DNA of 51,928 nucleotides, taken from the NCBI GenBank assembly GCA_903845115.1, contig CAIMWE010000012.1:1-51928 (forward strand), given 5' to 3'. Source of the DNA: an uncultured Acidobacteriota bacterium (lineage in GTDB: Bacteria > Acidobacteriota > Thermoanaerobaculia > UBA5066). Position numbers and translations under genes: made by a program. This document shows positions 1-51,928 of the stretch, piece after piece; within the stretch, counting starts at the first letter, position 1, and each line of letters starts with the position of its first letter. Under the pieces are notes generated by a model. That model was not told where the DNA came from. It saw only the letters and a program-made list of their open reading frames with translations, and searched no databases.

Positions 1-171
1 GCTCCGCTGGTCCTCGCAGGGTCGGCGCATACCTCCTTTCGGGCACGCCATGGGGCCGCTCCCGCGTCGACCGTGGGACCCCGCCGCCGTCGTCTCGTCC
101 CCGGCCGTCCTCGAGGCTCAGTCCCCCGAGCTGGCCCGTTTTCTGGCGATCCCCGGCAGGCATCGCCAGTA

Positions 172-402
172 ACGATCACGAACCCTACCCGCGGCACCTC
201 CGCGTCCTACGCCCTCCGCAAGCTCCGGAAGGATCTCGCAGCGCGGAAGGTGATCTACGAGCGGCTGCACCCAACCGCTCCGACTAGCGCGGGACGGCCG
301 AAGAAGAATGCCGAAACGATTTCGGCATTTACCAGCGACACCGCGGCCAGCTCCTTTGAAATTGTCCGGGGCGGACGAAATCAAAGGGCGCGGCGGAAGT
401 AG
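172..402 (+). pseudogene. ParB/phage-like gene fragment A
   Basis: An open frame here reads NPTRGTSASYALRKLRKD and then RKVIYERLHP followed by a GRPKKNAETISAF segment. These phrases resemble separate parts of phage/ICE proteins related to ParB and their helix-turn-helix partners, but they are joined without the normal intervening sequence. No plausible start codon or ribosome site precedes the fragment. I read it as a decayed piece of a mobile-element gene. Bases 1-171 show nothing else I can name. Confidence 0.35.
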
Positions 403-484
403 GGTGGGGGCTGGACGACCACCCTCCGGCGCCGGCTCGCGCAAGAAGGGGCTGAAACGAGGGAAGGCCCGTGCGGCGACGCCC

Positions 485-598
485 GCCGCACAGAAGACGT
501 TCACGAAGGACACCGAAGCGAAGACGGGGATTTCTCAGCGCACCGTGCGCGAAGAAGTCCAGATCGGCGCCATGCCCGAGGCCGTGCGCGAGGAGGGG
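485..598 (+). pseudogene. ParB-like helix-turn-helix fragment B
   Basis: The frame encodes FTKDTEAKTGISQRTVRE followed by VQIGAMPEAVRE. This resembles the segment of phage/plasmid ParB-like proteins in which an 'AkdTA-KTG-S-RTV' helix-turn-helix follows the ParB N-terminal domain. The same open frame runs on from 308 to 1093, but its sequence on both sides is low-complexity Arg/Pro-rich and does not look like protein-coding sequence. A gene caller may report 308-1093 as a hypothetical protein. I think only islands within it are real coding relics. Confidence 0.35.
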
Positions 599-727
599 GG
601 AATCACGGCCCGCTGGGGCCGAAACCCCGCTCCTGCTCTCTCGTCTCAAGATTTCTTGCGCCAGGATGCCCCAGGAAGCCCGCGGAGGAGGAGGCCCTGC
701 CCGTGGTATGGCCGGGATTCGAGAGGC

Positions 728-1048
728 GCCGAGATCAAGCCGCAGTTCGCGGCGATGGCGCGGGAGCGGATGCTTGCCGGGAAGGCGGCCGACCCTAGCG
801 CAAATTTGCGCGAGGGTTCCGAGCCATCCCGCAAGGCGTCCGACGATGCTGCCGCTGCCGTCAACATCTCGGCCCGGTCGATCGAGGCGGCCATCGGGCG
901 CCGGTACAACCGGGCGAAGCTGCCGGCGACGGCAAAGGGCCAGCCGCGAATGCATCGTCCCCAAAACGGGGACGATCAACTGGGGCGAGCCGTGGACCGC
1001 ATCGCCAAGGAATCCGGCGTATCGAAGAACGCCGTCGAACGCGCCGGT
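728..1048 (+). pseudogene. Phage/ParB-like HTH fragment C
   Basis: In the same frame as fragment B, this stretch reads FAAMARERMLAGKAADP, then AAAVNISARSIEAA, then IGRRYNRAK and finally RIAKESGVSKNAVERAG. These are consecutive landmarks of a phage-type ParB/HTH protein: an 'aNVS-RSVe-A' HTH and an 'A-GVS--TV-RAGKFA' HTH. After RAG the frame goes off homology at a 22-base direct repeat (see the repeat entry), so the reading frame is broken by a tandem rearrangement. I infer a pseudogene. A functional small DNA-binding protein is less likely. Confidence 0.4.
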
Positions 1049-1062
1049 ACAACCGGGCGAAG
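898..1062 (+). repeat. 22-bp direct repeat (two copies)
   Basis: Identical 22-base segments occur at 898-919 and 1041-1062, 143 bases apart. Each begins GCGCCGGTACAACC and encodes RRYNRAK in the homologous frame. They mark the junction between fragments C and D and look like the scar of a tandem duplication. Confidence 0.75.
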
Positions 1063-1300
1063 AAGGATGCTCACTCGCGTCCGGGGAATGTAGGGAACCG
1101 CAAGCCACCTGATCGCGGTGTTCAAACTGATGACCGGGACCGCTCGTGCGACAAGCTCGCCAAAGAGCATGGTGTCGGATCTTCAACCGTATTCCGCGCC
1201 GGTAAGTTCGCCGCAGCGGTGGACAAGGTGAAGGCGGTGGACGTGTCGATCGAAGAGAAGGGAGGACCGAACGGACGGCCCCTGGATCCCCAGAAAGGGG
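1043..1300 (+). pseudogene. Phage/ParB-like HTH fragment D
   Basis: A second, frame-shifted copy of the previous unit. Read from about 1045 it gives RYNRAKKDAHSRPGN, then DKLAKEHGVGSSTVFRAG, then KFAAAVDKVKAVD. This is the best-preserved part of the relic and matches the usual order in phage proteins of this type. A further short copy follows at about 1316-1400, where QRIAGESG lies in one frame and IAGKFAAAVE in another. A frame at 1219-1575 is open but carries no recognisable domain after base 1300. Confidence 0.4.
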
Positions 1301-1378
1301 ATCCGAAAGGCAAAACCTCGCAGCGCATCGCCGGGGAATCCGGCGATACCCGGAGAGCATCGCCGGTAAGTTCGCCGC
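1197..1378 (+). repeat. 18-bp direct repeat (two copies)
   Basis: Identical 18-base segments lie at 1197-1214 and 1361-1378, 164 bases apart, each starting CGCCGGTAAGTTCGCC and encoding AGKFAA. They share the GCGCCGGTA-type left end with the 22-bp repeat, which suggests repeated slippage or recombination at the same short homology. Confidence 0.7.
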
Positions 1379-1474
1379 TGCCGTGGAGACGCCGGGGGCC
1401 GTCCACCTGGACGGGACGCCCTACCTCCCCGTCACCGTCAGATGGTGCCCGAGCCTACCGGCCGAATCCGGACA

Positions 1475-1490
1475 TGGCACGGCGCTTGAT
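1475..1490 (+). promoter_or_regulatory. Weak sigma54-like -24/-12 candidate
   Basis: TGGCACG, four bases, then TTGAT. It resembles the RpoN consensus (TGGCACG-N4-TTGCW) with one mismatch in the -12 element. It lies 190 bases upstream of the small DNA-binding gene and integrase. A single match in GC-rich DNA may be chance. Confidence 0.2.
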
Positions 1491-1512
1491 ATTTAACATA
1501 GAATCCCTTATC

Positions 1513-1552
1513 GGACGCTATTACGTCCATTATCAGTATAGCCGTACTATAC
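1513..1552. repeat. Two adjacent inverted repeats, AT-rich
   Basis: GGACG-6 nt-CGTCC at 1513-1528 and GTATAG-5 nt-CTATAC at 1536-1552 sit in the most AT-rich stretch of the left arm (about 1485-1560), just ahead of the integrase operon. They could be integrase or excisionase arm sites, or operators for the small protein encoded next. No attachment core duplicate is visible in this window. The rest of 1493-1677 holds no gene that I can see. Confidence 0.4.
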
Positions 1553-1677
1553 CACAACAATCCAGAGCCGCCTAGAACTGACCGCCGCCCGACATCGGGG
1601 ACTTACGCCCCGCATTAAACGTACACTTGACGTCCGGCTTTCCGAACCGTATCCTACGCTGGAAGGGAGACACCATC

Positions 1678-1893
1678 ATGGGACGCCCTCAGAAATTCGC
1701 CGACGGCTACGCCAAGCTCACCATCGGAACCAGCATCGAAGCGAAGGCCCGCCTAGAGCGCGCCGCCGCCCTCCTCTCCGTCCGGGAGGGGAAGCGGCTC
1801 ACCATCGGGGAGACCCTCGACCTCCTGCTAGACGAGAACGAGAGCATCAAACAGATGGAAAAGGCAGCAGCGAAGGTCCGCAAGGAAGCGTAG
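1678..1893 (+). CDS. Small ribbon-helix-helix-like DNA-binding protein
   Basis: A 71-residue protein starting MGRPQKFADGYAKLTIGTS. I chose the ATG at 1678 because a GGAAGGGAG ribosome site ends 8 bases upstream and the 'GRP' opening is typical of small DNA-binding proteins. A beta strand (KLTIG) is followed by two predicted helices (EAKARLERAAALLS and TIGETLDLLLDEN), a layout that fits MetJ/Arc-type ribbon-helix-helix proteins. The tail is charged and helical. It ends 9 bases before the integrase gene, so it is probably co-transcribed and may act as an excisionase-like or regulatory partner. That role is inferred; the family is not certain. Confidence 0.6.
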   Translation: MGRPQKFADGYAKLTIGTSIEAKARLERAAALLSVREGKRLTIGETLDLLLDENESIKQMEKAAAKVRKEA

Positions 1894-1902
1894 CGTTCGA
1901 AC

Positions 1903-3120
1903 GTGGCCACGAACGCGAAGGGTTTGAAGCGGCTCGCAGACGGGAAGTGGCGATTCCGCCTCTACATTGACGGGCACAAGGCGGGACGGCGAAAGCTCTT
2001 CACGCTCCCGAAGTCCTTCTCCCCCGCCCAAGCCCTCGCGCGCTACCGGTCCGAACAGGCGAAAGCAGCGGCCCGAGCCGGGCGCCCGATCCCTCGCGGA
2101 TGGACCCTCGCGGACGCGGGGATCGACTATCAGGCCGAACTCAAGACGCGGGGAGCGTCAATCGCCACGCTGAAGAGTGTCGAGATGCAACTCCGGATGC
2201 ACCTCATCCCGGCGTTCGGGACACGCCGCCTCGACACGATCCGGTCAACCGACGTGGAGATATGGGCCGCTAAACGAGCGGAGGGGGGAGCCGCTCCCGC
2301 CTCGGTCAACATGACGGTTGCGCTCCTCAGGGCCATCATCCGGCGTGCAATCGTTTGGGGCTGGATCGACCGGGACCCTCTCCCGACCGGCTCCGTTCGC
2401 CCCCGACCGACCCAGGGAGGCAGGACCACCTTCCTCTCCCCGGAGGAGTGGGAGAAGTTCCAGACGGTGCTAGACGACCCGCTCCGCTGGGAAGCCTATG
2501 CCCGCCTCGTGGCGAACTCCCCGCGTAACACTGACCCCGTGAGGTACCGGAAGGACCTCGTCGCCTCCATGCCCGTCTTCCGGTTCCTCCTCCTCTCCGC
2601 CTCACGGGCCGGGGAGGTATGCGCTCTCCGCTGGGAGAACCTCGACCTGGAGAATGGGGCGGTCACTATCCCGATGCCAAAGGTTCGGCGTCCGAAGGTG
2701 ATCCCGCTTCGCCCCGACCTTCGCTCCATCGTGGAGGCCCGTCCTCGTGGCACGCCTGCCGCCCTCGTCTTCACGCAGCCGAGCGGCAAGCCGTGGGCGC
2801 CTCACGTCCTCGGGCACCACTTCAAGGCTCTGGCGAAGTTGGCCGGTATCCGCGCCTGCCTGAGTCCGCATTCGCTCCGACACACGTTTGCGTCGTGGGC
2901 CGCTGCCGCCGGGGAAGACGCGATTCACCTCCGGGATGCCCTCGGCCATTCGAACATCGCCATGACGGCGAGGTACTCGCACCTCGACCTGACGGCCCTC
3001 CGGAAGACGTTCGATGTCGTCGAAGCTGTGGAAAAGTCGATCCGGCGCCAAACGGTCGCCACCTCAGATGCCAAGAATGGCCCGCTTTCGGGTACTATCT
3101 CGAAGCAGAGAAGCACTTAG
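1903..3120 (+). CDS. Tyrosine recombinase / phage-type integrase
   Basis: A 405-residue site-specific recombinase, GTG start. The N-terminal part has an Arg/Lys-rich arm-binding region (DGKWRFRLYIDGHKAGRRK) and a SAM-like core-binding domain at about residues 65-155. The C-terminal catalytic domain shows the full set: Arg in SRAGEVCALRW (about residue 235), HSLRH (His and Arg about 323-326), the second His in ALGHSN (about 349) and the nucleophilic Tyr in ARYSHL (about 358). An unusual insert (NSPRNTDPVRYRKDLVAS) lies before the catalytic Arg. The gene appears intact, unlike the sequence to its left, so it could still act on the element. No adjacent tRNA target is visible. Confidence 0.92.
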   Translation: MATNAKGLKRLADGKWRFRLYIDGHKAGRRKLFTLPKSFSPAQALARYRSEQAKAAARAGRPIPRGWTLADAGIDYQAELKTRGASIATLKSVEMQLRMHLIPAFGTRRLDTIRSTDVEIWAAKRAEGGAAPASVNMTVALLRAIIRRAIVWGWIDRDPLPTGSVRPRPTQGGRTTFLSPEEWEKFQTVLDDPLRWEAYARLVANSPRNTDPVRYRKDLVASMPVFRFLLLSASRAGEVCALRWENLDLENGAVTIPMPKVRRPKVIPLRPDLRSIVEARPRGTPAALVFTQPSGKPWAPHVLGHHFKALAKLAGIRACLSPHSLRHTFASWAAAAGEDAIHLRDALGHSNIAMTARYSHLDLTALRKTFDVVEAVEKSIRRQTVATSDAKNGPLSGTISKQRST

Positions 3121-3138
3121 AGAGCATGGCCGGGGATT

Positions 3139-4722
3139 ATGAGCGAGCCGCCCCGCCACCTCCACAACTTCCTCGTCGGCGCCGCGGCGGGGCTGGCGGC
3201 AGGGGATCTGTTGCTGGGGCTCAACCCGGCGCTTCTCGAGCCCGCACTGGCCGCGAGGCTTCTCGGCGGACTGGGCCTCCTGGGGCTCCTCCTCTTCGGG
3301 CCGGCCGCCGTCCGGAGAAGCGAGGGGGTGCCGGGGAGAAGGGGGTGGCTCCTTTCCGGAGCCGCGGCCCTGGCGTTCGGCCTCTTCGTCGAGTCGCAGA
3401 GGGAGCTGAACTACCTCTTCATCGGGAACGGGACGCGGCGGCTTCTCGTGGCCGCGAGCGCCGTCTCGTTCGCGCTTTCCTTCGTCTGCCTCGTGGCCGC
3501 CCTGCTCCGGCCAGGCCCGCGAGCCGCGCGGGTTGTGGCGGCGGCGGGCGCGATCCTCTTCGGGATGGTGCCGCTCGTGGGCCGCCAGGCGGTCGAGCGG
3601 GAACGCCTGGCCGCCTCCACGGTCCTCCCGAGGGCGTCGTCGCGAGGGCTGCTGGTCATCGGGCTGGAAGGGGCGTCCTGGGAGCTCCTGACTGCCGGCG
3701 CGTCCGACGGCTCGTTGCCGACCATCGCGCGGCTCCTGCAGGAAGGCGTGGCGGGCCCGCTCGGCACGCTGACGCCCTACAGCCGCACCTCCACGTGGAT
3801 CTCGGCGGCCACAGGAAAACGGCCGTCCAAGCACGGGATCGTCTCCGGGAGAAGGTTCGACACGCCGCTCGGGTCCCTGACGCTCCTCCCTCGTTTCCGG
3901 CACGGCGAGCCGCTCGAGAAGCTCCCGTTCTCCACGACGGTCCCCCTGGACGACGAGGGGCGGAGGAGCCTGACCTTCTGGGAGATCCTCGCGGCGCGCG
4001 GGCACGAGGTGTCGGTCCTGGGCTGGCCGGCGGCGGCGGCCCGGTTGCGGGTGGAGGCGGTCGGCCTCGACCCGCTCCTCGTCGCCTCGCTCGAGCCGCG
4101 GGGCCTCCTCTCGGACGACCGGGGTCGGGCCGGAGCGCCCGCGGGCGCCGCCAGGGACCTCTCGGTGGTCGGCGCCGCGCTCGCGGCCCTCCCGGCCGGG
4201 CCGGGGAGCGTCTCGGCGCTGGTGATGACGGGTCTGGAGGAGCCGGCGCGCGTCTACGGTCCGTCGGCGCGGCCCTCGGGGTACTGGGGTTCGACCGGCC
4301 GGGCGGCGGACGTCCGGGCGAAGGCGCTCCTCGGCTACTACCGTCTGGTCGACCGGCTGGTCGGCCAGCTGTGGGAGCGGGTCGGGAAGGACCGGACCGT
4401 CTGTCTCTTCTCGCCGGTCGGGTACGGCTCCCCCCCGACGCGCGACGCGGTCGTGCGGTTCGCGATGGGGCGAGAGCCGGAGGCGGCTCCCGACCCGAAG
4501 CACTCGGGGTTCGTCATCCTCACGGGCTCGGGCATCCGGGCCGGGGCGCGGCTCACCTCCGCGAATCTCTTCGACCTCGCCCCGACGCTCCTGGCGCTGG
4601 CCGGGGAGCCCGTGGCCCGCGACTTCGACGGGCGGGTCCTCGCGGAGGCCTTCGACGAGCGGTTCGCGGAAAACACGAGCATCCCCATCATCATCACCTT
4701 CGAGCCGGGCGGACCGCAGTGA
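3139..4722 (+). CDS. Membrane alkaline-phosphatase-superfamily protein, degenerate site
   Basis: A 527-residue protein. Several hydrophobic helices fill residues 1-160, followed by a domain with the type I phosphodiesterase/nucleotide pyrophosphatase fold: LVIGLEGASWELL, LPTIARLLQEG, STWISAATGKRPSKHGI and, near the end, LFDLAPTLLALAGEPVARDFDGRVL. In active relatives the first motif has a metal-binding Asp (GLDG) and a later SDHGF motif. Here they read GLEG and SPVGYGS, so key metal ligands appear lost. It overlaps the next gene by 4 bases (GTGA) and is probably translationally coupled to the glycosyltransferase, hinting at a role in glycan or lipid-linked sugar transfer. Function is uncertain. 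Confidence 0.8.
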   Translation: MSEPPRHLHNFLVGAAAGLAAGDLLLGLNPALLEPALAARLLGGLGLLGLLLFGPAAVRRSEGVPGRRGWLLSGAAALAFGLFVESQRELNYLFIGNGTRRLLVAASAVSFALSFVCLVAALLRPGPRAARVVAAAGAILFGMVPLVGRQAVERERLAASTVLPRASSRGLLVIGLEGASWELLTAGASDGSLPTIARLLQEGVAGPLGTLTPYSRTSTWISAATGKRPSKHGIVSGRRFDTPLGSLTLLPRFRHGEPLEKLPFSTTVPLDDEGRRSLTFWEILAARGHEVSVLGWPAAAARLRVEAVGLDPLLVASLEPRGLLSDDRGRAGAPAGAARDLSVVGAALAALPAGPGSVSALVMTGLEEPARVYGPSARPSGYWGSTGRAADVRAKALLGYYRLVDRLVGQLWERVGKDRTVCLFSPVGYGSPPTRDAVVRFAMGREPEAAPDPKHSGFVILTGSGIRAGARLTSANLFDLAPTLLALAGEPVARDFDGRVLAEAFDERFAENTSIPIIITFEPGGPQ

Positions 4723-6371
4723 CCGGCGAGCGGCGGGGCTGGCAGGGGCTCCGGAGCTTGCTCTTCCTCGCCCTCCTCGGAGGGATCCTCGCGGGCGGAA
4801 TCTCGCTCCGCTGCTACCGGCTGTTCGACCTCCCGGCCGGGCCATGGATCGACGAGGCCTACGCCCTTCGCGCGGCGCGCGAGGCGACCGCGGGGGGATG
4901 GCGCCACGTTCCGGCGAGCGCTCCGCTCCAGCCGCCCGGCGCTCCCTTCGTCAACGCCTGGGTCACGGGCCCCTATCTCGCGTTCACCTCGGTCGTCGAC
5001 CGCGCCAGCGGTGGAGGGATCGCGTCGTTCCGGCTCGTCTCCCTGCTCCCCGCGCTGCTGCTCCTCGCGGGAGGAATCCTCCTCGCGTGGGAGCTCTTCC
5101 GGCCGCGCCGGGAGGCCTTCCTGCTCGCGGGATTCCTCCTCGCCTCGTCGTCGTGGATGCTCTCCACCTCGCGCTGGGGGTGGAACGCGAACTTCAGCGC
5201 CGCCTTCGTCGTCCTCTCGGCGTTCGCGGCACTGAGGGCGGCACGGACGGAGAGGCGGCCGTTCGCGCTCTTCCTGGCGGGGTGCGCGGGGGCTCTTCTC
5301 GGCGTCGCCCAGTACGGGTACCAGTCCGCGTGGCTCGTCGCTCCCGCCCCCTTCCTCGTCCTGGCGGCCACGGCGTCTGGCGGCAGATCGTCTCCCTCCT
5401 GGCGGCCCCGGGTCGAGGCCGCCGCGGCGGCCTGCGCCGGCCTGCTCCTGGTCGCGGCGCCGCTCACCCTGCACTTCGCCTCCCACCCCGAACGGGCGGC
5501 GGCGAGGCCGAAAGAGCTCTGGGTCGGGACGGGGGGGGCCGCTCCCGCTCTCGGGAAATTTGCGGAGAACGTGCAGGGGTACGCGGGCCTCTTCGTCGTG
5601 GGAGGGGACCGAAACGAGAGGCACGGCGACCCGGGGCGCCCCGCTCTCCCGGTGGCCGTCTCCGGACTGGCGGCGGTCGGGCTGGCCGCGACGACCCGGT
5701 CCCCCCGGACCGGTCTGCTCTCTCTCGTGGTCCTCCTGCTGCTCCTGGGCGGTCTCCTCGCGGGGGGCGAGGGGCCGAACGCTTTCCGCATCTCCGCTGC
5801 GGCGACGTTCCTCGTCGTTCTCTCGGTCTGGGGGGGGCTCGCCCTCGTCGCTCTCCTGCCGCCGGGGGTCCAGGCACGAGGGCAGGGGCTCCTGGCGGGG
5901 ACGCTCCTCCTCGTTGGAGCGCTGGACGCCGCCTCGTTCCTCGACTGGCTCAGGTCCCCCCGTCTCCTCGGGGCGTTCGGCGGCCCGGAGCGGGAGCTGG
6001 CCGACGCGATCCGCGGGGAGATCCTCTCCGGGCGGGCGGACGGCGTGATGCTCGACCCGCGAGCGGCGCGGAATCCCTGGGTCGTCGACGTGCTGCTCGC
6101 CCCGCCTTCGGGGGGCGGGGGCCGGGCCCTCGCGTGGTCGGTCGTCTCCCCCGTGTCGATGAGTCGCGCCGCGGCATCGGGGCGCGCCGTCCTCGTCGCG
6201 GCCCCCCGCACGGCGGAGGCGCTCGAGGCGATCGGGGCGGCAGGGGGGGAAGCCGTCGCGAGGTCGACGCCGCTGGAGGGGTTTCCCGGCTGGATCCTCT
6301 GCCGGGTGGGGGCGATCAGGGCGAGGTCGCCGGAGGGCGGCCTTCCAGGGCCGCGAACAGGGCTTCGGTGA
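4719..6371 (+). CDS. GT39/ArnT-like membrane glycosyltransferase
   Basis: A 550-residue polytopic protein. The GTG at 4719 overlaps the preceding stop codon. The open frame extends much further upstream, but that part is antisense or off-frame to other genes. The first helix is followed by an extracytoplasmic loop carrying GPWIDEAYAL, where Asp45-Glu46 match the acidic DE pair of PMT/ArnT-type enzymes that use polyprenyl-phosphate sugars. About ten further hydrophobic segments follow, then a soluble C-terminal part. It likely transfers a sugar at the outer face of the inner membrane. Acceptor and donor are unknown. The 3' end runs 56 bases into the convergent hydrolase gene. Confidence 0.82.
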   Translation: MTGERRGWQGLRSLLFLALLGGILAGGISLRCYRLFDLPAGPWIDEAYALRAAREATAGGWRHVPASAPLQPPGAPFVNAWVTGPYLAFTSVVDRASGGGIASFRLVSLLPALLLLAGGILLAWELFRPRREAFLLAGFLLASSSWMLSTSRWGWNANFSAAFVVLSAFAALRAARTERRPFALFLAGCAGALLGVAQYGYQSAWLVAPAPFLVLAATASGGRSSPSWRPRVEAAAAACAGLLLVAAPLTLHFASHPERAAARPKELWVGTGGAAPALGKFAENVQGYAGLFVVGGDRNERHGDPGRPALPVAVSGLAAVGLAATTRSPRTGLLSLVVLLLLLGGLLAGGEGPNAFRISAAATFLVVLSVWGGLALVALLPPGVQARGQGLLAGTLLLVGALDAASFLDWLRSPRLLGAFGGPERELADAIRGEILSGRADGVMLDPRAARNPWVVDVLLAPPSGGGGRALAWSVVSPVSMSRAAASGRAVLVAAPRTAEALEAIGAAGGEAVARSTPLEGFPGWILCRVGAIRARSPEGGLPGPRTGLR

Positions 6372-7281
6372 ACGGTCCGGGGGCCTCCAGCGGGCCGTCG
6401 TGACCGACCCCGGTGATGACGAGCAGCCGCCCGCCCGGGAGCCGCCCGGCGGCCCGGCGGCCATCCTCGAGCGGGAAGAGCGTCTCGCGCTCTCCCCAGA
6501 TCAGGACGGTGCCGACAGGGAATTCCCGCTCGCGCCCCACGAGCCCGTCCTCCCGGACGATGGCCGCCACCGTCGACGCGACCGGGACGGCCGAGTAGTT
6601 CCGCGCGAGAGCATCGATCACGAATCCGGCCCGCGGAAAGGGCGGACGGAAGAAGAGGAGACCGAGGAGGTCCCGGCCCTCCTCCCGGCTTCTCGGGACG
6701 AGCCGGCGGCGGAAGGCCGAATCGTCGTCCCCGGGAGGGAACGAGAAGCCTCCGGGGTCGACCAGGACGAGCCGGCGGACCATCCGGGGCTCCGCCAGGG
6801 CGTACCGGGCCGCGGTCCAGCCGCCGAGCGAATGGCCGACGAGGTCGAAAGAGGAAAGCCCTAGCGCCCCCACCAGGGAGCGGAGGGCCGCGACCCGGCC
6901 GGCGAGGCCCCAGCCGGCGGCCGCGGGGGCCTCGCTGTTGCCGGACCCCGGGGCATCCGGGATCACGACGGTCCGTCCGGAGCGGACCAGCGTTCGTGTG
7001 ACCGCGGCCCAGTAGTCCGAGGCGGCGCCGAGGCCGTGAAGCAGGACGACCGGCGGCTCGCCGGAAAGGGGGCCGGCCACCCACGTGTGGAGGGCCTCTC
7101 CCGAGGGCCCGCGGAACGTCTCTTCCCTCGCCCCCGACCGGCGGAACGACACCTCTCCGGCCCAGCGGATGGCGCCGAGCGGGTCGGCGGCCAGGCCGCC
7201 GAGGGCGGCGAAGCCGAGGGCGAGGGCCGAGGCCGCGAGGATGCCGGCGAGACGGCGCGACCTCACGGTTCCGGTCACCAT
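6316..7281 (-). CDS. Alpha/beta hydrolase with N-terminal signal or anchor
   Basis: A 321-residue hydrolase starting [13 protein letters not shown], with a hydrophobic stretch at about 11-31 suggesting export or membrane anchoring. The fold motifs are clear: oxyanion HGLG, the nucleophile elbow GHSLGG (Ser about 151), an acidic residue in the WGERETLFP region and the catalytic His in GVGHDG. It resembles MhpC/BphD-like carboxyl-ester or C-C hydrolases, but the substrate cannot be read from sequence. Its start overlaps the end of the upstream E1 gene by 7 bases, so the two are probably one transcript. GTG at 7278 is an alternative start. Confidence 0.88.
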
Positions 7282-9410
7282 GACAGGAGCGCAGCCAGCG
7301 CCGAGTGGACGTCCTCGGTCTGGGGAAGGGTCGCGTCCTCGAGGCGCGGGGCGTAGGCGCAGAAGACGTCCTTCGCGCCGACCCTCCGGACGGGGGCGTC
7401 GAGCCAGGGGAAGAGCTCGTCGGCGGCGCGGGCGGCGATCTCCGCCCCGAAGCCGTGGGAGAGCCAGTCCTCGTGGACGACGAGGAGCCGGCTGGTCTTC
7501 CGCACGCTCGAGGCGACCGCGTTCCAGTCGTACGGGGCGAGCGACCGGAGGTCGATGACCTCGATCCGCCGGCCTGTCTCCTCCTCGAGCCGGCGGGCGG
7601 CCACCACCGAGCGGTGAACCGTGGCCCCGTAGGTGACGAGGGTGGCGTGGAGGCCCGGCCGGACGACCCGCGCCTTGCCGAAGGGAATGCGGAACTCCTT
7701 CCCGGGGTAGACGCCCTTGTTGTGGGTCTGCCGGTAGAGGTGCTTGTGCTCGAGGAAGAGGACCGGGTCGTCGCACCGGATGGCCGTCCGGAGCAGGCCC
7801 GCAGCGTCCAGCGCCGTCGACGGCATCACCACCCGGAGGCCGGGAATGTGGGTGAAGGCGACCTCCCCCGACTGTGAGTGGTAGGGCCCTCCCCCGGTGA
7901 GGTAGCCGCCGATCGCGACGCGGATGACGACCGGCGAGGAGAACCCCCCGCCGGAGCGCCAGCGGACGTTGGCCAGCTCGTCCCGAAGCTGCTGCATGGC
8001 CGGCCAGATGTAGTCGAAGAACTGGATCTCCACGACCGGCTTCAGGCCGCGGAGGGACCAGCCGATGGCCCGGCCGACGATGCTCGCCTCGGCGAGCGGG
8101 GCGTTGAACACCCGGTCGGGGCCGAACTTCTTCTGGAGGCCGGCGGTCACCTTGAAGACCCCGCCTTTCCCCTTGCACTCCGAGAGGACCTCGGGCCTGG
8201 AGGCGTCGGCCACGTCCTCGCCCCAGAGGACGATCCTCGGATCGCGCTCCATCTCGTCCCGGAGCGTCGCGTTGATCAGGTCGACCATCGTCGTCGGGTC
8301 GCCGTCCGCCGCCGGCTCGTCCTCGAGATCGAAGGCCGCCGAAGTGGGGTCCACGGCGGCGGAGTAGACCTGCGCCAGGACGTCGGTTTCGGCGGGCTGG
8401 GGGTGCCGGGCCGCCTCGTCCGAGGCGGCCCCGACCTCCAGCCCCACGGATTCTCCGAGGGCGCTCCAGGAGTCGGCCGAGAGGATCCGCTCGGACTGCA
8501 GCCACGCGGCGAGGCGGTCGATCGGGTCCCGCCGGGCGTCCTCTACGCGTTCGTCCTCGGGCCGGTAGAGGCGGTCGTCGTCCGAGAGCGAGTGCGAGTA
8601 GAGGCGGACGACGTGCGCGTGGACCAGCGCCGGGCCCTTGCGCTCGCGGCAGTGCGCGGCGGCATACCGGAGCGCTTCGTGGGAGGCGAGGAAGTCGCAT
8701 CCGTCCACCTCGGCGGTGAAGAGGCCCGGGAACGAGCGGACGAGCCTGGAGATGGACCCCCCCGGGGTGTTGACCTCGACGGGGACGGAGATGGCGTACC
8801 CGTTGTCCTCGACCACGAACAGCACGGGGAGCCGGAGGGTGGTGGCGGCGTTCAGCGCCTCCCAGAACTCCCCCTCCGAGGTCGCGCCGTCGCCGATCGT
8901 CACGACGACGATCTCGTCGCCGGCGACGGCCCTCGCCGCTTCCGCGAGCGCGCTCCCGCCGGCGCGGGCCAGATACCGGGCCGCTTCGGCGGTGCCGACC
9001 CCGGGGAGGCACTGGGAGCCGGTGGGGGACGACGTCGTGAAGATGCGGAGCGCCCGGGACCCCCAGTGAGACGGCATCTGACGGCCGGCGGACGACGGTC
9101 CGTCCGCGGCGCCGAAGCCGTCCAGGAACATGTCCCGGGGGGTCATCCCGAGGCCGAGGCAGAGGGCGCGGTCCCGGTAATACGGGAAGACCCAGTCCGA
9201 CCCGGGCCGCAACAGGAGGGCCAGGGCCGCCTGGACGGCCTCGTGTCCGGCCCCGCTGATCTGGAAGAAGATCTGGTTCTGGCGCTTGAGCTGGATCTCC
9301 CGGTCGTCGATCCGCCGCGAAAGGAGCATCACCCTCAGGGCGCGGACGAGCTCCTCGGGTTCCAGGCCGTGGTCCGTGGCGGCCGTCGGGGGGGCGGGTT
9401 CCGTCGACAT
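7275..9410 (-). CDS. 2-oxoacid dehydrogenase E1, alpha-beta fusion
   Basis: A 711-residue thiamine-diphosphate enzyme. Residues about 20-330 are the alpha subunit, with the TPP motif beginning [10 protein letters not shown] and ending VEDN (about 173-203). Residues about 370-705 are the beta (transketolase-like) subunit, with LWGEDVAD, the [12 protein letters not shown] region and the C-terminal transketolase domain [11 protein letters not shown]. Such single-chain E1s decarboxylate pyruvate or branched-chain 2-oxoacids for transfer to an E2 lipoyl domain. No E2 or E3 lies in this window, so the partner must be encoded elsewhere. The ATG at 9410 lacks a strong ribosome site. Whether it uses pyruvate or branched-chain substrates is open. 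Confidence 0.93.
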
Positions 9411-9463
9411 CAGGACTTGAGAGGTTATCGCATCCGGAACGAGGCCGGCCCGCGGCCGCAGGG

Positions 9464-10894
9464 CTAGCCGGCGGCCTGGATGCGGAGGGCCTTGATGCGC
9501 CGGTAGAGAGTCGAGCGGGCCACCTGCAGCCGGTCGGCGGCCGCCTTGACGTTCCCGTTCACCTCGACCAGCGCCCGGGAGATCGCCGCGCGTTCGTGAT
9601 CCTCGAGCGTGACGAGAGCAGTCGCCGCCTCCACCCTCTGCGGGGCCTGCGGAGCGGGGGCGTACGCCGGCTCCGGCCGGAGTTGCGGGTGCCTGGGGGA
9701 GAACGCCGGGAAGTCGACCCCGGCCACCAGGGGGAAATCCTGAGCGGTCAGGATCGGTCCGCGCGCGGCCACGATCGCCCGGTGGATCGTGTTCTCGAGC
9801 TCGCGGACGTTTCCCGGCCAGTCGTGGCGCTCGAGCTGGGCGAGGGCCTCGGGGGTGAAGCCCTCGACGCTCGCCCCGCTGCCGGTCCGGTGCTTGCGAA
9901 TGAAGTGATGGACGAGGAGCGGAAGGTCTTCCTTTCGTTCGCGGAGCGGAGGGACGCGGATCGGGTAGACGACGACCCGGAAGTAGAGGTCCTCCCGGAA
10001 GGTGCCGTCGCCGACCGCCTCCTGGAGGTCCTTCTTCGTCGCGGAGATCAGCCGGACGCGGAAGGGGATCTGCTCCGAGCCGCCGATGCGGACGAGGGTC
10101 CTCTCCTGCAGGACGCGGAGGAGCCGGGACTGGGTCGGCAATGCCATCTCCCCGAGCTCGTCCAGGAAAAGCGTGCCGTTGTCGGCTTGCTCGAGCTTCC
10201 CTCGCTGCCGCCCGACGGCCCCGGTGAAGGCCCCCTTCTCGTGGCCGAACAGCTCGCTCTCGATGAGCGACTCCGGGATGGCGGCGCAGTTCAGGTCCAC
10301 GAACGGTCCCTTGGCGGCGGGGCCGTGCTCGTGGAGCCAGCGGGCGACGAGCTCCTTCCCCGTCCCGGTCTCGCCCAGGAGGCAGACGGAGATGTCCGAG
10401 TCGATGACGCGCTCCATCTCCTCGCGGAGGGTCGACATGGCCCGGCCCTCTCCCACGAGCGTTCGCGAGAACCCCTCCTCCCGCACGCGTTTCCGCAAGG
10501 ACTGGTTCTCCTTCAGGAGTTCCCGCTTCTCCGCGGCGTTGTGGACCGCCGTCAGGATGCGCTCCCGGTCGGCCGGCTTGACGAGGAAGTCGTAGGCGCC
10601 GTTCCTCATCGCGCGGACGACGGTCGCGACCTCCTCCGTGGCGGTCATGACGATGACCGGGACGAGGCCGCCGTCAGACCGGTACCGCTCGAGGAAGTCG
10701 AGGCCGTTCTCCCCGTCGAGAAGGACGTCCAGCAGGATCGCGTCGGGCTCGGGTCCCTGGGAAAGGTGTCTCCAGGCCTCGGCCGAGGAGGCGGCCTCGA
10801 TGACGTCCCACCCGGCGTTCTCCAGGAAACGCCGGACGACTTGACGGGCGAACGGTTCGTCGTCAATGACGAGGACGCGTCTTGCGGACTCCAT
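9464..10894 (-). CDS. NtrC-family sigma54 response regulator
   Basis: A 476-residue enhancer-binding protein, ATG at 10894. Residues about 6-120 form a receiver domain (VLVIDDE, phospho-acceptor Asp in [11 protein letters not shown], Lys in FLVKPADR). The sigma54-interaction AAA+ domain spans about 145-375, with Walker A GETGTGKE, the sigma54-contacting GAFTGA loop and Walker [11 protein letters not shown]. The C terminus ([20 protein letters not shown]) is a Fis-type DNA-binding helix-turn-helix. No cognate kinase lies beside it. It is downstream of the desaturase gene on the same strand, 20 bases away, so it may be in one transcript with it and could control envelope or lipid genes. Confidence 0.95.
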
Positions 10895-10914
10895 GTGAAC
10901 TCGACAGCATACTA

Positions 10915-11904
10915 TTAAGAAGACGGGGCCCGGTCCTGGGCCTCGGGAGGGTTCGACCAGTCGGTGTGGGGCGCCCGGTTGTGGACGATCCACGAGGCGA
11001 GGAGCTCCCGGTAGGTGTGGGGTCTGATCCCCTCGGCCTCGAAGAAGGGCTCGAGCGCGCCGTTCAGGGCCCGGAGCCGGTAGAAGGGGACGGCCGGAAA
11101 ATAATGGTGCTCGAGGTGGTAGTTCGACCAGAGGTAGACCGATTCCCAGACCCGTGACCGGACCATCCGGGTCGACCACCGCGCGGGATTCTGCGGGTCG
11201 ATGTCGTAGTGCTGCCCCAGCCGGTTGAGGGCGAACGCGGGCGGGAAGACCAGGAAGACGGGGACCAGGTAGAGCCAGGCGAGACGGCCCGGGCCGCCGA
11301 GAAGCCCGATCGCCGCCGCGGCCGCCAGGTGGAGGGCGATAGCCGCGGACCGTTCCACGGCGATCGTTCTCCGGAGCGGAGCGGGATAGGTCGCCGTCTC
11401 CCTCCTCGCGGCGCGGAAGTAGATCGGGAAGAGGACCGGCGTGGCGTAGAGGAGCTTCAGCCAGCGGGAATTCCGCTTCGGCGAGAGGTGGGCCCTCTTC
11501 GGGTCGTCCAGGCTCGACCCGAGCTCCAGGTGGTGATCCAGATGCCACCGGGTGAACTGGGCGGCCGAGATTCCGGAGGGAAGGGCGTAGAGAAGCCCCA
11601 GCAGCCGGTCGGCCCGGGGACGGCTCCCGCGGAAGACGGACCGGTGGACGACCTCGTGAAGGAGGACCGTCCCGTCGAAGACGACGAACCCGAGGACGGC
11701 CGCCGCCGGGATCCGCACCCAGAGGCTCTCCTGCGTCCATCCCGCCCAGAAGGAGACGGAGAAGAGGGCGATCTGTCGCAGGAGCACGGCAAAGTGCCGG
11801 AGCGGCTCCTTCCGGTGGAGCGCCCTCAGGGTCTCGTGAGGGATCGCGGCCGCCAGGCGGTGCCGAAGGTTCCCGGTCGATCGGTGGGTGGTCCCCTGTT
11901 TCAT
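10915..11904 (-). CDS. Fatty acid desaturase family protein
   Basis: A 329-residue membrane di-iron desaturase-like protein with the three histidine boxes HEVVH (about 83-87), HLDHH (about 120-124) and HLEHH (about 270-274) between hydrophobic segments. Family members introduce double bonds or hydroxyls into acyl chains or carotenoids in the membrane. Which substrate is used here is not evident. It is followed closely by the NtrC-type regulator gene and is divergent from the FAD oxidoreductase gene, with a 37-base gap that must hold both promoters. Confidence 0.88.
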   Translation of the reverse strand: MKQGTTHRSTGNLRHRLAAAIPHETLRALHRKEPLRHFAVLLRQIALFSVSFWAGWTQESLWVRIPAAAVLGFVVFDGTVLLHEVVHRSVFRGSRPRADRLLGLLYALPSGISAAQFTRWHLDHHLELGSSLDDPKRAHLSPKRNSRWLKLLYATPVLFPIYFRAARRETATYPAPLRRTIAVERSAAIALHLAAAAAIGLLGGPGRLAWLYLVPVFLVFPPAFALNRLGQHYDIDPQNPARWSTRMVRSRVWESVYLWSNYHLEHHYFPAVPFYRLRALNGALEPFFEAEGIRPHTYRELLASWIVHNRAPHTDWSNPPEAQDRAPSS

Positions 11905-11929
11905 TCCTCCTCCAGACTACGTCAGCCCG

Positions 11930-11935
11930 TAAACT
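11930..11935 (+). promoter_or_regulatory. -10 box for leaderless FAD oxidoreductase mRNA
   Basis: TAAACT sits six bases before the GTG start at 11942. No Shine-Dalgarno sequence fits between, so transcription probably begins at or next to the start codon. Confidence 0.45.
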
Positions 11936-11941
11936 GCGGAC

Positions 11942-13261
11942 GTGGAAAGCACGGGGCGTCCGGCGGTCGCGGTCATCGGCGGCGGGCTCACCGGGCTGGT
12001 CGCCGCCGACCGGCTCCTGGCGGCGGGCCACCCGGTCACCGTCTACGAGAAGTACCCCGAGGCGGGAGGGCTCGTCGGGACGTTCGAGGTCGGGGGAGAG
12101 AGGCTCGAGTGCTTCTACCACCACCTCTTCACGAGCGACGTCGACTTCGTCTCGCTGGCCGGGGAGCTCGGCCTGGCGGGGGAGATCGAGTGGCTTTCGC
12201 CGGAAATGGGGTTCTTCACGGGCGGGAAGCTCTACCGGTTCGGGACCCCCGGGTCGCTCCTGAGCTTCTCGCCGCTGGGGCTGGCGGGCCGGCTCCAGTT
12301 CGTCCTCTCGACGCTGAAGCTGCGGGGAATCGCCGACTGGAGGGCCCTGGAGGGGGAGACGGCGGCCGGCTGGTTCCGCTCCCACGGGTACGCCCGGGCG
12401 TGGGAGGTCGTCTGGGCGCCGCTCCTGGCGCAGAAATACGGCCGGCGGGCCGGGGAGGTCTCCCTCGTCTGGCTCTGGGGAAAGATCGCGCTCCGGAGCC
12501 GCTCCAGGAACCGGACCGGCCTGGGGGAGAGCCTCGGGTACATGCGGGGCTCGTTCGGCCGGGTGGTCGACGCGCTCGTGAAGCGGATCCTGGAGCGCCG
12601 CGGCGAGCTCGTCCCGTCGAGACCTGTCCGCCTGGTCCGGCGGGCGGACGGGGCGTTCGACGTCCAGACCGGGAAGGGCTCCCGGCTCTTCCAGAGGGTC
12701 CTCTCCACCGTCGCCATCCCCGAGCTCCTCCGGCTCGCCCCCGACCTGCCGGGAGAGACCCGGGCCCAGTGGAGCGGAATCGCGTACGGGCACGCCCTCT
12801 GCCCCGTCCTGGAGCTGGACCGGCCCCTCTCGCGCTTCTACTGGACGAACGTGGGCGAGGGCGCCATGCCCTTCGGCGGCGTGATCGAGCACACGAACTA
12901 CATCCCGAAGGAGCGGTACGGCGGGCACCACGTCGTCTACGTCTCCGACTACGTCCTCCCCGACGACCCGAAGTGGAAGATGCGGGACGAGGAGCTCTGG
13001 GCCCTCTACACGCCGGGCCTGGAACGGTTTTCCCCGGAATTCCGGAAGGCGACGGTCCTCTCGAAACGGATCTTCCGGGCCGAGTACGCCCAGCCGATCG
13101 TGACGCCCCACTACTCGCGGGTGCTCCCCGGGATCAGGACCCCGCTCGAGGGGCTCTACTCGGCCGCGATGGCCCAGATCTACCCGGAGGACCGGGGGCA
13201 GAACTACGCGGTGAAGATGGGCCGGGCAGCGGCTGAAACGATCCGGACCGACATTGCGTAA
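11942..13261 (+). CDS. FAD-dependent amine-oxidase-like protein
   Basis: A 439-residue flavoprotein starting with a Rossmann motif (VAVIGGGLTGLVAADRLL) followed by the second FAD contact (EKYPEAGGLVGTFE) and a C-terminal FAD segment. The overall pattern (FYHHLFTSD, APLLAQKYG, ending near YSAAMAQIYPEDRGQNYAV) matches the protoporphyrinogen-oxidase/UDP-galactopyranose-mutase-like oxidoreductases often found with sugar or lipid glycan genes. Phytoene-desaturase-like activity is another possibility, considering the neighbouring desaturase. It is probably leaderless (see the -10 box). Its end is 50 bases upstream of the PspA cluster. Confidence 0.85.
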   Translation: MESTGRPAVAVIGGGLTGLVAADRLLAAGHPVTVYEKYPEAGGLVGTFEVGGERLECFYHHLFTSDVDFVSLAGELGLAGEIEWLSPEMGFFTGGKLYRFGTPGSLLSFSPLGLAGRLQFVLSTLKLRGIADWRALEGETAAGWFRSHGYARAWEVVWAPLLAQKYGRRAGEVSLVWLWGKIALRSRSRNRTGLGESLGYMRGSFGRVVDALVKRILERRGELVPSRPVRLVRRADGAFDVQTGKGSRLFQRVLSTVAIPELLRLAPDLPGETRAQWSGIAYGHALCPVLELDRPLSRFYWTNVGEGAMPFGGVIEHTNYIPKERYGGHHVVYVSDYVLPDDPKWKMRDEELWALYTPGLERFSPEFRKATVLSKRIFRAEYAQPIVTPHYSRVLPGIRTPLEGLYSAAMAQIYPEDRGQNYAVKMGRAAAETIRTDIA

Positions 13262-13284
13262 TGAGACCATCCCTGGGCGCTTGA

Positions 13285-13290
13285 TAAGAT
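13285..13290 (+). promoter_or_regulatory. Candidate -10 box of the PspA/ABC/AAA cluster
   Basis: TAAGAT in the only intergenic gap ahead of the cluster, 21 bases before the ATG at 13312, with an AAGG ribosome-site candidate in between. No convincing -35 is visible, so an alternative sigma factor is possible. Confidence 0.35.
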
Positions 13291-13311
13291 TTGGCGCAGG
13301 ATAAGGCAGTC

Positions 13312-13962
13312 ATGAACGACACGAAGAGCTGGGGATCGACCGTCCTGGGTTGGTTCGTCGTCCGCGAAGGGGGGCCGGCTCCAGGCGGGGCTCCGGAAGA
13401 GGCGGACTCGCCGCCGCCGGATGCCGTCGCGCCGCCCGCTCCCGTCCCGTTCGAAGGAGGGGCGCCGCCGGCCCCGGGCGGCCGGGTCGAGTTCGACGCG
13501 GTCTTCGAGGCCGCGGGAGTCGGCGCCGCGGAGCGGGACCTGTTCGCGAAGGCCGCCGGCCTCCTCGGGAACCTGCCCGACGCCGACGCGGCCACCCGGA
13601 AGAAGATCGTGGAAGCGTCCCTGAAGGCGTTCGGGATCCCGATCGACGAGATCATCGAGACCGGCGCGCACCAGATCCAGACGCTGGAAGCCTACCTGCA
13701 GGAGCAGGCGACCAGGACGAAGGGCGTCGCGGAGGAATCGCAGACGCTGATCGCCGACTACGAGGCGAAGATCCGCGACGTGCGGGCGCTCCTGGAGCGC
13801 CGGATCGCCGAGCAGGGGGCGGTCCAGACCAGCTGCAACGGAAAGAAGCTCGAGGTCCAGAAGGTTCTCGAGTTCTTCGGACAGGAAGCCGTGGCGCGCG
13901 TCGTGCGGGAGTCGCCGAAACTGGTCGAGCCCGCAGTCGCGCCCTCCCCAAGAAAGGACTGA
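13312..13962 (+). CDS. Coiled-coil protein, first gene of PspA cluster
   Basis: A 216-residue protein of no family I recognise. I use the ATG at 13312 rather than an in-frame TTG at 13291 because AAGG precedes it. It opens with a short hydrophobic-aromatic motif (WGSTVLGWFVV), then a Pro/Ala-rich linker to about residue 55. Next comes a helical domain (FDAVFEAAGVGAAERDLF, then FGIPIDEIIETG) and a coiled coil at about 115-170, ending in a short tail. There is no signal peptide, so it is probably cytosolic or membrane-peripheral. It ends one base before the pspA-like gene starts, so the two proteins are almost certainly made together. It may be an adaptor for the PspA homologue (inference). Confidence 0.75.
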   Translation: MNDTKSWGSTVLGWFVVREGGPAPGGAPEEADSPPPDAVAPPAPVPFEGGAPPAPGGRVEFDAVFEAAGVGAAERDLFAKAAGLLGNLPDADAATRKKIVEASLKAFGIPIDEIIETGAHQIQTLEAYLQEQATRTKGVAEESQTLIADYEAKIRDVRALLERRIAEQGAVQTSCNGKKLEVQKVLEFFGQEAVARVVRESPKLVEPAVAPSPRKD

Positions 13963-13963
13963 A

Positions 13964-14677
13964 ATGGCCAACGTCGGACTCTTCACCCGCCTCGGGAACC
14001 TGTGGAAGGGGTTCCTCTCGATCTGGATCTCGGACGTCGAGAAGGAGCACCCCGAGATCGCCTACGAGAACGCGATCAACTCGATGATCGAGAAGTACTC
14101 GAAGCTGAAGAACGCCACCGCCGCGATCATCAAGCGGCGGGAGGACGTCGACGAGCGGCTGAAGAGGGCCACGAGGGACCTCGCCCAGACCGAGGCCGAG
14201 CTGAGCGCCGCCGTCGAGACGAACCAGGACGACCTCGCCGTCATCCTGATCCAGAAGAAGAACGGGCTGGAGCAGGAGGTCCTCGAGATGAGGGGGGACA
14301 TGGACACCGCGAGCAAGGACGCGGAGTCGGCGAAGTCCTCGCTCCTGCAGGTGCAGGCCGAGATCAAGAAGCTGAAGGCGGAGCGCGACGTGATGCTGGC
14401 GCGGATGCAGTCGGCCCAGGCGCGCCTCCAGATCCAGGGGCAGCTCGATGGCCTCTCGGTGGACGCCGAGGTCAAGGCGCTCGACAACGTCCGCGAGCAC
14501 ATCAAGACCACGGTCGCCGCCGCCAACCTCGGGAAGGAGCTGTCCGAGACGTCGCTCGACGCGAGGCTCGCTTCCCTGAAGGACAAGGCGGGGGACGTCC
14601 AGGCCAAGCAGCAGCTCGCCGAGATCAAGGCCAAGCGTGCGGCGCAGCAGGCGTCGCAAGCGCAGAAGACCATGTAG
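13964..14677 (+). CDS. PspA/IM30 (Vipp1) family protein
   Basis: A 237-residue, almost wholly helical protein with the PspA/IM30 layout: a short N-terminal amphipathic helix (LFTRLGNLWKGFLSIWISD), then long coiled-coil hairpin helices rich in Lys, Glu and Ala (AAIIKRREDVDERLKRA, IQKKNGLEQEVLEM). PspA proteins belong to the ESCRT-III superfamily and form rods or rings that bind and remodel stressed inner membrane. The PspA match is by architecture and N-terminal region; sequence identity to E. coli PspA appears low. The first 24 residues could insert into acidic lipid. It is flanked by genes for a coiled-coil protein and an ABC/OmpA protein and has no PspF, PspB or PspC neighbour. Confidence 0.85.
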   Translation: MANVGLFTRLGNLWKGFLSIWISDVEKEHPEIAYENAINSMIEKYSKLKNATAAIIKRREDVDERLKRATRDLAQTEAELSAAVETNQDDLAVILIQKKNGLEQEVLEMRGDMDTASKDAESAKSSLLQVQAEIKKLKAERDVMLARMQSAQARLQIQGQLDGLSVDAEVKALDNVREHIKTTVAAANLGKELSETSLDARLASLKDKAGDVQAKQQLAEIKAKRAAQQASQAQKTM

Positions 14678-14710
14678 GGACGGGCCACCAGGAACGGGAA
14701 TCGCCGCGTG

Positions 14711-14730
14711 CCGGCGCCGTCGGGCGCCGG
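14711..14730 (+). promoter_or_regulatory. Perfect 8-bp stem-loop between pspA-like and SBP genes
   Basis: CCGGCGCC, a GTCG loop, then GGCGCCGG. No T-run follows, so it is unlikely to be a full terminator. It may stabilise the upstream mRNA or set the ratio of the PspA-like protein to transporter. Confidence 0.5.
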
Positions 14731-14765
14731 GCGCCACAACCGGAACGGTCCTAAGGGAGGGTGAC

Positions 14766-16403
14766 GTGAAACTGACTCCGTTCGCCAAGTTCTTCATCAC
14801 CGTGGTGATCCTCGGCGTCGTCGGGTATGTCGTCTGGGAGAAGAAGGGGTCCGACATCCGGAAGTGGGCCGGCGCCGAGAAGGCGCCCGCGGCGGCCGCC
14901 GCGAAGGCCGCCCAGTCCGGGAACGACTTCGAGGCGCTGAAGAACCCGCCGCCCGATCCGGAACGGGGGAAGGGCGGAGCCGGGGTGACGGGCGCTGCGC
15001 TCTCCGGGGGCGGAAAGCTGGGACGCCCGCTGGTCGTCGCGATCAACACGTGGGCCGGGCACGCGCCCGGGATCGTCGCGAACCGCGGCATGGAGCCGAA
15101 CGCCCAGAGCTGGTACAAGACGAAGTACGGCCTCGACGTGAAGTTCGTCCTTCTCGAGGATCCGTCGTCGAAGCTGGCCGCGTTCCGCAAGGGGGACGTG
15201 GACATCATGTGGAACACGGTCGACAACTGGGCGCGGGAGGCGTCGATCCTCGCCGAGCAGAGCCTGAAGGCGAAGTCCGTGATCATGCAGGACTGGTCGC
15301 GCGGCGGGGACGGCATCGTCTCGCTCGCCTCGATCAGCTCCGTCGAGCAGCTCAAGGGCCACAAGATCGCCTGCACGCAGTTCACGCCGTCGCACTTCCT
15401 CCTCCTCTACCTGCTGGCACAGTCCGGCCTCAGCCCGGAGGACCGCGCGGCCGTCGAGAAGGGGATCGTCTTCACGCAGGACGCGCCGGCGGCGGCCGCC
15501 ATGTTCAAGGCCAAGCAGGTCGACGCCGCCGTGACCTGGGAGCCGGACCTCTCCGCGGCCGTCACGGCGCGGGGCGACGAGGCCCACGTCCTCGTCTCGA
15601 CCACGGCCGCCACGAACATCATCGCGGACACGCTCTGCGCGAGGCAGGACCTGATCGACAAGGCCCCGGACACTGTCCGTGACTTCGTCCACGGCTGGTT
15701 CGACGGGATCGAGATGATCAAGACCGACCCGGCGCAGGCCTATGCTCTGGTCGCGAAGGCGCTCAAGCTCGACGACGAGACGGTCTCCGGGATGCTCTCC
15801 GGCCTCAAGCTGACCCCCTTTGCCGACAACGCCCAGTTCTACGGGCTCACCGGCGGCAAGGCGCATTACGAGACCCTGTTCGAGACCGCCTTCGTCATCT
15901 GGCGGAAGAAAGGGCTCGTCTCGAAGCCGGTCGACGCAAAGGACTGGGCCGATACCCGCTTCCTCTCGGCCCTCGCCCCGTCCTACCAGGAGCAGAAGGT
16001 CGAGGAGCCGAAGGTCGCGGCCAAGGCCCCGTCCACCAAGGACCGGGCGATCATCAACAAGCAGATCCAGGTCCACTTCACCCCCGGGTCGGACGAGATC
16101 ATGCCGGGCTCCTACTTCGTCCTCGACGCCCTCGGCGAGACGATGACCTCCTTCGGGAGCACGTACCTCCGGATCGAGGGGAACACCGACGCCGTCGGCA
16201 AGGCGCAGTCGAACATGGTCCTCTCCGAGCGGCGCGCCCTCGCGGTGAAGAACTACGTCCTGAAAAACTTCCCGAACATCCCGGCCGCGAGGTTCCAGAC
16301 CATCGGCCACGGCCAGGCGAACCCGGTCGCGCCCAACACGACCGAAGCCGGGCGCCAGCTGAACCGCCGGACCGACATCAAGGTCGTCCTTGCGGCGGAC
16401 TGA
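14766..16403 (+). CDS. Membrane-anchored ABC substrate-binding protein fused to OmpA domain
   Basis: A 545-residue fusion, GTG start with an AAGGGAGGG ribosome site 5 bases upstream. Residues 5-25 form one transmembrane helix (FFITVVILGVVGYVVW). Residues about 88-400 are a periplasmic SsuA/NMT1-type substrate-binding domain (VVAINTWAGHAPGI, KGDVDIMWNTVDNW, VDAAVTWEPDL). Residues about 428-545 are an OmpA C-terminal peptidoglycan-binding domain with IEGNTDAVG, LSERRALAVKNY and the NRRTDIKV end. The family normally delivers sulfonates, nitrate or thiamine precursors to an ABC importer. Here the binding domain is held in the inner membrane and tied to peptidoglycan, an unusual arrangement that suggests sensing or envelope bridging. 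The ligand is unknown. Confidence 0.92.
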   Translation: MKLTPFAKFFITVVILGVVGYVVWEKKGSDIRKWAGAEKAPAAAAAKAAQSGNDFEALKNPPPDPERGKGGAGVTGAALSGGGKLGRPLVVAINTWAGHAPGIVANRGMEPNAQSWYKTKYGLDVKFVLLEDPSSKLAAFRKGDVDIMWNTVDNWAREASILAEQSLKAKSVIMQDWSRGGDGIVSLASISSVEQLKGHKIACTQFTPSHFLLLYLLAQSGLSPEDRAAVEKGIVFTQDAPAAAAMFKAKQVDAAVTWEPDLSAAVTARGDEAHVLVSTTAATNIIADTLCARQDLIDKAPDTVRDFVHGWFDGIEMIKTDPAQAYALVAKALKLDDETVSGMLSGLKLTPFADNAQFYGLTGGKAHYETLFETAFVIWRKKGLVSKPVDAKDWADTRFLSALAPSYQEQKVEEPKVAAKAPSTKDRAIINKQIQVHFTPGSDEIMPGSYFVLDALGETMTSFGSTYLRIEGNTDAVGKAQSNMVLSERRALAVKNYVLKNFPNIPAARFQTIGHGQANPVAPNTTEAGRQLNRRTDIKVVLAAD

Positions 16404-17187
16404 CCTCTTCGCGCTCCGGGCGCCTCTGCCGAGGGCGACGTCGGTCGCCCTCGGATTCGTCGCGCCGGCCGTCGTCCTCGGCGGCTGGTGCCTGGCCAGC
16501 TACGGAGGTTTAGCGCCGCCCGATTTCCTCCCGTCGCCGACGGAGGTGGTGAAGGGGACTCTTCAGCTCTTCGTCCAGCACGACCTCGGGACGGCCATCC
16601 TGATCTCGACCCGCCGGATCGGCCTCTCCTTCCTCCTCGCGGCGGCCCTGGCTCTGCCGCTCGGGATCCTGATGGGGGCATTCGAGCCGGTCAACCGGCT
16701 GTTCGAGCCGGTGATGTCCCCCCTGCGGTACATGCCGATCTCGGCCTTCATCCCGCTCCTGATCCTCTGGTTCGGGATCTACGAGAAGCAGAAGATCGCC
16801 TTCCTCTTCCTGGGCGTCTTCGTCTACCTCCTCCCGGTCGTCGTCACGGCGATCCGGGCCGTGCCCGAGGAGCTGGTCCAGACCGCGCTGACGCTCGGCG
16901 CGACGAGGGGGCAGGTCGTCCGGACCGTCCTCCTCCCGGCGGCCGCCCCGGAGATCTTCGACTCGTTCCGCGTCATGAACGCGATCTCCTGGACCTACGT
17001 CATCCTGGCCGAGGCGGTGAACCCGGAGCACGGGCTCGGCTACATGGTCGAGCTGGCTCGGACGCACCAGAAGGCGTCGTGGTCCTTCGCGGGCCTCCTC
17101 GTCATCGGGGGGATCGGCCTCTTCACCGACTTCGTGATCCGCTCGCTCTCCTCGATCCTCTTCCGGTGGCGGGAGGTGGAGGGATGA
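16390..17187 (+). CDS. ABC transporter permease (SsuC/TauC-like)
   Basis: A 265-residue permease with a TTG start that overlaps the end of the SBP-OmpA gene by 14 bases. It has about six membrane helices. The EAA loop that contacts the ATPase reads TALTLGATRGQVVRTVLLPAAAPEIF, written here as TALTLGATRGQ then LLPAAAPEIF, and the motif is well conserved. It matches the nitrate/sulfonate/taurine (BPD_transp_1) class. With the neighbouring ATPase and the fused binding domain it completes an importer. Start choice is supported by tight overlap on both sides. Confidence 0.9.
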   Translation: MRRTDLFALRAPLPRATSVALGFVAPAVVLGGWCLASYGGLAPPDFLPSPTEVVKGTLQLFVQHDLGTAILISTRRIGLSFLLAAALALPLGILMGAFEPVNRLFEPVMSPLRYMPISAFIPLLILWFGIYEKQKIAFLFLGVFVYLLPVVVTAIRAVPEELVQTALTLGATRGQVVRTVLLPAAAPEIFDSFRVMNAISWTYVILAEAVNPEHGLGYMVELARTHQKASWSFAGLLVIGGIGLFTDFVIRSLSSILFRWREVEG

Positions 17188-18002
17188 GCCCCGGCGCCGA
17201 GGGGACCCCGGTCAAGCTCGAGCTGAAGGACCTCTGCATCACCTATCTCCGGAGCGACGGCGTCGGGACGGAGGCCGTCCGCGACGTCTCGCTCCAGATC
17301 CACGACAAGCCGGGCGTCGGGGAGGTCGTCGTCTTTCTCGGCCCGTCGGGGTGCGGGAAGTCGACGATCCTGAAGGCGGTGGCCGGCCTCCTGCCGCCGA
17401 CGAAGGGGTCGGTCGAGATCGACGGCAAGCCGGTCGACGGGGTTGGCCGGGACCGCGGCATGGTCTTCCAGGCCTATACCTCCTTCGCCTGGCTCACGGT
17501 CAGGCAGAACGTCGAGTACGGGCTGAAGCTCCAGGGAATCGACGCGGCCGAGCGCCGGAGAAAGGCGGAGAAGGTCCTCGAGCAGGTCGGCCTCCACGAC
17601 TTCGCCGACCGCTACCCGAAGGACCTCTCGGGCGGGATGAAGCAGCGGGTCGCCATCGCGCGCACGCTGGTGAACCAGCCCCGCGTCGTCCTGATGGACG
17701 AGCCGTTCGGCGCCCTCGACCCCCAGACCCGGTGGGGGATGCAGGGGCTGCTCCTCGACGTGTCGAAGAGCGAGGACAACACGATTCTCTTCGTCACGCA
17801 CGACGTGTCGGAAGCGGTCTACCTCGCCGACACGGTCTACGTGCTGTCGGCCCGCCCCGCCCGGATCCTCCACCGCGTGGAGGTCCCGGCGTTCGAGGAG
17901 AGGAGCATCGCGCTGAAGTCGTCGTCGGAGTTCCGAGCCGTCGAGAAGAAGCTCCTCGACCTGCTCTACGCCTCGCCTCCGTCCGCGGGCGCGAAGGGCT
18001 GA
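17184..18002 (+). CDS. ABC transporter ATP-binding protein (SsuB/TauB-like)
   Basis: A 272-residue ATPase whose ATG overlaps the permease stop (ATGA). Walker A GPSGCGKST, Q-loop MVFQ, signature LSGGMKQR, Walker B VVLMDEPFG and the H-loop THD are all intact, so it should hydrolyse ATP. It fits the nitrate/sulfonate/taurine importer ATPase group. The C terminus has an extra helical tail (FRAVEKKLLDLLY) that may contact a partner. It is followed by a 2-base gap to the next gene. Confidence 0.93.
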   Translation: MSPGAEGTPVKLELKDLCITYLRSDGVGTEAVRDVSLQIHDKPGVGEVVVFLGPSGCGKSTILKAVAGLLPPTKGSVEIDGKPVDGVGRDRGMVFQAYTSFAWLTVRQNVEYGLKLQGIDAAERRRKAEKVLEQVGLHDFADRYPKDLSGGMKQRVAIARTLVNQPRVVLMDEPFGALDPQTRWGMQGLLLDVSKSEDNTILFVTHDVSEAVYLADTVYVLSARPARILHRVEVPAFEERSIALKSSSEFRAVEKKLLDLLYASPPSAGAKG

Positions 18003-18004
18003 CC

Positions 18005-18925
18005 GTGCCCCAGACGACGAGGCCGGCGACGCCCGTCCCTCCGGCGACGGAGAAGCGGACCGAGGGGGCGGTCGAGAAGGTCCTCGACGCGTCGCTCCCC
18101 GGCGGGCTGTCGCAGGCCGCGCGGGCCGGCCTCCGGGAGCAGGCCCGCCAGCCGTCGTACCTGAAGCTGGCCTTCGCCAACCCGTACAACGTCTCCCTCC
18201 TGGCCGGCGGCCTCGCCGCGTCGGCGATCACGCTCAATCCGATTCCGGCCGTGGTCGCCCTCGGCCTGGAGGGGCTCTGGCTCCTGCACGGACCGGACAA
18301 CGCGGCCCTACGCCGCCTCGTCTGGGACCCGAAGATCGAGGCGGCCCGGAAGGCGAGCGACCAGGCCGGCCGGCAGGCCCGGATCCGGGCGCTCGGGGAG
18401 GCGGAGCGGTCGCGAGTGGAGGCCCTCTCGTCGCGCCGCGAGGAGATCGGGAACCTCGCCGCCCAGAACCCGTCCTTCACGGGCGACCTGCTCCGGACCG
18501 AGCTTCTCAAGACCGACCGCCTGGTGGATGCTTTCATCGAGCTCTCCCTCACGTGCGCCCGGTACGAGGCGTACCTCGGCTCGGTGGACGACCGCACGAT
18601 GCAGCGGGACGTCGACCGGTACGCCGCGGCGGTCCGGGCCGGCGCGCCGGACGACCCGCGGACGGGCCTCGCCCAGAAGAACCTGGCGGTCGTCCTGAAG
18701 CGGCAGGAGCGGATGAAGGAGATCAAGCGGTACCTGGGCGTGGCGAAGGGGCAGCTCGACCTGATCGAGAACTCGTTCCAGCTGATCGCCGACCAGATCG
18801 TGACGATGCAGTCGCCGCAGGAGCTGTCGGGGCAGCTCGACGAGCTCCTGAACGGCGTCGAGGCGATCCGAGAGACCGCCCGCGACACCGAGGCCCTGCT
18901 CGGGTCCGGCGACCGGGAACTGTAG
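18005..18925 (+). CDS. Membrane coiled-coil protein of PspA cluster
   Basis: A 306-residue protein of no family I know, GTG start 2 bases after the ATPase stop. The first 60 residues are a charged/Pro-rich tail. A hydrophobic hairpin follows at about residues 60-96 (VSLLAGGLAASAITL, then AVVALGLEGLWLL), probably two short membrane spans. The remainder is a long helical, charged region (residues 105-300) with coiled-coil character (ALGEAERSRVEALSSRREEI; RYLGVAKGQLDLIENSF). By position and shape it could link the inner membrane to the PspA-like protein or to the AAA+ ATPase encoded next. That is inference only. Confidence 0.78.
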   Translation: MPQTTRPATPVPPATEKRTEGAVEKVLDASLPGGLSQAARAGLREQARQPSYLKLAFANPYNVSLLAGGLAASAITLNPIPAVVALGLEGLWLLHGPDNAALRRLVWDPKIEAARKASDQAGRQARIRALGEAERSRVEALSSRREEIGNLAAQNPSFTGDLLRTELLKTDRLVDAFIELSLTCARYEAYLGSVDDRTMQRDVDRYAAAVRAGAPDDPRTGLAQKNLAVVLKRQERMKEIKRYLGVAKGQLDLIENSFQLIADQIVTMQSPQELSGQLDELLNGVEAIRETARDTEALLGSGDREL

Positions 18926-18934
18926 AGGAGCCCC

Positions 18935-20782
18935 ATGGTCGAACCGCGTCCGCTTCCAGCCTGGGCCGACGAGCTGCGCCGCCGGTACCTCCGAGGCGAG
19001 TCGTCGATCTTCCTCCTGCACGGCAACGTCTTCGACCTCGTCCTCGACGGGGACAGGCTCCGGCCCCTGACGGATTTCCTCACCGACACGCTCCTGAAGG
19101 AGTCGCGCGACACGATCGCCGTCTACAACGTGGCGACCGGCGTCCGCTTCGCGAAGAAGGCGAAGGTGGTCGAGGCCCAGGCGGCGCTCCTCCTGGAGTC
19201 GGAGAAGGCGAAGGTCCTCGCGGGCCTCGAGCGGCTGCTCGTCACGTCGGCCAGAGTCGGCGTCGTCCTCGAGTACGCCGAGACGATCGCTCCCGCGGGC
19301 GACCCCTCGTTCCAGGCCGATTTCGACCGCTCCGCCATCGTCACGCTCCACCGCTGGTCGTTCCTGCCGCAGATCGAGTCAAACGACAACGTCGTCCTGC
19401 TGATCGCGGAGAACCTCGCGGACCTCTCGCCGAAGCTGGTCTCCAACCCCAAGGTTGCGGTCGTCGACGTCCCGATGCCCGATCGCGACACCCGGAAGAA
19501 GGCGGCGCTCGTCGCCGACCCGCGGCTCTCCGACAGGGACGCCGACCGGTATGCCGAGGTGACCGCCGGCCTGAAGTCTGTCCAGATCGCCTCCATCCTC
19601 GCCCCGCCGCCGCCGTCCGAGGAGGACCAGGCCGAGAGGGAGGCCTTCATCGCCGGGATCCTCGGGGGGAGCCCGGACGCCGCGGAGCGGGCGAAGAAGC
19701 TGGCGGGGCTCACCGCCGGCCTGAACCGCGACGAGATCAAGAAGCTCCTCGCCCCCGGCGCGGCCGAGCCCGCGCCGACGGCCGAGAGCGCGGCCGAGCG
19801 CTCCCGCCGGGAGATCGACCGCCTCATCTCCAAGCGGAAGCGGGAGATTCTCGAGCGCGAGTGCTTCGGCCTCGTCGAGTTCGTCGAGCCCGAGCACGGC
19901 TTCGAGGTGGTGGGCGGCATGGACGAGGTCAAGCAGGACCTCCTCCTGGTCGCCGCGAACATCCGCGACGGACGGGTGTCCCGCGTTCCCATGGGGATCC
20001 TCTTCACTGGGCCGATGGGGACCGGCAAGACCTTCGTCGCCGAGGCGTTCGCGAAGGAGTGCGGCCTCCCGACGATCAAGCTGAAGAATTTCCGGTCCAA
20101 GTGGGTCGGGGCGACCGAGGGGAACCTGGAGAAGATCCTGACCGTGATCAAGGCGATCGGCCAGGTGGTCGTCATCGTCGACGAGGGAGACCGGGCGTTC
20201 GGCAACACGGACGGCGACGGGGACGGCGGGACCAGCTCCCGCGTCATCGCCCGGATCAAGGAGTTCATGTCCGACACCTCCAACAGGGGCCGGATCCTCT
20301 TCCTCGTCATGACGAACCGCCCCGACAAGCTCGACGTCGACCTCAAGAGGGCCGGCCGGCTCGACCGGAAGATCCCCTTCCTCTACTCGCAGACGGCCGA
20401 GGAGGTGGAGAACGTCGCCAGGGCCCAGGTGCGGAAGAACAAGGTGAAGACCGGCGTCGACTTCGCGTCGATCCGGGACGGCTTCTCGAAGAAGCTCGTC
20501 GGCTACTCGAATGCCGACGTCGAGGCGGTCGTCCTCCTCGCGAACGACACGGCGGCGAGGGAGGCCGACGGCGACGCCCCGGTCGGGGCGGAGCACTTCC
20601 TGGCCGCCGCGGCCGACTACTTCCCGAGCCGCGACGTGGAGCTGCTGGAATACATGGAGCTGCTCGCGGTCTTCGAAGCCTCCAGCCGCAGGCTCCTCCC
20701 GGCCAAGTACGCGAACATGACCCCGGAGGAGCTCGACGCGCGTCTCCGGCTCTTGCGGGCGACGGTAGGCAACCGCCGGTAG
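18935..20782 (+). CDS. AAA+ ATPase (Vps4/FtsH-like) of PspA cluster
   Basis: A 615-residue ATPase. The N-terminal half (about 1-260) looks like a degenerate nucleotide-binding domain with no Walker A ([26 protein letters not shown]), as in Ycf46-like AAA proteins. A linker (about 265-300) leads to a classic AAA domain with Walker A GPMGTGKT (about 359), pore-like [11 protein letters not shown], Walker [10 protein letters not shown] (about 411), sensor 1 MTNRPDKLD and the arginine finger region RAGRLDRK. This domain type forms hexamers that thread proteins, as Vps4 does with ESCRT-III. Its operon partner is a PspA-family (ESCRT-III-like) protein, so remodelling of PspA polymers is an attractive inference. 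Confidence 0.9.
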
Positions 20783-20953
20783 CCGGTCGCGGCCTGGCGG
20801 CGGCACCGCCGTTCAGGGCTCGGCGGGAGTCCGCTTCGCCGGGCCGGGAGCGGGAATCCGTCGCAGGGGGCCTCCTCGGAGAGATCCTCCCCACCGTAAG
20901 GACCGGCGGTCGAAGGCGTCCAGCGGCGAAGGGCCCCCGGGACCTTCTTGCGG

Positions 20954-22117
20954 TCAGTCCTTTCCCAGGAGGAGCCCCCGTACCATCCGCCCGAGCTCGA
21001 GGCAGCAGGTGAGGCCGGGCGACTCGATGCCGAGGAGCTGAACGGCGTTCGGGTGCGACGCACTCTTCCGGACGACCCAGTCAGAGTGCCCGGCCAGGTG
21101 GACCATGATCCCGGCGTAGTCGAGCGTGACGTCGCCCTCGGTCAGCGTCGGCAGGTACCGCGCGGCGCGGCGCACGATGTGGCCGGCGGGAAACCGCCCC
21201 GTCTCGTAGTCGCCGCGCCCGGGGGCGCGCTGGAACTCGGGGCCAACCGTGAAGACGTCGCCGACGCAGGTCCTTCCGTCCGGGCCGAGGCCGAACGTCG
21301 GCGTGAGGTGGGCACCGACCGCGATCGTCAGGTCGTCGCCCAGGTCGATCGTCTCCGGGACCGGGTAGACGTTCCGCCCGGACAGCCAGAGGTCCTTCCG
21401 CCGCGCACGGCTCATCTTCACGTACTCACCGCGCATCGGGACGACCCGGACGTCGAGGTCCGGCTCCAGCATCCGGCCCACGACGTCGCACTGGAGGCCC
21501 GAGGCGTTGACGAGAAGCTCCGCCTCGAACGACTCCTCCCGCCCGCCCCCGCGGCGTCCGGTCACCTCGAAGACGCCGGCCCGCGGCAGGACCCGCACCA
21601 CCTCGAATCCGGTGAGGAGGGACGCCCCCTTCTCCTCCGAGAGCCGGGCGAGCGCGTGGACGAGAGCGGCGGCGTCGACGATGCCGGTCGAGGGGACCTC
21701 GAGCGCCGCCTCGACGGAGAGATTCGGCTCGATCCCAGTCACCTCGCTCCGCGTCAGGAGGCGGATCCCGGGAACCCCGGCCGCCGCCGCGCGGCGCCAG
21801 ACCTCCTCGAGGGCCGGCAGGTCCCCCTTCGCGGGCGCCACCACGAGCTTTCCCGTCCGAGAGCAGGGGACGCCGTGGCGAGCGCAGAACTCGTACATCC
21901 GGGCGTTGGCATCGACGCACAGACGCCCCTTCAGGCTCTCCGCGACGTGGTAGATCCCGGCGTGGACGACGCCGCTGCTCCTGCCCGACTGCTCCTCGCA
22001 GAGGGTCGGTCTCCTCTCCGCGACGACGAGATCCGAGACGCCGGCCTCCGCCAGCTGCCACGCGACGGCCACGCCGACCGCCCCGCCCCCCACGACGACT
22101 GCCCCCACACGGTCCAT
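20954..22117 (-). CDS. lhgO: L-2-hydroxyglutarate oxidase
   Basis: A 387-residue FAD enzyme with the DAO fold. It has a Rossmann motif (VVVGGGAVGVAVA), SGRSSGVVHAGIYH (the histidine-bearing loop typical of LhgO), VDAAALVHALA and a C-terminal FAD contact (GIESPGLTCCLELGRMV). LhgO oxidises L-2-hydroxyglutarate, formed by promiscuous dehydrogenases, to 2-oxoglutarate and passes electrons to quinone or oxygen. ATG at 22117 starts at the family's usual position; ATG at 22135 would add six residues. It is convergent with the AAA gene. The 171-base gap 20783-20953 between them shows no gene and no clear terminator. Confidence 0.9.
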   Translation of the reverse strand: MDRVGAVVVGGGAVGVAVAWQLAEAGVSDLVVAERRPTLCEEQSGRSSGVVHAGIYHVAESLKGRLCVDANARMYEFCARHGVPCSRTGKLVVAPAKGDLPALEEVWRRAAAAGVPGIRLLTRSEVTGIEPNLSVEAALEVPSTGIVDAAALVHALARLSEEKGASLLTGFEVVRVLPRAGVFEVTGRRGGGREESFEAELLVNASGLQCDVVGRMLEPDLDVRVVPMRGEYVKMSRARRKDLWLSGRNVYPVPETIDLGDDLTIAVGAHLTPTFGLGPDGRTCVGDVFTVGPEFQRAPGRGDYETGRFPAGHIVRRAARYLPTLTEGDVTLDYAGIMVHLAGHSDWVVRKSASHPNAVQLLGIESPGLTCCLELGRMVRGLLLGKD

Positions 22118-22171
22118 CCCGGCCCCCCGGGCCATTCTCCCAGAACGTGCGGCGCCGGTCCGGGCCTGCGT

Positions 22172-22177
22172 CAGAAT
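22172..22177 (+). promoter_or_regulatory. -10 box for leaderless prenyltransferase mRNA
   Basis: CAGAAT lies six bases before the GTG at 22184, with no room for a ribosome site. Confidence 0.4.
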
Positions 22178-22183
22178 AGCGAC

Positions 22184-23053
22184 GTGCAACTGCCTCCTCT
22201 GGTCCGGGCGCTCCGGCCCGAGCAGTGGACGAAGAACCTCTTCGTGGCTGCCCCCCTCCTGTTCGGGAAGGCGTTGACCCTGCCGGCCTCGCTCCGGCAG
22301 ACCGCCGTCGCAGCCCTGGCGTTCTGCGCCACCTCGTCCGCCCTCTACCTCTTGAACGACCTCTTCGACCGGGAGACCGACCGCCGGCACCCGGTCAAGC
22401 GGAGCCGCCCCATCGCTTCCGGGGCCCTCTCGGTCCCGGCGGCCGTCGGGGCGGCCCTCGTGCTCCTCTCCGGCGCCGTCGCGGCGGTCGCGTCCTGGTC
22501 TCCCCGGGCCCTAGCCCCGATGGCGCTCTACGCGGCCCTCATGGCTCTCTACTCCGGGCTCCTCAAGCACGTCGCCCTTCTGGACGTCCTCGTGATCGCC
22601 GGCGGCTTCGTCCTGAGGGTCATCACGGGGTCGCGGGCCGCGGGGGTCGCGCCGTCCCACTGGCTCCTCCTCTGCACGTTCTTCCTCGCGCTCTACCTGG
22701 CCCTGGGCAAGCGGCGGGGCGAGCTGGTGCTGGACGGCGGGGCGCTTCGCCCCTCGCTCGAGACCGTCCCGGTCGCGATGATCGAGTCGTTCGAGAACAT
22801 CGCGATGGCGGTCACGATCGTCTGCTACACGCTCTACACGGTCGCCCCCGAGACCGTCGCGTGGTTCGGAACCGACCGGCTGATGCTGACGGTCCCCTTC
22901 GTCGTCTTCGGCCTGTTCCGGTGGCGGCTCCTGGAGGTCCGCGGGGGCGGGGAGGATCCGTCCGGGGATCTCTTCCGTGACCCGGGCCTGGTCCTCACGA
23001 TCGTCCTGTGGGGCCTCGCCTGCGGCCTCCTGATCTACGCGGTGCCGCCATGA
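22184..23053 (+). CDS. UbiA-family prenyltransferase, DPPR synthase-like
   Basis: A 289-residue polytopic protein. The opening LRPEQWTKNLFVAAPLLFG and the first Asp-rich motif NDLFDRETDRRHPVK with RPIASGALS are typical of the decaprenyl-phosphate phosphoribosyltransferase branch of UbiA. A second acidic loop contains SFENIAMAVTIV rather than a textbook second DXXXD, also seen in that branch. Such enzymes load 5-phosphoribose onto polyprenyl phosphate, the first step to ribose/arabinose donors for cell-envelope glycans. It overlaps the AmrS gene by 4 bases. GT39-like and FAD-dependent genes elsewhere in the window would fit polyprenyl-sugar chemistry, but a shared pathway is not shown. Confidence 0.87.
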   Translation: MQLPPLVRALRPEQWTKNLFVAAPLLFGKALTLPASLRQTAVAALAFCATSSALYLLNDLFDRETDRRHPVKRSRPIASGALSVPAAVGAALVLLSGAVAAVASWSPRALAPMALYAALMALYSGLLKHVALLDVLVIAGGFVLRVITGSRAAGVAPSHWLLLCTFFLALYLALGKRRGELVLDGGALRPSLETVPVAMIESFENIAMAVTIVCYTLYTVAPETVAWFGTDRLMLTVPFVVFGLFRWRLLEVRGGGEDPSGDLFRDPGLVLTIVLWGLACGLLIYAVPP

Positions 23054-24150
23054 CCGGCGCCGGCGAGGAGGAAAGCTCCTTCTCCATCCAGCGTTCCCTG
23101 CCGGACGGCCGGATCGAATGCGAGGTGTGTCCCAGGTGCTGCAAGCTGCGCGAGGCGCAGGAGGGGTACTGCCGGTCCCGGGGCCGCCGGGGGGACCGGA
23201 TCGTCACTCTCGCGGCGGGCCGGACCAGCGGCTTGGCGGTCGACCCGATCGAGAAGAAGCCTCTCTTTCACTTTCTCCCGGGGACGAGCGTCCTGTCGTT
23301 CGGCACGGTGGGCTGCAACCTCGGGTGCCGGTTCTGCCAGAACGAGGGGATCACGCGCTCCCGGATTCGCCCCGAGCGGCTCCGGGAGGCCCCGCCGGAG
23401 CGGATCGCGAGGGCCGCTTCGGTCCTGGGGTGCCGGAGCGTGGCGTTCACGTACAACGACCCCGTCGTCTTCTTCGACTACGCCATCGACGTGGCCGTCG
23501 CGTGTCACGCGCGCGGGGTCCAGACGGTGGCGGTCACGGCGGGGTACGTCTCGGCCGGGGCCCGGGCGGCCCTGTTCCGCCATATCGACGCCGCGAACGT
23601 CGACCTGAAGGGGTTCACGGAGGAGTTTTACCGGAGGATGGCCGGCGGGCACCTGCAGCCCGTCCTGGACACCCTGCTCTACCTCCGCCAGGAGACCCGC
23701 GTCTGGCTCGAGATCACGAACCTGCTGATCCCGGGAGTCAACGATTCCGCCGTCGAGATCGACGCGATGACCCGGTGGATCGGCGAGCACCTGGGCCCCG
23801 ACACCCCGATCCACTTCTCGGCCTTCCACCCGGCGGGCCAGATGAGGTCCCATCCCTCGACGCCGCTCGCCGTCCTCGTCCGGGCCGCCGAGATCGCGAT
23901 CGAGAGCGGCCTGACGCACGTCTACATCGGAAACGCGCGAAGCGAGTGGGAGAGCACGTGGTGCTCGTCCTGCGGCGAGCTGCTCGTCGGCCGGGACGGG
24001 TACCGGCTGGCCGGGTGGAACTTGAAGGATGCCGGGCGCTGCTCCGCGTGCGGCACCCGGTGCGCGGGCCGCTTCGAGGCGCAGCCGGGCACCTGGGGGG
24101 CCCGGTCCCTGCCGGTCGACCTCGACGACGTCCTGGCCCGACGCGCCTAG
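23050..24150 (+). CDS. amrS: AmmeMemoRadiSam-type radical SAM enzyme
   Basis: A 366-residue radical SAM protein, ATG overlapping the upstream stop (ATGA). It matches AmrS: an N-terminal Cys pair (CEVCPRCCKLREAQEGYC), the radical SAM triad CNLGCRFCQN, TYNDPVVFFDYA, LLIPGVNDS, HFSAFHPAGQM and a C-terminal Cys cluster (CSSCGEL; CSACGTRC). The C-terminal zinc-ribbon-like Cys set adds about 40 residues beyond the catalytic core. AmrS genes normally sit near Memo and AMMECR1 genes; neither is in this window. Its chemical product is not settled in the literature I know. Confidence 0.9.
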   Translation: MTGAGEEESSFSIQRSLPDGRIECEVCPRCCKLREAQEGYCRSRGRRGDRIVTLAAGRTSGLAVDPIEKKPLFHFLPGTSVLSFGTVGCNLGCRFCQNEGITRSRIRPERLREAPPERIARAASVLGCRSVAFTYNDPVVFFDYAIDVAVACHARGVQTVAVTAGYVSAGARAALFRHIDAANVDLKGFTEEFYRRMAGGHLQPVLDTLLYLRQETRVWLEITNLLIPGVNDSAVEIDAMTRWIGEHLGPDTPIHFSAFHPAGQMRSHPSTPLAVLVRAAEIAIESGLTHVYIGNARSEWESTWCSSCGELLVGRDGYRLAGWNLKDAGRCSACGTRCAGRFEAQPGTWGARSLPVDLDDVLARRA

Positions 24151-24153
24151 AAT
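24148..24153 (+). promoter_or_regulatory. -10 box embedded in amrS stop codon
   Basis: TAGAAT, whose TAG is the amrS stop codon, lies 25 bases before the ATG at 24179. The intervening GAGAGGGG is a good ribosome site. Confidence 0.4.
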
Positions 24154-24178
24154 CCCGACCCGAGAGGGGAATCGCGAC

Positions 24179-24667
24179 ATGTCGGACAAGGTTCTGACCG
24201 GGGCAGGAGAACGTCTCCGGAGGGCTTGGGGCGCGCTCAGCCCCAGGCCGGGCGGGAAGTGGCTCTTCAGCCGTCTCGTCGGCAGGATGGCCCCGTACTC
24301 CGGCACGGTCGGTGCCCTCGTCACCGAGCTCCGTCCGGGACACGCGAAGGTCGTGCTCCGGGACCGGCGGAAGGTCCGGAACCATCTCGGCTCGATCCAC
24401 GCGATCGCCCTCATGAACCTCGGCGAGCTGGCGACCGGCCTCGCGACGGTCGCCACCCTGCCGGGCGACCGCCGCTCGATCCTGACCGGTCTCTCGATGG
24501 AGTACCTCAAGAAGGCGCGCGGGACGATCACGGCCGTCTGTGACGTGACGATTCCCGACTCCGGCGAGCGGGCCGAGCACACGGTTTCCGGGGCCCTGTC
24601 GGACTCCTCCGGCGACGTCGTCGCGCGCGTCACGGCCCGCTGGCTGGTCGGACCGGAAGGACGGTAG
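24179..24667 (+). CDS. DUF4442 hotdog-fold (thioesterase-like) protein
   Basis: A 162-residue single-domain hotdog protein. The hallmarks are MAPYSGTVGA, RNHLGSIHAIALMNLGELA (the central helix with a conserved Asn and His) and SMEYLKKARG. PaaI/DUF4442 proteins hydrolyse acyl-CoA or act as acyl carriers; the substrate here is unknown. The ATG at 24179 has a GAGAGGGG ribosome site. One base pair after its stop begins a decayed nitronate monooxygenase start, suggesting an old two-gene unit. Confidence 0.85.
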   Translation: MSDKVLTGAGERLRRAWGALSPRPGGKWLFSRLVGRMAPYSGTVGALVTELRPGHAKVVLRDRRKVRNHLGSIHAIALMNLGELATGLATVATLPGDRRSILTGLSMEYLKKARGTITAVCDVTIPDSGERAEHTVSGALSDSSGDVVARVTARWLVGPEGR

Positions 24668-24822
24668 GTGGCCCCTTTCGACACCGGACTGACCAGGGCG
24701 CGGGGATCCAGCTCCCGCTGATCCGCGGGGCGATGTACCCGTGCGGCAACCCGGAGCTGGCCGCGGCCGTCTCGGAAGAGGGAGGTCTGGCCGGGGTCCG
24801 GGCGATCGAGCCGGCGGCGGAA
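24668..24822 (+). pseudogene. Nitronate monooxygenase remnant (N-terminus)
   Basis: The GTG at 24668 reads VAPFDTGLTRA. A one-base shift in a G run near 24702 restores GIQLPLIRGAMYPCGNPELAAAVSEEGG. Together these match the first 40 residues of the nitronate monooxygenase/2-nitropropane dioxygenase family (FMN TIM-barrel). Homology stops near 24817, where AT-rich DNA begins, and no rest of the barrel exists in the window. The loss of most of the gene makes this a real remnant, though the single G indel alone could be a sequencing error. Confidence 0.75.
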
Positions 24823-24877
24823 ATAATCGGTCGTCTTGCGGTCGAAATGTCTTGATTATTTCGTCTAAAAGGTCCAA

Positions 24878-24889
24878 ATCACTAGTGAT
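24878..24889. promoter_or_regulatory. 12-bp perfect palindrome over TetR start codon
   Basis: ATCACTAGTGAT is a perfect palindrome that overlaps the first two bases of the ATG at 24888, in an AT-rich upstream region (24825-24890). This is a likely operator for the TetR-family protein itself. Confidence 0.5.
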
Positions 24890-25529
24890 GTCACTGTCCA
24901 TCGAATATGGACCCGAGAAAAAGGGAGTCGGGCGGCCCAGGGACGGCGACCCGGAGGAGACGCGGAAAGAGATCCTCCGGGCGGCCGAACGGGCCTTCGC
25001 GGCCTCGGGGTTCTCCGGAGCGACCACGCGCCAGATCGCGGGCGAGGCTCGGGTGAACGTCGCGACCCTCCACTACCACTTTGGCGGCAAGCTGGGCCTG
25101 TACCGATCGGTGCTGGCCGACGTCGCCCTCGGAGACCTCCCCGCCCTCCCGGAAGCGGGGAGCTCGTCGGACCGGCTTCGGCGGCTGATAGGGGCCGTCT
25201 TCGACTTCACGGCGAAGCGGGTCTCCCTTCCACGACTCTCGCTCCTGGACGACCTCACCGGCCCGGTCGAGGGGGCTCCGGAGCTCCGGATCGAGGACCG
25301 GCGCGTCGGCCTGATGAGCTCGGCGCTCCGGCCTGGCCGCCACGCCGGAGCGGCGGAGAAGGGAGGACCGGTCCTCCCGCCGGACCTGGCCGCCCGGTTG
25401 ATCGTCGGGATGATCGACCTGGCGCTCGCCGACCCGCCCAGGAAAGAGGCGCAGGGCGGGGGCTGGGATCTCGGAACCGTCCGCGAGTCGGTCGTGGAGG
25501 CCTCCCTCAGGATCGCCGGCGCCGCCTGA
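24888..25529 (+). CDS. TetR/AcrR-family transcriptional regulator
   Basis: A 213-residue repressor. The N-terminal domain is classic: TRKEILRAAERAFAASGFSGATTRQIAGEA, here as TRKEILRAAERAFAA then TTRQIAGEARVNVATLHYHFG, giving the TetR helix-turn-helix and LYHYF-like motif. The ligand domain is variable, with LRRLIGAVFDF and LAARLIVGMIDLALA. ATG at 24888 lies on a palindromic operator candidate; GTG at 24885 is an alternative. It ends inside the convergent symporter gene by 23 bases. No obvious target other than itself and its immediate neighbours can be named. Confidence 0.9.
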   Translation: MSLSIEYGPEKKGVGRPRDGDPEETRKEILRAAERAFAASGFSGATTRQIAGEARVNVATLHYHFGGKLGLYRSVLADVALGDLPALPEAGSSSDRLRRLIGAVFDFTAKRVSLPRLSLLDDLTGPVEGAPELRIEDRRVGLMSSALRPGRHAGAAEKGGPVLPPDLAARLIVGMIDLALADPPRKEAQGGGWDLGTVRESVVEASLRIAGAA

Positions 25530-26838
25530 GCCCGAGAGACAGGACGGCCGCGTTGACCGCCGTTCCCGCGAGGACCGGATCGATGCCGGTGAACCTGAGG
25601 AAGTGGTCGGCCACCGCGGCCCCGCCCCCCAGGACCATTGCGGCGGCGGCGTAGCGGCCCTCGACCCGGAATCGGCGGGAGAACCCGGCGAGCGTGGGGA
25701 GGATCAGCCCGGACGCGAAGATCGTGTATCCGAGCCGGAAGGTCTCGAGGAGGTCCCGGAGCCAGAGGGCCACCAGCAGGCCGAAGAGTCCGTGGAGGAC
25801 GACGAACGCCCGGAGGCGGCGAGTGCTGGCCTGACCGGGCAGGAGGTCGTGGATCGTCGCGCCGGCCGCGGAGAGGAGGACCGAATCCGACGAGGACTGC
25901 ATCGTGGCGATCATCGCCACGAAGAGGAGCGGGGCGAGCGCGGGCCCGGAGAGCAGCAGGACGGCGCGGGGAAAGAGGGTGGGGCCGCCGGCCTGACCTG
26001 CGGCGACGCCGGCGAGGGCGATCGACGCGACCGCGAGACCGAACAGGAGCTTCGAGGCGGCGGCCCAGAGCGTGGCGGTCCGCGCGGTCGCCTCGTCCCT
26101 TGCCGAGAGGAGCTTCGACCAGACGTCGCTTCCGACGGCGTGGGGCAGGCCCACGAGGACGAACAGGGCCCCCACGTCGACCGGGCCCAGCGACGGGCCG
26201 AACGGAAACGACATCAGGGGGGACGGGAGGCCCGTCCGCTGCAGCGAGGCGACCGCCGCGGGGAAGGCGATGCCGAGGAGGCAGGCGACCATCAGGCCGA
26301 ACTGGAGGAGGTCGGTGCCGATGACGGCTCGCTGCCCCCCGAGAGCCGTGTAGGCGATGAAGATCGCGGCCGTCGCGAAGAGGACGGCCTCGCCGGGCCA
26401 GGAGGTGGCGGTCGTCACGACGACCTCGGTCGCCTGAGTCAGCAACGCGAACCAGACGATCTCCGCCATGACGACGAGGAGGGCGGCGACCCGCCGGACC
26501 CCCGGCCCATATAGCCTCCCGATCACCTCGGCAAGGGTCAGGGCCCCGGTCGCGCGAACGCGGCCGGCGAGAGCGAGGCCCAGAAAGGCGAGGCCCGCGA
26601 CGCCGGCGAGGTCCAGCCAGAGGCCGGCGAGACCGTTCGCGGCGACGAGCGCCGCCAGGACGAGGGTCGTCGAGCCCCCGATCGTCGTGGAGGAGATCGC
26701 GGCCCACGAGGAGAGCAGGCCGAACCGGCGGTCCCCGACGAGGAAGGCCTCCGGAGATCGCGAAGCCCGCCGGGAGACGAGGGCGCCGACCGCCAGCACG
26801 GCGGCGCCGTAGGCCGCGAGGGAAAGAGCGAATTTCAA
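25507..26838 (-). CDS. Sodium:solute symporter (SSS) family transporter
   Basis: A 443-residue membrane protein with about 13 hydrophobic helices of the LeuT-fold SSS family: a GDRRFGLLSSWAAISSTTIGGS start region, YTALGGQRAVIGTDLLQF and SSSDSVLLSAAGATIHDLL, all typical of sodium sites and the unwound helices. Substrate (sugar, amino acid, proline or acetate) cannot be told from these motifs. Start at 26838 is followed on the opposite strand by DUF2203, 47 bases away, so the two are divergent. Confidence 0.9.
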   Translation of the reverse strand: MKFALSLAAYGAAVLAVGALVSRRASRSPEAFLVGDRRFGLLSSWAAISSTTIGGSTTLVLAALVAANGLAGLWLDLAGVAGLAFLGLALAGRVRATGALTLAEVIGRLYGPGVRRVAALLVVMAEIVWFALLTQATEVVVTTATSWPGEAVLFATAAIFIAYTALGGQRAVIGTDLLQFGLMVACLLGIAFPAAVASLQRTGLPSPLMSFPFGPSLGPVDVGALFVLVGLPHAVGSDVWSKLLSARDEATARTATLWAAASKLLFGLAVASIALAGVAAGQAGGPTLFPRAVLLLSGPALAPLLFVAMIATMQSSSDSVLLSAAGATIHDLLPGQASTRRLRAFVVLHGLFGLLVALWLRDLLETFRLGYTIFASGLILPTLAGFSRRFRVEGRYAAAAMVLGGGAAVADHFLRFTGIDPVLAGTAVNAAVLSLGLRRRRRS

Positions 26839-26872
26839 GCTGCCGATGATAGGGGGGCCGGGGAGGTCGGGT

Positions 26873-26878
26873 TAGGAT
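26873..26878 (+). promoter_or_regulatory. -10 box for leaderless DUF2203 mRNA
   Basis: TAGGAT lies six bases before the ATG at 26885. Confidence 0.45.
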
Positions 26879-26884
26879 GACCGG

Positions 26885-27238
26885 ATGGCAAAGAGGCCCG
26901 CGGCCCGAACGTTCTCCCTCCGCGAGGCCCAGGGGCTGCTCCCCGCCGTCAGGGAACGGACCCGTCTCGCCGTGGAAGAGATCCACACCCTGAGCCTCTC
27001 GGACGACGACGAGGAGCCGGACGCTCCGGAAGCGTCGGAGACGTTCCGGGAGGAGACCACCCGCATCCTCACCGAATGGGCGCGGGACGTGGAGTCGATG
27101 GGCGCGGAGGTGAAGGGTCCCTGGCTCGTCGACTTCGACTGCGGCGGTGGCTATTACTGCTGGAGCTGGCCCGAGGACTCCCTCGACTTCTTCCACGGCT
27201 ACAAGGAAGGGTTCGCGGGGCGGGTTCGCCTTCAGTAG
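26885..27238 (+). CDS. DUF2203 family protein
   Basis: A 117-residue protein. FSLREAQGLLPAVRER at the start and the C-terminal GPWLVDFDCGGGYYCWSWPED with FHGYKEGFAGR follow the DUF2203 pattern (a helical N-part and a beta-rich C-part ending in a G-F-x-G-R motif). Role unknown in the family. It is probably leaderless. It is 33 bases upstream of the kinase-like gene and may be co-transcribed with it. Confidence 0.85.
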   Translation: MAKRPAARTFSLREAQGLLPAVRERTRLAVEEIHTLSLSDDDEEPDAPEASETFREETTRILTEWARDVESMGAEVKGPWLVDFDCGGGYYCWSWPEDSLDFFHGYKEGFAGRVRLQ

Positions 27239-27271
27239 ACGCCAGGCGAAGGCCAGACGTCGGGGAGAGGC

Positions 27272-28612
27272 ATGCAAGAACGAGAAGAGCCTCGTGACGA
27301 TCTGGACGAGATCCTCGACAGGGCGTTCGCCGCGGCGATGATTCCTGACCATGCCACCGATGACGTGAGGCGGACCGTCGTGTCGAGCCTCGCGTCCGGG
27401 AGCTCGGTGGAGGCGGTTCCGTTTCCCTCGGCCGAGACCGGGCCGATCCCGATCCTGGGCCCGCCGTCCGGGGCGTGGCAGGGTTCCTCCGGCGAGATTC
27501 CCCGTCCCAAGCAGGCGGGCGATCCCTCGAGCATCGTCGAGGCGCTCACGGTGGGGATCCTGCTCGCGGACCGCGACGGCGTCGTGAGGTCGAGCAACCG
27601 CGCCGCCCGTCGGATGCTCGGCGTCTCCGAGGGAACGATGGCCGGGGTCCGGATCGCCGAGCTGTTCGCGACGGCCGACCGGAGCGCGCTCGCCCCCCTG
27701 CTCGAGAACGCCCTCCACGGCGGGACGGCGAAGGAGGTCGACCTCGTCGCGAACGGGAAGCAGGGGCCCGTGGCCGCCCGCGTCGCGGCGACCGGGCGGT
27801 TCGACGCGGACCACCGGCTGAAGGAAGTGGTCTGGACGTTGCGGGAATCGGGCCCCGCCGACCCCTCCATCGAGGTCCGGGTTCTGCAGGCGAGGACCGA
27901 CCTCCTCGCGGAGCTCGGGCTGGAGCTGGCCCGCGAGATCGGCCCGATCGGGCTCCGGCTCTCCGAGGCGCTGCTGGGTGCCCGTCAGGTCCTCGACCAG
28001 TCGGGAGTGCACGGCACGATGGCCGACCAGCTGCGCTCCCGGATCGCCGACGCCTCCTCGGGGCTGCTCCGCCTGGACCAGGCGGTCGCCGAGCTGGAAC
28101 GATTCGCCTACGTCTCGCCGCTAAAGGTCGAGCCGACCGATCCCTCGCTCCTCCTGGCCCGGGCGGAGACGCTCCTCGCCCGGTCGCTCCGGGCGAACCG
28201 GATCCGGGTCCACAACGACATGGATGACCCCCCCCCGAGGATCCTCGCGGATTCGGCCCGGCTGACGGAGATCTTCGTGAACCTGATCCGGAACGCCCGG
28301 AACGCGATCCAGCGGCGCTACGGCGAGGAAGGGGCCGAGAACACGGGGGCCGGCCGCCGGCTGATCGTCGTCGAGTCCTTCGTGAAACCGCCCTGGGTGA
28401 TTCTCTCGGTCACGAACAACGGCGTCCCCATCCCGCAGTCGGAGGTCGAGCGCGTCTTCGTCCCGTCGGTCGGGCGAGGGGAAGCGCGCCGCCCGTGGAT
28501 CGGCCTCCCGGAGACCGCCGCGCTCGTCAAGATGATGGGGGGGGCGGTTAGGTGTCAGGCCCTGGACGACGAGGGGACCCGTTTCGTCCTGACGTTCCGG
28601 CAAGCGGACTGA
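27272..28612 (+). CDS. PAS histidine-kinase-like protein, degenerate
   Basis: A 446-residue soluble protein. A PAS domain (about 88-200: IVEALTVGILLADRDGVV, RRMLGVSE) precedes a dimerisation-like helix pair and a HATPase domain (N box NLIRNARNAIQRRYG; VTNNGVPIP; GLPETAALVKMMGGAVR). The usual phospho-acceptor His in the H-box is absent: the segment reads ELGLELAREIGPIGLRL, with Arg where a kinase has His. The G1 and G2 boxes are also weak (NNGVPIP instead of DxGxG; WIGLP instead of GxGLG). It probably does not autophosphorylate and may be an allosteric signalling or scaffold protein. Confidence 0.82.
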   Translation: MQEREEPRDDLDEILDRAFAAAMIPDHATDDVRRTVVSSLASGSSVEAVPFPSAETGPIPILGPPSGAWQGSSGEIPRPKQAGDPSSIVEALTVGILLADRDGVVRSSNRAARRMLGVSEGTMAGVRIAELFATADRSALAPLLENALHGGTAKEVDLVANGKQGPVAARVAATGRFDADHRLKEVVWTLRESGPADPSIEVRVLQARTDLLAELGLELAREIGPIGLRLSEALLGARQVLDQSGVHGTMADQLRSRIADASSGLLRLDQAVAELERFAYVSPLKVEPTDPSLLLARAETLLARSLRANRIRVHNDMDDPPPRILADSARLTEIFVNLIRNARNAIQRRYGEEGAENTGAGRRLIVVESFVKPPWVILSVTNNGVPIPQSEVERVFVPSVGRGEARRPWIGLPETAALVKMMGGAVRCQALDDEGTRFVLTFRQAD

Positions 28613-28658
28613 AAGCGGAGCGGGGAGCCCGGGCCCCTGGAGCCGGCGCGGGGCCGGG

Positions 28659-29222
28659 TCAGCCGATGCCGAGGCGTTTCCGCGCGCCGGGGCTCATCAT
28701 CTCCGAGCTCCAGGGCGGGTCCCAGACGACGTAAACGGCAGCCGAGCGGACGCCGGGGATCCGCTCGATCCGGGAGCGGGCGTCAGCGGCGATCGCGGGG
28801 CCCATCCCGCACCCGGGGGCCGTCAGTGTCATCTTGACCTCGACGGCGCTTCCCTTCCCGGACTCGAACGCCACGGAGAGGTCGTAGACGAGGCCCAGGT
28901 CGACGATGTTCACGGGGATCTCCGGGTCGTAGCAACCGCGCAGGGCGTCCCAGACCGCATCCTCGGCGATCGGGGACCTGACCCGGCCGCCGGGCGCCTC
29001 CGGAGCGGTCGGGAGCGGTGAGAAACCGAGGGCATCCGCGTCCTTCCCCTCGATCCGGAAGAGTCCCCCCGCCCCGGGGAGATGGACGGTGTAGCTGCCG
29101 CCGAGCTCCTGGAGGAGGAAGACCTCGGTCCCTTCCCGGAGAACGGCGGCGGTCCCGGCGGGGATCTCGATCGCGTCCACGGGCCGGCCCAGGACGAGCG
29201 CCGCCCCGCTCCGGGAGCTCAC
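28659..29222 (-). CDS. sufT: Fe-S cluster assembly protein SufT
   Basis: A 187-residue protein. The N-terminal 80 residues (AALVLGRPVDAIEIPAGTAA, FLLQELGGSYTVHL) form the beta domain found only in SufT-type proteins. The C-terminal MIP18/DUF59 domain carries CYDPEIPVNIVDLGLVYDL and MTLTAPGCGMGPAIA with its conserved Cys. SufT aids Fe-S protein maturation. It shares an ATGA overlap with the MFS gene, and the A-type carrier gene lies upstream on the same strand, so these three form a minus-strand operon. Confidence 0.9.
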   Translation of the reverse strand: MSSRSGAALVLGRPVDAIEIPAGTAAVLREGTEVFLLQELGGSYTVHLPGAGGLFRIEGKDADALGFSPLPTAPEAPGGRVRSPIAEDAVWDALRGCYDPEIPVNIVDLGLVYDLSVAFESGKGSAVEVKMTLTAPGCGMGPAIAADARSRIERIPGVRSAAVYVVWDPPWSSEMMSPGARKRLGIG

Positions 29223-30412
29223 GCCGGCTCCCTGATCTCTTCCGGGGGCCGTCGCCGGACCAGACCCAGGAAGGCGAGGGCGGTGGCGGCGATCTCCAGG
29301 ACGACCCCCGTCCCGTAGGGGCCCACCGCCCCGAAGCGCAGGAAGACGTTCTCACCCCAGAACGGCCCGACGATCCTCCCGAGGGCGGCCATCGACTGGA
29401 ACGATCCCAGGACCTCCCCCTGCTCGGTGGGAGGGGTCCGGCGGGAGACGTATCCCATGAGGGTCGGGTTCAAGAGGGCGGCCCCGAACGCCAACAAGAT
29501 CGCGTTGAACGCGAGAAGGCCGCGGGACGTGACGCCGATCATCAGGACGAACGCCAGGGCCAGAGAGAGAGTCCCGGCGATGATCAGCCAGACCTCTCCG
29601 ACCCGCGCGACGAGCCGCTTCAGCAGCCCTCCCTGCACGATGGCGGAAGTCACGCCGACCATCACGAACACCCAGGCCACGGTCGCGGGGGTGAAGCCGA
29701 ACCGGGCCTTGAGGAACTGCGAGAACGTGGCCTCGAAGTTGGAAAAGGCGGTCGCGGTCACGAGCGACATGACCAGCAGCACGCCGACCGCGGGACGGCG
29801 GGCGGTCCGGAGGATCGAGGCGAAGGAGAGGATCTCGAAGGGCCGGGCGCCGGAGCCGCTGGGGCGCGTCTCGGGGAGCCGGAACCAGGTCCAGAGGAAC
29901 GCGAGGAACGAGAGCGACGCGGCCGCGATCCCGGGAGCTGCCGGACCGAGGTGAACGGTGAAGCCCCCGAGCGCGGGGCCGAAGATGAAGCCGAGGCCGA
30001 ACGCCATCCCGATGAGGCCCATGCCGCGCGCCCTGTCCGCACCGGTCGTGGTGTCGGCGATCACGGCCTGGGCCGTCCCGATGTTCCCGCCGGTGATGCC
30101 GTCGATGATCCGGGACGCGAAGAGCACGGAGAGGGAGCCCGCGAAGGCGAAAAGGAGGTATCCCGCGACCGTCCCGAGGAGGGATCCGAGCAGGACCGGC
30201 CTCCGGCCGATGCGGTCCGAGAGGCGCCCCAGGATCGGCGCGAAGAGGAACTGCATGGCCGAGTAGCTCGACATCAGGAGGCCGAACTGGAGAGGGGTCG
30301 GGTGGTACTGCTCGGCGTAGAGCGGCAACAGCGGAATGACGATTCCGAACCCGAGCAGGTCGATGAAGACCGTCAGGAAGACGGCCGTGCTGGGCGATTG
30401 AAGGGCCTTCAA
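29219..30412 (-). CDS. MFS transporter (TetA-like)
   Basis: A 397-residue transporter with 12 predicted membrane helices. Motif A at loop 2-3 reads GRLSDRIGRRPVLLG and the start VFIDLLGFGIVIPLLPLYAE resembles the DHA1/TetA drug-proton antiporters. SRIIDGITGGNIGTAQAVIAD is the usual helix 4-5 segment. It lies in an operon with sufT and the A-type Fe-S carrier, so it might export a metal chelate or a redox-active compound, but the substrate cannot be predicted. Overlaps sufT by 4 bases. Confidence 0.88.
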   Translation of the reverse strand: MKALQSPSTAVFLTVFIDLLGFGIVIPLLPLYAEQYHPTPLQFGLLMSSYSAMQFLFAPILGRLSDRIGRRPVLLGSLLGTVAGYLLFAFAGSLSVLFASRIIDGITGGNIGTAQAVIADTTTGADRARGMGLIGMAFGLGFIFGPALGGFTVHLGPAAPGIAAASLSFLAFLWTWFRLPETRPSGSGARPFEILSFASILRTARRPAVGVLLVMSLVTATAFSNFEATFSQFLKARFGFTPATVAWVFVMVGVTSAIVQGGLLKRLVARVGEVWLIIAGTLSLALAFVLMIGVTSRGLLAFNAILLAFGAALLNPTLMGYVSRRTPPTEQGEVLGSFQSMAALGRIVGPFWGENVFLRFGAVGPYGTGVVLEIAATALAFLGLVRRRPPEEIREPA

Positions 30413-30458
30413 GAAATCTTCCGGACCTTCCCGATGGCGGCCTTCGGGGCTGCCGTCT

Positions 30459-30827
30459 TCAGCAGAAGCTCTTGCCGCAGCCGCAGGACGAGGTCGCGCC
30501 GGGGTTGTCGACGGAGAAGCCGGCCCCGCGCATGTCCTCGACCCAGTCGACGGTCGCTCCCTGGAGCTTCGGGGCGCTGGCCGGGTCCACCAGGACGGTG
30601 ATGTCGCCTGCCGCCACGACGCTGTCGGTCGGCTTGCGGTCGTCGAACGTGAAGCCGTACTGGAACCCCGAGCACCCGCCGCCCTGGATGAAGACCCGGA
30701 GGGACTTGCCCTCGGCCTCGGGCATCCTGGCCGCGAAGTCCTTCACTTTCTCGATCGCGCGTCCCGTCAGGCTGAGCGTGAAGGACGCCGTCGCCGGGAG
30801 TTCGGTGGTGGGAAGGGGCTGAGACAT
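30459..30827 (-). CDS. A-type iron-sulfur carrier (ErpA/IscA-like)
   Basis: A 122-residue protein. The three Fe-S-ligating cysteines are present: GGGCSGFQYGF and the C-terminal SSCGCGKSFC. The start MSQPLPTTELPATASFTLS has an AAGGAGGAA ribosome site. These carriers deliver 4Fe-4S clusters to target proteins. It is upstream of the MFS and sufT genes on the minus strand with a 46-base gap to the MFS gene. It is divergent from nrdJ, so the 30828-31074 gap holds both promoters. Confidence 0.92.
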   Translation of the reverse strand: MSQPLPTTELPATASFTLSLTGRAIEKVKDFAARMPEAEGKSLRVFIQGGGCSGFQYGFTFDDRKPTDSVVAAGDITVLVDPASAPKLQGATVDWVEDMRGAGFSVDNPGATSSCGCGKSFC

Positions 30828-30950
30828 CTCGGTTCCTCCTTGTCGTTCGGGAGATTAACAGGCCGGCGGGCAACCTTAAGACGAAGTCTCAGTTAACCGG
30901 TGGTTTCTGTCAACCTGGGCCCGCCGGCGCCGGCGAGAGCGGGAAACCGA

Positions 30951-30997
30951 CCACATCATATTGTGGGTGACGCGCCGGCCGATACAACATCTAGCGT
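30951..30997 (+). promoter_or_regulatory. Tandem NrdR-like boxes
   Basis: Box 1 CCACATCATATTGTGG (30951-30966) and box 2 ATACAACATCTAGCGT (30982-30997) each match the 16-bp NrdR consensus ACACWATATNTWGTGT at about 12 of 16 positions. Their starts are 31 bases apart, the spacing of three helical turns expected for NrdR. They lie just upstream of the nrdJ -35 box. Confidence 0.65.
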
Positions 30998-31004
30998 TTT
31001 TCGC

Positions 31005-31033
31005 TTGAAACTCGCCGGGGGCACGCATACATT
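31005..31033 (+). promoter_or_regulatory. nrdJ sigma70 promoter
   Basis: TTGAAA at 31005-31010, a 17-base spacer, and TACATT at 31028-31033. The ribosome site AGGAG lies 9 bases before the ATG at 31075. Confidence 0.7.
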
Positions 31034-31074
31034 CACTCATCCAGCCCGGGAAGGCGAAAACAGGAGCGACGACG

Positions 31075-33930
31075 ATGAGCGCGATGGAAAACCACGAGAA
31101 GAGGAACGACGAAGCGGCAGCCGAGACGGGGACGTCCCGGGAGGCGAGGGAAGGGCTCTCCGGCCTCATCTTCCGCCGTCTCTTCACTGACGGCGTCACC
31201 GACCCGTTCGACTCCGTCGAGTGGGAGCTCCGAACCGCCTCGATCACGAACGAGAAAGGCGAGAGCTTCTTCGAGCAACGGGACGTCGAGGTCCCGAAGA
31301 CGTGGTCGATGACCGCGACGAACATCGTGGCGCAAAAGTACTTCCACGGGAAGCCCGGCACGTCGCAACGGGAACGCTCGGTCCGGCAGCTGATCGGCCG
31401 CGTCGTCGACACGATCACCGGCTTCGGCGCGACGGGCGGGTACTTCCGGACGGCCGCCGACCGAGACGCGTTCCACGACGAGCTGACGGCGATCCTCGTC
31501 ACGCAGGCGGCGAGCTTCAACTCCCCGGTCTGGTTCAACGTCGGGGTCGAAGCGAAGCCGCAGGCGTCGGCCTGCTTCATCAACTCCGTCGGGGACTCCA
31601 TGTCGTCGATCCTCGACCTGGCCAAGACCGAGGGAATGCTCTTCAAGTTCGGGTCCGGGACGGGGTCCAACCTCTCTTCCCTCCGGTCGTCCACCGAGTC
31701 GCTCTCCTCGGGGGGGATCGCCTCCGGGCCGGTTTCGTTCATGAAGGGGTTCGACAGCTTCGCCGGCGCGATCAAGTCGGGCGGCAAGACCCGCCGGGCC
31801 GCGAAGATGGTGATCCTCAACGTCGACCACCCCGACATCGAGGAGTTCATCCACTGCAAGGAGCGCGAAGAGAAGAAGGCGTGGGACCTGATCGACGCCG
31901 GGTGGGACGGCTCGTTCAACGGCGAGGTGTACGCCAACATCGCCTTCCAGAACGCGAACCACTCGATTCGCGTGACCGACGACTTCATGCGCGCGGTCGA
32001 GACCGGGGGGACCTACACCACGCGGGCCGTCGTGACCGGAGAGCCGATGGCCACCTACGAGGCCCGGACGATCCTCCGCGCCATGGCGGAGGCGACGTGG
32101 GTCTGCGGCGACCCGGGGGTCCAGTACGACACGACGATCAACCGCTGGAACCCGTGCAAGGCGACCCACCGGATCAACGCGTCGAACCCCTGTTCCGAGT
32201 ACATGTTCGTCGACGACTCCGCCTGCAACCTCGCCTCGCTGAACCTGATGAAGTTCGCCCGGGCGGACGGCGGGCTCGAGATCGAGAAATTCCGGCACGC
32301 CGTCGACGTGGTCTTCACCGCGCAGGAGATCCTCGTCGACGCCGCCGCGTACCCGACGCCGGCGATCGAGAAGAACTCCCATGACTTCCGGCCGCTCGGC
32401 CTCGGGTACGCGAACCTCGGGGCGCTGCTGATGTACAACGGTCTTCCCTACGACGGGGACGAGGGGCGGAACTACGCCGCCGCCGTCACCAGCCTGATGC
32501 ACGGGCAGGCCTACCTCTCCTCCGCGCGCATCGCCTCGGAGACGGGGCCGTTCCGGAGGTACGAGGCCAACCGGACCAGCTTCCTGGACGTCATCGGCAT
32601 GCACCGCGACGCGGCCTACGCCGTCAGCAGGGTCGGAGTCCCCAGGGACCTCCTGGAGGCCCAGCGCGGGATCTGGGACCTGACTCTCGAAGCCGGCCGC
32701 CAGCACGGCTACAGGAACGCGCAGGCCACGGTCCTCGCCCCGACGGGGACCATCGGCTTCATGATGGACTGCGACACGACCGGGATCGAGCCGGACCTCG
32801 CCCTCGTGAAGTACAAGAAGCTCGTCGGCGGAGGGACGATCAAGATCGTGAACCAGACGGTCCCGCACGCCCTCTTGCGGCTGGGCTATTCCGATGCGGA
32901 GACGAACGCGATCGTGAGCTGGATCGACGAGAAGGGGACGATCGAGGGGGCGCCCGGCCTCAGGCCCGAGCACCTGCCGGTCTTCGACTGCGCTTTCAAG
33001 GCCCTGGGAGGGACCCGGTCCATCGCCCCGATGGGGCACGTGCGGATGATGGCCGCGGTGCAGCCGTTCATCTCCGGGGCGATCTCGAAGACGGTGAACA
33101 TGTCGAGCGACGCGACGGCCGAGGAGATCGCCGACGTCTACATGCAGGGGTGGCGCCTCGGGCTGAAGGCGATCGCCGTCTACCGCGACGGCTGCAAGAG
33201 GACCCAGCCGCTCAACACGGCGGCCTCCAAGAGCGACGATGCCGTGAAGGGACACAAGGGGGGCTCCTCCCCCGCTCCGCCGGCGGTGCAGGCCTCCGCC
33301 CCGCGCCGGCGCAAGCTGCCCGACGAGAGGCAGGCGCTCACTCACAAGTTCTCGGTCGCGGGCCACGAGGGGTACGTCACCGTCGGCCTGTACGACGACG
33401 GGACGCCGGGCGAGATCTTCCTGACGATGGCCAAGGAGGGGTCGACGATCTCGGGGCTGATGGACGCGTTCGCGACCGCCATCTCGCTGACGCTCCAGTA
33501 CGGCGTTCCCCTCGAGGCGCTGGTCGAGAAGTTCAGCCACATGCGCTTCGAGCCCGCCGGATACACCAAGAACCAGGAGATCCCGATCGCCAAGAGCCTG
33601 GTCGACTACATTTTCCGCTGGCTCGCGTCGCGGTTCCTGACGGCGGACCTCAAGGAGCGGATCGGGATCGTCTCCCGCGAAGCGAGGGAAGGGGAGAAGC
33701 CCGGTACCCCGACGGCCGTCGCGGCCGCCCCGAACGCCGCCGTCTCCTCGTCCGGGACGGGGCCGCGGCCGATCGGGTTCGCGATCCCGCCGGTGACGGT
33801 CGGGGGGACGATGATCTCGTTCCAGAACAGCGCCGACGCTCCCAGCTGCCACGACTGCGGCCACCTGATGGTCCGCAACGGCGCCTGCTACAAGTGCCAG
33901 AACTGCGGGTCGACCTCCGGCTGCAGCTGA
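31075..33930 (+). CDS. nrdJ: Adenosylcobalamin-dependent (class II) ribonucleotide reductase
   Basis: A 951-residue enzyme that reduces ribonucleotides to deoxyribonucleotides using adenosylcobalamin to make a thiyl radical. Landmarks are QASACFINSVGD (a reducing Cys), GSGTGSNLSSLRSS, NPCSEYMFVDDSACNLASLN (thiyl-radical finger loop), ATVLAPTGTIGFMMDCD and RIGTxx-type C-terminal parts. The tail carries a zinc ribbon (CHDCGHLMV; CYKCQNCG). A glycine/serine-rich linker around residues 720-750 precedes the last domain. Because it is oxygen-independent it can run with or without air. Tandem NrdR-like boxes and a sigma70 promoter sit upstream. Confidence 0.96.
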   Translation: MSAMENHEKRNDEAAAETGTSREAREGLSGLIFRRLFTDGVTDPFDSVEWELRTASITNEKGESFFEQRDVEVPKTWSMTATNIVAQKYFHGKPGTSQRERSVRQLIGRVVDTITGFGATGGYFRTAADRDAFHDELTAILVTQAASFNSPVWFNVGVEAKPQASACFINSVGDSMSSILDLAKTEGMLFKFGSGTGSNLSSLRSSTESLSSGGIASGPVSFMKGFDSFAGAIKSGGKTRRAAKMVILNVDHPDIEEFIHCKEREEKKAWDLIDAGWDGSFNGEVYANIAFQNANHSIRVTDDFMRAVETGGTYTTRAVVTGEPMATYEARTILRAMAEATWVCGDPGVQYDTTINRWNPCKATHRINASNPCSEYMFVDDSACNLASLNLMKFARADGGLEIEKFRHAVDVVFTAQEILVDAAAYPTPAIEKNSHDFRPLGLGYANLGALLMYNGLPYDGDEGRNYAAAVTSLMHGQAYLSSARIASETGPFRRYEANRTSFLDVIGMHRDAAYAVSRVGVPRDLLEAQRGIWDLTLEAGRQHGYRNAQATVLAPTGTIGFMMDCDTTGIEPDLALVKYKKLVGGGTIKIVNQTVPHALLRLGYSDAETNAIVSWIDEKGTIEGAPGLRPEHLPVFDCAFKALGGTRSIAPMGHVRMMAAVQPFISGAISKTVNMSSDATAEEIADVYMQGWRLGLKAIAVYRDGCKRTQPLNTAASKSDDAVKGHKGGSSPAPPAVQASAPRRRKLPDERQALTHKFSVAGHEGYVTVGLYDDGTPGEIFLTMAKEGSTISGLMDAFATAISLTLQYGVPLEALVEKFSHMRFEPAGYTKNQEIPIAKSLVDYIFRWLASRFLTADLKERIGIVSREAREGEKPGTPTAVAAAPNAAVSSSGTGPRPIGFAIPPVTVGGTMISFQNSADAPSCHDCGHLMVRNGACYKCQNCGSTSGCS

Positions 33931-34009
33931 AACGACCATGAACCGGGAGAACCCGGGTCCGCCCGGGCTCGGCGGGGCTGGGGCCCCACCGCGCCGTCCC
34001 TGGGGCGGG

Positions 34010-34438
34010 CTACTTCTTGTCGAAGAGCTTGTCGAAGGCCGACCGGGCCTGGTCCGGCGTTCCGCCGGCCTTCGAGCCGGTCAGGTCGGCCACCAGGATC
34101 GGCTCGAAGAGGGCGCAGTCGTTTCGCGCCGTCTTGGACGAGATCACGGCCGGCACCGGCTGGCGGCACTGGCGCGGGGCTCCCGTGTCGAAGTGACGGC
34201 ACTGGGCGCAGGCATGCAGCGCGGCGCCGCAGCGCCGGCAGAGGGCGTCCACGGGAAACTCCGGGGCGGCCTTCTCGCCGCAGCCCTTGCAGCGGAAGAC
34301 CTCGGCCCGGTTCGTCTCCGAGCCGCGGCCCCTTGGCCCGCCCTCGAGGCGTCCGGGGAATCCCCCGGACGGGGGGCCGGACCGCGACGAGCGGGCCGAG
34401 TCCTGGTATCCCTTTTGACGGTACCTCCGATCGGGCAT
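34010..34438 (-). CDS. Cys-rich zinc-binding protein, uncharacterised
   Basis: A 142-residue protein. The N-terminal 45 residues are Arg/Gly-rich and disordered. CKGCGEKA, CRRCGAALHACAQCRHFD and a further CRQP with KTARNDCALFEP give several paired cysteines that probably bind zinc. I recognise this layout only as a recurrent bacterial hypothetical family. It is divergent from the holin-like gene. It might be an RNA or protein contact module, but no function can be assigned. Confidence 0.75.
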   Translation of the reverse strand: MPDRRYRQKGYQDSARSSRSGPPSGGFPGRLEGGPRGRGSETNRAEVFRCKGCGEKAAPEFPVDALCRRCGAALHACAQCRHFDTGAPRQCRQPVPAVISSKTARNDCALFEPILVADLTGSKAGGTPDQARSAFDKLFDKK

Positions 34439-34499
34439 GGTCTACCTCCGCCGCTATCGTAGCCGACGGGGATGGATCAGAATCCCTCCGGAGGACGCC

Positions 34500-34859
34500 A
34501 TGCGACTCGTAGTCCGGATTCTCGTCAACGCCTTCGCGCTCTGGGCCGCCACCTTCGTCCCGGGGATCAGCCACGGGGGTGGATTCGGCACCCTCCTCCT
34601 GGTCGCCCTGGTGTTCGGCTTCGTGAACGCCCTGATCCGGCCGCTCCTCACCCTCCTCAGCTGCCCGCTGATCATCCTGACGCTCGGCCTCTTCACGCTG
34701 ATCCTGAACGCTCTCATGCTGAAGCTGACGGCCTGGATCGGGGGGAGCCTGGGGATCCCGTTCCGCGTCGACACCTTCCTGGCGGCCTTCCTGGGAGGTC
34801 TCGTCGTGAGCGTCGTCTCCACCGTTGTCTCGTGGCTCCTTCCGGACCGGCGCGCCTGA
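34500..34859 (+). CDS. Phage holin superfamily IV-like membrane protein
   Basis: A 119-residue protein with four hydrophobic helices (AFALWAATFVPGI; LLLVALVFGFVNALIRPLL; LIILTLGLFTLILNALML; LAAFLGGLVVSVVSTVVSWLL). The N-A-L-I-R-P loop and the L-N-A-L-M motif are typical of PF04020. Chromosomal members are widespread and not linked to phage; function unknown. ATG at 34500 has a GGAGG site 6 bases upstream. Confidence 0.85.
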   Translation: MRLVVRILVNAFALWAATFVPGISHGGGFGTLLLVALVFGFVNALIRPLLTLLSCPLIILTLGLFTLILNALMLKLTAWIGGSLGIPFRVDTFLAAFLGGLVVSVVSTVVSWLLPDRRA

Positions 34860-34905
34860 GAACGGCCGCGCTCCGGTTGACAGGAGGGGTATCCTCCAGA
34901 ATCGC

Positions 34906-34992
34906 ATGAGCGCCACGGCCCCGTCCAAATCGCCCAGGGCCTTCCTCGACGGGTCCTACGGCCCGTCCAGGGAGCGGGAGCGGAGCGGCTAG
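34906..34992 (+). CDS. Possible 28-residue leader peptide
   Basis: A short frame [20 protein letters not shown] continuing to SRERERSG sits between a TTGACA-like element (34877-34882) and a terminator-like hairpin ahead of the aromatic-pathway fusion gene. It carries one Phe (TTC) and one Tyr (TAC) codon inside a GACGGG/CCCGTC stem-loop (34948-34967). That is fewer aromatic codons than in classical leader peptides, so coding status is uncertain. Confidence 0.35.
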
Positions 34993-35021
34993 GCCGACGA
35001 CGACATCCCAGGCGAGTCCAG

Positions 35022-35058
35022 CGCCTCCCTCCCCGGCACAGGCGGAGGGGGGCGTTTT
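35022..35058 (+). terminator. Rho-independent terminator/attenuator candidate
   Basis: An 11-bp stem (35022-35032 with 35044-35054, one G-T pair), an 11-nt loop and TTTT. It lies only 20 bases before the ATG at 35078 and downstream of the short leader frame, so it could attenuate the aromatic-pathway gene. Otherwise it would simply end the holin-like transcript. Confidence 0.55.
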
Positions 35059-35077
35059 CGTTCCAAGGAGAGAGCCA

Positions 35078-37060
35078 ATGACGATCGAGAATCCGCAGCC
35101 CGTCAGAGCGAACGCGACCGAACCCCACGTCCCCTTCCGGGTCGGATACCAGGGCCAGCCGGGCTCCTTCGGGGAACGAGCTGCTCTCCGGGCGGGCCTT
35201 CCGGTTCCCTATCCCTCCTTCGACCGGCTGCTGCGGGGCCTGACCGGCGGCGAGGTCGACGGGGTCGTCCTCCCCGCGGTGACGCGCGCCGCGGGAACGC
35301 TGGTGGAGCCGCTCGAGGCCCTCGCGGGGACGATCGCGGCCGGCGTCTCCCTCCACGTCACCGACGAGATCTCGGTCCCCAACCGGTTCGTCCTGGCGGC
35401 CCCGCACGGCACGGAGCCGGACCAGATCCGCGAGATCCTGTCGCAGCCGCCGGTCCTGCGCCAGTGCCGGGGCCTCCTCGCGCGCCTCGAGGCGGAAGTG
35501 GTGGAGACCGCCGATACGGCGGCTGCGGCGCAGCGCGTGGCCGCCGAAGGCGGCCCGCGGGCGGCGATCTGCTCCGAGGAGGCGGCGCTGGCGGCCGGCC
35601 TGGCCCTCCTGGAAGAGGACGTGTCGGACGTCCGTCCGAACGTCACCCGGTTCTGGGTCCTCGAGACGCCCGGGGTGGTGCTGCGGCGGAAGGAGCACGC
35701 GTCCCAGCGAGGCGACCTCGAGGAGTCGGGCCTCGACGCGGGGATGCCGATCCCCCTCCCTCCGGAACCCCGCGTCGTCTGGTTCGCCGGGGCCCGGCGG
35801 GTCGCGGTCCTGGCCGAGGCCGGCGCCGAGATCCTCTCCCTTCCCGGAGAGCCCGACGCTCCCGTTCGCGGGTTCGCGGTCGTCCCCGACCGGGCGTGCT
35901 CAGCCGTCGCCGGCCGTGCGTCGGGCGGCGGCGAGCCCCCGCTCGTCTGGCTCGGCGACCCTCCCGACACCGTCCGTCCGCCGCGCCTCCACGGGTTCCC
36001 GCGGGCCACCGAGGTCCGGCCCCCCTCCGTCGTCGAGGTCGGTCCCTTCGCGGTGGGAGCGGGCCGCCGGGCGGTGATCGCGGGGCCGTGCACGGTCGAG
36101 TCGGAGGAGCAGATTCACCGGATCGCGAGGGCCGTCGCCCGGGCCGGCGCGACCGCGCTCCGGGGCGGGATCTTCAAGCCGCGGACCTCGCCGTACGCCT
36201 TCCAGGGGCACGGGATCGAGGCCCTTCGCTGGCTGAAGGAGGCGGGCGACGAGAGCGGAATCCCCGTCGTCACCGAGGTGATGGCGCCGGCTCAGGTCGA
36301 ACCGGTCGCCCGGCAGGCCGACATCCTCCAGATCGGCGCCCGGAACTGTCAGAACTACGACCTCCTCAAGGAGGCGGGCGGCGCGGGGCGGCCGGTCCTC
36401 CTCAAGCGCGGGTTCGGAACGACGGTGGAGGAATGGCTCGCGTCGGCCGAGTACCTGATGGCGGGAGGGTGCGACGACGTGATGCTCTGCGAGAGAGGGA
36501 TCCGGACCTTCGAGCGGGCGACGCGCGGGACGCTCGACATCGGCGGGATCCTGGCCGCCAGGTCGCTCACGCACCTTCCGATCCTGGCCGACCCGTCTCA
36601 CGCCTCGGGCCGGCGGGAGTGGGTGCCCGGCCTCGCCCGAGCCTCCTGGGGCGCCGGCGTCGACGGCCTGATCATCGAGGTCCACGACCGGCCGGAGGAG
36701 GCGCTCTGCGACGGCCCCCAGGCGCTCCTCCCAGCCGACCTGGAGGCGATGCTCGACGAGTTCGGCTTCCTTCCCGGGAGCAGCGGCTCGGTCGAACGGA
36801 TCCGGACGGCGATCGACGCGACCGATCACGACATCGGCCGCCTGGTGGCCAGGCGGCTGGAGCTGTGCCGGCGCGTCGCGGCGGCGAAGCACGAAGCCGG
36901 GCGGCCGATCCGGGACGAGGAGCGGGAGGCCGCGGTGCGGCGCCGGTTCGCGACGGTCCTGGCTGAGGCCGCACCCGGCGCCAGCGCGGAGCGCCTCGCC
37001 GATCTGCTGATCGGCCTGGGCCTGGAAGCCGAAGGGTGGAAGGGGGACGTCCCGGTCTGA
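35078..37060 (+). CDS. PDT-like / DAHP synthase / chorismate mutase fusion
   Basis: A 660-residue three-part protein. Residues about 20-205 resemble prephenate dehydratase ([17 protein letters not shown]; catalytic-type NVTRFWV near 190), but the usual ENS loop reads AVTRAAG and SHPQ reads SQPP, so dehydratase activity may be lost. Residues about 320-560 are a KDO8P-synthase-type DAHP synthase ([39 protein letters not shown]). Residues about 575-650 form an AroQ chorismate mutase ([16 protein letters not shown]). The first and fourth steps of aromatic synthesis would sit on one chain, with the PDT-like part perhaps as an allosteric phenylalanine sensor. No ACT domain is present. Confidence 0.88.
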
Positions 37061-37076
37061 TGTCCCGGCCGGCCCC

Positions 37077-37496
37077 TCACTCCCCGATGATCTTGATGAG
37101 AACCCGCTTGGAACGCTGTCCGTCCCACTCGCCGTAGAAGATCTGCTCCCAGGTCCCGAAGTCGAGGCGTCCCCCGGTGATCGCGACGACCGCCTCCCGC
37201 CCCATCAGCTGGCGCTTGACGTGGGAGTCGGCGTTGTCCTCCCCGGTGTCGTTGTGCCTCCACGCGGAGGTCGGCTCGTGGGGGACGAGCCGGTCGAAGA
37301 AGCGCGCGAAGTCGGCATGGAGCCCCCGTTCGTCGTCGTTGACGAACACGGAGGCGGTGATGTGCATCGGGTTCACCAGGGCGAGGCCCTCCCGCACGCC
37401 GCTCTCGGCGAGGGCGGCCTCCACCTCCGGCGTGATGTTCACGAAGCCGGTCCGCGCCGGGACGTTCAGCGTCAGGACCTTCCGATAGGACTTCAT
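37077..37496 (-). CDS. YjbQ/UPF0047 family protein
   Basis: A 139-residue protein. [19 protein letters not shown] and the Gly/His/Asp-rich [19 protein letters not shown] with YGEWDGQR match the YjbQ family, whose members bind metal and have been reported to have weak thiamine-phosphate synthase activity; physiological role is unclear. GGAGAAGGAAGG upstream is a good ribosome site. It is convergent with the aromatic fusion gene (16-base gap) and divergent from the Fur gene across 37497-37677. Confidence 0.88.
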
Positions 37497-37642
37497 CGGT
37501 CGCCTTCCTTCTCCGGGGGATGTCGGGGACCGGCCTGCGGGATCGCGGCCGCCGCGGCTCCGGGGGCCTTTCCCGGTGCCGGGCGGCGGGCCGATTCCGG
37601 CGTCCCCCGGCCCGATTCCGAAAGATTTCCAAAAGAGACTGT

Positions 37643-37665
37643 TCTCAAGATGGGTCCACTTGAGA
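37643..37665. promoter_or_regulatory. Fur-family operator (7-9-7 inverted repeat)
   Basis: TCTCAAG at 37643-37649 and CTTGAGA at 37659-37665 form a perfect inverted repeat with a 9-base spacer. It directly abuts the -10 box TATTGT (37666-37671), which is 6 bases before the GTG start at 37678. Binding there would block its own promoter. Confidence 0.65.
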
Positions 37666-37677
37666 TATTGTCTCCCC

Positions 37678-38154
37678 GTGGCAGATTTCAGCGAAGAACG
37701 CCAGATCTTCACCGAGTTCCTGAAGCGGAAGGGTCTGAAGACGACCCGAGAGCGGACGGCGCTCCTCAAAGAGATTTTTTCCACGCACAAGCATTTCGAC
37801 GCGGACGACCTCGTCGACCGGATGCGCGAGGCGGGCGGGCAGAAGGTCAGCCGCGCCACGGTCTATCGCACGCTCGAGCTGCTTCACGAATGCGGCCTCG
37901 TCGGGCGCGTCCGGCTGAACGAGGAGAAGTACCGCTACGAGCGGCTGCGGAAGGGCGAGCACCACGACCACCTGATCTGCACGGCGTGCGGGAAGGTGAT
38001 GGAGTTCGTCGAGCCGCGGATCGAGGAGCTCCAGGAAGAGGTCTGCAAGCGCTGGGACTTCCACCCGATCTCCCACGCTCACCAGATCCGTGGGCTCTGC
38101 TCTATCTGCCACCGGAAGGCCGAGAAGGGCCGACCGGAGCGACCGCCGGCCTGA
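37678..38154 (+). CDS. Fur-family metalloregulator
   Basis: A 158-residue regulator, GTG start at 37678; upstream in-frame ATG codons would overlap its operator. The winged-helix part contains [24 protein letters not shown] and the recognition helix region [18 protein letters not shown]. The metal region has [18 protein letters not shown] and GLCSICHRK, giving two CxxC zinc pairs and His ligands. Fur, PerR or Zur cannot be told apart safely; the His-rich HHDH loop fits Fur/PerR. Its 3' end overlaps the convergent slt gene by 53 bases. Confidence 0.9.
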
Positions 38155-40348
38155 TCCCCGGGACGCCAGCGTCGCCCGCGGTCAACCGCGACGATCCCGG
38201 AGGGTCCGGCAAGTCGTAGAGGGCCGCGTAGGCTCCGGAAAAGAAGAGGACGCGCTTGACGTACTCGCGAGTCTCCGCGAAGGGGATCGCCTCGACCCAC
38301 TCGTCGGGGGCGAGGTCCGCGTTCTCCTTCTTCCAGCGCAGCGCTCGCGAGGGACCGGCGTTGTAGGCGACGAGCGCCGCCACGACGTCGCCTTCGAACA
38401 GCACGAGCAAACGACCGAGGAACTGGCTTCCGAGGCGGATGTTCTCGGCCGGCGCGCTCAGGTCCGGCCGGCCGCGCCCTCCTTCCCGGCGCAGGAGGAG
38501 CTTGCCGGTCGCCGGCATCACCTGCATCAGGCCCACCGCCCCGGCGCGAGAGACGATGCGGTCCTGAAAGAGGCTCTCCTGCCGGATCAGGCCGCAGAGG
38601 AGCGCCGGCGAGACTCCGGCCTGGCGCCCCGCTTCCTTCAGGATGCGAAGGTGCGCCACCGGGTAGAAGAGCTTGCGCTCGTCGAGGGGAACGCCCCCCT
38701 CCTCCGGAGTCCCGAGAGCCGGGTGGAGCCCCTTCAGGCCCGACGCGACGCGCCGGAAGTCCCGGCGCTCCGAGGCGATCCGGGCGGCGAAGGGACGGTC
38801 CAGCGAACCCTCGGCCTCTGCCGCCAGCTCTGCCAGTCCGTCCAGCCCTGCGGCGAGGTACTCGCGGGAAGCGGCCGCGGGAGCGTCCTCGACCGGCCAC
38901 GCCTCGGCGGCGAGCGGCGGCGCGGGGGTGGGGTCGACCCCCAGGCTGTCGGCCGACCAGCGGCCGTAGAGATCGGGCGAAGTGCTCGGGAGGAGCGAGG
39001 CGAAAAGGGCGCGCGCGGCCGGATCCTCCGCCTTCTGGAGCGCCCTGGCCTCCCAGTAGACCGCGCGCCGCCGGACGGAGACGTTCTGGTAACGCGCGGC
39101 GATCTCCCCGAAGCCGCGCGCCGACTCGCGGACGAGGCCCGGGTCGCGTGTCCGGTAGCCGGCGAAAGCCGCCTGGAAGAGGTCCTCGCTCCCGGCGGTT
39201 CCGCCGGGGTCCGCCTCGGAGAGCCGAAGCGCGGCCGAGCGAACCACGTCGGGCCGATCCGCGGCCCGGCCGGCCCGAAGCAGCTCGGACAGGAGCCGCT
39301 GCCGCACGGACGGACGAAGCTCCCGGGCGAGGTGGCCCTCCGCCTCGCGGAGGCACCGGTCGAGCTCGCCCTTCGGAACGGGCGCCCGCGCGCCCTTGAC
39401 CCGGGCCGAGCGCGTGGTCCGCGCGCTGCTCCGGGAGTGCTTCCCTCCGTGAGGCCGGCTTCCGGAAAGCCGCTGCAAGGAAGCCGCCGTCGAGAGCGCA
39501 CGGGCACTCTCCGCGACGGTGCCGGGCTCCCCCCGCCCGAGCGGCGCGAGCATCCTCTCGCACTCCAGCGCCCGGCCGGTCGCGAGGAGGAGCTCGGCGG
39601 CGGCGAGCGCCTCTTCCGGGGGCGCTCCCTCCGCGACGCGCTGGACGAGGGCGGCGGACTCGTCGGGGTGGATCCCGAGCACGGCCTTCGCCCGGGCAAT
39701 TCGCGCCCGGAGCGGGGCCTGGAGGGCGGCCGCCCGGAAGAGGATGGCCTCGTCGGCGCGGAACTGCGCGGGATCTCTCTCGGGCGCGTCCGGCACCGCC
39801 GACACGAGCTCTCCCATCGCGGCGCGCCTCCCGGCGTCGTCCTTCTCCGTCCGGAGCCGGGCCAGGAGGAGCACGGTCCTCTCCCGCGGTCCACTCGGCC
39901 CCGAAGCCAGGAGCCGGGCCGCGGCGTCACGAACGGCCGGCCGCTCGGAGGGGGTGCGTAGGCGGCTGGACGCCTCGCCGGTAGCCTCGACGGCGAGCGG
40001 CGAGGGCGGGAGGGTGGCGGCGAACCGGGCCAGAGCCGCCGCGTCGGTCTTCGGGTCGTTCCGGAGAGCCAGCCACGCGTCGACGCCGGGAATCCCCAGC
40101 GCCGGTCCCGCCGGGGGGCCGGAACTGTCTCCGTTCGCGGCGCGAGCCAGGGAGACTCGCGCTTCCCAGAGGCTCGACCGTCGGCCGAGGGCGGTCAGCG
40201 AGGAGCCGTCACCGTCCTCGCGAAGCGACCGCCGCGCTTCCCGCAGGAGGGAACCGGGGTCCGGTCCTGCCGGGGACGCGAAAGAAGAAAACCCTGCCGC
40301 CGCCGCGATCAGGGTGGCGGCGACGAGCGAGCGGGTCGGAAAGGCCAC
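38102..40348 (-). CDS. Soluble lytic murein transglycosylase (Slt-like)
   Basis: A 748-residue periplasmic enzyme with a signal peptide (MAFPTRSLVAATLIAAAAGF). The first 500 residues are Ala/Arg/Leu-rich and helical, like the superhelical U-domain of Slt70. The catalytic domain (about 565-715) contains the essential Glu in LIRQESLFQ, then GAVGLMQVMPATG and YNAGPSRALRW. It cleaves the glycan chain of peptidoglycan to form 1,6-anhydro ends. The GTG start at 40348 is close to the upstream gene's stop. The C-terminal tail runs into the fur gene on the other strand and ends Pro/Arg/Gly-rich. Confidence 0.9.
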   Translation of the reverse strand: MAFPTRSLVAATLIAAAAGFSSFASPAGPDPGSLLREARRSLREDGDGSSLTALGRRSSLWEARVSLARAANGDSSGPPAGPALGIPGVDAWLALRNDPKTDAAALARFAATLPPSPLAVEATGEASSRLRTPSERPAVRDAAARLLASGPSGPRERTVLLLARLRTEKDDAGRRAAMGELVSAVPDAPERDPAQFRADEAILFRAAALQAPLRARIARAKAVLGIHPDESAALVQRVAEGAPPEEALAAAELLLATGRALECERMLAPLGRGEPGTVAESARALSTAASLQRLSGSRPHGGKHSRSSARTTRSARVKGARAPVPKGELDRCLREAEGHLARELRPSVRQRLLSELLRAGRAADRPDVVRSAALRLSEADPGGTAGSEDLFQAAFAGYRTRDPGLVRESARGFGEIAARYQNVSVRRRAVYWEARALQKAEDPAARALFASLLPSTSPDLYGRWSADSLGVDPTPAPPLAAEAWPVEDAPAAASREYLAAGLDGLAELAAEAEGSLDRPFAARIASERRDFRRVASGLKGLHPALGTPEEGGVPLDERKLFYPVAHLRILKEAGRQAGVSPALLCGLIRQESLFQDRIVSRAGAVGLMQVMPATGKLLLRREGGRGRPDLSAPAENIRLGSQFLGRLLVLFEGDVVAALVAYNAGPSRALRWKKENADLAPDEWVEAIPFAETREYVKRVLFFSGAYAALYDLPDPPGSSRLTAGDAGVPGIRPAVAPVGPSRPSGGR

Positions 40349-40357
40349 TCGCCTGGC

Positions 40358-42031
40358 TCAGCTCGGACGCCCGAGGTCCTCCGGCCGGCCATCCGCCAGG
40401 ATCCGGACCAGCTCGTCCTGGAAGAAATTGGAGTCCTGGCGGACCGCCTCGGGGGTGCGCTCGTTGTAGACCTGACGGCTCCTCTCGATGTCGTCCTTCA
40501 GGCGCTCCGAGAGGTCCTGGTTCCTGCGGCCTTCCTCGACCTTCTTCTCGTTGTAGAGCTTGATCTCGGAGACGAGAAGGCGGGCGAGGCGCCGCGCGTC
40601 CTCGATCGCCCGGGCCGGATCTTCTTCCCTGCCGGAGCGGAACCGCGGGACGAAGCCCGGGGGCGCGACGACCGCGCCGCTGGGTGTCCCTCCCGTGGCC
40701 TCCAGCGAGGGCGCTGCCGGCACCGGGGCCGGCCTCGGGGCGGAAGATTCGACAGCGGGAGTCGGGGGCTGGGGAGGCGAGACCGGCGATTCCCAGGAGA
40801 GGCGGACCGGGGGGGCCGGGGGTGGCGCGGCCGACGGAGGGGCTGGCGAGGCCGGCCCCGGCGCCATGGAGGCGCGAAGCTGATCGAACGCAAAGGTCAC
40901 TTCCCCGGGCGGCGGGTGGAGGGCGTCGGGCTTCAGACGTGCTGCAGCAGACCGCTCCAGCATGCGAAGCGCCTCGCCGGCGTCGGTGATCCGGCCGCGC
41001 TCGCGGGAGCCGCCGGTCTGGTCGGCGGGAGGAGTCGGCTTCGGCGAGACCTCGGGACCGAAGGAGAAGGAAGGAGGCGGAGCAGCCGGCGGAGCGGCTG
41101 GCGGAGAATACGGAGGTGCGGCCGGCGGAGCGGGAGGCCGCGCCGCCCCGAACGGGAAGGGGGCCGCCTGGATGGTGGCGCCGGGGTCGTCCGGGACCCT
41201 CGCGGGGGCCTCGAAGACGGGGATCTCGTCGCCCGTCGGGGTGAGGGTGGGCGACGGGATCTTCTTCCTCGCCGCGAGGAGGTCGACGGAGAGGCCGGTC
41301 GCGAAGGTGAGGACCTCGAGAGCCGCCGTGTCGAGACGCTTCTCCTCTCCGGGCAGCTCGTCGCCGACGAGCAGTCCGGCGATCCGGTCCCGGATCACCA
41401 TCGGGACGATGAAGGTCCTCGAGGGGGTGGTCCCTCCGAGGGCTCGCCGCAGGGGGGATCCCTCGTCCGGAGGGACCGCGAGCATCGATCGCTCTCGCCG
41501 GAGGACCGCCGCGGCGAACGGGTCCGCGTCCGCAGGGAGGTCGAGCCCTTTCACCGCATCGTCCCTGCCGCCCGAGGCGTCGAAGCCGATCGCCTTCCAT
41601 CCGGTGATCCGGTCGTTCCGGAGGACGAGCAGCGCGACGCGCGACGCGTGCACGTTTGCCTCGGTGAGGAAGCGGGTCAGGACGTCGACCTGGGTCCTCG
41701 CCGACTCGATGGCCGAGAGCGACGAGCGGACGAGGGACCAGTTCGAGGAGACCGAGGGGACCGGAACCTCGACGCGTTCCACCACGGTCTCGACGACCCT
41801 CTCGACCACTCTCTCCGGGGGCGGGAGCACGTCCTCGAGAAGGAGCTGGACGATGTTCTCGGGGAAGAGAGAGCGGGCCTGCGCGGGGATCCGCTCCCCG
41901 GCCGCCGTCAGGATCGTGTCCACCTCGCGCCGCGTATCCGCCAGCGACGATTTCCACGTGGCGAGGTGGTCCTCGAGGTGAGTCGACAGCGATTCGATGA
42001 ACCGGCGAGTGGCGACGGGGTCAAGAGCCAT
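40358..42031 (-). CDS. GAF-like protein with long Pro/Ala-rich linker
   Basis: A 557-residue protein. After a short helical N-terminus comes a charged repeat (VVERVVETVVERVEVP) and a GAF-like domain at about 85-245 (RVALLVLRNDRITGWKAIGF, FIVPMVIRDRIAGLLVGDE). Then a Pro/Ala linker (about 270-460) leads to a C-terminal helical segment (RRLARLLVSEIKLYNEKKVEEG, written in parts as RRLARLLVSEIKLYNEKK). No enzymatic module follows. The ATG at 42031 has a GGAAGGAA site and a TATAAT -10 on the opposite strand at 42077-42082. It may sense a small molecule and pass the signal through its C-terminal coil, but its partner is unknown. Confidence 0.8.
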   Translation of the reverse strand: MALDPVATRRFIESLSTHLEDHLATWKSSLADTRREVDTILTAAGERIPAQARSLFPENIVQLLLEDVLPPPERVVERVVETVVERVEVPVPSVSSNWSLVRSSLSAIESARTQVDVLTRFLTEANVHASRVALLVLRNDRITGWKAIGFDASGGRDDAVKGLDLPADADPFAAAVLRRERSMLAVPPDEGSPLRRALGGTTPSRTFIVPMVIRDRIAGLLVGDELPGEEKRLDTAALEVLTFATGLSVDLLAARKKIPSPTLTPTGDEIPVFEAPARVPDDPGATIQAAPFPFGAARPPAPPAAPPYSPPAAPPAAPPPSFSFGPEVSPKPTPPADQTGGSRERGRITDAGEALRMLERSAAARLKPDALHPPPGEVTFAFDQLRASMAPGPASPAPPSAAPPPAPPVRLSWESPVSPPQPPTPAVESSAPRPAPVPAAPSLEATGGTPSGAVVAPPGFVPRFRSGREEDPARAIEDARRLARLLVSEIKLYNEKKVEEGRRNQDLSERLKDDIERSRQVYNERTPEAVRQDSNFFQDELVRILADGRPEDLGRPS

Positions 42032-42076
42032 GCTTCGTTCCTTCCCGAGCCGCGTGATCTGGGCGGGCAGCACCCG

Positions 42077-42082
42077 ATTATA
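42077..42082 (-). promoter_or_regulatory. TATAAT -10 box of GAF-like gene
   Basis: Reads TATAAT on the minus strand, 46 bases before the ATG at 42031. No convincing -35 is visible. Confidence 0.5.
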
Positions 42083-42121
42083 GTCCGCTGCCGGACGGTG
42101 GCCCCCGCGTCGGGGTGGGAG

Positions 42122-42150
42122 TTGACGGAGCGGCTGGCCCGCGATACTCT
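42122..42150 (+). promoter_or_regulatory. rpsU operon sigma70 promoter
   Basis: TTGACG at 42122-42127, a 17-base spacer and TACTCT at 42145-42150. It is the best sigma70-type promoter in the window and lies 68 bases upstream of rpsU. Confidence 0.75.
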
Positions 42151-42217
42151 CGGAATTTGCCCGAGCCAGGCCACGAGAGCCAGGTGAAATCCGGCGCGGA
42201 GGGGGGGAATAAACGAA

Positions 42218-42424
42218 GTGCCTTTGATCCACGTCAAGGAAGACGAGTCGTTCGAGAACGCCCTCCGACGCTTCAAGCGGAAGTGTGAGAAGTCCGGAAT
42301 CCTCTCCGAGTTGAAGAAGCGGCAGCATTACGAAAAACCGTCCACGAAGAGGAAACGGAAAGCGATCGCGGCTCGCAAGAAGATGCTCCGGAAGCTCGCC
42401 GAGGAACGCCGGACCGGAATGTAA
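42218..42424 (+). CDS. rpsU: Ribosomal protein bS21
   Basis: A 68-residue, Lys/Arg-rich protein with the bS21 pattern ([24 protein letters not shown], given here as [17 protein letters not shown]; then [16 protein letters not shown]). It binds the 30S platform and is needed for initiation on many mRNAs. The GTG start has a GGAGGGGGGG stretch upstream. It heads a rpsU-mutS2-dnaG-rpoD unit. Confidence 0.95.
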
Positions 42425-42463
42425 CCGGTCTCCGGCGGCCGACCTTCCACCCCCTTTCCAAGA

Positions 42464-44857
42464 GTGACCACTCATCCCGAACTCGACTGGCCCGGCGTGC
42501 TCGCGCTCGCCGGGCGTTTTTGTTCCACGGAGAGGGGCCTGGCCCGCCTCCTGGAGACCGGCCCGTCGGCCGACCGCCGGGAGGTCGAGCGCCGGGCCGA
42601 GCTGACCCGGGACCTCGCCGCGCGCGCGGGCCTCGCCCCGCCGGTGACGCTGGGCGGTCTCGACGAGGGAGCGGCCCTCCTGCCGAAGCTCGGTGCCGTC
42701 GGCCTCGCCCTGCGGGCGGAGGATCTTCTCGACCTGTTCGCCCTCCTCGAGCGATCCGAGGGGGCCCGCCGTGCGGTTCCGGTGGAAGGGGTCGCTCTTC
42801 CCGAGCTGGGCCGGCTCCTCGCCCCCCTCGTCGACTTCGAGGACCTTCTCGGTGAACGGACGGTGACGTTCGAGCCGGATGGCCGCATCAAGGACACGGC
42901 CTCGACGCGGCTGGCGGGAATCCGCGGGGCGATCGTCCGCCTCCGCCGCGAGATCGTCCGCCGGCTGGAGGAGCTGGCCCGGAGCCGCCCGGAGGTTCTC
43001 GAAGGGGGATACGTCACGGAGAAGAGCGGGCGGTACTGCCTGCCGGTCCGGTCGGACCGGAGGGACGGCGTCGCGGGGATCGTCCACGAACGCTCGGGCT
43101 CGGGGCAGACGCTTTTCGTCGAGCCGTTCCCGGTCGTCGAGTCGAACAACGGCCTCGCGGAGGCGATCGACGAGGAGCGGGAGGAGGTCCACCGCATCCT
43201 GGTCGCGGTCACCGCCCGCTTCTCGGCCAGGAAGCCCGATCTGGGGGAGATGGTCCGGATCCTCTCCGAGCTCGACGCGGCCCAGGCGCGGTCGGAGTTC
43301 TCCCGCCGGGTCGACGGCGTCTTCCCGACGTTCTCCGACCGGTTCGTCCTGCTGGGGGCGCGCCACCCGCTCCTCGACCGCCGTCTGGCGCAGCTCCGGG
43401 AAGAGGTCTTCGGCGAGCGGCCCGAGGAACGCGGCGGCGACGCGGTGCCGATCGACCTCGTCCTGCCGGAAGGGAGGCGCCTGTTTCTCCTCTCCGGCCC
43501 GAACGCCGGGGGCAAGAGCGTGGCGATGAAGACCGCGGGGCTGTTCGCGCTGATGGCCCAGAGCGGGTTCGCGCTACCCGCCCTGCCTGGGACCACCCTT
43601 CCGGTCTTCGACCAGGTCCTCGTCATCGCCGGGGACGCCCAGGATCTGCTGGGCGACCTGTCGTCGTTCGCGGCCTCCATGGCGCGGACGGCGCGGGCCC
43701 TGGCGCTCTCGACGCCCCGGAGCCTCCTGCTGCTCGACGAGCTGGGGAGCGGGACCGATCCCGACGAGGGAGGAGCCCTCGCGATCTCGGTGCTCGAGGA
43801 AGACCTCGCGCGCGGCGGCTTCACCGTGGCGACGACGCACCTCTCGGCGGTCAAGGAGTGGGCTCACCTCCGGCCGGAGGTCCTGGCGGCCGCGATGGAA
43901 TTCGACGAGGAGGCGGGCCGGCCCACCTTCCGGGTGAAGCCGGGGGCGGTCGGCCGGTCGAGAGCGCTCTCCGTCGCGGCGAAGGCAGGCGTCCCCGAGA
44001 AAGTCCTCTCGCGGGCGAGGGAGCGTCTTGGCACGGGCTGGGCCGCCGCCGACGCGGCCCTGGAGCGCCTCGAGCGGGAGGTCCGCGAGGCGCGCGCCGA
44101 GCGGGCGCGGGCCGAGGAGGCCGTCCGGGAGGCCGAGCGTCTCCGCGAGCTGGCCGAGGCGGACAGGCGGCGCCTGGACGCGGAGCGAGCGCAGGTACGG
44201 GAAAAGGCGAAGGTGGCGGTGGACCGGGCGATCGAGGCCCTGCGCGAGCGGACCCGGCGCGAGCTGGAGCGGATCCGCGACGAGGTCCGGTCGGGCCGGG
44301 CCCTCTCCCGCGGAGCGCTCACGACGATCCTCAGCGCGGCCCGCGAGGAGACCGCCTTCCTCACGGACGACGAGCCGCGGCCCGCGGGGAACGTGTCGGT
44401 CGGCGACCAGGTCCGGGTCCACCCGTTCCGGACCGTCGGCCGGGTCACCTCGATCGACCGGGGGCGGGGCGAGGCAGAGGTGGAGGCTTCGGGCAAGAAG
44501 ATGAAGGTCGCCGTGAAGGACCTCGTCGCGGTGGCCAGCCCGGCGCCCGCCCCCCGGCGGCCGGGAACCTCCGAAGCCCGGCCCACGGCCCCGCCCCCGA
44601 CCTCGGCGGCCGCCCAGGCGGAGCTCGTCCTCGTCGGCCTGCGGGTCGACGCGGCCCTCCCGGAGGTCGAGCGGGCGCTCAACGATGCCCTCATGAGCGG
44701 GCGCGGCGCGGTCAGGATCGTCCACGGGCACGGGACCGGGCGTCTCGCCGCGGCGGTCCGGGAATTCCTGTCGGAACATCCCGGGGTCGCGTCGCACCGC
44801 CCCGGGGACGAGAACGAAGGCGGCGGGGCGGTGACGATCGCCCTGCTGGACGTCTGA
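42464..44857 (+). CDS. mutS2: Endonuclease MutS2
   Basis: A 797-residue MutS2 protein. Core and lever domains with YVTEKSGRYCLPVRSDRR precede the ATPase: Walker A GPNAGGKSVAMKT (about 345), Walker B LLLLDELGSGTDPDEG and the following TTHL. A coiled coil (about 520-640) with many Arg/Glu/Ala residues leads to a KOW-like SVGDQVRVHPF region and a C-terminal Smr nuclease domain (LVLVGLRVDAALPEVE, IVHGHGTGRLAAAV). MutS2 acts on branched DNA and on collided ribosomes. It lies between rpsU and dnaG, which is unusual for the macromolecular-synthesis operon. A terminator-like hairpin sits inside its first 60 bases. Confidence 0.95.
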   Translation: MTTHPELDWPGVLALAGRFCSTERGLARLLETGPSADRREVERRAELTRDLAARAGLAPPVTLGGLDEGAALLPKLGAVGLALRAEDLLDLFALLERSEGARRAVPVEGVALPELGRLLAPLVDFEDLLGERTVTFEPDGRIKDTASTRLAGIRGAIVRLRREIVRRLEELARSRPEVLEGGYVTEKSGRYCLPVRSDRRDGVAGIVHERSGSGQTLFVEPFPVVESNNGLAEAIDEEREEVHRILVAVTARFSARKPDLGEMVRILSELDAAQARSEFSRRVDGVFPTFSDRFVLLGARHPLLDRRLAQLREEVFGERPEERGGDAVPIDLVLPEGRRLFLLSGPNAGGKSVAMKTAGLFALMAQSGFALPALPGTTLPVFDQVLVIAGDAQDLLGDLSSFAASMARTARALALSTPRSLLLLDELGSGTDPDEGGALAISVLEEDLARGGFTVATTHLSAVKEWAHLRPEVLAAAMEFDEEAGRPTFRVKPGAVGRSRALSVAAKAGVPEKVLSRARERLGTGWAAADAALERLEREVREARAERARAEEAVREAERLRELAEADRRRLDAERAQVREKAKVAVDRAIEALRERTRRELERIRDEVRSGRALSRGALTTILSAAREETAFLTDDEPRPAGNVSVGDQVRVHPFRTVGRVTSIDRGRGEAEVEASGKKMKVAVKDLVAVASPAPAPRRPGTSEARPTAPPPTSAAAQAELVLVGLRVDAALPEVERALNDALMSGRGAVRIVHGHGTGRLAAAVREFLSEHPGVASHRPGDENEGGGAVTIALLDV
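42491..42522 (+). terminator. Terminator-like hairpin after rpsU, inside mutS2 5' end
   Basis: CCCGGCG at 42491-42497 pairs with CGCCGGG at 42508-42514, followed by CG and TTTTT. It could reduce read-through from rpsU into mutS2-dnaG-rpoD, like terminator T1 of the E. coli operon. Confidence 0.5.
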
Positions 44858-44864
44858 AACGGCC

Positions 44865-46661
44865 GTGGAGCAGTACGAGATCACCGACGACGTCAAGCGG
44901 GACGTCCTCGCCGCGACCGACCTCGTCCAGCTGATCGGAGCCGTCACCGGGCTGAAGAAAGCCGGGAACTCCTGGAAGGGACTCTGCCCCTTTCACACCG
45001 AGAAGACCCCCTCCTTCCACGTTCACGCCGAGAGGGGCTACTACTACTGCTTCGGGTGCGGGGCGAAGGGCGACGCGATCACCTTCGTCCGTGAGACGGA
45101 GCGGATGGAGTTCCCGGAAGCCGTCGCGTACCTCGCCAGGAGGGCCGGGATCGCCCTGCCGGTCCGGCGGACAGGATCGCGGGTCGACCGGGCCAAGGAG
45201 ACCCGGAGCGCCGAGGCGCTCGCGGCGGCGGCGAAGCTCTTCTCCCGGCAACTGACGCACCATCCCGGCGTCGTGGCGCTCCTGGCGAAACGGGGGATCG
45301 GGCCCGAGGAGGCCGGACGGCTCGGGTTCGGCGCGGCGCTCGATTCGTGGGACGGACTGAAGAACGCGCTCTCCCCGTCGATTCCGGAGGACGTGCTGTC
45401 CGAGGCCGGCCTCCTCAGCCGCAGCGACGAGAGCGGACGCGTCTTCGACCGCTTCCGGAACCGGTTGACGATCGAGATCCGGGATCCTCGTGGCGAGATC
45501 CTGGGCTTCGGTGCCCGGGCGCTCGGAGACGACACTCCCAAATACCTGAACAGCCCCGAGACCCCGCGCTTCTCGAAGGGAAAGCTGCTGTACGGGCTCG
45601 ACCGCGCCCGCGAGGCGATCCGGAAGACGAACTCGGTGATCCTCGTCGAGGGGTATTTCGACCAGGTGGCCTGTGAGCGCGCCGGGCGCCCGAACGCGGT
45701 CGCCTCGATGGGGACGGCGCTGACTCCGGCCCAGGCCGACCTCCTCGGCCGGCAGGCGGCCACCGTCGTCGTGGGTTACGACGGCGACGCCCCGGGCCAG
45801 GCGGCGGTCCTCAAGGCTTCCGCGCTGCTCACGGCGAGGGGCGTCTCGACCCGGATCCTGGAGCTGCCCAGGGAGCACGACCCGGACTCCTTCCTCCGGG
45901 AAATGGGGGCGGACGCCCTCCGGGAGGCGATCGATACGGCGCGCCCCCTCGTCGAGGCGCTCGGGGCGAGGGTTCCTCCGCCGGGCGGGAATCCGGAGGT
46001 CCGGGCGGAGCGCATCCGGGAGGCCGCCGAAATCCTCGGGGGGGCCCCGGACAAGATCCTCCGGTTCGAGCTCCTGTCGGCCTTCTCGCGGCTGGCATCG
46101 GTCCCGCTGGGGAACCTCCACGGCTCGTCCCCCCAACCAAACCGCGAGCCGAAACGGAGAGAGGGTGGCGAGGAAAGGACAACCGGGACCGAGAGGTTGC
46201 CGGAGACGGAAGAAAAGGTCCTGGCGATCGTGATGGCCGAATGGCCGGAAAGCGCGAAACTTTGTGGCAAGATCCCGACAGGCCTTTTCACGCACACGGT
46301 GACTCGGTCGGTCTTCGACTACCTCGGAAAGGTGTCGGTCGACACGGGACCCCTTGATTTTTTGGAACTTGCATCCCATCTTGAGGGCGCCGCGGAGCGC
46401 TGGATCCTCGGTCTTCCTGGCCGGGAAGGCTTATCCCTGGAAAGACGGGGTCTCGAGAGGATAGATAAATCATTGCAGCGGCTAATGTTAAGGCTACTGG
46501 AAGAGAACAAACAGCTTCTCACGACGGAGATCCAGGCCGCGGAAGTGGCTGGAAACAGGGAACTTATAGGCGAACTCTCGGAGCGGAAGAACCTCCTCGT
46601 GAAGCAGGTCGATCGGCTCTGGAAGGAATGGCGGCGCCCCCCCGAGGGCGGACGGGAGTGA
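44865..46661 (+). CDS. dnaG: DNA primase DnaG
   Basis: A 598-residue primase. The N-terminal CHC2 zinc finger has [14 protein letters not shown] and [13 protein letters not shown]. The catalytic TOPRIM region contains [17 protein letters not shown] and [16 protein letters not shown] with the metal-binding acidic residues. The C-terminal helicase-binding domain (about 440-598) is less conserved and its DNA is noticeably lower in GC (about 46340-46520). GTG start 7 bases after mutS2, no strong ribosome site, so translation may be coupled. It makes the RNA primers for replication and is the third gene of the rpsU operon. Confidence 0.95.
46353..46382 (+). promoter_or_regulatory. Heat-shock-like promoter inside dnaG, upstream of rpoD
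   Basis: CTTGAT at 46353-46358 preceded by CC, a 16-base spacer, and CCCATCTT at 46375-46382. It resembles the RpoH consensus (CTTGAA ... CCCCATNT). It lies in an AT-richer patch 284 bases ahead of rpoD. E. coli rpoD also has a heat-shock promoter inside dnaG. Confidence 0.4.
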
Positions 46662-46665
46662 TTGG

Positions 46666-48405
46666 GTGGCGAGCGTAGAAGAACGGGTACCGGAAGTCAG
46701 GACTCTCATTGCCCTCGGAAAAGAGAGGGGCTATCTCCTCTACGACGAGATCTACCAGAGCCTGCCGGAGGAGATCGCGAATGCCCCCGACGACCTGGAC
46801 GAGATCTACGTCCGTTTCGGGGACTTCGGGATCGAGGTCGTGGACGTCCCCGAGAAGGCGTCCCAGAAGAAGGCGATCGTGACGAGCGGCTCGGCCGCCG
46901 AACCGGCGGCTCCGGACGTCGGGGCCGTCGAGAAGACCAACGACCCCGTCCGGATGTACCTGCGCGAGATGGGGACGGTGAAGCTGCTCGACCGGGACGG
47001 GGAAGTCGAGATCGCCCGGCGAATCGAGCGGGGCGAGGCGAGGATCTACCAGGCCCTCTCGACCAACCGGATCGTCCTGGCCGAGATCCTGAAGATCGTC
47101 GAGGCCGCCAAGAAGGACAAGAACGTCGCGCGCGGGTTCCTGGAGTTCGTGGCGGTGGCCCTGGAGGATTCCGAGGAGGTCGACCCGCGCACGGCGAAGC
47201 GGATCGAGGACATCCTCGGGCACTTCAAGAAGATCGCGAAGCTCGACGGCGAGCTGAGGAAGCTGGCCGAGAAGAAGAAGGCGGCCCGCGTCAAGAAGAC
47301 GACGGCCAAGAAGACCCTGAAGTCCACCGCCCGCCCGGGCGGCAAGGCGTTGGCCGCGGTCGACCCGGCGATCGACAAGCGGATCTCGGAGATCGCGCGG
47401 CTGATCCACTCCATCGACTTCACCCCCGCGACGCTCCTCCGGATGGTGCGGCTCCTGAAGGACATCGACCGGCAGTTCGCGATGCCGGAGGCGACGATCC
47501 GCCAGGACCTGACGAACCTGAAGAAGGAGAAGAACGAGGTCCGGAAGGACTTCTACAAGCGGCGCGTCTCGAAGTACCGCCAGACGCTCAAGGAGCACGA
47601 GGAGAAGTTCGGCGTCTCGCACGAGGACATCAGGAAGACCCTCCGGCAGATCCGCGAGGGGGAGGACGAGGCGGACCAGGCGAAGCAGGAGCTGATCGTC
47701 GCCAACCTCCGTCTCGTCGTCTCGATCGCCAAGAAGTACACGAACCGCGGCCTCCAGTTCCTCGACCTGATCCAGGAGGGGAACATCGGCTTGATGAAGG
47801 CCGTCGAGAAGTTCGAGTACCGCCGCGGCTACAAGTTCTCGACCTATGCGACCTGGTGGATCCGGCAGGCGATCACGCGCGCCATCGCCGACCAGGCCCG
47901 GACGATCCGGATCCCCGTCCACATGATCGAGACGATCAACAAGCTGACCCGCACGCAGCGCTCGCTCGTGCAGGAGCTCGGACGCGAGCCCACCGCCGAG
48001 GAGATCGCGCGCCGGATGGACATGCCTGCCTCGAAGGTCCGCAAGATCATGAAGATCGCGCAGGAGCCGATCTCCCTCGAGACCCCGATCGGGGAGGAGG
48101 AGGACAGCCACCTGGGAGACTTCATCGAGGACCGCCAGGTGATCTCGCCGATCGACGCGGTCATCGTCGCGAACCTCAAGGAGCAGGCGAGGAAGACCCT
48201 GAAGACCCTGACGCCGCGCGAGGAGCAGGTCCTCCGGATGCGGTTCGGGGTGGGCGACGGCTCCGAGCACACCCTCGAGGAGGTCGGCAAGAGCTTCAAC
48301 GTCACGCGGGAACGGATCCGCCAGATCGAGTCGAAAGCGCTCCGGAAGCTGCGGCATCCGTCCCGGGCGAAGAAGCTCCGGCCCTTCGTCGACGTCAGCG
48401 TCTGA
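46666..48405 (+). CDS. rpoD: Primary sigma factor RpoD (sigma70)
   Basis: A 579-residue sigma factor. Region 1.1 is at the N terminus, region 1.2 contains [17 protein letters not shown], and a Lys/Ala-rich non-conserved insertion lies near 200-235. Region 2 is clear ([48 protein letters not shown]), region 3 has [18 protein letters not shown] and region 4 ends with the helix-turn-helix [20 protein letters not shown]. It directs RNA polymerase to housekeeping promoters. GTG start at 46666, four bases after dnaG. The last gene of the rpsU operon; the trp-like TANNNT -10 boxes seen nearby fit a sigma70 of this kind. Confidence 0.97.
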
Positions 48406-48444
48406 CCCCCCGGGCCAGGCGTGGTACGCTAGTGGTAGCCGTTC

Positions 48445-48517
48445 GGGTCCGTAGCTCAGCGGTTAGAGCCACCGGCTCATAACCGGCGGGTCCCTGGTTC
48501 GAATCCGGGCGGACCCA
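48445..48517 (+). tRNA. tRNA with CAU anticodon (Met or Ile2)
   Basis: A 73-nt cloverleaf: acceptor GGGTCCG with CGGACCC and discriminator A, D arm GCTC/GAGC, anticodon loop CTCATAA (CAT), T arm CCTGG-TTCGAAT-CCGGG. CCA is not encoded. The first pair of the anticodon stem is A-C, a mismatch worth checking. CAT can be elongator Met or, if the C is lysidinylated, Ile2; initiator features are absent. Confidence 0.9.
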
Positions 48518-48566
48518 CCGGAAGAAGAGGTCAGATTCCGAGTGCCACGAGGTTCCCAGCTCCCGA

Positions 48567-48585
48567 GGCGACTTTTCGAGTCGCC
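48567..48585 (+). terminator. Stem-loop after tRNA
   Basis: GGCGACT, loop TTTCG, AGTCGCC. A short T-containing tail (TCTATCTTTC) follows 6 bases later. It may end the tRNA transcript or be part of the tRNA processing region. Confidence 0.45.
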
Positions 48586-48606
48586 GGGGGTCTATCTTTC
48601 CATCGA

Positions 48607-48637
48607 ACGGGCGCCGGTCGGCGCCCGTTTCGTTTTT
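48607..48637 (+). terminator. Strong rho-independent terminator
   Basis: ACGGGCGCC, loop GGTC, GGCGCCCGT, then TTCGTTTTT. A 9-bp perfect stem, the clearest terminator in the window, ending the rpoD/tRNA region just before the zinc-ribbon gene. Confidence 0.85.
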
Positions 48638-48648
48638 CAGGAGGCGAC

Positions 48649-49392
48649 TTGGCCGATACCGCGCCCACACCCCTAGACCGGCTCTACCAACTCCAGGAAA
48701 TCCTCATCGAGATCCGGACCAAGAGCGAGAAACGGGCGAAGACCCCGGATCACCTCGTTCACGTCGAGGCGGCGTTCCAGGATGCCCTCCAGCGGCGGAC
48801 CGAGGGGGCGGCGCGGCTCGACAGCGCGGAGGAGCGCCGGAAGGTCCTGGCTGACGAGATCGCCGAACTGGGCGAGAGCCTGAAGAAGTTCCAGTCGCAG
48901 CAGAAAGCCGTCAAGACGAACAAGGAGTACGGCGCGCTCCTCAACGAGATCGACACCGCCAAGAAGGAGATCCGGACGAGGGAGGACGAGATCCTCTCGC
49001 TGGAGGAGGCCGTCGCCGAGGCCGCCAAGGAGAGCGAGTCCCACGACGAGTCGTTCCCCGTCGAGGCGGCCGGCTACGAGGAGCAGATGACGGAGTGGCG
49101 GGCCGAGCAGGCCGCCCTGACCGAGCAGATCGACGCGGGCGAGAAGAAGGCGGCCGACCTCCGCAAGCACGTCGACCGCAAGCTCCTCTCGGTCTTCGAC
49201 CGGATCGCGAAGAGCCGGGCCGGGGTGGCCGTGGCCCGGGTGGCGATGGTCGGGAACCAGACCGCCGCGTGCTCGGCGTGCAACGTCCGGCTCCGCCCGC
49301 AGCTCCTCTCGGACCTCCGGCTCTCCAAGGAGACGATCCACTGCGAGAGCTGCAAGCGGATCCTCTACTGGGACGCCCGGCTGGAAATTTGA
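48649..49392 (+). CDS. C4-type zinc ribbon coiled-coil protein (CT398-like)
   Basis: A 247-residue protein with a TTG start and an AGGAGG site 4 bases upstream. Residues 10-180 form a long antiparallel coiled coil (ARLDSAEERRKVLADEIAEL; KEIRTREDEILSLEEAVAEA). The C-terminal zinc ribbon has CSACNVRLRPQ and CESCKRILYW. Relatives in the zf-RING_7/DUF164 family are widespread and have been linked to flagella or type III export proteins in some bacteria, but the role in general is unknown. It shares a stop-start overlap (TTGA) with the RNase H-like gene. Confidence 0.9.
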   Translation: MADTAPTPLDRLYQLQEILIEIRTKSEKRAKTPDHLVHVEAAFQDALQRRTEGAARLDSAEERRKVLADEIAELGESLKKFQSQQKAVKTNKEYGALLNEIDTAKKEIRTREDEILSLEEAVAEAAKESESHDESFPVEAAGYEEQMTEWRAEQAALTEQIDAGEKKAADLRKHVDRKLLSVFDRIAKSRAGVAVARVAMVGNQTAACSACNVRLRPQLLSDLRLSKETIHCESCKRILYWDARLEI

Positions 49393-49808
49393 CGCAGGCC
49401 GACCGCCCCGCTCCGCTCGTCCTCTACTTCGACGGGGCGTCCCGCGGGAACCCGGGACCGGCCTCGTTCGGAGTCTTCTCGCCCTCGGGGATCAGGATCT
49501 CCCGGGCGATCGGCTCCACCACGAACAACGTGGCGGAGTGGCGGGGGTTCCTGGCGGCCCTGGAGGCCGCCGTCGCCAGCGGCGCCGCCCGGGTCGAGAT
49601 CCGGGCCGACAGCCAGCTGGTGGTCCGGCAGTTTCTCGGGGAGTACAAGATGAAGGCCGAGCACCTCCGGCCGTTCCTGGAGGAAGCCCGCCGGCAGGCC
49701 GCCCGGATCGCCAGCCTCCGCGTCGTCCACGTCCGCCGCGAGGAGAACCGGGAGGCGGACGCCCTCGCCAACGCCGCGCTGGACCGCGCGAAGGCGGGCG
49801 CGTCGTGA
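49389..49808 (+). CDS. RNase HI family protein
   Basis: A 139-residue RNase H-fold protein with a TTG start overlapping the previous stop. Catalytic acidic residues are visible in YFDGASRGNPGPASFG (Asp), NNVAEWRGFLAAL (Glu) and IRADSQLVVRQ (Asp); a fourth lies in NREADALANAAL. It would cut the RNA strand of RNA-DNA hybrids. The short length lacks the basic handle of E. coli RNase HI, as in archaeal/Bacillus YpdQ-like members. It is followed by a GTGA overlap with the YggS gene. Confidence 0.9.
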   Translation: MTQADRPAPLVLYFDGASRGNPGPASFGVFSPSGIRISRAIGSTTNNVAEWRGFLAALEAAVASGAARVEIRADSQLVVRQFLGEYKMKAEHLRPFLEEARRQAARIASLRVVHVRREENREADALANAALDRAKAGAS

Positions 49809-50464
49809 CGCGGGATGAGGAGATCGCCGCGAGGGTCGCGGAGGTCCGGGGGCGGATCGCGGCGGCGGCCCGGCGGGCCGGGCGCGACCCGGAGTCGGTG
49901 ACCCTGGTCGCCGTCACGAAAACGAGGCCGGCGGAGGACCTGCTCGCGGCGTGGCGGGCCGGCGTGACTCACTTCGGCGAGAACCGCGTCCAGGAGGCCG
50001 AGTCGAAGTTCCCGTCCGTGCCGCCCGGGGGCGTCCGGCACCTCATCGGGCCGGTGCAGTCCAACAAGGCCGCGAGGGCCGCCCGGATCGCCGACGTGGT
50101 CCAGACCGTCGACTCGCCCGACCTGGCTCGCCGCCTCGACCGTGCGGCGGAGGGAAAGCGCCTCGCGGTCTTTCTCGAGGTCCTTCTCGGGGACGAGTCG
50201 ACCAAGGCGGGGGTGACCCCGGCCGACCTGCCCCGCCTCGTCGAGGCGGTCCGGGGCTTTCCCTCCCTCGACCTTCGCGGCCTGATGGCGATTCCCCCGC
50301 CGGGCGACACGAGGCCGTACTTCCAGACTTTGAGACAGCTGGCCGAGGTGGAATCTCTGCAGGAACTTTCGATGGGGATGAGCGACGACTTCGAGGTGGC
50401 GATCGAGGAAGGAGCGACGACGGTGAGGATCGGAAGCGCCCTGTTCGGGGCCAGGCCCGCCTGA
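49805..50464 (+). CDS. PLP homeostasis protein (YggS family)
   Basis: A 219-residue single-domain PLP-binding protein. The PLP lysine lies in LVAVTKTRPAEDL; FGENRVQEAESKF, HLIGPVQSNKAARAA, VDSPDLARRLDRAA, LRGLMAIPPPGD and MGMSDDFEVAIEEGATTVRIGSALFG (given in parts) follow the family pattern. The protein has the fold of an alanine racemase N-domain but is a PLP carrier rather than an enzyme. GTG start overlaps the RNase H gene; the three genes 48649-50464 form one operon. Confidence 0.93.
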   Translation: MTRDEEIAARVAEVRGRIAAAARRAGRDPESVTLVAVTKTRPAEDLLAAWRAGVTHFGENRVQEAESKFPSVPPGGVRHLIGPVQSNKAARAARIADVVQTVDSPDLARRLDRAAEGKRLAVFLEVLLGDESTKAGVTPADLPRLVEAVRGFPSLDLRGLMAIPPPGDTRPYFQTLRQLAEVESLQELSMGMSDDFEVAIEEGATTVRIGSALFGARPA

Positions 50465-50497
50465 GCGAAGAGCGCTGCCGCCGAGACGGGCCGATGC

Positions 50498-50503
50498 TAG
50501 GCT
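50498..50503 (+). promoter_or_regulatory. -10 box for leaderless rhomboid-like mRNA
   Basis: TAGGCT lies seven bases before the ATG at 50511. Confidence 0.4.
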
Positions 50504-50510
50504 GGGGCCG

Positions 50511-51233
50511 ATGAGCGGAAGAAGCCCGTTCTCTAGAATCCGTTTCGCCGGGCCGGCGGGCTGGCGGTTCCTGCCCCCGGTCACGCGGGCCACGCTGGCC
50601 CTCTCCGTGGCCGGCTACCTGATGGCTCTCCTGGCTCCGGCGGCGGCCCGCTTCCTCGTGGCGGATCCCTTCTCGATCGTCCGCCGGCTGGAGATCTGGA
50701 GGCTCCTCACCTACCCGCTCGTCCTCCAGGGAATCTGGAATCTCCTGTTCGGCCTGCTCCTCTTCTGGGCCCTGGGATCGGAGCTCGAGCCGTCGTGGGG
50801 GTCGCGCCGGTACGCGCTCTTCCTCGTCGCGGCGACCGTCTGCGCGGCCGGCCTCGGGGTCGTCGCGTCCCTCCTCCTCCCGGCGGGGCTCGACCTGCCC
50901 GGCTACGGGATCTCCGGCCTCCTCACCGCCACGATCGCCGCCTGGGCGCTCGTCGGTCCCCGCCTCCCCGTCTCGTTCTTCGGCGTCCTCCCGATGACGC
51001 GCGGCGGATTCGCGCTCCTCTCGCTCGTCATCGTCGTCTTCGGCGAGCTGGAGGCGAGCCGCTCCCTGGTCCGCCTTCTCTTTCTCCTGGGGGGCCTTCC
51101 GGTCTCCTGGCTCTGGACGCGGGGCCGCGGGATCTGGCCCGGTCCGTCCGGGCGCGGGGGCCGGCGATTCGGGTTCGGGGCACGCCGGCGGTTTCGCGTC
51201 GTCCAGCCGGAGAAGCCGGGCCGGTTCCACTGA
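50511..51233 (+). CDS. Rhomboid-like protein, catalytic His and HxxxN missing
   Basis: A 240-residue polytopic protein with rhomboid/derlin topology. LEIWRLLTYPLVLQG, WNLLFGLLLFWALGSELE and GISGLLTATIAAW match the L1 loop, TM2 and TM4 of rhomboids. The GxSG serine is present (GISG), but HxxxN in TM2 reads NLLFG, and the TM6 histidine position reads LLFLLGGL. It therefore probably lacks protease activity and may be a pseudo-rhomboid that binds transmembrane clients. The C-terminal 35 residues are Arg/Gly-rich and cytosolic. Tandem to the DivIVA-like gene, it may share envelope functions with it. Confidence 0.8.
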   Translation: MSGRSPFSRIRFAGPAGWRFLPPVTRATLALSVAGYLMALLAPAAARFLVADPFSIVRRLEIWRLLTYPLVLQGIWNLLFGLLLFWALGSELEPSWGSRRYALFLVAATVCAAGLGVVASLLLPAGLDLPGYGISGLLTATIAAWALVGPRLPVSFFGVLPMTRGGFALLSLVIVVFGELEASRSLVRLLFLLGGLPVSWLWTRGRGIWPGPSGRGGRRFGFGARRRFRVVQPEKPGRFH

Positions 51234-51263
51234 CTCGGGGGCGGCCGCCGTGACCCGCATTGC

Positions 51264-51269
51264 TAGAAT
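51264..51269 (+). promoter_or_regulatory. -10 box for leaderless DivIVA-like mRNA
   Basis: TAGAAT lies six bases before the GTG at 51276, with no ribosome site. Confidence 0.45.
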
Positions 51270-51275
51270 CCTGGC

Positions 51276-51791
51276 GTGCGATCCCCGATCACTCCCCTCG
51301 ACATCCGTAAGCGAGTCTTCGCCAAGCGTTTCCGCGGCTACGACACGGCCGAGGTCGCGCAGTTCCTCGAAGGGATGGGCGAGGACATCGAGGAGCTGTA
51401 CCGCCGGCTCGACGAGCTCGAGCGCGAGAACGACCGCCTGAAGGGCGAGAACGCCAGGTTCCGGGAGGCCGAGACGACGCTCAAGGAGACTCTCCTCCTG
51501 GCCCAGCGCTCCGCGGACGGCCTCCGTTCCTCGAGCGAGCGGGAGGCCGAGCACCGGATCGCCGAGGCGGAACGACAGGGCGAGCGGCTCATGAACCAGG
51601 CGATGGAGCGGGCGGCGGAGACCGAGAAGAAGATCCGGGAGCTCCGGGTCGAGCGGAAGAATTTCCACCTGAAGCTCCAGGCGATGCTGGACATGTTCCA
51701 GCAGGTCCTCAACTTCGACAAGGAGGAGGAGGAGCTCGACGGCTCCGTCCACGTCCTCCGGGCGAAGCGCCGCGAGGAGGAGTCGGCCTGA
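51276..51791 (+). CDS. DivIVA-domain protein
   Basis: A 171-residue coiled-coil protein. The N-terminal DivIVA membrane-curvature motif is clear (ITPLDIRKRVFAKRFRGYDTAEVAQFLEGM, shown in part as ITPLDIRKRVFAKRFRGYD), followed by a long coiled coil (ELYRRLDELERENDRLKGEN; MNQAMERAAETEKKIREL). DivIVA proteins sit at poles and division sites and recruit cell-wall or division factors. GTG start immediately after a TAGAAT -10 box. Partner proteins are not visible in the window. Confidence 0.9.
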   Translation: MRSPITPLDIRKRVFAKRFRGYDTAEVAQFLEGMGEDIEELYRRLDELERENDRLKGENARFREAETTLKETLLLAQRSADGLRSSSEREAEHRIAEAERQGERLMNQAMERAAETEKKIRELRVERKNFHLKLQAMLDMFQQVLNFDKEEEELDGSVHVLRAKRREEESA

Positions 51792-51824
51792 GAGGCTGTG
51801 AAGAAATCTCGAAGGGGTCGCGCG

Positions 51825-51920
51825 GGCCGGGCTTGGGAGGCAAAGCCCAGGCGCGAGGAGCGGATCGATGCGGGGCATCGAACGCGACGAGTAACGCCGG
51901 CTTTGCCCCCAACCCCGGCC
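51825..51920. repeat. Palindromic repeat element with imperfect 22-23-bp ends
   Basis: GGCCGGGCTTGGGAGGCAAAGCC minus its last bases (51825-51847) is mirrored by 51899-51920 as an imperfect inverted repeat. Between them a central TCGATGC-GGG-GCATCGA stem-loop lies near 51865-51885. The whole region can fold into a long hairpin. It lies after the divIVA-like gene, close to the window edge, and looks like a REP/MITE-type repeat. Confidence 0.6.
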
Positions 51921-51928
51921 CGCCCGAA

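Follow-up and report, generated by a model that had tools for sequence, protein, structure and literature searches.

A PspA operon that ends in a two-domain AAA ATPase

The window (the whole stretch of 51,928 nucleotides that was analyzed) carries a seven-gene operon on the plus strand at 13312–20782, in which neighboring genes overlap or almost touch and the largest gap is <100 bases. The gene order is U1, PspA, an OmpA-fused binding protein, a permease, an ABC ATPase, U2, and, in last position, an AAA gene (18935–20782). The product of this last gene is a PspA-associated AAA ATPase of 615 aa, with an ATG start, a degenerate N-terminal AAA domain, a helical linker, an active AAA domain, and a conserved C-terminal helix ending in VGNRR. 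The loci closest to it (93% and 80% identity) are titled Acidobacteria or Acidobacteriota, which points to an acidobacterial genome; that genome also has FtsH, CDC48-like, and Ycf46-like AAA proteins.

The second gene (13964–14677) encodes a 237-aa PspA/IM30 protein, a member of the bacterial ESCRT-III superfamily, with a PspA_IM30 domain score over the cut-off (PF04012: 66.5 bits, cut-off 33.9), and a genome search returned one PspA of the operon type in its own genome. The preliminary description had the ATPase co-located with a PspA-like protein; the two do share one tight operon, but PspA lies five genes upstream and is not adjacent. Between them are the genes of an ABC importer: an NMT1/SsuA-type substrate-binding protein, membrane-anchored and fused to OmpA (14766–16403; PF09084: 45.3 bits, PF00691: 59.9 bits, N-terminal transmembrane segment), a TauC/SsuC-type permease whose gene overlaps that of the binding protein (16390–17187; PF00528: 74 bits), and a TauB/SsuB-type ATPase (17184–18002; PF00005: 120.4 bits). 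U2 (18005–18925), the third core gene, encodes an uncharacterized helical protein of 306 aa with a membrane hairpin at residues 60–94 and long antiparallel helices. U1 (13312–13962) encodes a soluble, helical, uncharacterized protein of 216 aa with nothing above the Pfam cut-offs and a conserved C-terminal KLEVQKVLEFFGQEAVARVVRESPKL; it is kept 5′ of PspA in most of the close loci described below and is missing from the distant PspA-U2-AAA loci. The conservation near the end of U1 takes the form KLEVQKVLEFFGQEAV, which has no family match.

A gene for an NtrC-type sigma54 response regulator (9464–10900, minus strand) lies upstream of the operon at a distance of ~2.4 kb, in divergent orientation. 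The psp operons are sigma54-controlled elsewhere. A sigma54 promoter for the present operon was considered and rejected: seven matches were found in the window vs. 6.25 expected, none of them immediately upstream.

Operons of this type, and the analogy with Vps4 and ESCRT-III, have already been published: Ravi et al. (2024; PMC11237479) described operons with PspA and an ATPase of two AAA domains (e.g., OGG56892.1) and proposed a Vps4/ESCRT-III relationship. The published description matches the genes found here (PspA, an AAA protein with an inactive N-terminal copy, an ABC ATPase, a permease, and a solute-binding (PBPB)-OmpA protein), so that the operon in the window is a further member of that predicted system. 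The main text of the same paper contains no tail motif, exact co-occurrence, or transporter-free minimal loci, and, set against that text, the tail motif and the exact co-occurrence reported below appear to be new. A literature search among open-licence papers found no experimental study of the PspA/two-AAA system.

Motor, dead domain, and relationship to Vps4

The C-terminal half of the ATPase matches Pfam AAA at residues 355–482 (E = 8.1e-26, 91.4 bits, cut-off 21.2) and has the Walker A, Walker B, sensor 1, and arginine finger of a classical AAA protein. Walker A (GPMGTGKT, residues 359–366, 20009–20032) is invariant among close homologs except for one T to S, and pore loop 1 (NFRSKWVG, residues 385–392, 20087–20110) is conserved in homologs. 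Walker B lies at residues 411–420 (20165–20194), and sensor 1 (MTNRPDKLD, residues 459–467) is followed by an arginine-finger region of the CDC48/FtsH type (KRAGRLDRK, residues 471–479; 20309–20371 for both). The catalytic key residues are invariant or almost so across 40 homologs, and the intact C-terminal motor that had been described from these motifs is thereby confirmed.

The N-terminal half is different: none of the 40 homologs has GxxxxGK[ST] in its first 300 residues. An AlphaFold2 monomer model built from the homolog sequences (mean pLDDT 79.8) matched the tandem AAA proteins Rix7, NVL, and p97 over ~600 alignment columns (best E = 1.2e-19). VIA-align placed residues 8–477 onto D1-D2 of Rix7 (7swl_E: Z = 16.9, 364 residues, rmsd 4.8), and the alignments with tandem D1-D2 of Rix7 and p97 ranged over Z = 16–17, 364–393 residues, and rmsd 4.8–6.8. 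Because the model matches tandem AAA structures and Walker A is missing in the homologs, the N-terminal half is best described as a dead AAA fold without Walker motifs, in agreement with the preliminary description.

We placed the AAA domain in a tree with references drawn from PDB sequences and the AAA proteins of its own genome (the PAN row being a typed query that matches 3h4m at 485.9 bits). The AAA domains linked to PspA group together (support 100/99, and 100/100 without two long branches), and a second group (support 100/100) consists of Vps4, katanin, spastin, and Msp1; an AU test did not reject the PspA-linked group as sister of the Vps4 clade (p-AU = 0.50). Neither accessory domain of Vps4 was detected in the ATPase: there was no match to MIT (PF04212) at E ≤ 0.1, the N-terminal half folding as an AAA domain, and no Pfam match to Vps4_C (PF09336). 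Against the CdvC equivalog model, the ATPase scored 49.4 bits vs. a cut-off of 650. Descent from Vps4 is therefore not upheld, the AAA domain lying outside the Vps4/katanin/spastin/Msp1 clade and both MIT and Vps4_C being absent; judged by its sequence, the ATPase is not a Vps4.

The likeness to Vps4/CdvC consists of a classical AAA motor with a K-W-V/M-G pore loop (KWVG here, KWMG in Vps4) and the pairing with an ESCRT-III superfamily gene, whereas the two AAA folds per chain and the separate clade set the ATPase apart. The arginine-finger region also differs, being of the CDC48/FtsH/PAN form here (GRLDR within KRAGRLDRK) and RRRFERR in Vps4. With CDC48/p97, Rix7, and NVL, which give the best whole-length structural matches, the ATPase shares the tandem AAA arrangement, but its N-terminal ring has no nucleotide motifs and it has no N domain; CDC48 is also its best NCBIfam score, at 83 bits far under the cut-off of 802.65. 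Ycf46-type proteins share the degenerate N-terminal AAA, the active C-terminal AAA, and a similar linker, but are only ~26–30% identical to the ATPase, and the tree gives the long branch of Ycf46 no firm place. The acidobacterial genome itself has another protein with a dead and an active AAA domain (L064:1003-2508; G000 C91), which we take to be Ycf46-like and which has no PspA context on the DNA read.

Inheritance of the ATPase with PspA

A scan of 84,980 species genomes returned 58 close AAA loci (42–93% identity), which come from Acidobacteriota, Myxococcota, or other deltaproteobacterial metagenome-assembled genomes (MAGs), and one titled betaproteobacterium. PspA was present on the fetched DNA at 39 of the 58; at 12 the upstream DNA was too short to tell, and at seven no PspA was nearby, the genomes of these seven having a matching PspA elsewhere, often with further operon genes. 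In a phylum survey of 347 genomes, with a close AAA defined by E < 1e-180 and a close PspA by E < 1e-60, the two were found in an identical set of nine genomes, with no discordance and always on one contig; as the nine genomes represent four families, they amount to fewer than nine independent cases. Two species of one genus (G108 and G065) differ in AAA and PspA together.

The same association is visible among distant AAA relatives, of which 26 loci were sampled (37–46% identity). PspA lies beside the AAA gene at 19 of them, mostly with U2 as well, and the best-scoring group has no importer. Six of the remaining seven loci have a matching PspA elsewhere in the genome (L102 was left out). The distant AAA type occurs in 17 genomes, all 17 of which have the matching PspA type. 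The converse fails, 20 genomes of one family having the distant-type PspA with no AAA at the search threshold; an AAA profile search of 13 genomes of this ATPase-free family returned FtsH-level matches alone, except for a 152-aa fragment in G325. This fragment (L160, G325:C47:10240-10686) is C-terminal and belongs to a PspA-linked AAA; it is either cut by a contig edge or a remnant. The dataset consists mostly of MAG genomes, and all these counts overstate independence because family members are related. The link of the ATPase to PspA is strong, and the co-conservation that the preliminary description had proposed as its test is found both in the nine of 347 genomes that have the close AAA and the close PspA and in the 17 of 17 genomes with the distant type.

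The importer is a less constant neighbor. It is present, in nearly always the same order, at 31 of the 39 PspA-linked close loci, and Ravi et al. (PMC11237479) suggest, in the published description, remodeling linked to solute transport. One could therefore suppose that the ATPase serves the importer/OmpA complex in assembly, quality control, or membrane-state coupling, with PspA as a shared scaffold. Eight PspA-linked close loci (L009, L011, L016, L018, L034, L052, L053, and L058), however, keep PspA beside the AAA gene without the importer, as do the distant PspA-U2-AAA loci, and we regard this explanation as very improbable.

U2 is the immediate neighbor of the ATPase gene in most loci, whereas the PspA gene usually is not. 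This adjacency, together with the layout that the ATPase shares with Ycf46 (hhalign E = 2.4e-16, starting at the end of the N domain), is what would be expected of a chaperone akin to Ycf46 that acts chiefly on U2 or some other membrane protein, with PspA merely marking the site. U2 and its PspA nevertheless persist in the family where the ATPase was not found, and L011, L016, L052, and L053 are PspA-AAA pairs without a detected U2, so that a chaperone of this kind seems quite unlikely. U2 stays next to PspA whether or not the ATPase is there, and is present in all 15 loci read of the ATPase-free family (L143–L157); in these phyla, it may act more generally as a membrane partner of PspA.

The nature of U2 was approached through its sequence and its model (pLDDT 80). 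No match was found in Pfam at E ≤ 10 or by Foldseek at E ≤ 0.001, and hhalign gave a probability of 0.2% for U2 vs. PspA. VIA-align returned helical-bundle and BAR-type matches at Z = 8–12, which does not reach the noise level stated for helical proteins, with no ESCRT-III chain among the matches listed. Homology of U2 to Snf7/PspA thus finds no support from Pfam, Foldseek, hhalign, or VIA-align. The published description of the operons by Ravi et al. (PMC11237479) mentions Snf7 homologs with a transmembrane segment, whereas U2 shows no similarity to PspA; U2 may still be the transmembrane-bearing Snf7 homolog of that description.

The C-terminal tail of PspA and a proposed mechanism

The PspA of the window has two C-terminal features that could be read by a partner: a MIM1-like sequence, ETSLDARLASLK (PspA residues 195–206, 14546–14581), and the C-terminal KTM (14666–14674), which we take from the comparison of tails among partners as a candidate ATPase recognition tail. 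The first is an exact match to the MIM1 consensus D/ExxLxxRLxxLR/K (PMC6862464). The search for a MIM-like motif suggested in the preliminary description was successful to this extent, the consensus being present in 29 of 38 close PspA partners, including the one in the window; it is present in no distant partner. The end of ordinary PspA, DDRLAALK, nearly matches the consensus. Given both its absence from distant partners and the near match in ordinary PspA tails, we rejected MIM1 as a diagnostic recognition motif.

The extreme C terminus behaves differently. Close partners have a variable linker and then an end of the K[TS][ML]-COOH type (K/R-T/S-M/L), counted in 47 of 48, the exception (L012) being due to ORF choice and having KTM as its actual tail. 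Distant partners have [KR][TS]LG near the end in 15 of 17, usually as EKTLGP, the strict motif being missing in two that have the ATPase (L094 and L124), and a third group of partners has the tail motif in four of 10. Shuffled tails would be expected to give 0.6 of 48, 0.2 of 17, and 0.06 of 10, respectively. Among the distant-type PspAs of the ATPase-free family, the motif was found in none of 15 (Fisher P = 2e-7, a value that ignores relatedness and concerns one lineage), and in other PspAs of the same genomes, it was found in one of 11. Since the ATPase-free PspAs are all from one family, the tail and the ATPase may each have been lost in a single event, and several of these PspAs retain a partly similar KQIGA. 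A looser pattern, [KR][TSEQ][LMI]G, was discarded, as it also matches the helix sequence KRQMG and the KQIGA of ATPase-free PspAs.

The ATPase is the sole operon protein that tracks the tail, because the distant core loci lack both U1 and the importer, and U2 persists without the ATPase; this is why we propose the tail of PspA as a putative docking site for the ATPase. Co-inheritance itself is silent on direction, and in E. coli PspA is an established adaptor and inhibitor of PspF, an AAA+ activator (PMC3128695, PMC6003685). By analogy, PspA could be a regulator that keeps the AAA protein inactive, or tied to the membrane, until it is released by stress, the substrate being something else. The ATPase, however, has no DNA-binding or sigma54 domain, PspF binding maps to the PspA fragment 1–144, and a conserved tail after a variable linker looks more like the tag of a substrate than like a coiled-coil surface for inhibition. 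Such a regulatory role for PspA is, in our view, unlikely, although less so than the importer- and U2-centered explanations above.

We think it fairly likely, from sequence and gene context, that the ATPase is instead an AAA unfoldase dedicated to PspA, resembling in its action that of Vps4 on ESCRT-III and belonging to a different AAA lineage. The ATPase would form a hexamer at the inner membrane, where the degenerate ring at its N terminus would take the place of an MIT domain and dock the PspA tail (KTM-COOH here, KTLGP in distant relatives). The motor would then thread PspA past the W390-V391 pore loop and pull subunits out of the PspA polymer, allowing the coat to be remodeled or recycled. 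U2, which has a membrane hairpin, probably serves to anchor the PspA coat or to nucleate it, and the ABC importer, with OmpA as its anchor to peptidoglycan, would be a frequent client or accessory outside the core. PspA itself is reported to have weak ATPase activity and to assemble into rods unaided (PMC11746142), and hence the AAA ATPase would tune turnover rather than enable assembly.

The more specific proposition, that this is a bacterial ESCRT-III disassembly machine of non-Vps4 lineage in which a dead AAA ring reads the KTM/KTLGP tail of PspA, is a serious possibility that we hold tentatively. If true, the turnover of ESCRT-III by an ATPase arose at least twice in evolution. The operon offers a concrete system of two or three genes and a three-residue tail that is open to direct testing. 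Its gene order varies in one distant subgroup (L103 and L107), in which U2 is upstream of the AAA gene, and PspA and the OmpA-bearing binding protein are downstream.
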